52,035 nucleotides of DNA from Balneolaceae bacterium (GTDB taxonomy: Bacteria; Bacteroidota; Rhodothermia; Balneolales; Balneolaceae). Under the pieces are notes generated by a model that ran no database searches, was not told the DNA's origin, and saw nothing but the letters and a program-made list of their open reading frames with translations. Each line of letters starts with the position of its first letter. Position 1 is the first letter of the stretch. This document shows positions 1 through 52,035 of the stretch, one piece after another. The stretch spans positions 1-52,035 of the forward strand of contig REDS01000118.1 of the NCBI GenBank assembly GCA_007693395.1, in the 5' to 3' direction. The position numbers were made by a program, and so were the translations under genes.

Positions 1-287
<287 letters not shown>

Positions 288-394
288 TTATCTATTTCTT
301 TGATAGTACTTAAGATAAAAAATGATTTACAAGCGAACTGCAAGACATTGTGAAAAACCGAAATTTATATTTCATGATTAGTTTGAAAAAGTAC

Positions 395-402
395 TATCTT
401 TA
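395..402 (+). promoter_or_regulatory. Possible -7 element for the tRNA gene
   Basis: TATCTTTA resembles the Bacteroidota -7 consensus TAnnTTTG and ends 15 bases before the tRNA. No well-spaced -33 TTG is visible; a TTTG at 382-385 is only 9 bases away. Weak candidate. Confidence 0.25.
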
Positions 403-417
403 ATGCTCTTCGAGAAT

Positions 418-491
418 GGCGTGGTAGCTCAGGTGGTTAGAGCGTCGGATTCATAACCCGGAGGTCGGCGGTTCAAGTCCGCCCCACGCTA
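418..491 (+). tRNA. tRNA-Met (anticodon CAU), elongator type
   Basis: A 74-base cloverleaf can be drawn. The acceptor stem is GGCGTGG (418-424) with CCACGCT (484-490), followed by discriminator A491. The T stem-loop is GGCGG-TTCAAGT-CCGCC (467-483). The anticodon loop TTCATAA places CAT at 452-454. CCA is not encoded. The first pair is G-T rather than the C-A mismatch of initiator tRNA, and the body resembles Bacteroidota elongator tRNA-Met. A tRNA-Ile2 with lysidine also carries CAU in its gene and is not fully excluded. One A-C mismatch closes the anticodon stem. Confidence 0.93.
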
Positions 492-833
492 CTCTATCAT
501 GTTCAATATCTGGATGTTTCTACAATTTATTCTTTCATCGTAGCATTGGATTCATATCTGCCTTGCAAAGCATTGTAAACCTATCGCGTATAAGATTTTT
601 TGATGTGATTTCTCTTTGTCTGGCGTCCGTACCCGATTGAATAAAGAGGTGAGGGTACTAAAATCGGATATTCCACCTAAAAAATTAGCAACACTCCTTT
701 CAAAAAGTGCTGCTAAATATCATCTACAGACGGCTATTACCCCATTTGCAAAAATAACATAATTGGTTCAAGGGCTATCTGCAATAAGTATTAGAACGTA
801 ATTTAAGTACGTAAAACTACGTAGAAAGGGAAT
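492..833. other. Gene-free stretch between tRNA-Met and the NarL-type regulator
   Basis: No convincing reading frame is seen on either strand. The only structure I can support is the minus-strand terminator-like hairpin near 679-716. Short repeats of GTACGTAAAACTACGT type near 806-820 form a weak palindrome (ACGTA...TACGT), with no clear role. Confidence 0.6.
679..716 (-). terminator. Intrinsic terminator downstream of the NarL-type regulator gene
   Basis: Read on the minus strand, TTAGCAGCACT pairs with AGTGTTGCTAA around a 10-base loop, with one G-U pair inside the stem, and is followed by six T residues (684-679). It lies about 120 bases after the stop codon of the regulator gene. On the plus strand the internal pair becomes an A-C mismatch and there is no T tract, so it acts in the minus direction. 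Confidence 0.7.
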
Positions 834-1484
834 TCAGCGTAAACCCGCTTCTCTCATGGCGTAACGAACAAGGCCGGCAGTATTTTTTATACCAAGTTTG
901 TTCATCAGATTAGAACGGTGCGTTTCTACTGTACGGGTGCTTATGTAGAGCTTTTTCGCAATCTCAGCGCTTGTAAATCCTTCAACAATAAGTTTAAGAA
1001 CTTCCTTTTCTCTCTTGGTAACACTTTTTTTATTACCTGCGATCGCATTGTGCTTGGTATAAGTAGTATACTGGCTGATCATGATCTGTGAAACAGAATC
1101 ACTGAATGCCTGCTGGCCTGAGTTCACCTCCCGGACAATTTTGATAAATTCTTTGGCAGGTGCATTTTTTGTAAGATATCCCATTACACCTGCTTTCAGC
1201 GATTGGTTTAAGTGGAAAAGGTCGGTTGAGTGAGTTAGCACAATTGCGAGCACACCCTGATTAATCTCCTTCAGTTTACCCATGATGTCATGGATATTCA
1301 TATCGGGAATGTTGGATGAAAGCAGACATACCGATTCAGGATTTATCTTGTATGCATTTAGCAGCTTTTTCCCTGTATCAACAATTTTCACGATTGAAAA
1401 GCCTGAGTCTGCACCAATGGCTGTTTCTATACCAAGACGGTAGATATCGGTACTTTCAGCGATTAGTATTTTTATTGTGTCCAT
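834..1484 (-). CDS. NarL/LuxR-family response regulator with atypical receiver domain
   Basis: The 216-residue protein has a receiver-like domain (about 3-125) and a LuxR-type helix-turn-helix (about 154-214, with VTKREKEVLKLIVEG and AEIAKKLYISTRTVETHRSN). The second half is a textbook NarL DNA-binding domain. In the receiver, the phospho-acceptor Asp expected before 'NIPDM' is Ser56, and the usual acidic pair near residues 10-11 is Glu-Ser. The later Thr84 and Lys106 switch residues are kept. It therefore probably cannot be phosphorylated in the normal way and may respond to a ligand or to protein contact instead. No histidine kinase gene is adjacent. The gene stands alone with its own terminator. 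Its targets cannot be inferred from sequence. Confidence 0.92.
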   Translation of the reverse strand: MDTIKILIAESTDIYRLGIETAIGADSGFSIVKIVDTGKKLLNAYKINPESVCLLSSNIPDMNIHDIMGKLKEINQGVLAIVLTHSTDLFHLNQSLKAGVMGYLTKNAPAKEFIKIVREVNSGQQAFSDSVSQIMISQYTTYTKHNAIAGNKKSVTKREKEVLKLIVEGFTSAEIAKKLYISTRTVETHRSNLMNKLGIKNTAGLVRYAMREAGLR

Positions 1485-1564
1485 TTGTTAACCCGTGCTG
1501 TTACAGAAGTTAACAGAATATAATCGTTTATTTTAAAATGTAAAGCAGTTGTCAAAATAAATCG

Positions 1565-1984
1565 TTATAGAAACAGAATATAAGCTCCAACAGTGGCTTT
1601 AATACTCCAGAGAACTGAACGGATAAAGTTGGTCTTGACAAGTTTGTTCACAGTTTCCGGGTTATAGCCCATGGTAAGTTTTGAATGCAGTGGCACCTGA
1701 ATAAAAAATGTAGTCAGCCAGATCAAAAGTACAATGAAAAAGCCAGTTGCATGCAAAACTGTATCTGATGGTGAAAAGAAAGCCAGGCTAAATGATGATA
1801 GAAGCTCAATCACCATCAACGGCACTACGATGAGCGAGATCCTGAATCCGTGAAACTGAATGTGCTTGCTGAAATTCTTCCTGCTAAGCTTGTGAAACAT
1901 CGGATAGTGCACCAGTTGTACAGTCCATATCAGGCCGCACAGTAAAAAGCTGCTTATCAGGTTAGCTGCAAGAATTAGCTGCAT
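1565..1984 (-). CDS. Small four-helix integral membrane protein, unknown function
   Basis: The 139-residue protein is almost entirely hydrophobic, with predicted membrane segments near 3-25, 48-68, 76-96 and 119-138. Conserved-looking polar or aromatic points occur at GLIWTVQLVHYP, in the VPLH turn and in NFIRSVLW. The pattern recalls small DUF1772-like or uncharacterised Bacteroidota/Leptospira membrane proteins, but I cannot name a family with confidence. No signal peptide or catalytic motif is visible. It is divergent from aspS, with about 100 bases between the two starts. Confidence 0.75.
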   Translation of the reverse strand: MQLILAANLISSFLLCGLIWTVQLVHYPMFHKLSRKNFSKHIQFHGFRISLIVVPLMVIELLSSFSLAFFSPSDTVLHATGFFIVLLIWLTTFFIQVPLHSKLTMGYNPETVNKLVKTNFIRSVLWSIKATVGAYILFL

Positions 1985-2002
1985 GGTAAAACTTTAGAGT
2001 TG

Positions 2003-2037
2003 TTGTAAGCGAATGGTTATCAGATTACGTATTTTTG
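2003..2037 (+). promoter_or_regulatory. Candidate aspS promoter (TTG ... TATTTTTG)
   Basis: TATTTTTG (2030-2037) matches the Bacteroidota -7 consensus TAnnTTTG exactly. A TTG lies 24 bases upstream (2003-2005), a slightly long spacer. It sits about 50 bases before the aspS ATG. Confidence 0.4.
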
Positions 2038-2086
2038 GCGATTAGAAAGGAAACGACAATAAATTGATTTAATCAAAAGATTTTTT

Positions 2087-3868
2087 ATGAGCTGGAACCG
2101 AACCCATACCTGCGGAGAACTTACACTAAAAAATAAGGGAGAGGACGTAATACTGAACGGCTGGATTTCAACAAGAAGAGACCTTGGAGGGCTGATTTTT
2201 ATTGATCTGCGCGATCGTTATGGAATCACTCAAATTGTATTCGACGAAACAAATAAAAAATTACACTCTCAGGCAGAGCAGCTAAGAAATGAATTTGCCA
2301 TTGGAATAAAAGGCAAGGTACTTCAACGGGATAAGGAAACCATAAATCCGGAAATGAAAACCGGTGAGGTTGAGGTAGAAGTAACCGAGCTGCTAGTTTA
2401 CTCGAAGGCAGAAACGCCACCTTTTGAGATTAAAGATGGTATTCCCACTAACGAAGAAACCCGCCTGCGGTACAGGTATCTCGATCTGCGCCGAAACGAC
2501 ATACAGAAAAATCTGCTTCTGCGGTCAGATCTTTATCATACCATACGCACATTTTATCACGACAGGTTTTTTGCTGAAGTTGAAACACCTGTGTTGATGC
2601 GTTCCACCCCGGAAGGAGCACGGGATTATCTGGTTCCAAGCAGGGTAAATGCAGGCAAGTTTTTTGCCCTGCCGCAAAGCCCTCAAACCTATAAGCAGCT
2701 TTTGATGGTTTCCGGCTTCGACAGATATTTTCAGATAGTTAAGTGTTTTCGCGACGAAGATTTACGTGCCGACCGCCAGCCGGAATTTACGCAGGTTGAT
2801 GTGGAAATGTCGTTTATTGATGAGGAGGTGATTTACTCCACTCACGAAGAGTTAATGGCACTTTTGTGGAAGAAACACCTGAATATTGAGATCCCCACAC
2901 CATTTAAACGTCTAACGTACAAAGAGGCACTTGAAACATACGGTACAGATAAACCGGATCTTCGTTTTGGGCTTCAAATCAACGATCTGTCTGATATTGT
3001 AGCCGATTCAGATTTTAAAATCTTTCAATCAACCGTTAAGAATGGCGGAAGAGTAGTATCGATTACCATTCCCGGGCAGGGAGCACTTGGCCGTGGTGCG
3101 CTCGACAGGCTCACGGAAAAGGCTATTTCACAGACAGGTGCAGGTGGTATGATTTTCATGAAGCACTATGAAGGCGAGATTACGTGTAGTGTTGGCAAGT
3201 TTTTGAGCGATGATACAATGAAAAGCATGGCAGAGAGATCTGATGCCGGAGATGGCGACCTTGTGTTGATTTTAGCGGGCCCTGCTCCTGAAGTTTACGA
3301 ACAGATGGGAGCACTTCGCCTAATTGCCGGAAAAGATTTCAATCTGGTTGATGAAACTAAAACAGAGTTTCTTTGGGTGACTGATTTTCCACTTTTTGAG
3401 TGGTCGCGCGAAGACCTCCGCTACTATTCTCTTCACCACCCTTTCACTGCACCAAATGCTGAAGGAGTTGATCTTTTGGATCAATCACCCGAAAAAGTGA
3501 ATGCGCGTGCATACGATTTGGTTCTAAATGGCAGTGAAATTGGAGGAGGTTCAATTCGAATTCACAACACAGAGCTTCAGCAGAAAGTGTTCGGGATTCT
3601 TGGAATTGATAAGGAAGAAGCTCAAGATAAGTTTGGGTTTCTGCTGGATGCTTTTCGATATGGAGCCCCACCACATGGTGGAATTGCCCTTGGCCTTGAT
3701 AGAATTGTGATGCTGATGGCCGGCGCTCAAAGTTTGCGGGATGTTATTGCATTTCCGAAGAACCAAAAAGCGCAAAGCCTGATGGATAATTCTCCCGATT
3801 TTGTGGACGAAACACAATTGAAAGAACTACATATTTCACTGAGAAAATCAGCAATCAGCGAATCTTAA
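2087..3868 (+). CDS. aspS: Aspartyl-tRNA synthetase
   Basis: This 593-residue protein has the bacterial AspRS layout. An OB-fold anticodon-binding domain (about 1-110, HTCGELTLKNKGEDVILNGW) is followed by the class II core, with motif 2 around FRDEDLRADRQPEFTQVDVEMS. An inserted bacterial GAD-type domain occupies about 290-420, and motif 3 is near GIALGLDRIVMLMAG. It loads Asp onto tRNA-Asp in the cytoplasm. The length agrees with bacterial family members. The ATG start is followed at once by the conserved first strand. The DUF429 gene begins 11 bases after the stop, suggesting co-transcription. Confidence 0.97.
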   Translation: MSWNRTHTCGELTLKNKGEDVILNGWISTRRDLGGLIFIDLRDRYGITQIVFDETNKKLHSQAEQLRNEFAIGIKGKVLQRDKETINPEMKTGEVEVEVTELLVYSKAETPPFEIKDGIPTNEETRLRYRYLDLRRNDIQKNLLLRSDLYHTIRTFYHDRFFAEVETPVLMRSTPEGARDYLVPSRVNAGKFFALPQSPQTYKQLLMVSGFDRYFQIVKCFRDEDLRADRQPEFTQVDVEMSFIDEEVIYSTHEELMALLWKKHLNIEIPTPFKRLTYKEALETYGTDKPDLRFGLQINDLSDIVADSDFKIFQSTVKNGGRVVSITIPGQGALGRGALDRLTEKAISQTGAGGMIFMKHYEGEITCSVGKFLSDDTMKSMAERSDAGDGDLVLILAGPAPEVYEQMGALRLIAGKDFNLVDETKTEFLWVTDFPLFEWSREDLRYYSLHHPFTAPNAEGVDLLDQSPEKVNARAYDLVLNGSEIGGGSIRIHNTELQQKVFGILGIDKEEAQDKFGFLLDAFRYGAPPHGGIALGLDRIVMLMAGAQSLRDVIAFPKNQKAQSLMDNSPDFVDETQLKELHISLRKSAISES

Positions 3869-3879
3869 ATCAAATTAAA

Positions 3880-4584
3880 TTGAAAACAGCAGGAATTGAC
3901 GGTTGCAAGGCAGGATGGATTCTCATCACGTTTGATGATACCCCGGCATACAAAATACTACGCACCAACGAAGAGCTAAAGCACGAACTCACAGAAGCAG
4001 ATCTCACTTTTATCGATATGCCTATTGGCCTTGAGGATGAGAACTACACCCGAAAATGTGACCAACTTCTACGTAATAAACTCGGTGCTGATTATGCATC
4101 GAGTGTGTTTAGCCCGCCAATAAGGCCGGCGCTGCAAGCACCTTCATATGTGGAAGCAAGTATGCAAAGTTATGAGTACACAGAAAAGAAACTAACCATT
4201 CAGGCATGGAATATAACTCCGAAGATCAGGGTGCTCGACCAATTTCTTTCAGAAGATAGGGAGCTCAGTAAGAAAGTATTGGAAAGTCATCCAGAGCTGC
4301 TCTTTATGAATTTAAACGGGGGCATGATCTATCAAAAGAAGAATACTAAGAAAGGTCTTCGCCACCGCCTCGATCTTGTAAAAGAGCATGAACCGATTGC
4401 TGCCGATTTTTTCAGGGAGATTAAAGAAGAGTACCGAAGAAATGAAGTGGAAGAAGACGACATTGTAGATGCAATGGTGCTCGCTCTTGCGGCAAAATGG
4501 TCGCCCGAAAAGGGAATTAAAACTCTGCCTGAAGAGCCGGAATTCGATTCAGCCGGCCTCCGAAAAGCGATACACTTCGTTTAG
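3880..4584 (+). CDS. DUF429 family protein (predicted RNase H-fold nuclease)
   Basis: The protein has 234 residues and a TTG start 11 bases behind aspS. It opens with GIDGCKAGWILITFDD, the glycine-rich first strand of DUF429, a family predicted to have an RNase H-like fold. Further acidic points typical of the family are IDMPIGL, the ESHPELLF segment and DDIVDAMVLALAAKW near the end. These could form a metal site, but no activity or substrate can be read from the sequence. Its tail overlaps the convergent sthA gene by 4 bases. The choice of TTG follows from the absence of an in-frame ATG upstream of the conserved strand. Confidence 0.85.
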   Translation: MKTAGIDGCKAGWILITFDDTPAYKILRTNEELKHELTEADLTFIDMPIGLEDENYTRKCDQLLRNKLGADYASSVFSPPIRPALQAPSYVEASMQSYEYTEKKLTIQAWNITPKIRVLDQFLSEDRELSKKVLESHPELLFMNLNGGMIYQKKNTKKGLRHRLDLVKEHEPIAADFFREIKEEYRRNEVEEDDIVDAMVLALAAKWSPEKGIKTLPEEPEFDSAGLRKAIHFV

Positions 4585-6035
4585 TCTTTATCCAGTACTT
4601 TCTTGTATTTAATTCCGCTTTTGTGAACACGGTTCAATCCATTATAAGCGGCAATTTTGTATGCTTCAGAATAGGTTGGATAATTAAGCACACGCTCTAT
4701 AAAATATTTGATATTTCCGTTGTGAGCCATAATGCTTTGCCCAAGGTGAATTAAATCAGATGCATGTTCGCCAAAAATATGAACCCCGATTAACTTTAGA
4801 TTATCTGTTCTGAAAACGAGCTTTAGTAAACCTTCTGTTTCATGATTGAGATCAGCTCTGGTGATATTATTGTAGTAAGCCCTGCCTACGGTATAGTCAA
4901 TGTTTAGGTCGGTAGCCTGTTCTTCAGTAAGTCCTATCCCTGAAATTTCAGGAACGGAGTATATACCGTATGGCAAATCTCTGTCGCCCATCATTGCATC
5001 TACGGATCCTCCAAACATATCAACCGATGCAAGCCGGCCTTGCAGAAAAGATGCTGAGGCAAGAGATGGTTCTCCTATAACGTCTCCTGCCGCATAAATG
5101 CTGGATACAGAAGATTTAAAGTGTTTGTCAACCTTAATGTGCCCATGTTTGGTAAGTTTGATGCCAAGCTCTTCAAGCCCCAGATTTTTAGTATTCGGTA
5201 TTTTACCCCCAACGTAGAGAACGTGATCAGTCTCAACCACCTGTAAACGATCCTCCTCAGAGGTTCGAAACAGAACTTCATCGCAAGTTCGTAGTTCATT
5301 TTTAGAGATCTTTTCTATTGTGGCATTATTAATTACTTGTATGTTCTTTTTTTTGATTGACTTAAATAATGCAGCTTTAATTTCACCATCAAGAAACGGC
5401 AATACTTCACTTTGCTCGTTCAAAATGGTTACCCGTGTACCGAGCGCAGAAAAGATTGTGGCAAATTCTATGGAGATAATTCCACCGCCAATAATAATGA
5501 GCCTGCGCGGTATGTGTGTTAACTCCAGTATCGAAGAGTAATCAAGAACTCCTTCATGGTCTATTGTGAAGTTTTGAGGTTCAGCCGGGCTGCTACCGGT
5601 GGATATTAAAATATACTCTGCGCTGTATTCTTTTTTCGTGTTCAGGTTATCAACAACTTCTATGGTATTTTTACCGGTTATTCTACCCCAGCCACGAACG
5701 GTTTCCACCTCATTTTTGATGATATCATCCTTTACCTTCTTATTCTTACCCTCAAGAATAGTCTTTTTATAATCCATGATATCTTCCATTCGAAACTTTT
5801 CGAATGGTTTGCGCCCGCGTTCATCACCAAACTGCGAGTGAAAAGATTGTATGAGCTTGGCAGCGGCTCTGAGCGCTTTGCTGGGTACAGTTCCTTTTTG
5901 TATCCAGCTGCCTCCGATATTTACACTGCTTGCTTCAACAATTAAAACTTTTTTGTCGAACTTTGTACTTTGCATGGCGCATGAAAACCCAGCGGGTCCA
6001 CTGCCGATAATGATTACATCGTAATCGTACTTCAT
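4581..6035 (-). CDS. sthA: Soluble pyridine nucleotide transhydrogenase (SthA-like flavoprotein)
   Basis: The 484-residue protein belongs to the pyridine nucleotide-disulfide oxidoreductase fold. An FAD-binding GSGPAG motif lies near residue 11, an NAD(P)-binding segment GGGIISIEFA near 205, a second FAD motif near YAAGDVIG, and a dimerisation domain at the C-terminus. The redox CxxxxC of lipoamide dehydrogenases is absent: the segment reads GGSWIQKGTVPSKALR, much like SthA. SthA interconverts NADPH and NADH in the cytoplasm. The Gly-rich NAD motif has Ser where many relatives have Gly. Other non-disulfide flavoprotein reductases are the main alternative. Confidence 0.87.
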   Translation of the reverse strand: MKYDYDVIIIGSGPAGFSCAMQSTKFDKKVLIVEASSVNIGGSWIQKGTVPSKALRAAAKLIQSFHSQFGDERGRKPFEKFRMEDIMDYKKTILEGKNKKVKDDIIKNEVETVRGWGRITGKNTIEVVDNLNTKKEYSAEYILISTGSSPAEPQNFTIDHEGVLDYSSILELTHIPRRLIIIGGGIISIEFATIFSALGTRVTILNEQSEVLPFLDGEIKAALFKSIKKKNIQVINNATIEKISKNELRTCDEVLFRTSEEDRLQVVETDHVLYVGGKIPNTKNLGLEELGIKLTKHGHIKVDKHFKSSVSSIYAAGDVIGEPSLASASFLQGRLASVDMFGGSVDAMMGDRDLPYGIYSVPEISGIGLTEEQATDLNIDYTVGRAYYNNITRADLNHETEGLLKLVFRTDNLKLIGVHIFGEHASDLIHLGQSIMAHNGNIKYFIERVLNYPTYSEAYKIAAYNGLNRVHKSGIKYKKVLDKD

Positions 6036-6097
6036 GGATTTATTAGTTTACTAAGGTTTATAAGGAGTTACTTATCTAATAGAATATACAATTGAAT

Positions 6098-6105
6098 CAA
6101 AGATA
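6098..6105 (-). promoter_or_regulatory. Candidate -7 element for sthA
   Basis: On the minus strand this reads TATCTTTG, a full match to TAnnTTTG, about 63 bases before the sthA start. A good -33 partner is not obvious; the nearest minus-strand TTTG is 15 bases away. Confidence 0.33.
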
Positions 6106-6269
6106 GAGGAAATTCAACATCAAATCTCATGAAGTACCAACTTTCTGTGAAATGATAAAAAACTTGGAACGGAATACCTGCTATTTCTTATTATATCAGT
6201 ATTAATAAGAAAACGTAACACGTTGAAGAAGAACGTATTACATAATATTAACTTAAAAAAATTAGAATA

Positions 6270-6878
6270 ATGGCTTACGAACTTCCGGAATTACAATATT
6301 CCAAAGATGCACTTGAACCCCACATTGATGCAAAAACGATGGAAATTCACCATGGAAAGCATCATCAGGGATACACTACAAAATTGAATGCAGCTCTTGA
6401 AGGCCACGAATTTGCCTCATTACCAATTGAAGAAGTATTGAAAAGAATTAATGAAGTTCCGGAGAGCAAGCGCCAGGCAGTAATTAATAACGGTGGCGGT
6501 TATGCAAACCACAATCTGTTTTGGACGGTTCTTTCGCCAAATGGCGGTGGTGCACCTGAGGGTGAACTTGCTGATGCAATAAACAGTGCATTTGGAAGCT
6601 TTGATAAATTTAAAGAAGAGTTTGCGGCAGCTGCGGCCGCCCAGTTCGGTTCAGGATGGGGTTGGTTGTGCGTAGATGGAAACGGCAATCTCAAGATTGT
6701 TGCAACGGCAAATCAGGATAGCCCATATATGCACGGTTTAACTCCAATTTTTGGCGTTGATGTATGGGAACATGCATACTATCTGAACTACCAAAACAGG
6801 CGACCGGATTATTTATCTGCCATCTGGAATGTTGCTAATTGGGATCAGGTAGCAGAAAATTACGCATCAGCTAAATAA
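6270..6878 (+). CDS. sodA: Superoxide dismutase, Mn type
   Basis: The protein has 202 residues, the usual length. The metal ligands are visible as His27 ([12 protein letters not shown]), His81 ([11 protein letters not shown]), and the Asp and His of DVWEHAYYL near the C-terminus. ATANQDSP carries the Gln typical of Mn-preferring enzymes, and GGG at 75-77 also fits the Mn group. The enzyme dismutates superoxide to hydrogen peroxide and oxygen. No signal peptide is present, so it is cytoplasmic. It is followed by a good intrinsic terminator and is therefore probably monocistronic. Confidence 0.95.
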
Positions 6879-6903
6879 GCTGAATAATCATTTCGATGAT
6901 ATT

Positions 6904-6933
6904 AAAAGGCACTCCTCAGTGGGTGCCTTTTTT
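6904..6933 (+). terminator. Intrinsic terminator after sodA
   Basis: AAAAGGCAC (6904-6912) pairs with GTGCCTTTT (6923-6931) around a 10-base loop, and T residues continue to 6933. It lies 25 bases after the sodA stop. Confidence 0.85.
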
Positions 6934-7018
6934 ATGGTTTAAAGCTGCTTAGAAAATCACTTTTTTCTGTTGAATTCGTTATATTTAGCAAAAATTTTAA
7001 CTATAAACACACTTAGTT

Positions 7019-7459
7019 ATGCAATTTGGATTTGGAGTTGGCCCTGATACATCCTGGATGAGAAAAGAGCTCACCGATATTGGTGTTGAAGAGCTGCAAA
7101 CACCGAAAGATGTTGATAAAGCCATGAAAGATTATGCAAGTGGAACAATGCTTATGGCGATAAATTCTGTGTGTGGATGCGCTGCAGGAAATGCCCGTCC
7201 CGGTTTGCAGATTGCCCTTGAAAAAGCACAAGCAAAACCTGATCACCTTGTTACTGTATTTGCAGGGCAGGATAAAGAGGCAACCGCAAGGGCTCGTGAG
7301 TACTTTAGTGAATACCCACCATCATCACCATCTTTCGCATTTTTTGTGGATGGTGAAATTAAAGCGATGATTCCCCGACACAGAATTGAAGGAAGAACCA
7401 AGGATGAAGTTGCTCAGGATCTTTTAATGGTGTTCAATGCATTTGTAAAGTCTGAATAG
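7019..7459 (+). CDS. Bacilliredoxin (BrxA/BrxB, YphP/YqiW family)
   Basis: The 146-residue thioredoxin-fold protein has the diagnostic CGC motif at residues 52-54 (NSVCGCAAGNARP), then HLVTVFAGQDKEATARAREY and PSFAFFVDGE. Bacilliredoxins remove bacillithiol from mixed disulfides, so the host may use bacillithiol or a related thiol; that is an inference. The length agrees with the family. The ATG opens directly on the conserved region. It is transcribed toward the convergent GWxTD gene and follows sodA, which gives a small oxidative-stress neighbourhood. Confidence 0.93.
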   Translation: MQFGFGVGPDTSWMRKELTDIGVEELQTPKDVDKAMKDYASGTMLMAINSVCGCAAGNARPGLQIALEKAQAKPDHLVTVFAGQDKEATARAREYFSEYPPSSPSFAFFVDGEIKAMIPRHRIEGRTKDEVAQDLLMVFNAFVKSE

Positions 7460-7532
7460 AGAGTAGTTAAGCTTTACTTGCATCAATCAAAATGAACCCG
7501 GTTGCAATTGTAAATTATTGTCCCGGTTTTAT

Positions 7533-8951
7533 TTATATCCTTGTATTTAAGATGGCACCCGTAAGCCAAAGTTGCGTCTGCCTGTATTGTATATTAAAGT
7601 AGCCCTGACTTCTCTGAAGCAGATAATTATCAAAAGGGAAGAATTCGTTACGCATATTTGGGCGTTCAAACCTGAAGTTGTAACGCGGATCTGTTCTGTC
7701 GAAAGAGTACGACCAAACCATGGTATTAAGAAACCTGTCTACATACCAAGGTGGGCCGAATAGTATAAAGATCATTCCCATGTCTGTTTTCCAGCCCTCC
7801 TTAAATGTAGTAAACTGCTTATTTGCCTGCTCAACCCGTTCATAGTAGAGATTTATGACTGCTCTGGCCTGATTCATATTCCCAATATTACTCAACCAGA
7901 AACGATCTACCGCCTCTTTCAGTGAATCGGGGTCCTGTATGGCCATCATGCGTTCATGATCTCTTCGGTCCATTAAATAGATTAGGGGAGCAGCAAGCTC
8001 ACGTGATGTAAGTAATGCCGGGTAGTTCTTACTTTTAATTGAAAAATCTCTTGCTCTATATATTGTATTTCCGTTCTCATCAGTAGTTTCGGCTTCAAAA
8101 CGATAGACTCCTTTCTCAAGAATTCCGTATTTAAATTCTATAAGTACACTTCCCGGTTGGTCAAGGCGCCTTGTAATTTCATCAATTACTTCCGGATTTC
8201 TCATATCAACACCTAAATAAGGCAGTGTTGAGGGGCTGTAATTGTTAAAGTTCATAGGGCGAGCCGGTGTATTGTCTGCAGTAAACCGAAGCAGCCTTGA
8301 ATTTATTTCAAGAGGGGCGTCGAGATCGTTATTGGTTACCTGAAACATGAATTTCAGGCTGTCGAGTCCGGATGAAACAGTATATGTTGTGATTGGATTA
8401 AATGGAAGATCTGGTTCGCCGGGCCCTTTGCCAAGCAGGCGAATTGTTGTAAGATTGATCTCAGGATTTTCAGGATCAGGTATGTCTGCTTCAGCTCTTC
8501 TTGTGGATGCTCTTCCTGAAGTGCGGTCAACTACACTTACAACTACCTCAAAGTTGCCGGGTTGTACTTTAAGAACTTCATCATGCGTAAACACATCCTG
8601 CCCAATAAATGTACCCTCAAACTCAGACTCTACAGTAAAATCCCTGCGCACGTTTTTGGTAAAACTCCCTTCAATTTCAAGAATTCGTATTTCTACTGAC
8701 ACCCTTGCTTGGCGAACATCATCTATAGTGGAATAGATAAGGCTTCCAACAACAATATCGGTAGTTACGCTAATCAGGGCTTCATCAGTTTCACTGAGCA
8801 GGCCAATTGATGACATACGAACCTCAGGATAACCATCCTGAAAGTGGAAGAATGAACCTCTCTCTATATCTGGATTGGCAGAACGCACGCAAGCGGTGTT
8901 ATATACAAATACCGGTATGAGTAGAAGTAAAAGATATTGTCTGTATTTCAT
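7533..8951 (-). CDS. GWxTD domain lipoprotein
   Basis: The preferred start is the internal ATG at 8951, because it gives a clean lipoprotein signal (MKYRQYLLLLLIPVFVYNTAC, modified Cys at 21). The frame extends 11 codons further upstream. The mature protein has beta-rich repeats and then a C-terminal GWxTD domain (EGWKTDMGMIFILFGPP, about residue 385), ending shortly after. GWxTD proteins are typical of Bacteroidota, Chlorobi and relatives; their function is unknown. It is probably an outer-membrane or periplasm-facing lipoprotein. It stands alone, convergent with the bacilliredoxin gene. Confidence 0.87.
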   Translation of the reverse strand: MKYRQYLLLLLIPVFVYNTACVRSANPDIERGSFFHFQDGYPEVRMSSIGLLSETDEALISVTTDIVVGSLIYSTIDDVRQARVSVEIRILEIEGSFTKNVRRDFTVESEFEGTFIGQDVFTHDEVLKVQPGNFEVVVSVVDRTSGRASTRRAEADIPDPENPEINLTTIRLLGKGPGEPDLPFNPITTYTVSSGLDSLKFMFQVTNNDLDAPLEINSRLLRFTADNTPARPMNFNNYSPSTLPYLGVDMRNPEVIDEITRRLDQPGSVLIEFKYGILEKGVYRFEAETTDENGNTIYRARDFSIKSKNYPALLTSRELAAPLIYLMDRRDHERMMAIQDPDSLKEAVDRFWLSNIGNMNQARAVINLYYERVEQANKQFTTFKEGWKTDMGMIFILFGPPWYVDRFLNTMVWSYSFDRTDPRYNFRFERPNMRNEFFPFDNYLLQRSQGYFNIQYRQTQLWLTGAILNTRI

Positions 8952-9092
8952 TTGAGTAGTAAAACAATGTTTAATAGATGCCAACTGTGATATTTTGCCA
9001 ATAATATAACAACATAACTGTGCTATAATTGCTTACCTTTAGCAGTATTTATATTATCTATTTAAAATTTCACATAATAACAACAAAGTTTT

Positions 9093-10532
9093 ATGCTAAG
9101 TAGTGCGCGAAGAACAAAAATAGTTTGCACATTAGGTCCAAGCAGTAACACATTAGAAGGAATTGAAAGTCTCTATCGTGCGGGGATGAATGTAGTGAGG
9201 ATAAACTTTTCTCATGGATCGCATGCGGATCACGCGAGAACAATAGGGTATGTGAGAGAGATTGCCCGAAAGTATGAATACTCCATACCTGTGTTGATGG
9301 ACCTTCAGGGCCCAAAAATACGCGTTGGGCAGATGAAAGACGGGGCTCAGTTCATTAAAGAGGGTTCACTTGTAAAATTAACCTCTGAAGATATTACAGG
9401 TGATGAAAATCTGATTCCGATAGATTATCCTAACCTTGCGGAAGATGCAGCGGAAGGAAATCAAATTCTAATTGATGATGGTTTGATGGAGCTAAAAATC
9501 ATCAAAAAGAGTGAAAAAGATCTTGTTGCAAAAGTGGTTGTTGGCGGGCTTTTAAAATCGCGCAAAGGTGTAAACCTGCCGGATGTGGATATTTCCATGT
9601 CGTCTCTTACCGAAAAAGATAAGGAAGATCTTGAGTTTGGACTTGATATAGGCGTTGATTTTGTAGCCATGTCTTTTGTTCGTTCTGCGCGTGATGTACA
9701 GGATGTTATCTCACGTATTCGGGCAAAAGGAAGCAACGCCGCCCTGATCGCAAAAATTGAGAAGCCGGAAGCTGTACATGTAATTGACGAAATCATTGAA
9801 GAAGCCGACGGTATTATGGTGGCTCGCGGTGACCTGGGAATCGAAATTCCAAGTGAACAGGTGCCTCTGGTTCAGAAAAAAATTATTGAGCGTTGCAGAA
9901 TGGCAGGTAAGCCGGTAATAACAGCTACCCAGATGCTCGATTCTATGATTGTGAATCCCCGGGCTACCCGAGCTGAAAGTTCTGATGTTGCTAACGCCGT
10001 GATGGACGGTACAGATGCTGTAATGCTTTCCGGTGAGACGGCAGCCGGCAAGTACCCGGTTGAAGCTGTAAAAACAATGTCGAAAATCATCAAATCGGTT
10101 GAGGAAAACAGCTCGGCTATCTACTACAGCCTGAAATACCGAAAACCGGACTGGAAAGAGAAGCAAGTTATTGAATCACTTGCATACTCCTGCGTAACCA
10201 TAGCTGATAATGTTGATGCAAAAGCAATCAGCACGATTACACACTCCGGTAATACGGCACGAAGAATTGCCAAATTCAGGCCAAAAGTTCCAATCATTGC
10301 ATTCACAGAGAGCAGAATTGTGCGCCGGCAGCTGAATCTCGTTTGGGGGGTACAGTCTGTACGGTTAGATGAAATTTTCGATACTGACCTGAGCGTAAAA
10401 ATGATGGAAGATTATCTGGTTAAAGATGGCCTGGTGAATAAGGGAGACAGAATTATCATTGCTACAGGTATGCCGCTTGCAAAAAGAGGCAGAACCAATA
10501 TGATTAAAGTTAGCACCATCGAAGAGTTGTAG
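9093..10532 (+). CDS. pyk: Pyruvate kinase
   Basis: The 479-residue protein carries the standard order of motifs. The N-terminal RRTKIVCTLGPSSNT is followed by the GMNVVRINFSHGS segment, the substrate and K+/Mg2+ site around IAKIEKPEAVHVIDEIIEEADGIMVARGDLGIEI, and MLDSMIVNPRATRAESSDVANAVMDGTDAVMLSGETAAG. A C-terminal allosteric domain with NTARRIAKFRPKVPIIAFT closes it. The enzyme makes pyruvate and ATP from phosphoenolpyruvate and ADP in glycolysis. It precedes the PorW-like gene by 65 bases on the same strand. Confidence 0.97.
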   Translation: MLSSARRTKIVCTLGPSSNTLEGIESLYRAGMNVVRINFSHGSHADHARTIGYVREIARKYEYSIPVLMDLQGPKIRVGQMKDGAQFIKEGSLVKLTSEDITGDENLIPIDYPNLAEDAAEGNQILIDDGLMELKIIKKSEKDLVAKVVVGGLLKSRKGVNLPDVDISMSSLTEKDKEDLEFGLDIGVDFVAMSFVRSARDVQDVISRIRAKGSNAALIAKIEKPEAVHVIDEIIEEADGIMVARGDLGIEIPSEQVPLVQKKIIERCRMAGKPVITATQMLDSMIVNPRATRAESSDVANAVMDGTDAVMLSGETAAGKYPVEAVKTMSKIIKSVEENSSAIYYSLKYRKPDWKEKQVIESLAYSCVTIADNVDAKAISTITHSGNTARRIAKFRPKVPIIAFTESRIVRRQLNLVWGVQSVRLDEIFDTDLSVKMMEDYLVKDGLVNKGDRIIIATGMPLAKRGRTNMIKVSTIEEL

Positions 10533-10597
10533 CATGGCACTCTTCTTTGTGGTGCAAGAATCAACAAATACGCTGGCCGCAAGCATTGCGTTAATAG

Positions 10598-13351
10598 ATG
10601 GTGAAAAGAACTCTTTACATATTATTGATTTTTGTTCTGTTTGCGGGTTGTTCTACCGTTAAACAAGGTTGGAAAAATTTTACCGCATACTACAACACAT
10701 TTTATAACGCTAATCAATTTTACGATGCCGGCCTTGAGAGAAACCTCAGGCAGGTACCCCAGATTAACCCGTTGTTACCTATTCGGGTACATCTCCCCCC
10801 AAGCAGTGCCGGGCTTGATGAGTTTGAACAGGCTATTGAAAGAGGAAGCTCCATTTTAAGAAATCACGATGAATCGAAATATGTACTACCGGCAATTTTT
10901 CTGATTGGAAAATCTTTCTATTACCGTGCTGAATATTTTTCGGCACTGGAAAAATTTCAGGAACTGCAGACACTTGCAAGCGGAACACTGCAACAAGAAG
11001 CCACACTTTGGCAGGGCAGAACCTATCTCGAAATGTCTAATTTTAATGAAGGCATTCGATTCCTTGAGGTGGAAGCTGATTTAATAGAAGATTGGGACCC
11101 TGCACTGCGTGCCGAAACCGATATGATACTTGCACAACTGCATACAGCATTGAGAAACTGGGGTGAGGCAGCATCCTACCTGAACCGTTCCATTGAGTAT
11201 GTAGAAGACAGACACAAAAAAGCCCGTGCCTTTTTTCTGCTTGGCCAGGTTAATGAACGTCTGGGAGATTACAGCCAGGCATTATATGCATACAATCAAA
11301 TATCCGGGATAAGAACTACTTACGATATTGAGTTCAATGCATTAAGAAAAGAAGCAGAAGTTTCCCGGATGATCGGTAACTACCAGCGCGCAGAATACCT
11401 CTACCGGAGTATGCAACGCGATGATAAGTTTTTTGAGTATCGAAACGAACTTCAATACGAGATTGCCAGAACCTATCAGTTACGGGGCATGCCCGAAACA
11501 GCACTGGATAATTATCAGCTTGTACTCAGAGACCGGCGACAAAATCCATCCCCTGTTACACAGGCACGCAGCTTTTTTGGCATTGGAGAGATTTATCGCG
11601 ATGACTTAGACAGTTTTACAATGGCTGCTGCATATTTTGATTCTGCTGCATCCGTGCGGGTTGATCAGGCACTGCTGCCTGTGGGCTTCAATGCAAGGGA
11701 ACTTGCAGAATCATTCGGGCAATATGCCGATATCAGGCGGGAAATTTCCCATAGAGACAGTCTGTTGCGGGTTGCCAACCTGCCGCCTGATGAACTTGAA
11801 GCTCTTATTGCGGAATTGCAGCGTATTGAAGAAGAGAAAATGCAGGAGGAGATGAGCCGAATGCAAAGTGAACGCGACAGAATGATTGTGGCAGAACCGG
11901 CAGATACGGTAATTGATGCGGCTGAGGCTACAACTCATGGATTTTTGAATATAAACAATCCCGCTATGCTGCAGGATGCCAGCCTTCAGTTTCAGGCAAT
12001 TTGGGGCGATCGCGCTCTTGCCGATAATTGGCGGCGCAGGGCTGATGTAAGCGCAACCAGGTTCGATCAAATCGTGATTAGGGATGAATCAGATGAAGTG
12101 ATTGAAATTGAACCCGAATCTGCAGAAGGCGGACTATTTACTACAGCAGTTGATCTGAGCGATATCCCCTTTGAGCAAGATGAAAAATTAGTCATGAAAA
12201 AAGAAATTGAAGACTTAAACTACAGGCTTGCAAATGTCTTCTTTCTCTCGCTTGATATGCCCGATAGTGCGCGAGCGTACTATCAAAAAGTAACGGAAAG
12301 TTCGTTCAACGAGCACCTTGTAACCATGGCATTTTACAGCATTGCAGAGATTGAATTATTGCGCGATAACGAAGCATCTGCAAGGGATGCATTTGACAGT
12401 TTATACCAAAAAGATCCCAATTCACTCTACACTCGCAGAATTGCAGATCGGCTCAATGTTGAGATAGAACTCACAGAATTGACTGAAATCCCCCGAATTG
12501 AACAGCAGTATTTCGAGGTGAGATCGAACGAGAATGAAACTCCTCCAAAGGAGAGGGCAGAAGCACTTCTAATGCTTGCAGAAAATGGCAATAGCGACTC
12601 ACAACGTGCAAGACTGCTTTTTGAAGCCGCACAAGAGTATATGAAAGCTGCCCGCTTTGAGAGTGACAATCAGCAAATTATTCGGGAATGGTTCGAAAGA
12701 CAGGATGAAACCCGCAGAATGAGAACTGAATTTCAGATGCTGCAGGACTCTTCACAAGTTATGCTTGCAGACACTACAATAGCAGAAGATAAGCAGCTCT
12801 TTTGGCAAAATATTGCAGATTCAACATTTGCAGAACCCAACTTTACCGAGGGATTCCCATTTGAGGGTGCATATTGGGATACAACGCGTTCCATTTTAAA
12901 CCGGATTGAACAATATTATGCCACAAGTACAATCATGCCATCGGTTACCCTATTACAGCAGACACTGCGAAAGCCGGTGATTCAACAGCCTGAGGAAGAG
13001 ATGTTGATTGATCCCGAAATTGAAGAGTTTATCCCGGACACAGCAGAGAGTCTGATCTCAACATGCGAAGAACTCGGCATTTCGATGGATTTTGATGGCG
13101 GTATGGATGCATTTATGAGAACTATTTCATTCCCATCGTGGACGGAAAGTATATCAATGCGGGGAGAGGTTGTGTACACATTTACCATTGCTCCGGATGG
13201 TACCGTAATAGGATATGATCAGGTAAGCCAGATGGATCGGTCGGGGATACCACAATCCATAGAAAATGCAATTGATCAGCTTTTAATTTTTACACCTCAT
13301 GAAGAAGACATGCCGGTAAGGTGTAACTTAACATTCCCTATAGATCTTTGA
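10598..13351 (+). CDS. PorW/SprE-like TPR lipoprotein (type IX secretion-associated candidate)
   Basis: The 917-residue protein starts with a lipoprotein signal (MVKRTLYILLIFVLFAGC, Cys18). NFTAYYNTFYNANQFYDAG follows, which resembles the opening of PorW/SprE gliding and secretion proteins. TPR-like helices fill roughly residues 90-380 and reappear after 540. A Glu/Met-rich coiled coil lies near 395-430. The last ~90 residues (around MRGEVVYTFTIAPDGTVIGYD) resemble a TonB C-terminal or energy-transducer fold. In known systems PorW helps assemble the type IX secretion translocon. No other por gene is in the window, so the role is inferred from similarity. The 3' end overlaps pyrD by 14 bases, tail to tail. 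Confidence 0.75.
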   Translation: MVKRTLYILLIFVLFAGCSTVKQGWKNFTAYYNTFYNANQFYDAGLERNLRQVPQINPLLPIRVHLPPSSAGLDEFEQAIERGSSILRNHDESKYVLPAIFLIGKSFYYRAEYFSALEKFQELQTLASGTLQQEATLWQGRTYLEMSNFNEGIRFLEVEADLIEDWDPALRAETDMILAQLHTALRNWGEAASYLNRSIEYVEDRHKKARAFFLLGQVNERLGDYSQALYAYNQISGIRTTYDIEFNALRKEAEVSRMIGNYQRAEYLYRSMQRDDKFFEYRNELQYEIARTYQLRGMPETALDNYQLVLRDRRQNPSPVTQARSFFGIGEIYRDDLDSFTMAAAYFDSAASVRVDQALLPVGFNARELAESFGQYADIRREISHRDSLLRVANLPPDELEALIAELQRIEEEKMQEEMSRMQSERDRMIVAEPADTVIDAAEATTHGFLNINNPAMLQDASLQFQAIWGDRALADNWRRRADVSATRFDQIVIRDESDEVIEIEPESAEGGLFTTAVDLSDIPFEQDEKLVMKKEIEDLNYRLANVFFLSLDMPDSARAYYQKVTESSFNEHLVTMAFYSIAEIELLRDNEASARDAFDSLYQKDPNSLYTRRIADRLNVEIELTELTEIPRIEQQYFEVRSNENETPPKERAEALLMLAENGNSDSQRARLLFEAAQEYMKAARFESDNQQIIREWFERQDETRRMRTEFQMLQDSSQVMLADTTIAEDKQLFWQNIADSTFAEPNFTEGFPFEGAYWDTTRSILNRIEQYYATSTIMPSVTLLQQTLRKPVIQQPEEEMLIDPEIEEFIPDTAESLISTCEELGISMDFDGGMDAFMRTISFPSWTESISMRGEVVYTFTIAPDGTVIGYDQVSQMDRSGIPQSIENAIDQLLIFTPHEEDMPVRCNLTFPIDL

Positions 13352-14423
13352 TTTTGCGGATGTGGTATACATGTTCTACACCTGCATTTTTTAAAAATTC
13401 CGTAAGCTCCCGGTTAATTTTTCGCACCAAACCGGGTCCTTCATATACAAGGCCAGTATAGATCTGAAGTAAATTTGCCCCCGCCATAAGTTTTTCTATA
13501 GCATCTATCGTGCTACTTACCCCACCCACCCCGATAATGGTTTTCTGGCCATTGGTTAGCGTGTGGATCTGCTCGATAATTTCAGTGCTTTTTTGTTTTA
13601 TTGCCTGACCGCTTAACCCTCCATTACCGGCGTTTTTAATTACCCGCGGCGAAGACTGTAAATTCTCTCTTTTTGATGATGTATTCGTGGCAACATAACC
13701 CCGAATGGCATGCGTTTCACAAATTTCAATGAGCTCTTTCAATTGCTCTTTGCTCAAATCAACAGAAAATTTTATGAGAACCGGGGGCAGGCTAACGTCT
13801 TTTTTTACCTCGAGTGCTGTAAGCAGGCTATTTAAAGCTTCGGGATCTTCAAATGTTTTTCCCTCTGTGGTGTTGGGGCACGATATGTTAACTGTAATAT
13901 AATCTGCCAGAGTTTTTACCATATCGAAACTTGTTTTGTAATCGAGAATGGCTTTTTCCCCCACAATTGAAGGATTATGCGTTTTGGCGATATTTGCGCC
14001 AATTGGCACATCTGCTTTGGCTTTCTTAAGCCTGCGGGAGATTGTTTGAACTCCATCATTATTCAGCCCCATTCTGTTTATGAGGGATTTATCTTTCTGC
14101 AGCCGAAAACTCCTGGGTTTTGGGTTGCCTGTGGATGAATTAGCGGTGATACTGCCAATCTCTATGAAACCAAACCCGAGATTTTGCATTGCCGAAATGG
14201 TAGTTCCGTTTTTGTCAAATCCTGCTGCCAGGCCAATTGGATTGGGAAACTTAAGACCGAAAAAGTTTTGTTCAAGAACCGGATCTTCGTAACCAAAAAA
14301 CGAGTTTGTTACTTTTAGTAAAGCAGGACTCTTACTTACTGTAGAAGCGAATTTAATCGTAGCTTCATGAGCATAATCTGAAGTAAACCTGAAAAGAAAC
14401 GGTCTTACAATTTGTTTGTACAT
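13338..14423 (-). CDS. pyrD: Dihydroorotate dehydrogenase (quinone), class 2
   Basis: The ATG at 14423 is preferred over an earlier in-frame start because it begins MYKQIVRPFLFRF, the membrane-associating N-terminal helix of class 2 enzymes. Then come FGLKFPNPIGLAAGFDKNG, GFGFIEIGSIT, the NRMGLNNDG region, VNISCPNT with the catalytic Ser position, and IIGVGGV for FMN phosphate binding. It oxidises dihydroorotate to orotate with quinone in pyrimidine synthesis. pyrE lies elsewhere in the window, so the pathway genes are scattered. Confidence 0.95.
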   Translation of the reverse strand: MYKQIVRPFLFRFTSDYAHEATIKFASTVSKSPALLKVTNSFFGYEDPVLEQNFFGLKFPNPIGLAAGFDKNGTTISAMQNLGFGFIEIGSITANSSTGNPKPRSFRLQKDKSLINRMGLNNDGVQTISRRLKKAKADVPIGANIAKTHNPSIVGEKAILDYKTSFDMVKTLADYITVNISCPNTTEGKTFEDPEALNSLLTALEVKKDVSLPPVLIKFSVDLSKEQLKELIEICETHAIRGYVATNTSSKRENLQSSPRVIKNAGNGGLSGQAIKQKSTEIIEQIHTLTNGQKTIIGVGGVSSTIDAIEKLMAGANLLQIYTGLVYEGPGLVRKINRELTEFLKNAGVEHVYHIRKIKDL

Positions 14424-14514
14424 AAAAAAAAATTGAACTGATGGTGAAGTTACATACTGACAAGCAAAAATTGAAACCTGATAACAAATCATATTTATTC
14501 CCTATAATCAGCAG

Positions 14515-15822
14515 ATGAAATTCAGCAGCAGTGATAAGTGGCTCGATCAAGTTCAGTCAACCTTCAGAGATGAGGAAGTTATTCTTCTTGAATCCCAGAT
14601 GGAAGGGCACCCATCATCAAAAAAAACGTTGGCTGCATTAAAACCTAAGCGATGGATAAGGGCAGAGTCAGATCAAATAACCATTTTTAACGGTACCCGA
14701 ACAACATCATTTCGGGGGGATCCCTGGGAGGCACTTAAAGTATTTCGAAATACCAAAAACGGATGGCTTTTTGGGTATCTGGGCTACGATTTAAAAAACT
14801 TCACTGAAAAACTTCAATCGGTAAATAGAGCAATGTATCAATTTCCCGATCTCTATTTTATGGAGCCGGAGTCCCTGCTGATCTATGAAAACGGCGAGGT
14901 TTCTCTTTATGGAAATCCGGTTGAGCTGGAAAACATATCGCCAGGAAAAACTGAATCAAGTAAACCAGATGCAGTTGACGTAAAAGAGCTTGTTACCAAA
15001 GAAGAGTACATTAAAAATGTTGTGCTGATAAAAGAACGAATAGCTGCCGGAGACTTTTATGAGTTGAACTATAGCTACGCGCTTCAGACTGAATGGAAAA
15101 CCCATCCGTACAGATTGTTTCAAAAAATGAGAGCAGTTAATCCGGTGCCGTTTGGTGCGTACATTCAGATGGAAGAGGGCGCAGTATGTTCCATTTCACC
15201 GGAGCGGTTTCTGAGAAAAGAGGGGGGGAAAATTATATCAGAACCCATCAAAGGAACTTCTGTACGCATGGAGAATGCAGAAGCAGATAAACAGAGCAGG
15301 CAGGAACTTCTGAACGAAAAAAACAGGGCGGAAAACTTAATGATTGTTGACCTTGTTCGGCACGATCTCTCAAAAGTTGCCAAAACCGGCTCTGTTCAGG
15401 TCGAGAAACTATTTGATGTACAATCTTTCGGAACCGTACACCAGTTGTTATCAACCGTTGTTGCAGAGGCAGCAAATAATACGGATGCCGTGGATATTGT
15501 GAAGGAGTGTTTCCCAATGGGCTCAATGACCGGTGCACCAAAGATTGAGGTGATGAAGGCGATAGACAATCTGGAAAATTATAAAAGAGGTATCTACTCC
15601 GGGGCAATTGGATACTTTACACCGGATGATGATTTTGATTTTAATGTAGTAATTCGGTCTGCAATTGTACAAAATCATTGTTTAACGTACCCTGTAGGCG
15701 GGGCAATTACAAGCGATTCTGATGCAGATGCAGAATGGGAAGAGACTAAGATAAAGGCGCAAAGCCTCACCAAAGTTTTTCGAAAAGATGGCGAATTGCG
15801 AAATGAAGCTGTAAGCAAATAA
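14515..15822 (+). CDS. pabB: Aminodeoxychorismate synthase component I
   Basis: The 435-residue chorismate-binding enzyme contains SPERFLRKEGGKIISEPIKGT. The Lys of PIKGT is the residue that forms the covalent intermediate in PabB; anthranilate synthases have Ala there. Also present are NRAENLMIVDLVRHDLSKV, FPMGSMTGAPKIEVMKAID and the C-terminal GGAITSDSDADAEWEET. It adds ammonia to chorismate for p-aminobenzoate and folate. No glutamine amidotransferase (PabA) or lyase (PabC) gene is adjacent. It is divergent from pyrD with 91 bases between the starts. Confidence 0.92.
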   Translation: MKFSSSDKWLDQVQSTFRDEEVILLESQMEGHPSSKKTLAALKPKRWIRAESDQITIFNGTRTTSFRGDPWEALKVFRNTKNGWLFGYLGYDLKNFTEKLQSVNRAMYQFPDLYFMEPESLLIYENGEVSLYGNPVELENISPGKTESSKPDAVDVKELVTKEEYIKNVVLIKERIAAGDFYELNYSYALQTEWKTHPYRLFQKMRAVNPVPFGAYIQMEEGAVCSISPERFLRKEGGKIISEPIKGTSVRMENAEADKQSRQELLNEKNRAENLMIVDLVRHDLSKVAKTGSVQVEKLFDVQSFGTVHQLLSTVVAEAANNTDAVDIVKECFPMGSMTGAPKIEVMKAIDNLENYKRGIYSGAIGYFTPDDDFDFNVVIRSAIVQNHCLTYPVGGAITSDSDADAEWEETKIKAQSLTKVFRKDGELRNEAVSK

Positions 15823-15860
15823 GTTTAGTAATTGAATGTCAGTATCTAAATTGGAAAAAC

Positions 15861-17342
15861 ATGCATCAAAAAATCAAAACACTTGGCCAGCTGAAAGAGA
15901 GCGGATGGAAATCTGTATCCATCAAAGATGAGCTGAGAAATAATCTGTTCAAAAAAATTAAAGCCAAAGAGCCTGTTTTTCCGGGAATTCTGGGATATGA
16001 AAAAACGGTGATTCCCCAAATTCAGAATGCCATTCTTGCCCGGCACGATCTAATTTTACTTGGTTTAAGAGGACAGGCAAAGACCCGGATGCTGCGAATG
16101 CTGGTAACTTTTCTGGATGATTTTATCCCCATAGTTAAGGGGTCTGAAATTAATGATGATCCTCTCAATCCCATTTCCATCTTCTCAAAAAAGTTGATTG
16201 CCGAACATGGCGACGATACACCGATTGAGTGGCTGCCGAAAGAGAGAAGATACGGAGAAAAGCTCGCTACACCGGATACAACCGTATCTGACTTGATTGG
16301 AGATCTCGATCCCATCAAAGCTGCATCCATGAAAAAGGCGCTCTCGGATGAAGAGGTAATTAACTACGGACTTATTCCCAGAACAAACCGGGGAATATTT
16401 GTAATTAATGAACTTCCCGATCTCCAGCCGCGAATTCAGGTTGCCCTGCTTAATATCATGCAGGAAAGAGATATTCAAATCAGAGGCTTCAATATCCGCA
16501 TCCCGATTGATGTGTTTATGGCCTTTTCTGCAAACCCGGAGGATTATACAAACAGGGGAAATATCATTACTCCACTTAAAGACAGAATTGATTCCCAAAT
16601 CATTACCCACTATCCCAAATCGCTGGATGTTGCACTAAAGATTACATCTCAGGAAGCATGGACGAATCGCCAGAATGATCTGGAGATTCACATTCCGGAA
16701 AGCTATCGAAAAATTCTTGAATATGTAGCATTCGAAGCTCGCGATAGTGAATATATCGATCAAAAAAGTGGTGTATCCACGCGTATGACCATCACCGCAA
16801 TGGAGCAGGTTATTTCAGCAACAGAGCGGCGCGCGGTTCATAACGAATCGAAGAAAACCACCCTGCGCATTACAGATCTCTATGCCATGGTACCCGCACT
16901 TACCGGAAAGCTCGAGCTTGTATATGAGGGCGAGCAGGAAGGTGCTGTGAATGTTGCCAAACACATAATCGGTAAAGCAATTAATAGAGTGTTTAAAGAA
17001 CAATTCCCTGATCCATCAAAGCGTAAAGGCGAAGAAACAAGCCCTTACAGTGAAATTCTTGGGTGGTTCGAGAACGGAAATATTCTTGAGATACCTGATA
17101 TGGCTGATGATGCATCCTACAAAAAAAGGCTGGACGCAATAACTGGTCTGAGTGAAATGGCAGATAAATTTTCTGGTGAAGGTGATGACCGATATGCCAT
17201 AATGGACCTTCTGATTGAAGCGCTGCATCAAAATTCAAAAATAGGGAAGAACGATCTGGACGACAACCGAACATATTCCGATATGCTTGGCAGTATGCTC
17301 GGTAATTTCACAAGTTTTGACGACGACGAATTTATTGGATAG
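15861..17342 (+). CDS. MoxR/magnesium-chelatase-type AAA+ ATPase
   Basis: The protein has 493 residues. A P-loop GLRGQAKT lies at 68-75. The Walker B-like segment is RGIFVINELPDLQPRIQVALLNIMQERDIQIRG, and the sensor region is VFMAFSANPEDYTNRGNIITPLKDR. This is the ChlI/MoxR architecture. Such ATPases normally work with a von Willebrand A protein as a remodelling or chelatase-like pair, but no VWA gene is next to it here. There is no cobalt or magnesium chelatase partner either, so a pigment role is unlikely. It follows pabB by 38 bases and may be co-transcribed. Confidence 0.85.
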   Translation: MHQKIKTLGQLKESGWKSVSIKDELRNNLFKKIKAKEPVFPGILGYEKTVIPQIQNAILARHDLILLGLRGQAKTRMLRMLVTFLDDFIPIVKGSEINDDPLNPISIFSKKLIAEHGDDTPIEWLPKERRYGEKLATPDTTVSDLIGDLDPIKAASMKKALSDEEVINYGLIPRTNRGIFVINELPDLQPRIQVALLNIMQERDIQIRGFNIRIPIDVFMAFSANPEDYTNRGNIITPLKDRIDSQIITHYPKSLDVALKITSQEAWTNRQNDLEIHIPESYRKILEYVAFEARDSEYIDQKSGVSTRMTITAMEQVISATERRAVHNESKKTTLRITDLYAMVPALTGKLELVYEGEQEGAVNVAKHIIGKAINRVFKEQFPDPSKRKGEETSPYSEILGWFENGNILEIPDMADDASYKKRLDAITGLSEMADKFSGEGDDRYAIMDLLIEALHQNSKIGKNDLDDNRTYSDMLGSMLGNFTSFDDDEFIG

Positions 17343-17345
17343 GTA

Positions 17346-17380
17346 TTGATTGCAATAGGTTCATTGAAACCTTATCTTTC
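17346..17380 (+). promoter_or_regulatory. Candidate promoter for the L31 gene
   Basis: TATCTTTC (17373-17380) resembles TAnnTTTG. It has two possible upstream TTG elements, at 17346-17348 (24-base spacer) and 17350-17352 (20-base spacer). It lies about 62 bases before the L31 ATG. Confidence 0.38.
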
Positions 17381-17442
17381 TTGTCTATCTAAAATCCGGC
17401 ATACTCAAGCGGAACCGAATTCAATAAAACACCACAAAGACG

Positions 17443-17655
17443 ATGAAAAAAGGAATCCATCCCGATTATAAAGAAATTACTGTTTTGATGAGTGATGGTA
17501 CTGAGATTAAAACCAGAAGTACCATGGATGTTAAAGATGGTGTCTACAAAAGTGAAGTAGATTCCAAAAATCATCCATTTTATAACAAAGATCAAAAAAT
17601 TCAGAAAAAAGCAGACCGTATCGACGCATTCAACCGACGATACAAAAAAGGTTAA
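17443..17655 (+). CDS. rpmE: Ribosomal protein L31, cysteine-free form
   Basis: The 70-residue protein keeps the L31 ends MKKGIHPDYKEITV and HPFYNKDQ...DRIDAFNRRYKK. The zinc-binding cysteines of the ordinary type A protein are all replaced: the first pair site reads VLMSDG and the second EVDSKNHPF. The length fits type A rather than the longer type B. It joins the large subunit near the central protuberance. Cys-free L31 copies in other bacteria are zinc-independent and often Zur-controlled, but no Zur box can be asserted here. A strong terminator follows. Confidence 0.92.
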   Translation: MKKGIHPDYKEITVLMSDGTEIKTRSTMDVKDGVYKSEVDSKNHPFYNKDQKIQKKADRIDAFNRRYKKG

Positions 17656-17677
17656 TTACCTTAAAAAAACAGTTTTC

Positions 17678-17713
17678 AAAAGGATGCCGTGTTCAACACG
17701 ACATCCTTTTTTT
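17678..17713 (+). terminator. Intrinsic terminator after the L31 gene
   Basis: AAAAGGATG-C-CGTG (17678-17691) pairs with CACG-A-CATCCTTTT (17697-17710) around a TTCAA loop, with one C-A mismatch, and a run of T residues follows. Confidence 0.88.
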
Positions 17714-17738
17714 ATGCCTGAAAGCAAATAAAAAAATT

Positions 17739-17774
17739 TTTGGTATCTGCGTACAAGTATCTGAAATATATTTG
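17739..17774 (+). promoter_or_regulatory. Candidate promoter of the MBL-fold hydrolase gene
   Basis: TATATTTG (17767-17774) is a full match to TAnnTTTG. TTTG (17739-17742) lies 24 bases upstream. The -7 element is 32 bases before the ATG and follows the L31 terminator, so an independent promoter is expected here. Confidence 0.48.
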
Positions 17775-17806
17775 TTTGATAAATTTTATATTGCAGTAAA
17801 AAGCTC

Positions 17807-18442
17807 ATGCAGTTATCCACCTTTACGGTAGGCCCGTTCTCAGAAAATACCTACCTGCTCGAAAATTCCGGAGAAGCCATCATTATAGATCCGGGTTTTT
17901 TTAATCCTAATGAATTCAATCAATTTCACAGCCATCTGGCAAAATCCGGCAGTTCGCTTATTGCTGTAATTCTTACACACGCCCATGTAGATCATGTACT
18001 GGGCTTGGATAAAGTAGTAAGTAAATATAATGTGCCTGTTTATTTGAACCACTCTGATCTTAGTCTTTGGGAAAATTTTCCGAATCAGGCACGAATGTTT
18101 GGTTTTACATCCGATGGATTCGATTTTGTACCGGAACCGCTTGATGAAAAGAGAGATGTTCAGTTTGGATCATTTACTTTTGATGTGCTCTACACACCAG
18201 GCCACTCGCCAGATCATGTATCACTCTATTTTAAAGATCAGGAATTTCTGATTGTGGGGGATGCCCTCTTCAGAGAAAGTATCGGAAGAACGGATCTGTA
18301 TGGTGGCGACTTTGATATTATTGCAACATCGATTAGAGAAAAGCTCTATGTTTTGCCGGATAATACCAAAGTATATCCCGGCCATGGCCCTGAAACCACA
18401 ATAGGCCACGAAAAACTCCATAATTCATTTGTTAAAGCGTAA
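17807..18442 (+). CDS. Metallo-beta-lactamase-fold hydrolase (glyoxalase II-like)
   Basis: The 211-residue protein shows the MBL metal motif LTHAHVDHVLG (near 60), then TPGHSPDHVSLYF, GDALFRESIGRTDL and YPGHGPETTIGHE. The GRTDL/GHGPETT signature is that of the short glyoxalase II-like / YcbL group, which hydrolyse thioesters such as S-lactoyl-glutathione or related substrates. The true substrate is unknown. No signal peptide is present, so it is cytoplasmic. It is convergent with the TPR gene 20 bases away. Confidence 0.9.
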   Translation: MQLSTFTVGPFSENTYLLENSGEAIIIDPGFFNPNEFNQFHSHLAKSGSSLIAVILTHAHVDHVLGLDKVVSKYNVPVYLNHSDLSLWENFPNQARMFGFTSDGFDFVPEPLDEKRDVQFGSFTFDVLYTPGHSPDHVSLYFKDQEFLIVGDALFRESIGRTDLYGGDFDIIATSIREKLYVLPDNTKVYPGHGPETTIGHEKLHNSFVKA

Positions 18443-18462
18443 CAGCGTATGCAATCCAGCCA

Positions 18463-19104
18463 TTAAAGAATGATGTCGTCGTCGCTGTCTTTGTTGCCCA
18501 GAAGATCTGAAAGCCGCTTTATCTGTTTGGAGTAATACTCTTCTTTTGAGGGGTTCGCTTCCTTGAGGCGTTCATAGGTTTGAATGGCCGCGGAATAATT
18601 GCTCTGTTTTTCGTGAATTACAGCCAGTGTCTCTGTTACGATATCATCAACATCCGCACTTTTTTCACTCAAATCACGCTTATCATCCTCCATTTCGGAT
18701 GGATGGATTCGTTTACGCTCAACAGAAGAAAGTTTTGTGATTAAACTATCAAGATCGCTGATTGGGTGTGCCTGTTCTGCTGAATAGATGCTGCGTTTAA
18801 ATTCGGCCTGCTTCTTTTCTGGTACCCAGGCATCAAAGCTTTTCGGGTGTGATAAGAAGTAGTGAAGCCTCTCCATGAATTTACTGCCTGGTGCCCGTAC
18901 TTTTGCCTGCCAGGCTGCTTCAATGGCGTTCTCTTTATCACTATTTTGATAGTGAAGCCAGGCCAGAAAAAAATACCCTATCGCACCGGCATTTCGTTTT
19001 TCAACACGTACCTGAAGCCTTTCGATAGCTTCTTTCGGGTTGGTTTCAAACTTCTCAAGATAACTTTGGTACGATTCCGGAATTTGATAGTACTCTAATT
19101 TCAT
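18463..19104 (-). CDS. TPR-like protein, last gene of the sigma-54 activator/lptE operon
   Basis: The 213-residue soluble protein has helix pairs near 25-75 (GAIGYFFLAWLHYQNSDKEN) and again near 155-205 (NYSAAIQTYERLKEANPS), in the style of tetratricopeptide repeats, with an acidic tail (DSDDDIIL). No signal peptide is visible. It begins 27 bases after lptE on the same strand, so it is likely an envelope-related cytoplasmic helper, but no specific function can be assigned. Confidence 0.78.
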   Translation of the reverse strand: MKLEYYQIPESYQSYLEKFETNPKEAIERLQVRVEKRNAGAIGYFFLAWLHYQNSDKENAIEAAWQAKVRAPGSKFMERLHYFLSHPKSFDAWVPEKKQAEFKRSIYSAEQAHPISDLDSLITKLSSVERKRIHPSEMEDDKRDLSEKSADVDDIVTETLAVIHEKQSNYSAAIQTYERLKEANPSKEEYYSKQIKRLSDLLGNKDSDDDIIL

Positions 19105-19131
19105 ACGTGAAGATTAAAAACTTTGGCGCAC

Positions 19132-19647
19132 TTACCAACTGCTCACAGCGTCATTAAACATATTGTTTGATATCTGCTGCAGCGCTGCTTCTGCTGCCTC
19201 TATTTCACCGTCAACCGGGTTTTCAAGAACATCGTAGGTGGCACTTCCTGTGAAATTTTTTGTCCAGAGTGGTTCATCATCACTGGCGTACTGAAATGTG
19301 GCACGCACGGTTATCTGTATTTCATTTAGGTTGGCCTGTTCGTCTCCGCCAATACTGAATGGCCTGTTTACATAGGTTTGTATGGCACCTTCAACAAACG
19401 CGTCTGCATCATCCTGATCATTGATCAGCGATAGTCTGCTCTGGTTCACAAACCGGTTCACGAGCGCCCGATTCAGCCTGTCGCTCAAATCACCCAAACC
19501 ACTTTGCGACCGGTCAGGAAAAAACGGAATATAGATAGTACGTACATCGCTGGGGATGGATGTACCTGTAAAACTATAAGCTATACAGCCACTTAACCCA
19601 ATAAGAAATGCTGCAAATAGTACCGGTAATTTTTTATTGAAGCCCAT
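19132..19647 (-). CDS. lptE: LptE-family LPS-assembly lipoprotein
   Basis: The ATG at 19647 gives a clean lipoprotein signal (MGFNKKLPVLFAAFLIGLSGC, Cys21). A TTG three codons upstream is also possible. YSFTGTSIPSDVRTIYIPFFPD follows the lipobox and is the standard opening of Bacteroidota LptE. LptE plugs the LptD barrel in the outer membrane and helps insert lipopolysaccharide. The start lies inside the last codons of the sigma-54 activator gene (14-base overlap), which indicates translational coupling. Confidence 0.87.
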   Translation of the reverse strand: MGFNKKLPVLFAAFLIGLSGCIAYSFTGTSIPSDVRTIYIPFFPDRSQSGLGDLSDRLNRALVNRFVNQSRLSLINDQDDADAFVEGAIQTYVNRPFSIGGDEQANLNEIQITVRATFQYASDDEPLWTKNFTGSATYDVLENPVDGEIEAAEAALQQISNNMFNDAVSSW

Positions 19648-20920
19648 ACTGATCAAGCTTTCTGTAAAGTGTTCGTTCGCTTACACCCAATGCTTCAGAT
19701 GCTTTGCGCCTGTTTCCGTCAAAACGTTTTAACGCCTGTTCTATTAGAAACTTTTCTGCCTCTTCGATGGATGGTATCTCTTTATCACCAAAAAACCTTT
19801 CAACTTCATCATCTTCCTTATCATCTAATGGCTCGAATGGCATTTGAGGGGTGGAAATTCCCAGAGAGGTATCTTCCATCTGTTCCCGAATGTGGCTGGA
19901 TATATCATTCGGATCGATGGAGCGCGAAACACTTGCCGGCAGTGCCTTGACATTTTTCTCGGAAAAGGAGGTATAGATAAATTTTGCCAGCATTTTTTTC
20001 AGGTCCGAAAGGTCTGTTCGCATCTCAATTAAAGCACGGTAAATGATGCCCATATCAGGTGATTTTGAATCATCCTCAAAAAAGTCATTGCCCTCTTTTC
20101 GCGACAATACAGGCAGGTTATCGGTTGAGCCAAGATGCTGCCTACCTTTCAGATATTTTTGCAGGCGGTCTTTATCAATAAACTGAGATTTTTCGAGTAC
20201 CACCAGCTGCTCGGCTACGTTGCGAAGCTCCCGAACGTTGCCCGGCCAGCGGTATGAAATCAGAAGCTCTTTGGCTTCATCCGAAAAACCCTGGAAAACC
20301 GAGTCGTACTTGGAAGAAAATTCAGTTACAAATTTTCTGAAAATCGGGATGATATCTTCTTTGCGGTCGCGAAGAGGAGGGAGTTTAAGTTTTACGGTAT
20401 CAAGCCGGTAGTAAAGATCTTCCCGAAATGCCCCGTCTTTTACCAGCTCCCAGAGATCGCGGTTTGTTGCTGCGATTACACGTACATCAACAGTGAACAT
20501 TTTGCTCGACCCTACCCTGAAAAATTCCCCGCTTTCGAGCACACGAAGCAATTTCACCTGGATATTTTTTGGTGTATCTCCTATTTCATCCAGAAAAATT
20601 GTGCCTCCATCTGCTTTTTCGAAGTACCCTTTTCTGGCTTCATGGGCACCGGTGAACGACCCTTTCTCGTGGCCAAAAAGTTCACTCTCAATAATACCTT
20701 CAGGTATGGCACCACAATTTACAATCACAAGATCTTTTCTGCTGCGCTTGCTCATTGCATGTATTGCACGTGCGGTTACATCTTTACCTACACCGCTCTC
20801 TCCCTGCAGAAGAACGGTGATATCCGTTCCCGAAATCTGCATAATCTTATCAACAACCTGCCGGATAGCGTCTGATTCTCCGGTAAGCCCAAATTTTTCC
20901 TGAAATACCTGCCTGTCCAT
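19634..20920 (-). CDS. Sigma-54-dependent transcriptional activator, Fis type, without receiver domain
   Basis: The 428-residue protein begins almost directly with the AAA+ domain: Walker A GESGVGKD, the sigma-54 contact loop GSFTGA (a variant of GAFTGA), Walker B GGTIFLDEIG, then RVIAATNRDL and the GNVRELRN segment. A linker rich in acidic residues leads to a C-terminal Fis-like helix-turn-helix (RRKASEALGVSERTLYRKL). There is no N-terminal sensor domain, so control must come from another protein, from the linker, or from expression level. It heads an operon with lptE and a TPR gene, which suggests a link with envelope stress or LPS assembly. Confidence 0.93.
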   Translation of the reverse strand: MDRQVFQEKFGLTGESDAIRQVVDKIMQISGTDITVLLQGESGVGKDVTARAIHAMSKRSRKDLVIVNCGAIPEGIIESELFGHEKGSFTGAHEARKGYFEKADGGTIFLDEIGDTPKNIQVKLLRVLESGEFFRVGSSKMFTVDVRVIAATNRDLWELVKDGAFREDLYYRLDTVKLKLPPLRDRKEDIIPIFRKFVTEFSSKYDSVFQGFSDEAKELLISYRWPGNVRELRNVAEQLVVLEKSQFIDKDRLQKYLKGRQHLGSTDNLPVLSRKEGNDFFEDDSKSPDMGIIYRALIEMRTDLSDLKKMLAKFIYTSFSEKNVKALPASVSRSIDPNDISSHIREQMEDTSLGISTPQMPFEPLDDKEDDEVERFFGDKEIPSIEEAEKFLIEQALKRFDGNRRKASEALGVSERTLYRKLDQYGLQ

Positions 20921-20998
20921 AGATCAATTATTTTTGAAGCTTAAATGTAAGAAAGATCTGTTTCTTGCCATAAAGTACAATCAACTAAATTAACGATT

Positions 20999-21033
20999 TT
21001 TGAACTCTTCAGGGGAAAATCCCTTTACATTTA
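20999..21033 (+). promoter_or_regulatory. Candidate promoter for the GH13 phosphorylase gene
   Basis: TTTG (20999-21002), then a 23-base spacer, then TACATTTA (21026-21033), near the TAnnTTTG consensus. A short GGG-AAAAT-CCC hairpin lies inside the spacer. The start codon is 70 bases downstream. Confidence 0.33.
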
Positions 21034-21103
21034 GTAGAAAAGATGGTTTGTTGTTGATACACTGTCATCTGCTAAAAAAAATGATATAAAAGACGATCTC
21101 CTA

Positions 21104-22852
21104 ATGACTACTGACTTTTACTGCGAAGGAACAGAAGAGAAGCTGCGTAAACATTTTAATGTGATCTATGGCAAAGATGCTGTTGACGATTGCATGAAGC
21201 GAACCAAATACTTGATAAACCGTTACGGTTTGTCACCGGCAAAAAAAATATCTTTTCATGATGTTTGGACGCACAAAGATGCCATTTTGATTACCTACGG
21301 CGATATGGTTCAACCCGAAGTAGGTGAGCCTGTTTCAAAGCTGAGTAAACAACATCTTTTTCTGAAGAAAACACTCCAAGAGCACTTTTCAACTGTGCAT
21401 ATATTGCCTTTTTTCCCGAGTTCATCGGACGATGGATTTTCAGTAGTGGATTACAGGCGTGTGGATGTTCGGCTTGGCGGTTGGGACGATATAAAGGAGA
21501 TGAGCGGAGATTTTCGCCTGATGGGGGATTTGGTAATGAACCACATATCGCGCCACAGTGATTGGTTTAAGCAGTACCTTGCCAAGCAGGAACCGTACAC
21601 TGATTTTTTTATTGAAGTAGATCCAAAAATTGATCTTTCTGATGTAACCCGCCCCAGAAGCACCCCGCTGCTTACACCGGTTCACACCAAAAATGGGGAG
21701 AAGTTTGTGTGGTCAACATTTAGCGATGACCAGATTGATGTAAACTTTGCAAACCGGGATGTACTGTTTGAATATCTCGATATTTTCTTTTTCTACCTTA
21801 GCAAAGGGCTGAGCGTGATCCGGCTCGATGCCGTAGCTTTTATCTGGAAGGAGATGGGCACAGACTGTATCCACCTGGAGCAGACACATGAAATCGTGAA
21901 ACTGGTGCGTACCCTTACCGATTGTTTTGCACCGGAGGCCACCATCATTACAGAGACAAACGTACCCCACAAAGAGAACATTAGCTATTTTGGGGATGGT
22001 GATGAAACTCACATGGTGTATCAGTTTAGCTTGCCGCCACTTTTGCTGCATGCAATTCTTACGGAAAATTCATCATATCTCACGGAATGGGTAAAAACCT
22101 TGAAACCACTGCCTGATAACTGCACCTATTTCAATTTTACCTCTTCGCATGATGGCATCGGAGTTCGGCCACTTGAGGGCTTGGTTCCACAGGATGAATT
22201 TACCAGCCTTGTGGAGAGCATTCGTAAAAAGGGCGGGTTTGTATCAGAGAAGAAAAACCCGGATGGCTCCCTGAGTCCTTATGAATTGAATATCACCTAT
22301 TTTGATGCGTTTAGCGGCATAAACGGATCTCAGTCTCTGCAGGAACGGCGATACATCTGTTCTCAGATTATCTCGATGAGCCTGAAGGGGGTTCCCGGAA
22401 TCTATTTTCACAATCTCACCGCAACACGGAATAATTTGCAGGGAGTATCCATCACCGGAAGGTACAGAACCATAAACCGTAAAAAATGGTACTACGGAGA
22501 GCTTACCGGTGAGCTGAGTGATCCCGACAGCACTACCCATCGCATATTTAACAAAATGAAGCAGATCATTGCCGCCAGAAAAAAGCATCCCGCTTTTCAT
22601 CCGTTTGGCAGGCAGTCTGTTGCTGACTTGGGAAATGAACTCTTCTGTCTGCTGAGATGGGATCCTGCAGAAACTGAAAAAATTCTTGTTTTGGCAAACC
22701 TCACCAACAGTGAAAAAGAGGTAAATCTTACAGATTTTGAACTGCCTGTAAAAGAACAGGGAACCTACAGTGATATTATTTCGCAGGAAATTGCAGTGAG
22801 AGATGGTGTGGCATCACTCAAGCCATTTCAGGTGATCTGGGTTAAAGTCTAA
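21104..22852 (+). CDS. GH13 sugar phosphorylase, probably glucosylglycerate phosphorylase
   Basis: The protein has 582 residues with the sucrose phosphorylase-type GH13_18 layout. HILPFFPSSSDDGFSVVDY is followed by DLVMNHIS, the nucleophile segment VIRLDAVAFIWKE, the acid/base ITETNVPH, and FTSSHDGIGVRP. This group uses phosphate to split alpha-glucosides such as sucrose, glucosylglycerol or glucosylglycerate. Because it faces a glucosyl-3-phosphoglycerate synthase operon only 4 bases away, glucosylglycerate is the most likely substrate, giving glucose 1-phosphate and glycerate. Sucrose or glucosylglycerol phosphorylase remain alternatives. No signal peptide is present. Confidence 0.87.
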   Translation: MTTDFYCEGTEEKLRKHFNVIYGKDAVDDCMKRTKYLINRYGLSPAKKISFHDVWTHKDAILITYGDMVQPEVGEPVSKLSKQHLFLKKTLQEHFSTVHILPFFPSSSDDGFSVVDYRRVDVRLGGWDDIKEMSGDFRLMGDLVMNHISRHSDWFKQYLAKQEPYTDFFIEVDPKIDLSDVTRPRSTPLLTPVHTKNGEKFVWSTFSDDQIDVNFANRDVLFEYLDIFFFYLSKGLSVIRLDAVAFIWKEMGTDCIHLEQTHEIVKLVRTLTDCFAPEATIITETNVPHKENISYFGDGDETHMVYQFSLPPLLLHAILTENSSYLTEWVKTLKPLPDNCTYFNFTSSHDGIGVRPLEGLVPQDEFTSLVESIRKKGGFVSEKKNPDGSLSPYELNITYFDAFSGINGSQSLQERRYICSQIISMSLKGVPGIYFHNLTATRNNLQGVSITGRYRTINRKKWYYGELTGELSDPDSTTHRIFNKMKQIIAARKKHPAFHPFGRQSVADLGNELFCLLRWDPAETEKILVLANLTNSEKEVNLTDFELPVKEQGTYSDIISQEIAVRDGVASLKPFQVIWVKV

Positions 22853-22856
22853 GTCT

Positions 22857-23759
22857 TTAAACTTTCACACATTGTGTAAGCTGGCTCAGTTGTGTGATGA
22901 CCAGATCAGCTTCGAGATTTTTGCAGCGTTCGTCATCTTTGCGCCATTTTAAAGAGCGTTTATCACCGGCAAAAAGTGCTGTTTTCATCCCAAGCTCGGC
23001 TGCCGGGTATACATCTTTCAGCATGTCGTTGCCGATATAGAGTATCTGATGAGGCGATACATCTGCGTTAACGCGCTTCATCTTTTGCAGAAATTCTTCA
23101 TAAAACTTTAATCCGGGTTTTTTCAACCTCTCCTCATACGACCAGTTTAGCAATCCCGGATGAAACCCAAGCTCATCAAGAGATTTTCCAGTAAGAGATT
23201 CAAGAACAATGGGTGTGTAAAACTGAGAATTTGAGATGATACCCTGAGTTACTCCTTTTGATTTGAAGTATTCCAATGTTTCAGAAACATAGGGCATAGG
23301 CCAAACCGGATTCATCCTCGCTTCAAATTCAACAGAAACTTGTTCATAAAGGTGTTCATCAGGCTTAAAATCTACCAGTCCGTCTTTCTTCATTTGATCC
23401 AGTACCTGCGCCCAAGCCTCACGGATGTCGGGTTCAGGGTACTCAACACCGTCGGCTTTTATGGCGGTAATCAACTCATCAACTACACTGTTGTAGATAC
23501 CAAAACCCAGTTTACCGGCATCACCATTTAAAACGGTAACTCCTGATTGACTCAGCACTTCTAAAAAAAGCTCAGCATCCGGGCTGCCGTCATCGATGCC
23601 GATGTCACCCACGCCGGATATAAAAAGAGTGCCGTAGAAATCGTAGGCAATTACTTTAATATCCTTTAGAAGATGCAATTTGGGCTCGGCATCTGTTTCA
23701 AGCGGCTCCATAAAAGCAGAAAGCTCCCTTAAGCGGGTGTGCAGATCATTTCCAGGCAT
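22857..23759 (-). CDS. HAD-superfamily phosphatase, probable glucosyl-3-phosphoglycerate phosphatase
   Basis: The 300-residue protein has a complete HAD set: motif I VIAYDFYGTLF (nucleophile Asp), motif II GIISNSQF, motif III Lys within RLKKPGLKFYEEF, and motif IV LYIGNDMLKDVYPAAELG. A helical cap lies between motifs I and II. It follows the synthase gene by 14 bases in the same operon, so it probably removes the phosphate from glucosyl-3-phosphoglycerate. It is not clearly related to the classic GpgP or MpgP subfamilies, so the assignment is contextual. Confidence 0.8.
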   Translation of the reverse strand: MPGNDLHTRLRELSAFMEPLETDAEPKLHLLKDIKVIAYDFYGTLFISGVGDIGIDDGSPDAELFLEVLSQSGVTVLNGDAGKLGFGIYNSVVDELITAIKADGVEYPEPDIREAWAQVLDQMKKDGLVDFKPDEHLYEQVSVEFEARMNPVWPMPYVSETLEYFKSKGVTQGIISNSQFYTPIVLESLTGKSLDELGFHPGLLNWSYEERLKKPGLKFYEEFLQKMKRVNADVSPHQILYIGNDMLKDVYPAAELGMKTALFAGDKRSLKWRKDDERCKNLEADLVITQLSQLTQCVKV

Positions 23760-23773
23760 GTAATTTGGGGCTA

Positions 23774-24760
23774 TTATTTCTTAAACTTTTTGCGATACTC
23801 CTCAATCTCAATCATTGGAGGACGCTCTTCTTCAACAATTTCGATGAGATTTTGCTCATACTGATCACGTTTTGCCTGGAACTGCCTGAGAAGTGTTTCG
23901 TGCTCTGCCTTTTCAAATACCCCAAGTGCTTTAGCCCGTTTGATGAAGGTTTGCAGGATGCCAAACGACATTTTCCCGAGAGCCTGTGTTGGCTTGTTCT
24001 CGTGCACACGTTTGTCGAGGTCGGTTTGAGCGAATGCTTCAAGGCCAAATTTATGGTACACATCAATCAAGTGAGAGGTTTCCACTCCATATCCAATCGG
24101 GAATGCAATCTGTTCAAGAACTTCACGCCGAACAGCATATTCGCCGGATAGCGGCTGGATAATGGCTGTTAAATCGGGAAAGAAGAGTGAAAAAAGCGGG
24201 CGAACCAGAATTTCGGTAACCCTCCCCCCGCCTGATGGACGTACATTGCCCGAAAAAGCGAGCGGACGGTCATAAAACGCTTTCACATATTTTACCTCTT
24301 CGCGATAGATCAGCGGTGCAACAAGGCCATAAACAAAGCGCGGGTGAATATTGCTTATATCGGCATCTACATAAACAATGATATTGCCCTTTAGCTGGTA
24401 AATTGCTTTCCAGAGGTTCTCGCCTTTCCCTCGTTTGGGTTCAAGATTTGGTAAAATGTCTGATGCGAGATAGGTATCCGCACCAAAGTTCTTCGCAACC
24501 TCAAGGGTTTTATCTTCCGATCCGGAATCGATCACAGCAATCTCATCAATAAGCGGGTAGCGCTCAACCAGTTCAGACCGGAAAATAATAAGCTCTTTCC
24601 CGATTGTTTTTTCCTCATTAAGTGTAGGCAGACAGAGGGAAATGGTAAGATTTTTCTTCTTTTTTGCCTCCACCAGCTTTTTCAAATCCCAGAATTCTGA
24701 ATGGTGATAGGTATTTTTGTCAATCCAGTTTTGAAGATTACTCACAATATCCTCCGTCAA
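23774..24760 (-). CDS. gpgS: Glucosyl-3-phosphoglycerate synthase
   Basis: The 328-residue glycosyltransferase is of the GT81 type. SLCLPTLNEEKTIGKE begins the GT-A fold. AVIDSGSEDKT, the LPNLEPKRGKGENLWKA segment and the metal-binding VYVDADISNIHPRF follow, then IIQPLSGEYAVRREVLEQIAFPIGYGVETSHLID near the acceptor site. These are the hallmarks of GpgS, which joins glucose from an NDP-glucose to 3-phosphoglycerate. The product is the precursor of the compatible solute glucosylglycerate. Its start overlaps the end of the M20-like gene by 23 bases and it is followed by the HAD phosphatase gene. Confidence 0.9.
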   Translation of the reverse strand: MTEDIVSNLQNWIDKNTYHHSEFWDLKKLVEAKKKKNLTISLCLPTLNEEKTIGKELIIFRSELVERYPLIDEIAVIDSGSEDKTLEVAKNFGADTYLASDILPNLEPKRGKGENLWKAIYQLKGNIIVYVDADISNIHPRFVYGLVAPLIYREEVKYVKAFYDRPLAFSGNVRPSGGGRVTEILVRPLFSLFFPDLTAIIQPLSGEYAVRREVLEQIAFPIGYGVETSHLIDVYHKFGLEAFAQTDLDKRVHENKPTQALGKMSFGILQTFIKRAKALGVFEKAEHETLLRQFQAKRDQYEQNLIEIVEEERPPMIEIEEYRKKFKK

Positions 24761-25898
24761 CAGCTAAAATTGTTCCAATCAGCTGAGCCAGCCCTTTGTA
24801 AATCGGCTCAATCTGTATGGTTTCATTTGATTTGAAAGTTTGTTCACCCACGGTTATACCCAGGGTAAGGGCAGGTATTTTTTGGTCGATCAGCGCAGAA
24901 AGCTCTGATATACTTGGTGACAATCGAGGCTCAATATCCAGTGTTTCCATCACAGAGCGGGCACATTTGGTAAGGGGATGGGCAAATGGTATGCCTCCGG
25001 GCGATCGCATGGCGAAAATATCGAGCTCAATCTGATCACCGGTTTTGGATGAAACTTCAAGCACAATGTCATTGATTGTATCACCGGTTTTTTCTACCAC
25101 TTCCTGCGATTCTGAGCGAACTTCGAAACCGAGTGTGGCATCCCGGGCGATGGTATTAAAGGATGAACCCCCAACTATTGAGCCCATAACAACACTAGTG
25201 CGTGGCCTTTTGGGCAGGCGGATATCATTAATTTTGTTGATCACCTCGTTAAGTGTAAGGATAGCACTTGCATCACCAAAGCGCGACCAATCGTACGTTT
25301 CAGGCACGCGGCAGGTAATTTCACCGCGAAGCATACCGATCGAGGAGTAGCTCAACCTGCCAAGCTGAATTCCTTCAATACAGATAGCATTTTTGATGTC
25401 GAACTTATTGTTTTCAAGGAAAAAGCGTATTCCTTCAAGGTTACCGCGGCCAAGGCTTTTTACCCCTGCAAGCAGTACGAGATCATTTTTAAGTTCAATT
25501 TTCAGATCTTCAAGAATGTAGGGAAGCGAAACAAGTGCAGCCAACCCGAGAGCGTTGTCTGCCACACCTGGCCCCATAATTTCATTACTTGCAACCTGCA
25601 TGGTGTGGTCAGTTTTCATGTCGAAAATAGTATCGGCATGGGCATTTAGTAACAGAGCATTCTCACTCTCTTTACCGCTTAATACACCGATGCCGTTTCC
25701 CGCGTCATCAATGGATGAATCGGTGAGGCCGGCTTCATCAAACCTGTTTAAAATAAATTGAATGCGATTGTCTTCTTTTCCTGTTGGAGCCGGAATTTCT
25801 CCGATCATTACAAGATTCGCTAACAATACCTCCCGATATTTTTTAAGCTTATCCTCCAATCCGGATAATTGATTTTTAAGTTCGGAGTAGTCCTTCAT
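24738..25898 (-). CDS. M20-family peptidase homologue with degenerate catalytic site
   Basis: The 386-residue protein has the M20 fold order. GEIPAPTGKEDNRIQFI opens it. LLLNAHADTIFD carries the first His/Asp metal site, GPGVADNALGLAALVSL the bridging Asp, and a dimerisation lid covers about 190-300. Where active members have a Glu-Glu pair before the LG(R/D)GNLEG turn, this one has Lys-Ser (AGVKSLGRGNLEG). The usual His before the final Glu is also absent (QTFKSNE). It may be inactive, or it may act on an unusual bond. It leads the gpgS operon and overlaps gpgS by 23 bases, so a link to glucosylglycerate metabolism is likely, but its role is unknown. Confidence 0.83.
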   Translation of the reverse strand: MKDYSELKNQLSGLEDKLKKYREVLLANLVMIGEIPAPTGKEDNRIQFILNRFDEAGLTDSSIDDAGNGIGVLSGKESENALLLNAHADTIFDMKTDHTMQVASNEIMGPGVADNALGLAALVSLPYILEDLKIELKNDLVLLAGVKSLGRGNLEGIRFFLENNKFDIKNAICIEGIQLGRLSYSSIGMLRGEITCRVPETYDWSRFGDASAILTLNEVINKINDIRLPKRPRTSVVMGSIVGGSSFNTIARDATLGFEVRSESQEVVEKTGDTINDIVLEVSSKTGDQIELDIFAMRSPGGIPFAHPLTKCARSVMETLDIEPRLSPSISELSALIDQKIPALTLGITVGEQTFKSNETIQIEPIYKGLAQLIGTILAVDGGYCE

Positions 25899-26190
25899 AA
25901 TTTTTTAAGGTAATTAGGTCTGTAGTTATTACTGTAAGATGAGAAAAATAATGCAGGAATTCACCAAAAACCTCTGATTTATAGCGGACAGAATTATAAT
26001 TTTACACTAAAGTAATAATTCTGAATAAACGGGTGCTATTCGTAAACAGAGTTTAATGTTAGTTCCAAATTCAAAGATTTGATGCTAAACATTTGTTAAT
26101 GTAACAAGAAACATACACCAAAAGAGTATTTCTTTCATTAACGAGCTTTCCGGATTGAGTAAAATCTTTTAAGAAAAGAAGCTGATTTGA

Positions 26191-27549
26191 TTAGGCGAGG
26201 GCAGGTTCTGCGAAAAATTCAGTAATGGAACTCTTGGCTATTGGCCTGGCAATGAGTGTGGCTGATGTGCAATCGGTTATCTCAACGTCCACATAATCGC
26301 CTTTTTCAAAATCTTTTCGGTCGAAAACAACCATTTTGTTGGTATCAGTACGGCCGGATAGCTGTTCGGATGATCGCTTGCTTTCACCTTCAACAAGTAC
26401 CAGGTGGCGCTTCCCAATTTCAAGACGATTATTTTTCTCCTGAATTGCCATTTGCTGCTGAATGATTTCCGTCAAACGTCGTTTTTTCACATCCTCCGGC
26501 ACATTGTCTTCATATTTTCTGTGGGCAAGTGTGCGTTCACGTTCAGAGTAGGCAAACATGTAGGCAAGATCGTACTCTACAATCTTCATCAGAGTCATGG
26601 TATCGCGATGTTCTTCTTCAGTTTCATCGCAAAACCCTGCAATCATATCTGTTGAGAGAGACACGCCTGGAATAATTTCTCGCATTTGCTCAATGAGTGC
26701 CAGATACTGCTCGCGGGTGTATGGCCTTCTCATACGTTCAAGCATACTGCTGCTGCCTGATTGTGCCGGTATGTGAATGTAGTTGCACAAGTTTGGGCGT
26801 TCAGCTATAAGATGGAGCAACGGCTCCGGAAAATCTTTTGGATGGGGTGAAGAAAACCTGAATCTCATTTCACTGTTCACTTTGCTGGCTTCATCCATCA
26901 GGCGGGTAAAATCAATATCTTCGTACTTGTATGAATTTACATTCTGGCCCAGCAATGTAACTTCTTTATAGCCCTGATCGCTCAGCTCCTGAATTTCGCG
27001 AAGAATACTTTGCAATGGCCGGCTTCGCTCGCGTCCTCTTGTGAAGGGAACAACGCAAAAAGCACACATATTGTCGCAGCCACGCATAATGGACACAAAG
27101 GCTGTTACTCCATTACCACTGGTTCGTACCGGGCTGATGTCTGCATAGGTTTCTTCGAGTGATAGCAGCACATTTACCGCCTTACGGCCATCTTCTACTT
27201 CTGCAAGCAGATTGGGTATATCCCGATAGGCATCAGGGCCAACCACAATATCTACAAGCTGCTCCTGTTCGATAATGCGGTCTTTGATCCGTTCTGCCAT
27301 ACAACCTAAAACACCAACTGTAAGCTGCTCTTTTTCTTTCTTTAACGATCTGAACTCTTTAAGTCGGTTCCAGACCCGTGTTTCAGCATTTTCACGGATT
27401 GAACAGGTGTTCACAAAAATTACATCCGCTTCTTCAGCAGTTTGTACCGGAGCCATTCCTTCATCAAGAAGAATAGAATTTACAACCTCAGAGTCTGCAA
27501 AGTTCATCTGGCAGCCATAGGTTTCAATGTAGAATCGTTTGTTTTTCAT
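26191..27549 (-). CDS. miaB: tRNA-2-methylthio-N6-dimethylallyladenosine synthase
   Basis: The 452-residue radical SAM methylthiotransferase has an N-terminal domain whose first cluster cysteines lie in [22 protein letters not shown] and [11 protein letters not shown]. The radical SAM motif [17 protein letters not shown] carries the CxxxCxxC. A C-terminal TRAM domain with [20 protein letters not shown] and VDVEITDC completes it. It adds the methylthio group to i6A37 of tRNAs reading UNN codons. The length agrees with the family. It is transcribed away from a 292-base gap. Confidence 0.96.
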
Positions 27550-27657
27550 GGAACCGGTGTTGAAAAAAGGTTTACTAATTTAAAGAGGAGCTAAAAATAC
27601 GAATTTAATTAGTGGATGTCATTGCCCGAAATGTCTGCTGAATATGGAGTATAATGA

Positions 27658-29037
27658 TTAATGAACGGACCTGAGGTTTCCGTCAATATCTGTCAGGAAA
27701 AAGAAAAAATTACGCCCACCCGGGGAGTTTTCAAATAAACCGTCGCTCGACTCGGTCCATCCCGTAACCGCAATATCATTTAACGAAGTTTGCACCAGAG
27801 ACCTTGCACTCTCTGAACCTGAGCCACCATACGAGTTTACCCAAAGTAATGAACCGGTTTGATCTGTTTTAGCAAGAAAAGCATCATTTTCACCCTGATT
27901 CAAATTGTTGAAATCGTTATCACCAGAGCGGGATTCTCCGGTTAATATGAAATGATTATTTTCTGTTTGAATCACATTAAAAGCAGCATCATTGCTGCTT
28001 CCTCCAACTGTTTTCACCCACTCAGTGGCATAATTAGAAGAAAGTTTCATCAAAAAAGCATTTTGGCTTCCGGCACTATTATCAGAAAAAATACCTGATG
28101 ATGAATCGGAACTTCCGGCCAGTATAAAACCGCCATCAGTAGTTTGCCTGATAGACCTGCCGACATCAACACCATTTCCGGCATAGCTTACAAGAGAAAT
28201 AAACTGGGCGTTGACATCAAGCTCGAGTGTAAAAATGCCGGCTATACCGGGGTTTAGCCCTGTAAAGTTTCCATTTTGTGATTGATGTGAACCTGCAATT
28301 ACCACTCCGTTTCGCAGGGTTATGGCAATTCCGAAAGCTTCGTCGGTCAAAGAGCCTCCAACAGTACGAGTCCAGTTCTGTGCGCCATTTTGATCAGTGA
28401 AAATCACGAAAGCGTCGCGGCTGGTGTTATCTTTGGTAAAAAAAGTAAGATCATTCGATTCTGTCGAACCTGTAACGAAGTAGCCGTTGCCAGGAGCCTG
28501 AATTACAGCATGGGCAATATCATTTCCGGAGCCTCCATATTTTCTTGCCCATAGTAGGTCGCCATTAGGGCGAACTTTGATCAGAAAAAGATCGGTACCG
28601 CCACGGTTTTGCCCGGAAAAATTACCATCATTAGAGGCGCTTTCACCGGCAATAACAAAATTACCGGCACGGTCTTCAATAACATCATGTGCGATATCGG
28701 TGCCGCTACCCCCAAATGTTCGTAACCATTCTATTGAACCATTTGCAGCGATTTTAGTAAGATGAATATGCCGCTGACCGATACCCATCCCCTGAAAGTC
28801 GCCATCATTTGAGGTAGAGCTGCCGGTGATCAGAAACCCGCCATCTGATGTTTGAATGATTTTTGTGGCTTCATCCTGTCCTGACCCGCCAATTATTTTT
28901 GCCCGTATATCACCCGCATCAATTCCATTCTCATCGTTACCATCTATTGGCTCAAGATTACAGGATGCCAGTAAAGCTGTTAATACCACGCATAAAGTGA
29001 TGTTGAAAAGCCTGTATTGTAAATTATGGATAGGCAT
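27658..29037 (-). CDS. Lipoprotein with seven beta-propeller-like repeats
   Basis: The 459-residue protein has a lipoprotein signal (CVVLTALLASC, Cys26). The mature part is built from seven repeats about 57 residues long. Each begins with a form of GGSGxDxA, followed by hydrophobic strand-DGGF-strand and a SxDGxF turn, for example GGSGTDIAHDVIEDRAGNF and GGSSNDAAFNVIQ. The number and style fit a seven-bladed propeller related to SBBP-type repeats in environmental Bacteroidota. No catalytic residues are apparent; a binding or scaffold role on the cell surface is the simplest reading. It lies 59 bases after the FKBP gene on the same strand. Confidence 0.83.
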   Translation of the reverse strand: MPIHNLQYRLFNITLCVVLTALLASCNLEPIDGNDENGIDAGDIRAKIIGGSGQDEATKIIQTSDGGFLITGSSTSNDGDFQGMGIGQRHIHLTKIAANGSIEWLRTFGGSGTDIAHDVIEDRAGNFVIAGESASNDGNFSGQNRGGTDLFLIKVRPNGDLLWARKYGGSGNDIAHAVIQAPGNGYFVTGSTESNDLTFFTKDNTSRDAFVIFTDQNGAQNWTRTVGGSLTDEAFGIAITLRNGVVIAGSHQSQNGNFTGLNPGIAGIFTLELDVNAQFISLVSYAGNGVDVGRSIRQTTDGGFILAGSSDSSSGIFSDNSAGSQNAFLMKLSSNYATEWVKTVGGSSNDAAFNVIQTENNHFILTGESRSGDNDFNNLNQGENDAFLAKTDQTGSLLWVNSYGGSGSESARSLVQTSLNDIAVTGWTESSDGLFENSPGGRNFFFFLTDIDGNLRSVH

Positions 29038-29096
29038 GGCACCATTTATTCTGTAATTGCAGGCTGTTCGTAACCAACTCTAACCTGATAATGTGA

Positions 29097-29924
29097 TTAA
29101 TTTACCTCAACAAGTTCAACATCGAAAACAAGGACTGCCCCTGCCGGAATAGCTGAAGGTGGTTGTTCTCCATAACCAATGTTTGAGGGTATAAAGAGTT
29201 GATATTTTGCACCTGCCTGCATCAGCTGTAAACCTTCTGAAAAACCGGGTATAACCTGAGTTACAGGAAAAGTAGTGGTTGTGTTTCCAGGTGTTTCATC
29301 GAAAATGTATCCATTAGTGAACGTTCCGGTGTATCGTATAACTACATTACTGGCAGCGCCGGGTGATTCACCATCACCCTCTTCAATTACCCGGTATTGT
29401 AAACCGGAGTCTGTAACGGAAACATCCTCGCGCTGGGCGTTAGTTTCAAGAAATTGTGCAGGATCGCGAAGAAATGAATCGAGTTTCATGTTAAAAATCA
29501 GAACAGACCCGTTTTGTATTGGAGTACCCTGGGGTGGCTGTTGGCCATAACCAAGCTCGGAAGATAGTACAAATTCAAATTCAGCACCCTCGCGCATTAG
29601 CTGAATGCCTTCAAAAATCCCCTCAATAATATCATTGGTGAGTGTAAAGTAATCGAGTTCTTCAGTTTCCATAAATACTACATCATCAATCAACCGGCCT
29701 TCGTATTCAACGAAAACAACTTTGCCTTCATCCGGCCTTTCACCATCACCTTCGTTAATGATTCTGTAAAGCAGTCCGCTTTCGGTCTGTATAACCCCTT
29801 CACGCTGTGCATACTCTTCAAGGAAATCGGTTTCATCAACAGGGTCGCCAAATGAGGGAGTGGGTGTATCGAGGCATCCGATCAAAAAGATGGATATAAA
29901 AAGAAAATAGGCTGTGTGCTTCAT
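29097..29924 (-). CDS. Lipoprotein with two FKBP-type peptidyl-prolyl isomerase domains
   Basis: The 275-residue protein starts MKHTAYFLFISIFLIGC (lipidated Cys17). Two FKBP domains follow, at about 35-140 and 150-275. Each has the VVFVEYEGRL or VVIRYTGTF strand, the F(S)EG(L/I)QLM turn, and the LGYGQQPP / IGYGEQPP loop ending in a VLIFNMKL or VLVFDVEL strand. The second copy is closer to the consensus; both keep most pocket residues. It probably folds envelope proteins at proline bonds. It is 26 bases downstream of the small gene that overlaps pyrE. Confidence 0.9.
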   Translation of the reverse strand: MKHTAYFLFISIFLIGCLDTPTPSFGDPVDETDFLEEYAQREGVIQTESGLLYRIINEGDGERPDEGKVVFVEYEGRLIDDVVFMETEELDYFTLTNDIIEGIFEGIQLMREGAEFEFVLSSELGYGQQPPQGTPIQNGSVLIFNMKLDSFLRDPAQFLETNAQREDVSVTDSGLQYRVIEEGDGESPGAASNVVIRYTGTFTNGYIFDETPGNTTTTFPVTQVIPGFSEGLQLMQAGAKYQLFIPSNIGYGEQPPSAIPAGAVLVFDVELVEVN

Positions 29925-29950
29925 AATGTGGGAGTTATAGTGTTGCCGGT

Positions 29951-30427
29951 TCAGATTTCGGCCTGATCCGGAAATTGTTCGATTTGTTTACTGATTAATT
30001 TCATGGAAGATGGCAGTGCACGTTCTAAACGCTCTGATAACTCAATACTGTAGAACGATGGTTCCGTATACCCGCTCCAGAATGCCCGCTGCATGTCGAT
30101 CTCAGGGATTACAGACTCGATACGGCCGGCATCAAAAAAGAGAACCTTTCTGTGAAGATTCTCAAATCCGTCAAAAACCGCACTTGCTAAAGATACGAGA
30201 AACGGAGATTGCTGCATCTTCTCATCAATAAGAAGGTTATGCATGCCAAACATATCCATTCGGATGTTGTGGCAAATCAGCAGCAATTCATTGCGGGTTA
30301 CACTGGTTGAATCTTCGGCTCCGGCCCGGTAGTACCTGAAATTTCTACTGAGTTTCTGCCCGGCGGATAGGGTTACAGCAGCTGTTGCGGCTGTAAATTG
30401 TGCAAGTTGAGAGTTTATTTGGGCCAT
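29951..30427 (-). CDS. Conserved protein of unknown function, coupled to pyrE
   Basis: The ATG at 30427 is preferred (MAQINSQLAQFTAATAAV); a start seven codons earlier would lie deeper in pyrE. The protein of about 158 residues is mostly helical and soluble, with no signal peptide, and with charged and aromatic stretches such as RNFRYYRAGAEDS and MQRAFWSGYTEPSFYS. I do not recognise a domain. The reading frame overlaps the end of pyrE by 13 bases, so it is translationally coupled to it, and the FKBP gene follows. Confidence 0.72.
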   Translation of the reverse strand: MAQINSQLAQFTAATAAVTLSAGQKLSRNFRYYRAGAEDSTSVTRNELLLICHNIRMDMFGMHNLLIDEKMQQSPFLVSLASAVFDGFENLHRKVLFFDAGRIESVIPEIDMQRAFWSGYTEPSFYSIELSERLERALPSSMKLISKQIEQFPDQAEI

Positions 30428-31056
30428 TCTGCCGGGTTTTCCCGCCACGCGTTAAGCATGTTCATATCTTCCTGTTTGATTTGTCCATGTTCTAACGCAA
30501 CATCTATCAGTGTAGCATAATCTGTTAGTGAATAAATGGGAATATTTCGCTCGGTAAACTTTTGTGTGGCTTCATCAAACCCGTATGTAAAGATGCTGAT
30601 TACAGCACGAACATCTGCACCGATAAAAAGCAGTGCATCAATAACAGAGATGGCAGAACCCCCTGTTGAGATTAAATCTTCAATCACTATGGTAGACTGC
30701 CCTTTATCAACCCCGCCTTCAATTTGATTGCCAAGGCCGTATGATTTTGCCTTTGCACGAACGTAAGCCATTGGCCTGTCGAGCGATTGCGCCACCCATG
30801 CTGCGTGTGGGATACCGGCTGTTGCGGTTCCTGTAATTACGCCAACTGAAGGGCACTCTTTCTGAATAATATCAGTAAAAGCTTTTGAAATTTTCTTGCG
30901 TAGTTCTGGGTGCCGAAGTGTAAGGCGGTTGTCGCAATAGATGGGTGAGTTCCATCCGGATGACCATGTAAAAGGATTATTTGGCCGCAAAACTACGGCG
31001 TTTATATCAAGCAGAGATTTTGCAAGCTCTCTGGAAAATGCGGAGTCAAGTATCAT
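30415..31056 (-). CDS. pyrE: Orotate phosphoribosyltransferase
   Basis: The 213-residue phosphoribosyltransferase starts with the family segment FTWSSGWNSPIYCDNRLTL. VGVITGTATAGIPHAAW, the AKSYGLGNQIEGG loop, and the PRPP-binding motif TIVIEDLISTGGSAISVI then follow. It joins orotate to PRPP to make OMP in pyrimidine synthesis. The length matches bacterial PyrE. The gene comes 121 bases after pgpA on the same strand. Confidence 0.95.
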   Translation of the reverse strand: MILDSAFSRELAKSLLDINAVVLRPNNPFTWSSGWNSPIYCDNRLTLRHPELRKKISKAFTDIIQKECPSVGVITGTATAGIPHAAWVAQSLDRPMAYVRAKAKSYGLGNQIEGGVDKGQSTIVIEDLISTGGSAISVIDALLFIGADVRAVISIFTYGFDEATQKFTERNIPIYSLTDYATLIDVALEHGQIKQEDMNMLNAWRENPAEWPK

Positions 31057-31177
31057 GTATGTTCTTTTAAAAGTGGTATTCTTATTGATAACGTTGGGAA
31101 CAGGCGCTCAAGCCTTTCGCTTATAAAAGCCGTTAATTTACGGTGCAAATGTTAAGCACGTATTACGTGTATGTTTA

Positions 31178-31651
31178 TTATACGAGGCCGGGAACGAAGT
31201 GTATTAACAGTTTTAAACAAACAAGAGCGTACAATCCGGCCAGCAAATCGTCTGCCAATATACCGAATTTTCCGCGCATTTTTTCTACTGCTTTAATGCC
31301 GAAGGGTTTTAGGATATCGAAAACACGAAAAATTATGAAACCTGTAACTAAAATCGAAAAGTCTGACAATGTAAAGCTGAAGCTGATAAATAAAAAAGTG
31401 GCGGTCTGGCCGGCACTTTCATCCATAACAAACTGGCCGGGGTCATTACCAAATTTCTCTACACTGGCATCTGTACTCCAAAGAGAAAGAACTACGGTAA
31501 GTACGAATAAAAGTGGTACTCCATACAGAGGCGAAGCTATGGCTGCACCATAAATAAGCGGAAGAGTAAAAAAGCTGCCCCAGGTACCCGGAGCGAATGG
31601 AATAAGACCGGCACCGAAGAGTGTTCCTACACAGATTTTGAAATATTGCAT
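31178..31651 (-). CDS. pgpA: Phosphatidylglycerophosphatase A
   Basis: The 157-residue membrane protein has GLIPFAPGTWGSFFTLPL near the start, STDASVEKFGNDPGQFVMDESAGQ with the acidic metal-site residues, and RVFDILKPFGIKAVEKMRGKFGILADDLLAG. These are the PgpA signatures. Several membrane helices are visible. It dephosphorylates phosphatidylglycerophosphate to phosphatidylglycerol. It lies 34 bases after pgsA, whose product is its substrate, so the two form a phospholipid operon. Confidence 0.93.
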   Translation of the reverse strand: MQYFKICVGTLFGAGLIPFAPGTWGSFFTLPLIYGAAIASPLYGVPLLFVLTVVLSLWSTDASVEKFGNDPGQFVMDESAGQTATFLFISFSFTLSDFSILVTGFIIFRVFDILKPFGIKAVEKMRGKFGILADDLLAGLYALVCLKLLIHFVPGLV

Positions 31652-31685
31652 GACGGCCGTTTTTACGGATAATGAGAAAAGATGA

Positions 31686-32261
31686 CTATTTAGACCCGAA
31701 AATGATTCTGCGGTTTACAGCAAAATATTCTACACCAGAATAAACGGTAATAGCAACAACAAGCATCATGCCCCAGTAAAAAATATTCAGATCGTAGATT
31801 GTGTGAACAAAATCCCCTCCAAAGAGAAGAAAAAAGCCGAAGAGCAGGGCTACATAGAGATAACCCATCTGAATGGCAGTTTTTGCTTTAGCGGTTTTTC
31901 GGGTAACCAGTGTAATACCGCGGCGATTTGTGAAAATGCGCAAACTCGTGATAATGATATCACGCAGAACAATAACGACTACAGCCCACCAGGGAAACTG
32001 GCCCGGATCGAGGAATGGCAGGCAAACAAATCCTGCAAAGGTTAGAAACTTATCAGCAAGAGGATCTAAAAATATCCCGAAATCACTCTCAACTTTATAT
32101 CTGCGGGCGTAATATCCGTCGAAATAATCGGTTATTGCAGCAACGGCAAACACTACAAGGCTTAATCCCCTCAGAATAATGTCCTCCTGAATGAAAAGAA
32201 CTAAAAAAATGGGGGCCATGATCAAACGAAAGCCGCTTAATATGTTGGGTAATTTTTCCAC
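31686..32261 (-). CDS. pgsA: CDP-diacylglycerol-glycerol-3-phosphate 3-phosphatidyltransferase
   Basis: The 191-residue membrane enzyme has the full CDP-alcohol phosphotransferase motif D-x2-DG-x2-AR-x8-G-x3-D-x3-D, visible as DYFDGYYARRYKVESDFGIF followed by LDPLADKFL. It begins MEKLPNILSGFRLIMAPIF and has several membrane helices. It makes phosphatidylglycerophosphate from CDP-diacylglycerol and glycerol 3-phosphate, the step before PgpA. Confidence 0.95.
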   Translation of the reverse strand: MEKLPNILSGFRLIMAPIFLVLFIQEDIILRGLSLVVFAVAAITDYFDGYYARRYKVESDFGIFLDPLADKFLTFAGFVCLPFLDPGQFPWWAVVVIVLRDIIITSLRIFTNRRGITLVTRKTAKAKTAIQMGYLYVALLFGFFLLFGGDFVHTIYDLNIFYWGMMLVVAITVYSGVEYFAVNRRIIFGSK

Positions 32262-32404
32262 TGTATTAAGGTAAAACTCTTAACAATTAATTGATACTTG
32301 CAATCTGTTTCGGTAGTAAAGCTTAAAGTAAGGCTTTTTTTAAAACCTTTAATATCGCAATCTCTATTTCATCAATGTGCAGCAAAACCCTATTTTCCAT
32401 GCGT

Positions 32405-33691
32405 ATGAAAAAAGCGCATATAATATCCATCGGGAATGAACTGCTGATAGGAGATACCATCAATACAAATGCCGCCCACATTGGGCAGAGGCTTACGCAT
32501 TTTGGTATTGTACCTGAACAAATCTTTACTATTCCGGATGAGTATTCCATCATTAAAAAGAGAATAGGCCGGTCGCTGGTTCATGCTGATGTTACGATTG
32601 TAACCGGAGGGCTCGGACCCACGCACGATGACATCACAAAAAAAGTAGTCGCTGAAATTTTTGAAAGCAGAATGGTGAGTGATGAGCTTGTTTTAAAACA
32701 TATCAAAAAAATATTCAGCGACAGAGGCTTTACACTTTCACCCTCTAATATTGAGCAGGCGCACGTACCGGAAGCCTGTACAGTGCTTTTTAACAAACAA
32801 GGCACCGCGCCGGGAATGTGGTTCGAGAAAAAGGGCAACTACCTTGCAGTACTGCCGGGTGTACCTTATGAAATGAAACACCTGATGGAGAACGGTGTGG
32901 AACCCAGATTGAGATCTATTTTTAAAGATCTGAATATTCGGGTAACCGACTATCTGAAAACTGCGGGCATCCCCGAAAGTACACTCAGCGATCTGATCGG
33001 AAACCTGGAGGAATACACAAACAATGGGGTGGGCGTTGCCTATCTTCCAAATCCCGGCGGTGTTACCATGCGGCTTAGCGCTGAAGGAGCAACCAAACAG
33101 GTGGCTGAACAGAAGCTTGTGAAACTCAGAAAGATGGTCTTTGATAAATCAGGTGATTTTATTTTTGCCCGCCAGAGAGATAAAACTCTCGCCGAAGTTG
33201 TGGGTTCTTTATTGGCAGATAAGAAACTCACCATTGCCACTGCAGAGAGCTGCACAGGAGGCATGCTGTCTAACGAAATTACCGATGTTCCGGGATCGAG
33301 CAGCTACCTGCTTGGAGGTGTTGTTGCATACTCAAATAGCGCAAAGAGTCAGCTTCTTGGTGTTGATGGAGAAGTGATAGAGCAATTTGGAGCTGTAAGC
33401 AAACCAGTAGCACTTGCAATGGCCAGTCATGCGGCGGTAAGGTTTGGAGCTGATATTGGTGTTTCAACAACGGGAATTGCCGGCCCCACTGGTGGTTCTG
33501 CCGATAAACCAGTGGGTACTGTATGGATTGGGTTTTTTATATGCGGAGAACATTTTGCGCTAAAAACAGTGTTTACCAATAACCGCCTTGTAAATAAACA
33601 GCGCACTGTTATGGTTGCTCTTGAAACTCTTCGCAGGCATCTGCTTGGAATTAATACGTACCCTTACGAACTAAAACCTCACTATTCTTGA
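32405..33691 (+). CDS. cinA: CinA-family protein (nicotinamide-nucleotide amidohydrolase)
   Basis: The start is placed at the ATG giving MKKAHIISIGNELLIGDTINTN, the standard CinA opening; the frame extends ten codons further upstream. The N-terminal MoCF-type domain shows VTIVTGGLGPTHDD and PGMWFEKKGNYLAVLPGVPYEM. The C-terminal amidohydrolase domain shows IATAESCTGGMLSNEITDVPGSS and STTGIAGPTGG. It recycles nicotinamide mononucleotide and may hydrolyse ADP-ribose. Its stop codon overlaps the TTG start of the porin-like gene by 4 bases. Confidence 0.93.
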   Translation: MKKAHIISIGNELLIGDTINTNAAHIGQRLTHFGIVPEQIFTIPDEYSIIKKRIGRSLVHADVTIVTGGLGPTHDDITKKVVAEIFESRMVSDELVLKHIKKIFSDRGFTLSPSNIEQAHVPEACTVLFNKQGTAPGMWFEKKGNYLAVLPGVPYEMKHLMENGVEPRLRSIFKDLNIRVTDYLKTAGIPESTLSDLIGNLEEYTNNGVGVAYLPNPGGVTMRLSAEGATKQVAEQKLVKLRKMVFDKSGDFIFARQRDKTLAEVVGSLLADKKLTIATAESCTGGMLSNEITDVPGSSSYLLGGVVAYSNSAKSQLLGVDGEVIEQFGAVSKPVALAMASHAAVRFGADIGVSTTGIAGPTGGSADKPVGTVWIGFFICGEHFALKTVFTNNRLVNKQRTVMVALETLRRHLLGINTYPYELKPHYS

Positions 33692-35793
33692 ACGTGTTGC
33701 TGTTGATAGGATTACTGCTTGCATTCTGGGGTGATGTTCGGCATACAGAAAAGCTCCATGGGGAGAGTTTTATTCTATTCTATAGTGATACCATTCCTGC
33801 CCCGGCACTGCCTGATACACTCCCTGCCCCCGCTCTGCCCGATACGCTGCCGCAGCCAGCCTTGCCCGATTCTTTACTGCCTGATACACTTCTTACTCCG
33901 GTTGAACTCGATACGATTCCTCAAACCACTGAAAATGATACCATACCTCTTCAAACTGTTGAATTTGAAGAAGAACCCGAAGTAGTAAGGCAGGATACGG
34001 TACACATTTGGAGATACCATACCCACAGCAGCTTTGAGACGGCCGAAACAGACAGTACCCTTCGCTGGGTAAATATGCTCAATCTTTTTGATCGGTTTCA
34101 CAACCATAGAGGGGCTATAATATACAGAATGGGCACCGTTGGCAGAATGGACGGTCTTGAACTGCATTCGTTTGAATCGCGCCATCTCGGGCTTGAAATG
34201 GAGGGGCTGAATATAAACGACCCCTTAACAGGTGCTGTGAACTGGAACCGTCTCGCTTTTCACAAAATTTCTGAATTTAATGAGATGAATTATGGAGGTA
34301 TTTACAGGGCAGAAACCAGGCTGAGAGACCACTATCTTGTGCAACCACGAACCTATCTTAACTTTGATGAGAGCAAATTTAATTATCGCAGCCTTGAGTT
34401 TTCGTACACCCAAAATTTAAGAAAAGATACCAACCTTGAACTCTCCTTTTGGGACAGGAGAGACGGAGCCGGATATAACCGACAGGATCTTGAAGGGCGA
34501 CAAATTGTGGCCAGGGTGTATCATCAGCTGAATCATAACTGGCTGGTTAAAGCGGGCTACATTAACAATGTACTTGAAAGGCAGGAATCTTTCGGGTACA
34601 ACATTACCGACCCGCAATTTTTTGCATTTAATCGATTCATTGAAATACCCCTCCAGAACAGCGCCAATGCGGAGCAAAAATCAAGCGATGTCTATGTTCA
34701 GCTTCATCATCGTACGGATACAACACACACAGTATCCACTAAGTTTGGCCTCCATTATCAAACCGAGGGGTGGGACCTCACCTACAACGCCGATACCCTT
34801 GCTACAACCTTTAGAAATGTGGAACTTTTTGCGAGGCAAAAAATCGGAAAAGGTTCAACGCAGCTTACAGCAACGGCAAGGGCGTTCGCACTATCAGAGG
34901 GCGAAGGAAGAAACCTCACGCAAACAAGCTGGTTTGGAGGAACTGCCTCTGCCAGGCTCACACAGAAACTTTCCGGCGTTGCCCAGGCTGATGCATCAAT
35001 AAACTACACGGCGTTTGATGACAACCGTACCACCACCGATGCCAGTGCGAGGTTAAAAATTACACCATTTAACCGTACATCCTTTTCCGTTTTTGGGGGG
35101 TATTTATCCCGTGCGCCGGATATTCAGGCTGTATACTGGCAATCCGCACAGTTTACCGGGAACAGTGATCTGCTGAATGAAGAGAGCCTTCTGTTTGGAG
35201 CCGAAGCAAGAATCGGCTTGAGCAGAACACTTCAGCTGGGTGTTCGCGGCGATATGCGCGAAACAGAGCATGCTCCCTTTGTGAATATTTCCGGTACTTT
35301 TGAGAATATAGATCCGTACTCTATGGTTAGCGGCACAGCGTGGCTTGCTCTGGATTCCCGCAGGTTTGAAGGAGAAGTTTCAGGTACCTACAATGCTTTT
35401 TCATCTGCAAGCAGTAACCCGATCAATCAACAGCTCAATGATTCAGGCGATCGTATCTGGTTTAAGGGAAATTTTTACTGGAAGAACTATCTGTTTAACA
35501 GAGCAACCTTTGTAAAAGCCGGTGTATCCGGAATGTTTTCGCCAAATGCGTACCGAACAGCAGAATTTTTCACACCATTAAACAGATGGCAGCACGGCAC
35601 AAACGAGTTTATTAACCCATCATTCTACCGGTTGGACTTTGACCTTTCAGCTCGGGTGCGATGGTTTATGTTGTTATTGAAGTGGGAAAATATTCTTGAT
35701 CGTATTGATCAGCTGGGCTACTTTGAATCAGTAGGTTATCCCATGCCCGAAATGCGATTCAGGTTTGGCATCAGGGTTTTATTCACAAATTAG
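33688..35793 (+). CDS. Putative outer-membrane beta-barrel (porin-like) protein
   Basis: The 701-residue protein uses a TTG start overlapping the cinA stop codon (TTGA). A hydrophobic leader is followed by a proline-rich stretch (about residues 35-70) with repeated PALPDTLP units. After that, a plug-like segment (LNLFDRFHNHRGAIIYRMG) and long alternating beta strands with aromatic ends run to the C-terminal VLFTN. It looks like the barrel part of a TonB-dependent receptor or the Bacteroidota 'putative porin' group, without a clear TonB box. No transport substrate can be inferred. ftsX begins 11 bases downstream. Confidence 0.78.
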   Translation: MNVLLLIGLLLAFWGDVRHTEKLHGESFILFYSDTIPAPALPDTLPAPALPDTLPQPALPDSLLPDTLLTPVELDTIPQTTENDTIPLQTVEFEEEPEVVRQDTVHIWRYHTHSSFETAETDSTLRWVNMLNLFDRFHNHRGAIIYRMGTVGRMDGLELHSFESRHLGLEMEGLNINDPLTGAVNWNRLAFHKISEFNEMNYGGIYRAETRLRDHYLVQPRTYLNFDESKFNYRSLEFSYTQNLRKDTNLELSFWDRRDGAGYNRQDLEGRQIVARVYHQLNHNWLVKAGYINNVLERQESFGYNITDPQFFAFNRFIEIPLQNSANAEQKSSDVYVQLHHRTDTTHTVSTKFGLHYQTEGWDLTYNADTLATTFRNVELFARQKIGKGSTQLTATARAFALSEGEGRNLTQTSWFGGTASARLTQKLSGVAQADASINYTAFDDNRTTTDASARLKITPFNRTSFSVFGGYLSRAPDIQAVYWQSAQFTGNSDLLNEESLLFGAEARIGLSRTLQLGVRGDMRETEHAPFVNISGTFENIDPYSMVSGTAWLALDSRRFEGEVSGTYNAFSSASSNPINQQLNDSGDRIWFKGNFYWKNYLFNRATFVKAGVSGMFSPNAYRTAEFFTPLNRWQHGTNEFINPSFYRLDFDLSARVRWFMLLLKWENILDRIDQLGYFESVGYPMPEMRFRFGIRVLFTN

Positions 35794-35804
35794 CAGAAGC
35801 AATA

Positions 35805-36689
35805 ATGAGTGCAGGATATGTTTTAAAAGAAGGATTTGCAGGGCTGGGCCGGGCTAAACTGGCTGCATTTACATCGATGTTTTCGTTGTTTATTGCAGTA
35901 CTGCTAATCGGTGTGCTTTTCAGGATTGGGTACAACGCTTTTGAGGTAACCCAGGCTTTGAAACAGCAAGTAGAGGTGGAAGTATTTCTTCTGGATTTAA
36001 ACGATGCACAAACCAATCGCCTGCAAAATATACTGTTAGAAAAGCCACAGGTTGCAGGGCTTTCATATATCTCAAAAGACAGTGCATCACAGGTTTTCCA
36101 GCAGGAATTTGGTTTGGGTGCAGAAACCATTTCTCAGCTCGATTTTTTGCCTGCATCCTTTCGTCTTACCATGTCAGAAGAGTATCAGGTAGCACAAATC
36201 GATTCTGTTGTAACAGAAATTCGGGGGTATGATGGCGTTGATGAAGTGCGTTTCAACCTGGCATTACTGCAAACCATTGAGGAGAGAACGGAGACCTTTT
36301 TTGGTGCGGGAATTGCCATTGGCCTTTTTATTCTTTTTGTGGCGATGGTTCTGGTATTTAATACCATTCGCCTCACTATTTATGCCAAGAGAGACCTCAT
36401 CAAAGCGATGAAACTGGTTGGTGCAACCAATGCATTTATTCGCCGCCCATTTCTTGTAGAGGGTGTGCTTCAAGGGATTTTAGCCGGCAGTTTTGCAGCA
36501 CTAATGATCTATGCCATCTTCGAACTCGTTATACCCGGATTTATCCCACAGATTGGGGTTCTAAGCTGGCCATTTGGCCAATGGTATTTTTTGATTGGCG
36601 GCGTTATTCTGCTGGCAATACTTATGGGCTGGTGGGGAAGCCGTTGGGCTGCTAAAAGATTCATCAGCGACTCGAGAGTTGGCAGCTGA
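35805..36689 (+). CDS. ftsX: Cell division ABC-transporter permease FtsX
   Basis: The 294-residue protein has one N-terminal membrane helix (about 22-43), a periplasmic region with VEVEVFLLDLNDAQ and LDFLPASFRLTMSEE, and three C-terminal helices including ALVFNTIRLTIYAKRDLIKAMKLVGATNAFIRRPFLVEG-like FtsX core sequence. This is the FtsX layout. With FtsE it drives peptidoglycan hydrolases at the division site. ftsE is not adjacent; instead cinA and a porin-like gene share the operon. It converges on the Fur-family gene 8 bases away. Confidence 0.92.
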   Translation: MSAGYVLKEGFAGLGRAKLAAFTSMFSLFIAVLLIGVLFRIGYNAFEVTQALKQQVEVEVFLLDLNDAQTNRLQNILLEKPQVAGLSYISKDSASQVFQQEFGLGAETISQLDFLPASFRLTMSEEYQVAQIDSVVTEIRGYDGVDEVRFNLALLQTIEERTETFFGAGIAIGLFILFVAMVLVFNTIRLTIYAKRDLIKAMKLVGATNAFIRRPFLVEGVLQGILAGSFAALMIYAIFELVIPGFIPQIGVLSWPFGQWYFLIGGVILLAILMGWWGSRWAAKRFISDSRVGS

Positions 36690-36697
36690 TAAATTGT

Positions 36698-37201
36698 TCA
36701 GTTACTCATCGATTTAATCTTATCCCCACTCTGCTGCCTTCGGGTACAATCTTCAATGTTGTTGCAGGTGCCAAAAAGATGCAGTGAGTGCCCATCCACA
36801 TTAAAATCATGGATTTTTTCCATTAGTTTCTGGATCTCAAGGATACGCGGATCACAGAACTCTATAACAACTCCGCACTCCTTACAAATCATGTGGTCGT
36901 GCTGCTGATATGCATAAGATCTTTCGTAGTAAAACTGATTCTTGCCAAATTGCTGGCGCTGTACAAGGCCGCACTCTATCAGTAGATCAAGTGTATTATA
37001 TACTGTAGCCCTCGAAACCCTCGTACCTGCTTTCTTCATATTGAAGAAAATGTCGTCTGCATCGAAATGGCCGTCAGAACTGTAAATCTCTTCAAGTACC
37101 ATAAATCGTTCCGGTGTTTGCCGTTGGTTTCTCTCCTTTAGATAGGTTCTGAAAATCTCCTTAACAAGTACGATGGTTTCTTCCTGTGCCTGATGTGCCA
37201 T
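36698..37201 (-). CDS. Fur-family metal-responsive transcriptional regulator
   Basis: The ATG at 37201 (MAHQAQEETIVLVKEIF) is preferred over a TTG three codons earlier. The winged helix contains TPERFMVLEEIYSSDGHFDADD and TRVSRATVYNTLDLLIECGLV. The dimer domain has HDHMICKECGVVIEFCDP (first CxxC) and HSLHLFGTCNNIEDC. The second site is CxxxxC instead of CxxC. The family includes Fur, Zur, PerR and Mur, and the sequence alone does not decide which. The following acyl-CoA synthetase gene is divergent. Confidence 0.9.
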   Translation of the reverse strand: MAHQAQEETIVLVKEIFRTYLKERNQRQTPERFMVLEEIYSSDGHFDADDIFFNMKKAGTRVSRATVYNTLDLLIECGLVQRQQFGKNQFYYERSYAYQQHDHMICKECGVVIEFCDPRILEIQKLMEKIHDFNVDGHSLHLFGTCNNIEDCTRRQQSGDKIKSMSN

Positions 37202-37338
37202 GGTAAACAATTTAATTTTGATGAAGTATTAAAATAATGACTTCTGCTGATATCTTTAAAGAATGTTTACGGAACTATTAAAATTGTGCTAATCTTTTAT
37301 CTTATAGAAAATAGTAAGCTAACTCAATCATTTATCTT

Positions 37339-39222
37339 ATGCCTGCACTTGTAGCTTTTGAGACACTCACCGAGCTTTACGAAAATCTTACCAAAAAATA
37401 TGAAAACTCTTCGAAAACAGCTTTCGCATATAAACCTACTCCCAGAGATGGTTATAAGAGTATAACCTGGGATACCACTCGTGAAGACGTAACAGCTGTT
37501 GCCAGCTACCTTTTGAAACAGGGAGTTGAGAAAGGAGACAGGATAGCCATACTAAGTGAAAACCGGTATGAGTGGGCTGTGGTTGATCTGGCCATTCAGA
37601 TAGCCGGGGCCATAAATGTGTCGCTTTATACTACGTTGCCGGCAAATCAGTGTGAATATATTTTGCAGGACTCTGAAGCTAAGATTTTTTTCGTATCAAC
37701 CGGTATTCAGCTGAAAAAAGCAGTTGAAGTTTTTGATAACTGCCCGGATTTGAAATCGGTCATCGCCTTTGATGAACCAAAAGTGAAAGAGCAGATGAAC
37801 CGCGACTATGTGAAGCTTTTTGATACAATTTGTGCAGAGGGGCTAAAAGCAGAAACTAAATTTGCAGGTGAGCTCAAAAAAAGGGTGAAAAGTGCAAAGC
37901 CAGAAGATGTTGCTACGCTTATCTACACATCGGGTACTACAGGTAAACCAAAAGGCGCCATGCTTACTCACCGCAATATTGTGAGCAATGTGAAAGCCGC
38001 GCATGATGCACTCTCTATAAACGAACAAGACCGCTGCCTTTCGTTTTTGCCGCTCTGCCACTCTTTCGAGCGAACAGGCGGATATTACGCAATGATGTCG
38101 GGAGGAGCGGAAATTTATTACGCTGAAAGTGTGGATACCGTTGCTAAAAATATGACAGAAGCACACCCAACAGTAGTGGTTAGCGTGCCGCGGCTTTTCG
38201 AAAAAATCTATAATCTGGTTACAAAAAGTGTGCAGGAGGGAAGCGCCATTCAACAAAATATCTTTTCATGGGCGCTAAGTGTGGGTGAGAAGTATTGGAA
38301 AGGAAAACGGGGGATTGTAAGCTTACAAAAAGGAATTGCCGACTATCTTGTATTTAAAAAGCTTAAAGAGCGAACAGGCGGGCGAATCCGGTTTTTTGTT
38401 TCAGGTGGAGCTGCTCTTCCTTCAGAAATAGGCGCTTTCTTTATGTCGGCAGGTCTGAATATTATAGAGGGATATGGTTTAACGGAAACCTCGCCGGTTA
38501 TGACCTGTAACCGTTTGGGTGATGAAACCATGGGTACAGTTGGTAAAGTTGTGAATGGAGTAACTGTGGGTATTCTCGATCTCGAGTCGAACAAGATTAT
38601 TGCCCGGGTTAGTGGTGAAGATTATCCGACTAACATATCCACAAAAGCGGGTGAAATACTAAACCGCGGCCCCAACACCATGAAAGGGTACTGGAAAAAT
38701 GAAGAAGCCACAAAAGAGATGATAGATGAAGACGGCTGGCTGCATACAGGGGATGTAGGACAGTTTGTGGATGGCCGCCTTAAAATTACCGATCGTATAA
38801 AACATATGATTGTAAATGCCGGCGGAAAAAATATTTATCCCGGGCCAATTGAAGACCTATTCAAAACCAGCCAGTGGATCGATCAAATTGTAGTGGTGGG
38901 AGAGAGGCGCAGTTTTATGGCGGCGCTTATTGTCCCCGATTTTGAAAGCCTTCAAAAGCACGCACGCCAGAACGATATCTCATTCAGTAACACTGAAGAG
39001 CTCATTGCAAATGAATCGATAAAAAATATCTACAGCAAAGAGATACGAACGTTCTCCAAAGAACTGGCATCTCATGAAAAAGTGCGGGATTTCAGGCTGA
39101 TCCCCACCGAATTCACAGTTGAGAGCGGTGAGTTAACCCCAACCCTCAAAGTGAAACGCCGCGTTATTGAAGAAAAATATGCAGATTTGATCGAGGATAT
39201 TTTCTCAGGTGATTCAGCCTGA
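37339..39222 (+). CDS. fadD: Long-chain acyl-CoA synthetase (AMP-dependent)
   Basis: The 627-residue protein is an ANL-superfamily ligase. The phosphate-binding loop is LIYTSGTTGKPKGAMLTHRN; the adenine-site motif IEGYGLTETSPV, DEDGWLHTGDVG and the hinge ITDRIKHMIVNAGGKNIYPGPIED follow. The long-chain type (FAA1/FadD15-like) is supported by the length and by the ISRHARQ-like insertion region at the C-terminus. It activates fatty acids to acyl-CoA for degradation or lipid synthesis. It is divergent from the Fur-family gene and convergent with the small membrane gene. Confidence 0.92.
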   Translation: MPALVAFETLTELYENLTKKYENSSKTAFAYKPTPRDGYKSITWDTTREDVTAVASYLLKQGVEKGDRIAILSENRYEWAVVDLAIQIAGAINVSLYTTLPANQCEYILQDSEAKIFFVSTGIQLKKAVEVFDNCPDLKSVIAFDEPKVKEQMNRDYVKLFDTICAEGLKAETKFAGELKKRVKSAKPEDVATLIYTSGTTGKPKGAMLTHRNIVSNVKAAHDALSINEQDRCLSFLPLCHSFERTGGYYAMMSGGAEIYYAESVDTVAKNMTEAHPTVVVSVPRLFEKIYNLVTKSVQEGSAIQQNIFSWALSVGEKYWKGKRGIVSLQKGIADYLVFKKLKERTGGRIRFFVSGGAALPSEIGAFFMSAGLNIIEGYGLTETSPVMTCNRLGDETMGTVGKVVNGVTVGILDLESNKIIARVSGEDYPTNISTKAGEILNRGPNTMKGYWKNEEATKEMIDEDGWLHTGDVGQFVDGRLKITDRIKHMIVNAGGKNIYPGPIEDLFKTSQWIDQIVVVGERRSFMAALIVPDFESLQKHARQNDISFSNTEELIANESIKNIYSKEIRTFSKELASHEKVRDFRLIPTEFTVESGELTPTLKVKRRVIEEKYADLIEDIFSGDSA

Positions 39223-39228
39223 CCGTAA

Positions 39229-39247
39229 GGCAGCAAACTAAGCTGCC
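39229..39247. terminator. Possible bidirectional hairpin between fadD and the small membrane gene
   Basis: GGCAGC (39229-39234) and GCTGCC (39242-39247) enclose a 7-base loop at the junction of two convergent genes. The T tract after it is interrupted, so it is only a candidate terminator. Confidence 0.4.
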
Positions 39248-39621
39248 CGATTCTTTCTGGCATTGATGAAAGATGTAATCCCTGCTGCAAGAAAACCAAT
39301 ACAGACAACAGCCATTACTGCCTGGCCAATTGCAGCTGCCGGGCGTTCGGGCATGTCGCCGGTGATGGCACCTATTATCGCTAAGAGGCCGCCGAAAGAA
39401 CCACCAAGGCCAAGAATGGCGAGCAGAAGTGCGGCATGCATTGTGTGCTTTCTCATGCCTTCTGATTTTTTGGCAAGAAGCCCCAATAATGCGAACACGA
39501 TTCCGAAAAATGCAGGGATCAGTGCTGTTGCACTTGCTGCACCTGTTGCAATGTAGGATATGATACCGAGTATAATTAAGATGATTCCTACTGTAAGTGA
39601 AAGTTTTGGCATGTTTTGCAT
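39238..39621 (-). CDS. Small four-helix membrane protein, unknown function
   Basis: The 127-residue protein has hydrophobic helices near 8-28, 33-48, 62-86 and 98-120. Short polar turns lie between them (KKSEGMRKHTMH, TGDMPERP) and the tail is basic (NARKNRAA). A second ATG three codons in is equally possible. Similar short proteins occur widely but have no assigned role; I see no functional motif. It follows the DUF1499 gene by about 20 bases on the same strand. Confidence 0.77.
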   Translation of the reverse strand: MQNMPKLSLTVGIILIILGIISYIATGAASATALIPAFFGIVFALLGLLAKKSEGMRKHTMHAALLLAILGLGGSFGGLLAIIGAITGDMPERPAAAIGQAVMAVVCIGFLAAGITSFINARKNRAA

Positions 39622-39640
39622 AGTCTGAAAAATTTTATGA

Positions 39641-40069
39641 TCAGTTGTTCTTGTTAGGTTCTAATTCTGTTTTTATTTGTGAAACAATTCGTTCTACTCT
39701 GCGCTTATTTACGCCGAAATCCCCATGGCCAACTCTGCTGGCACTTTTAATGTGCAGGTAGCTGCCGCCGGTTACTGACTCTTCAACCGCAATTTGTACA
39801 TCATCTTTAAATCTGAAAATCGGAATCCGGAAAACGGCATTAATGCGCAGATCATAGTTCTGAATATCAAGTTCAAAGGGGTCAATTTTTTTCATTGCTG
39901 ATTGAGCGGCTGCAAAAAGCTTTTCAGGAGTTTCTTCAAATAAGAGGCTTTGTATTATGCAGTTCGGAGAGCCGGGGCATGGGTCAAAAGGGTGCTTATC
40001 TGTATCAGAAGGCAGGCTTCCATTTATTGATCCGGTAAGAAATGATAGAATAAAGAGTGCCACAACCAT
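39641..40069 (-). CDS. DUF1499 family protein
   Basis: The 142-residue protein has a hydrophobic N-terminal segment (ALFILSFLTGSING) and then FDPCPGSPNCIIQS, the signature of DUF1499. The later ITGGSYLHIKSASRVGHGDFGVNKRRVERI-type segment is also characteristic; here it reads TGGSYLHIKSASRVGHGDFG. The function is unknown. It is probably exported or membrane-anchored and lies upstream of the four-helix membrane gene in one transcription unit. Confidence 0.85.
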   Translation of the reverse strand: MVVALFILSFLTGSINGSLPSDTDKHPFDPCPGSPNCIIQSLLFEETPEKLFAAAQSAMKKIDPFELDIQNYDLRINAVFRIPIFRFKDDVQIAVEESVTGGSYLHIKSASRVGHGDFGVNKRRVERIVSQIKTELEPNKNN

Positions 40070-40131
40070 AGTATTTTATTTGGTATTTAAACCTGCCCGT
40101 TGGTGGTACAATTCCCAAAGGATGCTGAAAA

Positions 40132-40665
40132 TTACGAATAGCAAAAGCTTAGAACCTCATCAAGCGTATCAGCAATATGGATGATGGATCGGTTTTCTGG
40201 CCTGATGAAACCTGCTTCAAATCCATGATCAATCATTGCAATCAGATGATTGTAGAATCCATTGTGGTTGTAAATGGTGACCGGCTTTTTCATTATCCCA
40301 ATCTGATTCCATGTGATAATTTCGAACAGCTCTTCAAGTGTGCCAAAACCTCCGGGCAGCGCTACGAATGCATCGGAGAGCCTTGCCATTGTGGACTTCC
40401 GCTCATGCATGTCCTGTACCTTTATCAGTTTAGTAATCCCCTGGTGGGCAACTTCACGCTTAAATAAACCGTGAGGAATCACTCCGGTAACTTTTCCGTG
40501 GTTTTCCATTACGGAGTTTGCAAGGGCACCCATCACGCCAAGTGAAGAACCTCCATAAATAAGCTGATGCCCATGTTTAGCAATTAACTTTCCAAATTGT
40601 TCAGCGGCTTCAATAACGGTGGGATCATTCCCGGGTGATGAGCCGCAATAGACACAAATGTTCAT
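40132..40665 (-). CDS. LOG-family protein (TIGR00730, nucleotide 5'-monophosphate phosphoribohydrolase)
   Basis: The 177-residue Rossmann-like protein has NICVYCGSSPGNDPTVIEAA at the start, the YGGSSLGVMGALANSV segment, and the hallmark ALPGGFGTLEELFE. LOG proteins release ribose 5-phosphate from cytokinin nucleotides or other nucleoside monophosphates; the bacterial substrate is usually AMP or a related nucleotide. The length fits the short family. A terminator hairpin lies just upstream, between it and the next minus-strand gene. Confidence 0.92.
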   Translation of the reverse strand: MNICVYCGSSPGNDPTVIEAAEQFGKLIAKHGHQLIYGGSSLGVMGALANSVMENHGKVTGVIPHGLFKREVAHQGITKLIKVQDMHERKSTMARLSDAFVALPGGFGTLEELFEIITWNQIGIMKKPVTIYNHNGFYNHLIAMIDHGFEAGFIRPENRSIIHIADTLDEVLSFCYS

Positions 40666-40682
40666 AGTTTAGGTTGGTTAGC

Positions 40683-40726
40683 AATAAAAAAAGTCATCAG
40701 GAAAATAACCTCTCCCGATGACTTTT
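40683..40726 (-). terminator. Intrinsic terminator downstream of the coiled-coil membrane protein gene
   Basis: AAAAGTCATC (40689-40698) and GATGACTTTT (40717-40726) form a 10-pair stem with further G-C pairs at the loop base. On the minus strand seven T residues follow the stem. It lies 31 bases after the stop codon of the 217-residue gene. Confidence 0.85.
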
Positions 40727-40757
40727 CGTTGAATTACGGTCAAAAAAATTATACAGC

Positions 40758-41411
40758 TTACAAGCCCCACCAGGCGAAAGTAATCCATTCATCTATATTT
40801 TCAGTGTATGGAGCAACGAGTTCCCGGTTTCGCTCCGGTATTTCATCCATTTTTTGTTGCATGGTTTCGAAGTCTTCCGGGTTAAAATCCATATTTCCAT
40901 CGGCAGCAGCTTTTGCAATGGCATCTATATCGAATTGAAACAGTTCTACACCTAAAGCCTGATAAAATGATTGCTGAACAAACCGATACTCCTCAAGCGA
41001 GAAATTTTCGGCATTCAGTGCGTCAACCTGTATCTGTTTGGCGTCGCCGTAGAGCTGCACCAGATCTCCGAATACTCCCATCATCTCCCTGATGGATGGG
41101 TCACGCCCTTCCAGTTCTTCACTTATCTCTTCATATTTTTCCTGGAATTCAGCAAGGCGATCTTCAAGTCCTGTGCGAATGCTTTTCTGCACATTCACAA
41201 ATCGTTCAACCTGATTTTCTTCAAGCTCCATATTTTGAGGCGGGGTAAATGAAGCCTGATTCTGAATTTGATTATTCTTCTCATTAATCTCCTGAAGCTG
41301 AGATACACTTCCCATTATCGGCTTAATGAGAGTATTATAACCGATGTAACCACCGCCTACTACTACAATTAAAAAAACGCCTAAGCATCCCAACGCTATT
41401 TTTTTACCCAT
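40758..41411 (-). CDS. Membrane-anchored coiled-coil protein, unknown function
   Basis: The 217-residue protein has one N-terminal transmembrane helix (about 5-27, ALGCLGVFLIVVVGGGYIGY). A Gln/Asn/Glu-rich helical stretch (about 36-105) including RLAEFQEKYEEISEELEG is likely to form a coiled coil. The rest is acidic and helical and ends in YTENIDEWITFAWWGL. No enzyme motif is visible. It is probably anchored in the inner membrane with a periplasmic body. It lies 75 bases after the cysteine desulfurase gene, with its own terminator. Confidence 0.77.
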   Translation of the reverse strand: MGKKIALGCLGVFLIVVVGGGYIGYNTLIKPIMGSVSQLQEINEKNNQIQNQASFTPPQNMELEENQVERFVNVQKSIRTGLEDRLAEFQEKYEEISEELEGRDPSIREMMGVFGDLVQLYGDAKQIQVDALNAENFSLEEYRFVQQSFYQALGVELFQFDIDAIAKAAADGNMDFNPEDFETMQQKMDEIPERNRELVAPYTENIDEWITFAWWGL

Positions 41412-41486
41412 TGTTTTCCTTTGATTTTAGTGTTAGAGTTCCAGTTTATTTTTAACGAAAGTTTTTTACTGATCAGCTCAGACAAT

Positions 41487-42647
41487 CTACGATGCTGTAG
41501 CCATCATCCGTTCGAGGATACCGTCCAGCTTTTCCACAAAATATTCCACTTCTTCTACACTGTTGTGCTTGCCAAAACTTACCCTGATGCTCGATTTTGC
41601 TACTGCATGAGGCAGCCCTATTCCTCTCAATACGTGAGACGGTTCCATTGCACCCGACGTACAAGCTGACCCATTGGAGACACAGATGCCGTCTATGTCG
41701 AGATTCAACAGTAACATCTCTCCATCAAGGGCTTTGTCGCCATCGGGAATGAAGCCGATATTTAGAATGTGAGGTACCCCGCCTGATTCGGGTCCGTTTA
41801 TTTGAAATCGTCCCGAGAAACGTTTGGTCAATGCCTCAATAGCGGCTGACCGGAGTTTCTGAAAATGTGCCCTGTTTGACTCAAGTTCATTTACAGCGAG
41901 TTTCAATGCCTCTGCCAGCCCGATAATTCCGGTTACATTTAGTGTGCCGCCCCGGCGCCGGCGCTCCTGCGAGCCGCCCTGCAGCCAGGGAATCCAGGGA
42001 GTGCCGTTTTTTACATAAAGAACGCCAATACCTTTTGGTCCGTATAATTTGTGGGCACTGATACTGATGGAATCAACGCCCAGCTCCCGAACATTCAGAG
42101 GAATTTTTCCAACGCTCTGCACCGTATCAGAATGAAAAGGCACCTTCCGTTCTCTGCACACCGAAGCGATCTCTTTTATGGGGTTTATGGAGCCAATCTC
42201 GTTGTTCACATGCATCAAACTAACAATAGCAGTTTCATCTGTGATGGCATCAGCAACTTGTTCGGGGTGAATTACTCCGCTGCTGTCGGGTTCTAAATAG
42301 ATCACCTTAACACCGCTCCGTTTCAGCGATTCGGCGGGATGAATAACAGCGTGATGCTCTATTGTTGAGGTGAGGATCTCTGTTTTTCGTGTTGCAGCCA
42401 CAACGCCTTTTATGATGGCGTTATCACTCTCTGTACCGCCGCTTGTAAAGATAATTTCTGAAGGCTCGGCACCAATCAGTTTCGCAATAAGTTCGCGGGC
42501 ATCTTCAATGGCTACTTTTGAATACCTGCCAAACTGGTGTGCTGAATTTGCATTACCAAAATTTTCAGTAAAATATGGCAGCATTGCCTCCATAACACGA
42601 TTATCTACGCAAGTTGTGGATGCATTATCGAAGTAGATAGATTTCAT
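41487..42647 (-). CDS. Cysteine desulfurase (NifS/IscS-like)
   Basis: The 386-residue PLP enzyme begins YFDNASTTCVDNRVMEAMLPY. It contains TSGGTESDNAIIKG, the TSTIEHHAV segment, the PLP-Lys motif SISAHKLYGPKGIGVLYV, and the active-site loop CVSNGSACTSGAMEPSHVLRGIG with the catalytic Cys. It moves sulfur from cysteine to protein acceptors for Fe-S clusters or tRNA thiolation. No iscU or mnmA is adjacent, so the acceptor is unknown. The class is NifS/IscS rather than SufS. Confidence 0.93.
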   Translation of the reverse strand: MKSIYFDNASTTCVDNRVMEAMLPYFTENFGNANSAHQFGRYSKVAIEDARELIAKLIGAEPSEIIFTSGGTESDNAIIKGVVAATRKTEILTSTIEHHAVIHPAESLKRSGVKVIYLEPDSSGVIHPEQVADAITDETAIVSLMHVNNEIGSINPIKEIASVCRERKVPFHSDTVQSVGKIPLNVRELGVDSISISAHKLYGPKGIGVLYVKNGTPWIPWLQGGSQERRRRGGTLNVTGIIGLAEALKLAVNELESNRAHFQKLRSAAIEALTKRFSGRFQINGPESGGVPHILNIGFIPDGDKALDGEMLLLNLDIDGICVSNGSACTSGAMEPSHVLRGIGLPHAVAKSSIRVSFGKHNSVEEVEYFVEKLDGILERMMATAS

Positions 42648-42723
42648 GAAGAATATTTTTTGATTTTAAGCAATGCAAAATATTCAAATTGGCAGTTAAA
42701 TACAGAGATTAAATTTGTTGATT

Positions 42724-43710
42724 CTATTCCAGATCAAAGCGTTTAATTGTACCATTTATGCCTTCAATACGCTTCGGAAGCTCATCATGATCTATTTCGC
42801 GAAGGCCATGTTCTATATCGTATGTGGTTATGGTGTAGAAGGATTCTTCGTGGAAAAAATCGATAATGGTGATAGTTCGAGCCGGTGGCAGATCGGATCC
42901 AAGTAATGGCCTCGGGCCGCTGCCAATGGCTCCGGCAGAAAGCAGCAGTACGCCCTCTTTCATGGCAGGATAGTACGCATGGTGGTGGCCGGAAATGTAG
43001 ATATCCAGCCCATTATCACGAAGCATGTTAAAGAGTTTACCGGCATCTCTTAAAATTTCACCTTCACGATTTCTTCCCTCAGCAACTGCATAGAGTGGAA
43101 GATGTCCCATCAAAATACGGTGATCTGCCTGCATAGCTTCTTCGCTTTGCAGTTGTTCGGCAACCCATGCAATCTCTTCATCAGAAATGACAGAGAATGA
43201 GGCATCCCAGCTCATCACAAAGAGATCATTCACCGTAAAACTGTAGAAGAACGGATAGTTTTCTCCATCAATAAAGTGAAGGTTATGCGGATGTGTGGTC
43301 CAATACTCATCGGCTATTTCGCGTTCATGGTTGAAGGTGCCGCTGCGGGATGCATCATGATTGCCCATGGTAACCCCGAATGGAATACCCATTTCACGAA
43401 TGGGTTTAGCGATGTAGTGCTCAAAAGCGATCCACATGTCGCGAATATTCTGATCATCCAGTGCAAGGCTCTGTCCGGCAATAAAATCACCGCCAGTGAG
43501 GATTGCATCAGGCTGCCATCTTTCAATCCAAACCAGTGTGGAATCCACAAAAATATCGTAATGAGTGGAACCGTAGCTTTCGTTCATGTCCGAAATAATC
43601 ACCATACGCGTATCACCGCGATCGATATTTTGAGCAGATGTGGTTTGCAGAAAACATGTGCAGCAGATGAAGAGAATAAGGCTGGATATTTTCATAGAAC
43701 GTATCATCAA
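42724..43710 (-). CDS. Secreted calcineurin-like metallophosphoesterase
   Basis: The 328-residue protein has a signal peptide (SLILFICCTCFLQTTSAQ); a start five codons downstream is also possible. Metal motifs are VIISDMNESYGS, ILTGGDFIAG, TMGNHDASRSG, LMGHLPLYA and ISGHHHAYYPA. The first motif has Asn where many relatives have His (DxN, not DxH), as in a known subgroup of these enzymes. It is probably periplasmic. The substrate is unknown. It starts 6 bases after the serine hydrolase gene, so the two form an operon. Confidence 0.88.
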   Translation of the reverse strand: MMIRSMKISSLILFICCTCFLQTTSAQNIDRGDTRMVIISDMNESYGSTHYDIFVDSTLVWIERWQPDAILTGGDFIAGQSLALDDQNIRDMWIAFEHYIAKPIREMGIPFGVTMGNHDASRSGTFNHEREIADEYWTTHPHNLHFIDGENYPFFYSFTVNDLFVMSWDASFSVISDEEIAWVAEQLQSEEAMQADHRILMGHLPLYAVAEGRNREGEILRDAGKLFNMLRDNGLDIYISGHHHAYYPAMKEGVLLLSAGAIGSGPRPLLGSDLPPARTITIIDFFHEESFYTITTYDIEHGLREIDHDELPKRIEGINGTIKRFDLE

Positions 43711-43716
43711 AAATAG

Positions 43717-45129
43717 TTACTCCCGGGGCTCAAGACCGTAAATAAATGGGGTCAGCTTTGCCGGCTGAGGAGAGAAAGCCTGTACGGCGTATTCAAAAAT
43801 TTCGTCAACAAGTGCAAACCATCCGGCATGAACATCGTGTGTGTGGATGGCAATGGTAAGATCGGCCTTGGGGATGTACATCAATATATTTCGATAATCC
43901 ATCAGTGCACCGGTATGCCCGTGATGTGGAATTCCGCCAATATCCCAGATTCGTGTGCCGAGGCCGTAATTTTGCCCGTTTAACTCTGCACCAATATTTA
44001 TATTCAGTTTGGAGGTAAGCTCATCTGAGACAAATCTCCCCCCATATAACGCTCTTCCAAAATGTGCAACGTCTTCCGGGTGCGCAGCAATAGCCCCGGC
44101 TGAAGAAACCGTTGTAAGATGATATTCATAACTTCTTGAATTCAGGGCTAGGGCTGGAATTGGGTTGGAAGAAGTAGAAAAGTTATCGTACAAAATGTTA
44201 CGGAGACCCAGAGGTTCAAAAATATAGGTTTGATAAGCATCTTTAAGTTCAAGGCCTGTCACCTCTTCAATCAATGCACCAAGTACATAAAATGATGTGT
44301 TTGAGTAAGCGTACGCCGTGCCAGGACTGAAAAGTGGGCCGTGATTGCGTGCGAACGCAACTATTTCATCAACCGACCAAACCTTTGTTGGTGAAAAAGA
44401 GGGTGAACTCCAGAATGAGTTGGCATTTAGGTGATCAAAAACACCGGCAGTGTGGCTGAGTATTTGCCGGATTGTGATCCTGGTTTCATTGGGCAGGCCT
44501 ACTTCCAGGTGATCTGAAAGAAGGTCATCAAGGCCCAGCATACCTTTATCCACTAATTTTAGAATGATTGCTGTGGTCATTGGCTTGGTTACACTTGCTA
44601 TCCGAAAAAGGTTGGTTTGATCAACTGCTTGTGTTGTAAAACCTACGCCATGTGTGCCGAAATAGGCATTGAATGTGGTTCCCTCAGCATCAATTACTGT
44701 AGCTGCAACTCCCTGAAGGCTTTGGGTTTGTCTTCGAATGGCATCATCCAAAGCGGACTGAAATTCCACCTCTTTCTGGCCGGAATAAACCTGTATCTGT
44801 ACCAATTTTGAAATATCAAATGTACCGTTAGATGCGGATATTTCTATGGAAAATAGGCCGCGATTCTCTGGTGATGGGGTGCCACTTAGCCGCGCTTCTT
44901 GCGGAATGAATTCAAGCCACTCAGGCAGGCTTTCGGCAAATACAGAGACATCAAGTCCCTGAGGATCATCAGTTTGTATGTTGAGAGAAAACGGTTCTTC
45001 TGTAAAGGCTGAAAAGCGGCCATCAGTGATAATTTCGGGTGGCTCATCTACAGAACCGGATGAATCGCCACAACCTTGAAGCAGTAACAGGACACTAATG
45101 GATATAAGGATAAACTGTACTAGACGCAT
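43717..45129 (-). CDS. Beta-lactamase-family serine hydrolase lipoprotein with Ig-like domain
   Basis: The 470-residue protein has a lipobox (LLLLQGC, Cys20). A short putative-Ig/cadherin-like domain (about 35-115, with SGTPSPENRGLFSIEI) is followed by a class C beta-lactamase/DD-peptidase fold. The active-site SxxK is in IASVTKPMT (about residue 180), the Tyr motif is YAYSNTSFYVLG, and the third motif is HHGHTGALM. It is likely a cell-wall or D-amino-acid/ester hydrolase on the periplasmic face; drug resistance is not implied. The metallophosphoesterase gene follows at 6 bases. Confidence 0.88.
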   Translation of the reverse strand: MRLVQFILISISVLLLLQGCGDSSGSVDEPPEIITDGRFSAFTEEPFSLNIQTDDPQGLDVSVFAESLPEWLEFIPQEARLSGTPSPENRGLFSIEISASNGTFDISKLVQIQVYSGQKEVEFQSALDDAIRRQTQSLQGVAATVIDAEGTTFNAYFGTHGVGFTTQAVDQTNLFRIASVTKPMTTAIILKLVDKGMLGLDDLLSDHLEVGLPNETRITIRQILSHTAGVFDHLNANSFWSSPSFSPTKVWSVDEIVAFARNHGPLFSPGTAYAYSNTSFYVLGALIEEVTGLELKDAYQTYIFEPLGLRNILYDNFSTSSNPIPALALNSRSYEYHLTTVSSAGAIAAHPEDVAHFGRALYGGRFVSDELTSKLNINIGAELNGQNYGLGTRIWDIGGIPHHGHTGALMDYRNILMYIPKADLTIAIHTHDVHAGWFALVDEIFEYAVQAFSPQPAKLTPFIYGLEPRE

Positions 45130-45218
45130 AAATTGTTTTTTGACAGTATATAATTATAAAGCATAGCGATGAATATAAGTAAATAATATATTCAATTTAT
45201 AGGTACAAACTAAACGTC

Positions 45219-46100
45219 TTAGTAACCCAAATGCCTTACCATATTCTCTTTTTCGCGCCATTTTTCCCGCACTTTTACGTGTAATTCGAGAAAAACTTTT
45301 TTCCCGAGGAACTGCTCTATGGATTCCCTTGATCGAATACCCAGTTTTTTTATTGCTTCTCCGCCTTTCCCGATAAGCATACCTTTCTGGGATTTCCGGT
45401 TCACAATAATATCCGCACTTATTTTGTCCATCTCATCTTCTTCCTGGTACTGAATTACATCAACGGTGCAGGAGTAAGGTATTTCTTCATGAAACTGCAG
45501 GAAAAGCTGCTCTCTGATGAGTTCAGATACAAAAAACCGGAGCGGATGTTCGCTGAGATCTTCTTTTGGATAAAATGGCGGGCCGGGTAGAAGCAGGGCT
45601 CGTACACTGCTTAAAAGTTCATCAACACCATCACCTCTAAGTGCGGAGACGTAATGTACAGATCGGATGTTTAGTTTTTCAGTGAGTAGAGCGGCTTTTT
45701 TCTCAGCTTCGTTTTTCGAGAAATCATCAATCTTATTCACAACCAGGAGAATCGGCTTATTGATGGTTCGCAGCAGTTCAATCACTTCATCTGTAGGGTG
45801 GCGATCGGTGGGGTCGTAAATCAGCAGGATTACATCGGCATCGGCACGTGCACGTTCCACCGTGTTCATCATGGCACGCTGGAGCTCGTATTTTGGTGTG
45901 ATGACCCCGGGTGTATCCAGGAAAATAATTTGGGTGGAATCATTGGAAAAAATGCCCACTATCTGATGCCTTGTTGTTTGCGCTTTATGTGTGGTTATGG
46001 AAATTTTACTGCCAAGAATACGGTTCATCAGCGTTGATTTACCTGCATTTGGTTTACCGATAATAGCAGCATATCCGGATTTGTGTACGTGATCAGCCAT
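45219..46100 (-). CDS. era: GTPase Era
   Basis: The 293-residue protein has G1 IIGKPNAGKSTLMNRI, the KISITTHKAQTTRHQIVGI effector region, G3 FLDTPGV, G4 LVVNKIDD and a C-terminal KH domain with RKSQKGMLIGKGGEAIKKLG. It binds 16S rRNA and helps assemble the small ribosomal subunit. The length is typical. It follows pdxJ by 126 bases on the same strand. Confidence 0.97.
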   Translation of the reverse strand: MADHVHKSGYAAIIGKPNAGKSTLMNRILGSKISITTHKAQTTRHQIVGIFSNDSTQIIFLDTPGVITPKYELQRAMMNTVERARADADVILLIYDPTDRHPTDEVIELLRTINKPILLVVNKIDDFSKNEAEKKAALLTEKLNIRSVHYVSALRGDGVDELLSSVRALLLPGPPFYPKEDLSEHPLRFFVSELIREQLFLQFHEEIPYSCTVDVIQYQEEDEMDKISADIIVNRKSQKGMLIGKGGEAIKKLGIRSRESIEQFLGKKVFLELHVKVREKWREKENMVRHLGY

Positions 46101-46123
46101 AAAAGAATATAAAATCTAAGAAA

Positions 46124-46149
46124 CTTCAAGCGTTTGAAAAACCTTGAAG
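46124..46149 (-). repeat. Short inverted repeat between pdxJ and era
   Basis: CTTCAAG (46124-46130) and CTTGAAG (46143-46149) can pair around a 12-base loop, 24 bases upstream of the era start. No T tract follows, so it could be a weak leader hairpin or operator. It has no known identity. Confidence 0.4.
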
Positions 46150-46226
46150 CGTTCGGGTTTAATTAATCAGTTTTTAGCCACAGAGGCTCAGAATGGGCCG
46201 AGTGCTATCAAATTTTTTTACTACGG

Positions 46227-46958
46227 TCAACTCGATATAAGTGGTTTCATAATTTTCAGATACTCCTTCACCGTTTTTTCAAGCCCCCAATAGAGCGCTT
46301 TCGATACAAGTGCATGGCCAATACTAATGTCGTGCAGATGCGGTACGTGGCTGATCAGAAGGGGAAGGTTATCAAGATTCAACCCATGACCGGCGTTTAC
46401 AATCATACCGGCTTCATGAATTAGCTCAGCACCTTCTTTCAAACGGTCAAGTTCATTTTTTTGAGCTTCATCAGTTGGCGCATTGGCAAACGTACCGGTA
46501 TGTAACTCAATGGCATCGGCGCCCAAGCGGTGTGCCAGTTCAATATCGTACGGGTTGGGATCCAGAAAGAGACTCAGTTTAATACCTGAGTCTTTAAATG
46601 CAGGAAAAACTCTGTTTTTGTAGTCCTCAAAAACGGTTTTCATATTAAGTCCACCCTCGGTGGTGAGTTCTTCACGCCCCTCAGGAACGAGCGTACAGAG
46701 TTGAGGTTTTACCTCGTTGCATATAGCAAGCATTTCATCGGTTGCGGCCATCTCAAAATCAAGAATACCTTTCACGGTTTTCTTTAACGTATATACGTCT
46801 TCATCCCGAATATGGCGGCGGTCTCCGCGAAGGTGAAACACAATTCCGGTTGCTCCTGCTTGTTCGCAAACAGCAGCAGCTTCTGCAGGGTCAGGATAAC
46901 CTTCTCCACGGGCATTGCGAAGTGTTGCAACATGATCGATATTTACTAATAATTGCAT
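46227..46958 (-). CDS. pdxJ: Pyridoxine 5'-phosphate synthase
   Basis: The 243-residue TIM barrel begins LLVNIDHVATLRNARGEGYP. FHLRGDRRHIRDEDVY, the FEMAATDEMLAICNEVKPQ region, ADAIELHTGTFANAP and IVNAGHGLNLDNLP follow. These are all PdxJ signatures, including the His and Glu catalytic positions. It condenses 1-deoxyxylulose 5-phosphate with 3-amino-1-hydroxyacetone phosphate to make vitamin B6. It is divergent from the NlpC/P60 gene. Confidence 0.97.
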   Translation of the reverse strand: MQLLVNIDHVATLRNARGEGYPDPAEAAAVCEQAGATGIVFHLRGDRRHIRDEDVYTLKKTVKGILDFEMAATDEMLAICNEVKPQLCTLVPEGREELTTEGGLNMKTVFEDYKNRVFPAFKDSGIKLSLFLDPNPYDIELAHRLGADAIELHTGTFANAPTDEAQKNELDRLKEGAELIHEAGMIVNAGHGLNLDNLPLLISHVPHLHDISIGHALVSKALYWGLEKTVKEYLKIMKPLISS

Positions 46959-47055
46959 AGTTAAGAAGAATTATTGTGTAACAGGCATTATTATAAGATC
47001 TGTAAACAGACAGTTTAAAACTCTGTGAACAATTTAAGGTCTTTTAGTCTGTTTT

Positions 47056-47063
47056 TATGTTTG
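47056..47063 (+). promoter_or_regulatory. Candidate -7 element for the NlpC/P60 gene
   Basis: TATGTTTG fits TAnnTTTG fully and lies 43 bases before the TTG start. The -33 region has only TTTAAG, not a full TTG. Confidence 0.4.
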
Positions 47064-47106
47064 AAGATACAACAATCATCTGCAATTTATCATTTAACGA
47101 TTACCC

Positions 47107-47628
47107 TTGAGCAAGCCTCTTTTTTTAATATCGCTTGTTATGTTGATATTTGCCGCATCGTGTGGTGTGATACGCGAAGGGCAACATCCCGCTCCGCGTC
47201 CGGCTACACCATCTTCATCACCTGCAGCAATGACGGTATCATCTGAGCGTGGAGCGTTTGCAGATGTGCAGCGTCAGCTTCATAGTGCCCATAGCAAATG
47301 GCAAGGTACACCTTATCGCCTGGGCGGGAATAGCCGCTCCGGGATTGATTGCTCGGCGTTTACACAGGTTGTTTTCAGCGATTTTTTTGATGCTACCCTT
47401 CCGCGAAATACCCGCGAACAGCTTCAGGCCGGTGATGGAATCCGCAGGCAGCACATACAGCCGGGTGACCTTGTTTTCTTCAGAACCTCACGCGGGGTTC
47501 TGCATGTGGGCATCGCGATGGAGAACGGCGAATTTCTTCATGCTTCGGTATCGAGCGGGGTGATGATTTCAAATCTGTCGGAGAGATACTGGTCAGGCCG
47601 CTATCTGGGCGCGAGAAGGGTGTTGTAA
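47107..47628 (+). CDS. NlpC/P60 (C40) peptidoglycan hydrolase lipoprotein
   Basis: The 173-residue protein reads from a TTG start with a lipoprotein signal (FLISLVMLIFAASC, Cys19). A linker rich in Pro and Ser precedes the NlpC/P60 domain. That domain has the catalytic Cys in SGIDCSAFTQVVF, LPRNTREQLQAGDGI, the DLVFFRT strand and the His in VLHVGIAMENGEFLHAS. It cleaves peptide cross-bridges of peptidoglycan. A downstream ATG would delete the signal peptide, which supports the TTG. Confidence 0.88.
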   Translation: MSKPLFLISLVMLIFAASCGVIREGQHPAPRPATPSSSPAAMTVSSERGAFADVQRQLHSAHSKWQGTPYRLGGNSRSGIDCSAFTQVVFSDFFDATLPRNTREQLQAGDGIRRQHIQPGDLVFFRTSRGVLHVGIAMENGEFLHASVSSGVMISNLSERYWSGRYLGARRVL

Positions 47629-47733
47629 TAGGGATGGATGGTTAAAGATAAAACACCCACCCTGGCGCCCAAAAACTGATTTTTGTAATGTTTAAAAATC
47701 ACACCAACAATTCTGCTTGCCTGTATAACCTAT

Positions 47734-47877
47734 GTACGGATTTCCGCTTCCAACCTGCATAAACGCGCTCTGTGGCTTCTGAGCACGTATGGGTCCGGTA
47801 CCGGTAGACCAGAGCCCAGCTTTACCGCAGAGGTGGATAAACGCGTGCTGGAACTGGATCTCGATCGTAAAAAATGA
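47734..47877 (+). pseudogene. Possible 3' remnant of a protein gene
   Basis: Forty-eight codons read smoothly in one plus-strand frame (VRISASNLHKRALWLLSTYG ... FTAEVDKRVLELDLDRKK, stop at 47875-47877), with natural-looking composition but no start codon. The same frame stays open past the stop for about 40 more codons. I cannot name a family. It could be a decayed gene or chance. Confidence 0.22.
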
Positions 47878-48149
47878 GGCAAAAACGATGTTAAGGCCAC
47901 AAGCGGAGAAGCTTGCACCAGCTTTTTGCTTATGTTTGTTTCCATTACTGTGAAGTTAAAACTGTTTGAAAACCATTCAATCATTTTGATTTTTCTGGTT
48001 ATATAGTACCATTTTATCAGAAATAACAACAAAATGTAATGGGTCTATGCCAAGATAGATGTTAATTGAATGAACGGTTAAAAGCATTCAAATTTCTCTA
48101 ATACACTCTATCTGCCCAAGAAAAAACTGCAGTTTCCTCAGTCAAACTG

Positions 48150-48157
48150 TATATTTG
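48150..48157 (+). promoter_or_regulatory. Candidate -7 element for the 69-residue membrane protein gene
   Basis: TATATTTG matches TAnnTTTG fully, 46 bases before the ATG. The -33 side has only CTG at a 20-base spacing. Confidence 0.42.
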
Positions 48158-48203
48158 AAACAAACCCGATTACCATTCGTTTTTAGAGAAAAAGTGTATA
48201 GTT

Positions 48204-48413
48204 ATGATCAGACCAATGTTCGGCCATCGGGCCAAACCAAAAAAATTTAACATGCCGCTCAGGTATTACGATCCTGAAGAGGATGAAAAGCGCAGAAAAC
48301 GAATTCGTATCAAAACCAATACAAACAGGCATCGCCACAGAAGCCAGAATATCCGGGTTATTGTGTATGCGCTGGGTTTAGGCCTTGTAATTTGGGTAAT
48401 CTCTGTACTCTAA
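48204..48413 (+). CDS. Small basic single-pass membrane protein
   Basis: The 69-residue protein has a strongly basic, His-rich stretch (residues 30-47, RRKRIRIKTNTNRHRHR) followed by one C-terminal transmembrane helix (VIVYALGLGLVIWVISVL). The first half contains MPLRYYDPEEDEKRRK, which recalls short conserved Bacteroidota proteins encoded next to mutL, with the basic side in the cytoplasm. No function is known. It lies 36 bases before mutL, so it is probably co-transcribed with it. Confidence 0.72.
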   Translation: MIRPMFGHRAKPKKFNMPLRYYDPEEDEKRRKRIRIKTNTNRHRHRSQNIRVIVYALGLGLVIWVISVL

Positions 48414-48449
48414 ATCATTATTCATCTCTAAATCAGATTCCGGAACTTT

Positions 48450-50291
48450 TTGAATCAACCAGGAGACATAGGGCAGTCTATTATACGGACAATGCCCCCC
48501 GAACTATTCAACAAAATTGCCGCCGGCGAAGTAATTCAGCGTCCCGCTTCCGTTGCCAAAGAACTTCTCGATAACGCCATCGATGCCGGTGCCGACCGCA
48601 TCAAACTGATTGTGCAGCAGGCCGGCCGAACACTTGTTCAGGTGATCGACAATGGTTGTGGAATGTCGCAAGCGGATGCGCGGCTCTGTTTTGAGCCTCA
48701 TGCCACATCAAAAATTCAATCGATTGAAGATCTTTACCGGGTACGAACCATGGGCTTTCGGGGTGAGGCGATGGCGTCGATTGGCTCCATTTCGCAGGTG
48801 GAAATGAAAACCAAACGGGTTGAAGACGATTCGGGTACGCTGCTTGAACTTTGGGGAGGAGAAGAGAAACGGTTTGAACCGGTAGCGGTTGATGATGGCA
48901 CCTCAATTGCCGTTCGCAACCTTTTTTACAATGTTCCGGCACGCCGTCAGTTTTTAAAGACCGATGCAACCGAGCTTCGTCATATCATCAGAACTTTTCA
49001 AACCGCAGCACTTGCAAACACAAATATAGAATTTGAGATGCATGCCGATGGAGAACAGATCCACCATCTGCCGGTGCAAAATCTTGAGCAGCGGATTGCA
49101 TCCCTGTTTGGGAAACAGTACAAAGCCAGCCTTATTCCGTTTGAAGAGCAGACCAGTTATGTGAAAATCAGCGGTGTTCTGGCCGACCCGAAATTGGCCA
49201 AAAAAAGCCGGGGTGAACAGTTTCTTTTTGTGAACGGGCGTCCGTTTCAGCACCGGTATTTAACGTATGTGCTGCTCAGCCTGTTTGATACATGGACACG
49301 ACAAAATGAGTATCCGTTTTATGCGGTCTTTTTTGAAATAGACCCTTCTCAGATCGATGTAAACGTGCATCCAGCCAAACTGGAAGTGAAATTTGATGAT
49401 GAAAAAAGCATCATTCAGCTGGCACGCTCAGTAGTGAAAAAGGCGATTAACCAATATTTTGCGGTGCCTGATGTTAGCAGGTCCGACACGTTTCAGAATG
49501 ATTTTGATATCTCTTTCGAGCGAATTGCAGGAAGTCCTTCTCAAAAGAATAATTTTCGAAGAGGGGAAGAGCCGGTTCAGTTTCCATCGAGGATCAATTT
49601 TCCTTCAGGCAGGGTTGATGGTGATGATGCAGCTGAACGATTGTACAGTGATTCAGGCCGGTCAATGGATTCAGAAAACAGAAAACCAGAGTCATCAACT
49701 GATACTGAAAGAGGCCAAAAAGAGTTTTCAGAGCGGGGATTCTGGCAGCTTCATAACCGGTATATCCTTACGCAAACACGATCCGGATTAACCATTATTG
49801 ATCAGCATACAGCTCATAAACGTATTATTTATGAAAAAGCGCTGAGTGCAACCGAGGAAACATTGCCCGGTACCCAGCAGCTTCTGTTTGCCCAGACAGT
49901 AGAACTCTCAGCTACCGATTTTTCACTGCTGAAGGAGTTGTTGCCGATCATTTTACGAATGGGATTCAGCATTCAGCTTTTGAGTGGAAATACAGCCATT
50001 ATCAATGGTGTTCCTGCCGATATTGAAATTGGGGATGAGCGCCAGGTACTGCGCGAAATGCTGCAGCAGTATAGAGAACTGAATAAAAGACCGGCACTGG
50101 ATGCCCGCCGAAAAGTTGCTATCGCATTTGCATCGCGCACGGCCATTCCCCGAGGCAAGCGGCTCACTGAGGCAGAGATGGAGATGCTGATCGATCAGCT
50201 TTTTGCATGCGAAGAACCCTACTCAGACCCGCTCGATAAGCCCACCCTTATCTATATGCCGATGGATGATATCAAAAATCGGTTCAGGTAG
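48450..50291 (+). CDS. mutL: DNA mismatch repair protein MutL
   Basis: The 613-residue protein has the GHKL ATPase motifs ELLDNAIDAGADRI, IDNGCGMSQ and TMGFRGEAMASIGSIS, then the VNVHPAKLEVKF region and a C-terminal MutL dimer domain. A TTG start is chosen because it keeps IIRTMPPELFNKIAAGEVI; the ATG at 48492 would remove the first strand. In the C-terminal domain the endonuclease motif DQHA-x2-E-x4-E reads DQHTAHKRIIYE (Asp near 451), and the usual ACR and CPHGRP motifs are not recognisable. Nicking activity is therefore doubtful. It couples MutS mismatch recognition to repair. Confidence 0.95.
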   Translation: MNQPGDIGQSIIRTMPPELFNKIAAGEVIQRPASVAKELLDNAIDAGADRIKLIVQQAGRTLVQVIDNGCGMSQADARLCFEPHATSKIQSIEDLYRVRTMGFRGEAMASIGSISQVEMKTKRVEDDSGTLLELWGGEEKRFEPVAVDDGTSIAVRNLFYNVPARRQFLKTDATELRHIIRTFQTAALANTNIEFEMHADGEQIHHLPVQNLEQRIASLFGKQYKASLIPFEEQTSYVKISGVLADPKLAKKSRGEQFLFVNGRPFQHRYLTYVLLSLFDTWTRQNEYPFYAVFFEIDPSQIDVNVHPAKLEVKFDDEKSIIQLARSVVKKAINQYFAVPDVSRSDTFQNDFDISFERIAGSPSQKNNFRRGEEPVQFPSRINFPSGRVDGDDAAERLYSDSGRSMDSENRKPESSTDTERGQKEFSERGFWQLHNRYILTQTRSGLTIIDQHTAHKRIIYEKALSATEETLPGTQQLLFAQTVELSATDFSLLKELLPIILRMGFSIQLLSGNTAIINGVPADIEIGDERQVLREMLQQYRELNKRPALDARRKVAIAFASRTAIPRGKRLTEAEMEMLIDQLFACEEPYSDPLDKPTLIYMPMDDIKNRFR

Positions 50292-50301
50292 GGCAATGGG
50301 G

Positions 50302-50399
50302 AAACATGGCATTTCTTCGTTATAGCACGAATAATTTTTTCAAGACAGCGTTTGGACAGATTTCTGAGTTTCTGCATTGGCAATAGAAATGCTATGTTT
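50302..50399. repeat. Imperfect 15-base inverted repeat, fold-back element
   Basis: AAACATGGCATTTCT (50302-50316) and AGAAATGCTATGTTT (50385-50399) are inverted copies with a single G-T position, enclosing 68 bases. The site lies between the convergent mutL and propeller genes. It may be a small terminal-inverted-repeat (MITE-like) remnant or a long-loop RNA structure. A T run follows the right arm, so it could help end mutL transcription. Confidence 0.5.
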
Positions 50400-50483
50400 T
50401 TTAGTTATTCCTGCCATTTCTCACCCGTACCAGGGATCTCACTAACAGAGAGGACACACTTTTCATAAGAACTTGTTTGAGAA

Positions 50484-51485
50484 TCAATTATCCAAGGCAT
50501 ATTTGACCAATTTACCTTCTACTTGGTCATAAAAAAAGATACTACTACAGTCGTTTGTAAGTGCAAATTTATTGAATAAGCGATTTTCAAACGAGTAACT
50601 TTTGGTCTGTGTTAATTGATCATTTTTGTAGGATAATAATAATAACATATTTTGATGAATGCTTTCATGATCTTGTCCAACATAGGCTAAATACACAGAT
50701 TCAGTATTATTGCATACTTGTAAATCAGTTATAAGTAAAGGCCATGAGAGTTGTTGAAGTGAAGTTGAATTAAAATAATTCTCAACGTATTGTAAACGAT
50801 TCAGAAAGTATGGATCGCTAATCTCGGTATTGATTTTAATAATTTCGGGCTTATCAGATAGATGGATATTATAGAAATTTCCGCTTGTTTCATTTACGAT
50901 TAAGATTTTACCGGTTTCAATACCTTGGAAATAATATTGATTTCGGGCTGCAAGTTCATATCTGTTTGAACTGTTATTTGGATTGTATCGGTCGCCAAAT
51001 TCAACAATACTCTCATCTTCCAAATTAAATATATAGAAGGGGTTTTGGGATGATCTGTCAAATCCGAATAGCGAATTATTGAAAATGTAAAAACGCAAAG
51101 CTCTTTTTTTTAATAGGATATTGTTGATAAAGTCTCCATTCATACTGAAAATGGACAATCTTAATGCTCTGCCTTCTTCTACATAAATTTTTCCGTCTTT
51201 TTCCATGATATAAGAAGGCCAGGATAAGTCACCTGGCCCTCTGCCAGTTTGTCCAAATGAGAATATTTGATTAAGGTTATGGTCAAAAACATGTACCTGA
51301 CCTGAGCGTCCTTCAGTTGCATAGATTAGTGAATCTGCAAAGGTCAAACCCGATATTTGACCTATCATATCAGAGGAGAATGCAACAATTCTGTCAGAAC
51401 TAATTTTTTGCATCTCCTGTGCCGTTGCATATTGTACACATGCTACCAGAAAGACTATAAATAAAATCACCCGAGGTATAATCAT
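50484..51485 (-). CDS. 6-bladed beta-propeller secreted protein
   Basis: The ATG at 51485 is chosen: it gives a signal peptide (MIIPRVILFIVFLVACVQYATAQ), and GAGGGAG lies about 9 bases upstream. The frame itself extends 34 codons further without support. The mature protein of about 310 residues has propeller strands such as GLTFADSLIYATEGRSGQVH and IFSFGQTGRGPGDLSWPSYI, the typical opening of the Bacteroidota '6-bladed beta-propeller' group (NHL/TolB-like). Function unknown. The Cys-rich peptide gene lies 49 bases upstream on the same strand, so the two are likely one transcript. Confidence 0.83.
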   Translation of the reverse strand: MIIPRVILFIVFLVACVQYATAQEMQKISSDRIVAFSSDMIGQISGLTFADSLIYATEGRSGQVHVFDHNLNQIFSFGQTGRGPGDLSWPSYIMEKDGKIYVEEGRALRLSIFSMNGDFINNILLKKRALRFYIFNNSLFGFDRSSQNPFYIFNLEDESIVEFGDRYNPNNSSNRYELAARNQYYFQGIETGKILIVNETSGNFYNIHLSDKPEIIKINTEISDPYFLNRLQYVENYFNSTSLQQLSWPLLITDLQVCNNTESVYLAYVGQDHESIHQNMLLLLSYKNDQLTQTKSYSFENRLFNKFALTNDCSSIFFYDQVEGKLVKYALDN

Positions 51486-51534
51486 TATGTAAGCTCCCTC
51501 ATTTTTTGGACCACGCAAAAGTAAAGAGTTTCGG

Positions 51535-51891
51535 TTAAGCTTCACATATTTCTGTATCCGCGCAGTAACAACTTGTTGTATGACCACTGCAAGTTACACT
51601 ATCCTCATCTGCAGCACATCCACCGTCAGCCGGTCCCGAACACCCAACTGCACCGTGATCGGCACCATCAGGGCATTCTACAGAAACACTACATCTTGGA
51701 ACAAATAGCAGGTTGAAATCTTCAAAATCGATATGACCAAGAGCTAAATCTAGGTATAGTGAAGCGCATTCATTCTCAATTAGGGATTCTGGATTAGATG
51801 AAACTGTCTCTGCATTTAATTCTAATGTTGTGATAAGAGGAAATAATGAAAATATAAGGATAAGTAAATTGACAAGTGCTATTTTTATCAT
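51535..51891 (-). CDS. Secreted cysteine-rich peptide precursor
   Basis: The 118-residue protein has a hydrophobic leader (residues 5-24, ALVNLLILIFSLFPLITTLE) and then an acidic linker (EDFNLLFVPR near 57-66). A tail with eight Cys in its last 52 residues follows, at 67, 73, 84, 92, 101, 108, 110 and 116; one more Cys is at 42. The tail is Gly/Asp/Ser-rich. GAGG about 8 bases before the ATG may serve as the ribosome site. Small Cys-rich secreted peptides next to 6-bladed propeller genes recall the NVEALA peptides of Bacteroides, but the sequence is not a clear member. The role is unknown. Confidence 0.75.
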   Translation of the reverse strand: MIKIALVNLLILIFSLFPLITTLELNAETVSSNPESLIENECASLYLDLALGHIDFEDFNLLFVPRCSVSVECPDGADHGAVGCSGPADGGCAADEDSVTCSGHTTSCYCADTEICEA

Positions 51892-51940
51892 AGGAATACC
51901 TCATAATAGTTAGTTAATAAAGGATTAGGGATAAAGTAAT

Positions 51941-51949
51941 CCCCCCCCC
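51941..51949. repeat. Homopolymer tract of nine C
   Basis: A run of nine C on the plus strand (G9 in the minus-strand leader) lies about 50 bases before the Cys-rich peptide start. Tracts of this length can slip during replication and vary expression. Confidence 0.7.
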
Positions 51950-52035
51950 TTAAAAGGCAAATAAAAATTAAAATTTTTTAGGTTCTACAGGAAAGTTTGT
52001 GGGTAAAACAATGTACATATATTTTTCAACGAAAA

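Follow-up and report, generated by a model that had tools for sequence, protein, structure and literature searches.

The window, by which we mean the whole 52,035-nt stretch analysed (contig REDS01000118.1 of a Balneolaceae bacterium), carries near one end a gene for a small Cys-rich exported peptide and, directly downstream, a gene for an exported beta-propeller (Table 1). The sequence-only reading had described a 118-residue exported protein with nine Cys, eight of them near the end, separated by 49 bases from a propeller gene on the same strand, with SD-like sites before both genes; the open reading frame and the surrounding sequence confirm each of these features. Upstream of the peptide start, 144 bases remain before the contig ends at position 52035.

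Table 1. Features of the window, and Cys-rich peptides preceding other propellers of the same genome
Feature	Position	Strand	Properties	Basis
Cys-rich exported peptide gene	51535..51891	(-)	118 aa, 9 Cys, ATG start	ORF
SD-like GAGG ahead of peptide gene	51892..51905	(-)	7 nt from ATG	sequence
Exported six-bladed NHL-type propeller gene	50484..51485	(-)	333 aa, ATG start	PF17170 (borderline), AlphaFold2, Foldseek
SD-like GAGGGAG ahead of propeller gene	51486..51500	(-)	8 nt from ATG, inside the 49-base gap	sequence
Putative promoter TTTG-N19-TACTTTAT, G9 tract in spacer	51931..51961	(-)	possible phase-variable switch	sequence; layout shared with other pairs
Upstream peptide, own genome	L010:3191-3433		80 aa, 6 Cys; directly before propeller	
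Upstream peptide, own genome	L016:2502-2855		117 aa, 12 Cys; directly before propeller	
Upstream peptide, own genome	L012:298-531		77 aa, 4 Cys; directly before propeller	
Upstream peptide, own genome	L017:3075-3287 (G000:C9)		70 aa, 6 Cys; double-glycine-type leader LGREEMKNIMAGSG	

The peptide and propeller products

The peptide begins with a hydrophobic, Sec-type signal (approximately residues 1-27) carrying an SPase I-like site, LNA/ET, at residues 25-29, which leaves a mature part of about 91 residues. One Cys lies at residue 42 and the other eight fall within residues 67-116. None of 3000 dinucleotide shuffles of a 549-base stretch yielded a stop-to-stop frame of at least 118 aa with at least eight Cys; 29 of the 3000 gave a frame of this length when Cys were disregarded. 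Searches of Pfam and NCBIfam returned no match to the peptide at E<=10, a PDB sequence search produced no relative, and its own genome holds no second copy. Homologues in other genomes, on which the sequence-only reading had counted, did not turn up when 129 genomes of the order were searched. At the sequence level the peptide is thus an orphan, and an AlphaFold2 model of the peptide alone was uninformative (pLDDT 52). Kinship with the peptide family of genomes G048 and G064 is not claimed, because 25 of 98 aligned residues are identical and the Cys are out of register.

The 333-aa propeller scores 22.1 bits (E=1e-4) against PF17170 (DUF5128, six-bladed beta-propeller), whose curated cut-off is 22.9; in the genome search the whole open frame reached 25.2 bits. 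A 367-aa version was discarded, as it would have to start at an improbable GTG located within the peptide gene. The AlphaFold2 model, built with 45 relatives, has a pLDDT of 74.8 and a pTM of 0.74, with low confidence at approximately residues 180-245. Its best PDB matches in Foldseek are NHL six-bladed propellers, 4zlr first (E=1.3e-12), followed by the exported Bacteroides propellers BF0058 (4raa) and BVU_1028 of DUF4221 (3s9j); further structural matches include the cobalamin-binding surface lipoprotein propellers 8okv and 8bmz, also from Bacteroides. As modelled, the product is an exported six-bladed propeller of NHL-like fold, and the earlier proposal of a secreted six-bladed propeller is borne out by the model and its structural matches, with a borderline profile score. 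Its N-terminus is compatible with either a lipobox (LVAC, Cys16) or an SPase I site (ATA/QE); among 212 related propellers, a strict pattern recognises a lipobox in at least 90. The closest relative in the order is 33% identical over about 107 residues. Plasmid records searched with the propeller gave no match, nor did a contig scan queried with it, although matches appeared when a closer propeller group served as query.

The putative promoter and its homopolymer

A run of nine C at positions 51941-51949 of the plus strand, G9 on the gene strand, lies 50 nt upstream of the peptide gene; the region delimited in the sequence-only reading, which ends at 51949, takes it in. Read on the gene strand, its surroundings are TTTG-CCTTTTAAGGGGGGGGGAT-TACTTTAT. 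Promoters of Bacteroidota consist of TTTG, a spacer and TAnnTTTG, and the element resembles such a promoter with the homopolymer placed in the spacer. G tracts of at least 8 are rare, with eight distinct cases in the 835 kb of loci examined. Five of the eight are situated shortly upstream of a gene for a peptide, a propeller or a small regulator, at about 50-60 nt in four of them; for L099, included in this count, the regulator likely starts downstream of the listed ORF start.

In 127 genomes of the order, the promoter pattern occurs at 11 sites and a reversed control at 2. Three of the 11 (the window, G048 and G064) lie 41-42 nt ahead of the ATG at which a Cys-rich peptide gene, followed by a propeller gene, begins, so that the pairs of G048 (L084/L217) and G064 (L220) have the same G-tract layout as the window. 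A fourth site precedes an AraC-like gene and then a Cys-rich peptide (L225). Since this layout is shared by several peptide-propeller pairs, putative phase variation of the pair by slipped-strand mispairing is a good guess. G-tract promoters were also seen before exported lipoproteins, about 350-370 aa long, which the propeller profile does not match (L215, L216, L218), two of which, L216 and L218, contain repeat-like stretches (EDAGRSW, SEDQG).

Recurrence of the pairing and relation to known systems

A profile search of the genome that harbours the window gave 16 PF17170 matches, and five of these propellers, that of the window included, are preceded by a small Cys-rich exported peptide (the other four peptides are listed in Table 1). 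The 12-Cys peptide and its propeller are themselves immediately preceded by L016:2852-3484, whose exported 210-aa product has a CxxC motif and weak matches (AhpC-TSA, SelL-related); it may be a dedicated thiol oxidoreductase. PF17170 is found at E<=1e-6 in 74 of 129 genomes of the order, and such propellers are frequent in Balneolaceae: 16 were counted here, and a single genome can have dozens of candidates.

The sequence-only reading had anticipated repeated co-occurrence with propeller genes, and this expectation held: over the order, an exported peptide lies upstream of 43 of 186 propellers, whereas of 225 other genes in the same loci 4 have one (odds ratio 16.6, P=2e-12). The enrichment persists when the controls are confined to secreted-looking genes (P=6e-6). 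Counts were made on 72 stretches plus the search loci, for propellers with readable upstream sequence; a peptide was scored if exported and endowed with at least four mature Cys. The contrast is understated, because two of the four control positives are L043, which precedes a PF17170 gene missed by the propeller profile, and L111, which precedes a C39 exporter. One of the 43, L108, is a probable false positive and was left out of the 50 pairs compared below. In other pairs, differences between related peptide genes are most numerous at third codon positions (55 versus 41 and 31; 34 versus 18 and 17; 36 versus 19 and 20; 42 versus 26 and 23), which indicates that the peptide genes of related pairs are real. 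For about three quarters of the propellers, no Cys-rich peptide could be recognised upstream, which suggests that such propellers can also act on their own or with peptides that escape recognition.

Among the 50 paired peptides, 29 are of the Sec type and 21 have a double-glycine-type leader. The number of mature Cys is even in 44 of the 50, without exception among the 21 double-glycine peptides; odd numbers occur in the window peptide (9), in G064 (9) and in G048 (7). Clusters of the double-glycine kind contain genes for a C39-ABC exporter, a VKOR-thioredoxin fusion, an HlyD protein and AraC-like regulators; taken together, these genes argue for peptides that are oxidised and released. The search for a C39 peptidase in the genome carrying the window was negative. 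The same genome does encode a double-glycine-type peptide (L017:3075-3287), whose exporter may lie in an assembly gap. When pairs are compared between genomes, the similarity of the mature peptides is correlated with that of their propellers (Mantel r=0.74, P=2e-4 for 29 Sec pairs; r=0.30, P=6e-4, n=21 for double-glycine pairs). Such linked divergence fits a specific partnership, but simple co-inheritance of an operon would produce it as well.

The arrangement is not peculiar to Balneolaceae. In other Bacteroidota families, 8 of 15 propeller loci have a Sec-type peptide with 4-8 Cys at most 65 bases upstream. Propellers of Gemmatimonadota, too, can be preceded by short Sec-type Cys-rich peptides (L177:3360-3572, L179:3577-3783, L182:3459-3686); to judge from these sequences, the pairing may cross phyla.

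NVEALA peptides had been said to be encoded near similar propellers. In the two genomes analysed, 9 of 11 NVEALA genes above the cut-off are directly followed by a propeller detected by profile; of the remaining two, one is followed by a DUF4221 protein, whose family is shown by a solved structure (3s9j) to be a propeller, and the other is separated from a propeller by another ORF. The window pair shares with these systems a small Sec-type peptide with C-terminal Cys directly upstream of an exported six-bladed propeller, a resemblance of context that is not a criterion for Pfam membership. The window peptide differs from NVEALA peptides in its longer mature part and larger number of Cys. As the earlier reading had it, the NVEALA motif is missing: the stretch after the signal reads LELNAETVSS, PF14055 gives no match to the peptide at E<=10, and it has no match anywhere in the genome. 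The window pair is thus, by its sequence, not an NVEALA member, yet it stands in the NVEALA-propeller arrangement. The earlier interpretation is supported in part: the pair behaves as a divergent counterpart of that system, the pairing recurring in NVEALA loci likewise; the propeller is a putative receptor and the two genes a putative single transcription unit. Recurrence across leaders, across families and in NVEALA loci leads us to view the window pair as one divergent example of a broad module.

The double-glycine peptides of Balneolaceae are likewise small, Cys-rich, exported and followed by a propeller of the same superfamily, whereas the window peptide has a Sec signal. Bacteroidetocins are proven toxins, four-Cys double-glycine peptides that require a PCAT and a thiol oxidoreductase (PMC6671954). 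Their locus and the Balneolaceae double-glycine clusters contain the same kind of kit for exporting and oxidising small Cys-rich peptides, but bacteroidetocin loci have no propeller gene; with its Sec-type N-terminus, in a genome lacking a C39 peptidase, the window peptide does not belong to this class. The propeller resembles DUF5128/PF17170 proteins (BF0058, BVU_1028) in fold and exported location, although its sequence remains borderline for the profile. A survey of Bacteroidales RiPPs does not mention propellers (PMC10352776). Our literature search, whose coverage left out most subscription journals, found no paper on NVEALA or DUF5128, no description of a peptide-propeller pairing and no function for catalogued NVEALA proteins.

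Possible function of the module

While the two-gene module is well supported, its function is a matter of inference. The interpretation we favour, with a probability of roughly 0.45, is that of a cognate pair in which the peptide is most likely an antagonistic or recognition peptide and the propeller a means of self-protection. The first gene would give rise to a small secreted peptide, exported via Sec and probably stapled by disulfides, and the second to an exported six-bladed NHL-type propeller, probably a lipoprotein, that would bind the adjacent peptide as its dedicated partner. The peptide would act on other cells, as an antagonist or in the recognition of competitors, and the propeller would capture the producer's own peptide; the promoter homopolymer may switch the pair on and off. 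Across Bacteroidota, where it is probably widespread, the module joins a fast-changing peptide, on a Sec, NVEALA or double-glycine leader, to a constant propeller fold. We propose only tentatively that these pairs make up a polymorphic system of disulfide-rich exported peptides that extends over the whole phylum and is in part phase-variable; each peptide would have a beta-propeller of its own as neutraliser or receptor, and this propeller would be an undescribed kind of immunity or recognition protein.

Bacteriocin loci usually have one immunity gene directly downstream of one peptide gene. Antagonism with self-protection is favoured by the presence of one propeller directly after one peptide, by the fast change of the peptides, by the release and oxidation machinery of the double-glycine branch and by possible on/off switching. 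Against it speak the many propellers that have no recognisable peptide, the lack of a C39 peptidase in the genome, the odd Cys number of the window peptide and the additional route across the outer membrane that a Sec-exported peptide would require. Bacteroidetocins, moreover, come without an immunity protein (PMC6671954), and beta-propellers were not previously found among the immunity proteins of polymorphic toxins (PMC3482391).

In one alternative no killing is involved: the peptide could serve as a ligand, for signalling or self-recognition, with the propeller as its receptor or display platform at the surface or in the periplasm, which we consider rather unlikely. NVEALA peptides, which to our knowledge have no toxin role, precede propellers in the same way in Bacteroidales-type genomes, and the AraC-like genes of the double-glycine clusters and the Cys-rich peptide that follows a poly-G-controlled AraC-like gene (L225) also speak for it; yet transmembrane and signalling domains are absent from the propeller, and no kinase or anti-sigma partner is seen beside the pair. 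Alternatively, the peptide might never be released and act as a disulfide-stapled accessory or chaperone of a propeller-based surface complex engaged in adhesion or nutrient binding. The cobalamin-binding propellers among the structural matches, the Sec-type peptides that have no dedicated exporter and the odd Cys numbers, which could permit a bond to a partner, all agree with such a role. We nevertheless judge it unlikely, given that the double-glycine versions possess full peptide-release machinery and that the peptides diverge beyond detectable similarity while the propeller fold is kept. That an ordinary exported propeller should merely adjoin an unrelated or spurious small ORF is very improbable: the window peptide has no homologue found and most propellers have no such peptide, but chance is at odds with the enrichment (P=2e-12), the shuffles (0/3000), the third-position excess in other pairs and the promoter layout common to several of them.

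Sec, NVEALA and double-glycine Cys-rich peptides united by a single partner fold would constitute a large, uncharacterised and directly testable class. If the propeller binds and neutralises, or senses, its peptide, it would represent a new immunity or receptor fold, and the module a source of many disulfide-rich peptides.

Tandem propellers and double-glycine Cys-rich peptides are assembled, together with C39-ABC, VKOR-thioredoxin, HlyD and AraC-like genes, in seven large clusters (L063, L066, L070, L075, L078, L100 and L111); cluster L067 additionally holds a LanC-like gene. The large clusters resemble natural-product loci that lack annotation. A contig labelled as Pleurocapsales cyanobacterium LEGE 10410 (L164), probably a contaminant, bears propellers together with a Balneolaceae-type double-glycine Cys-rich peptide.
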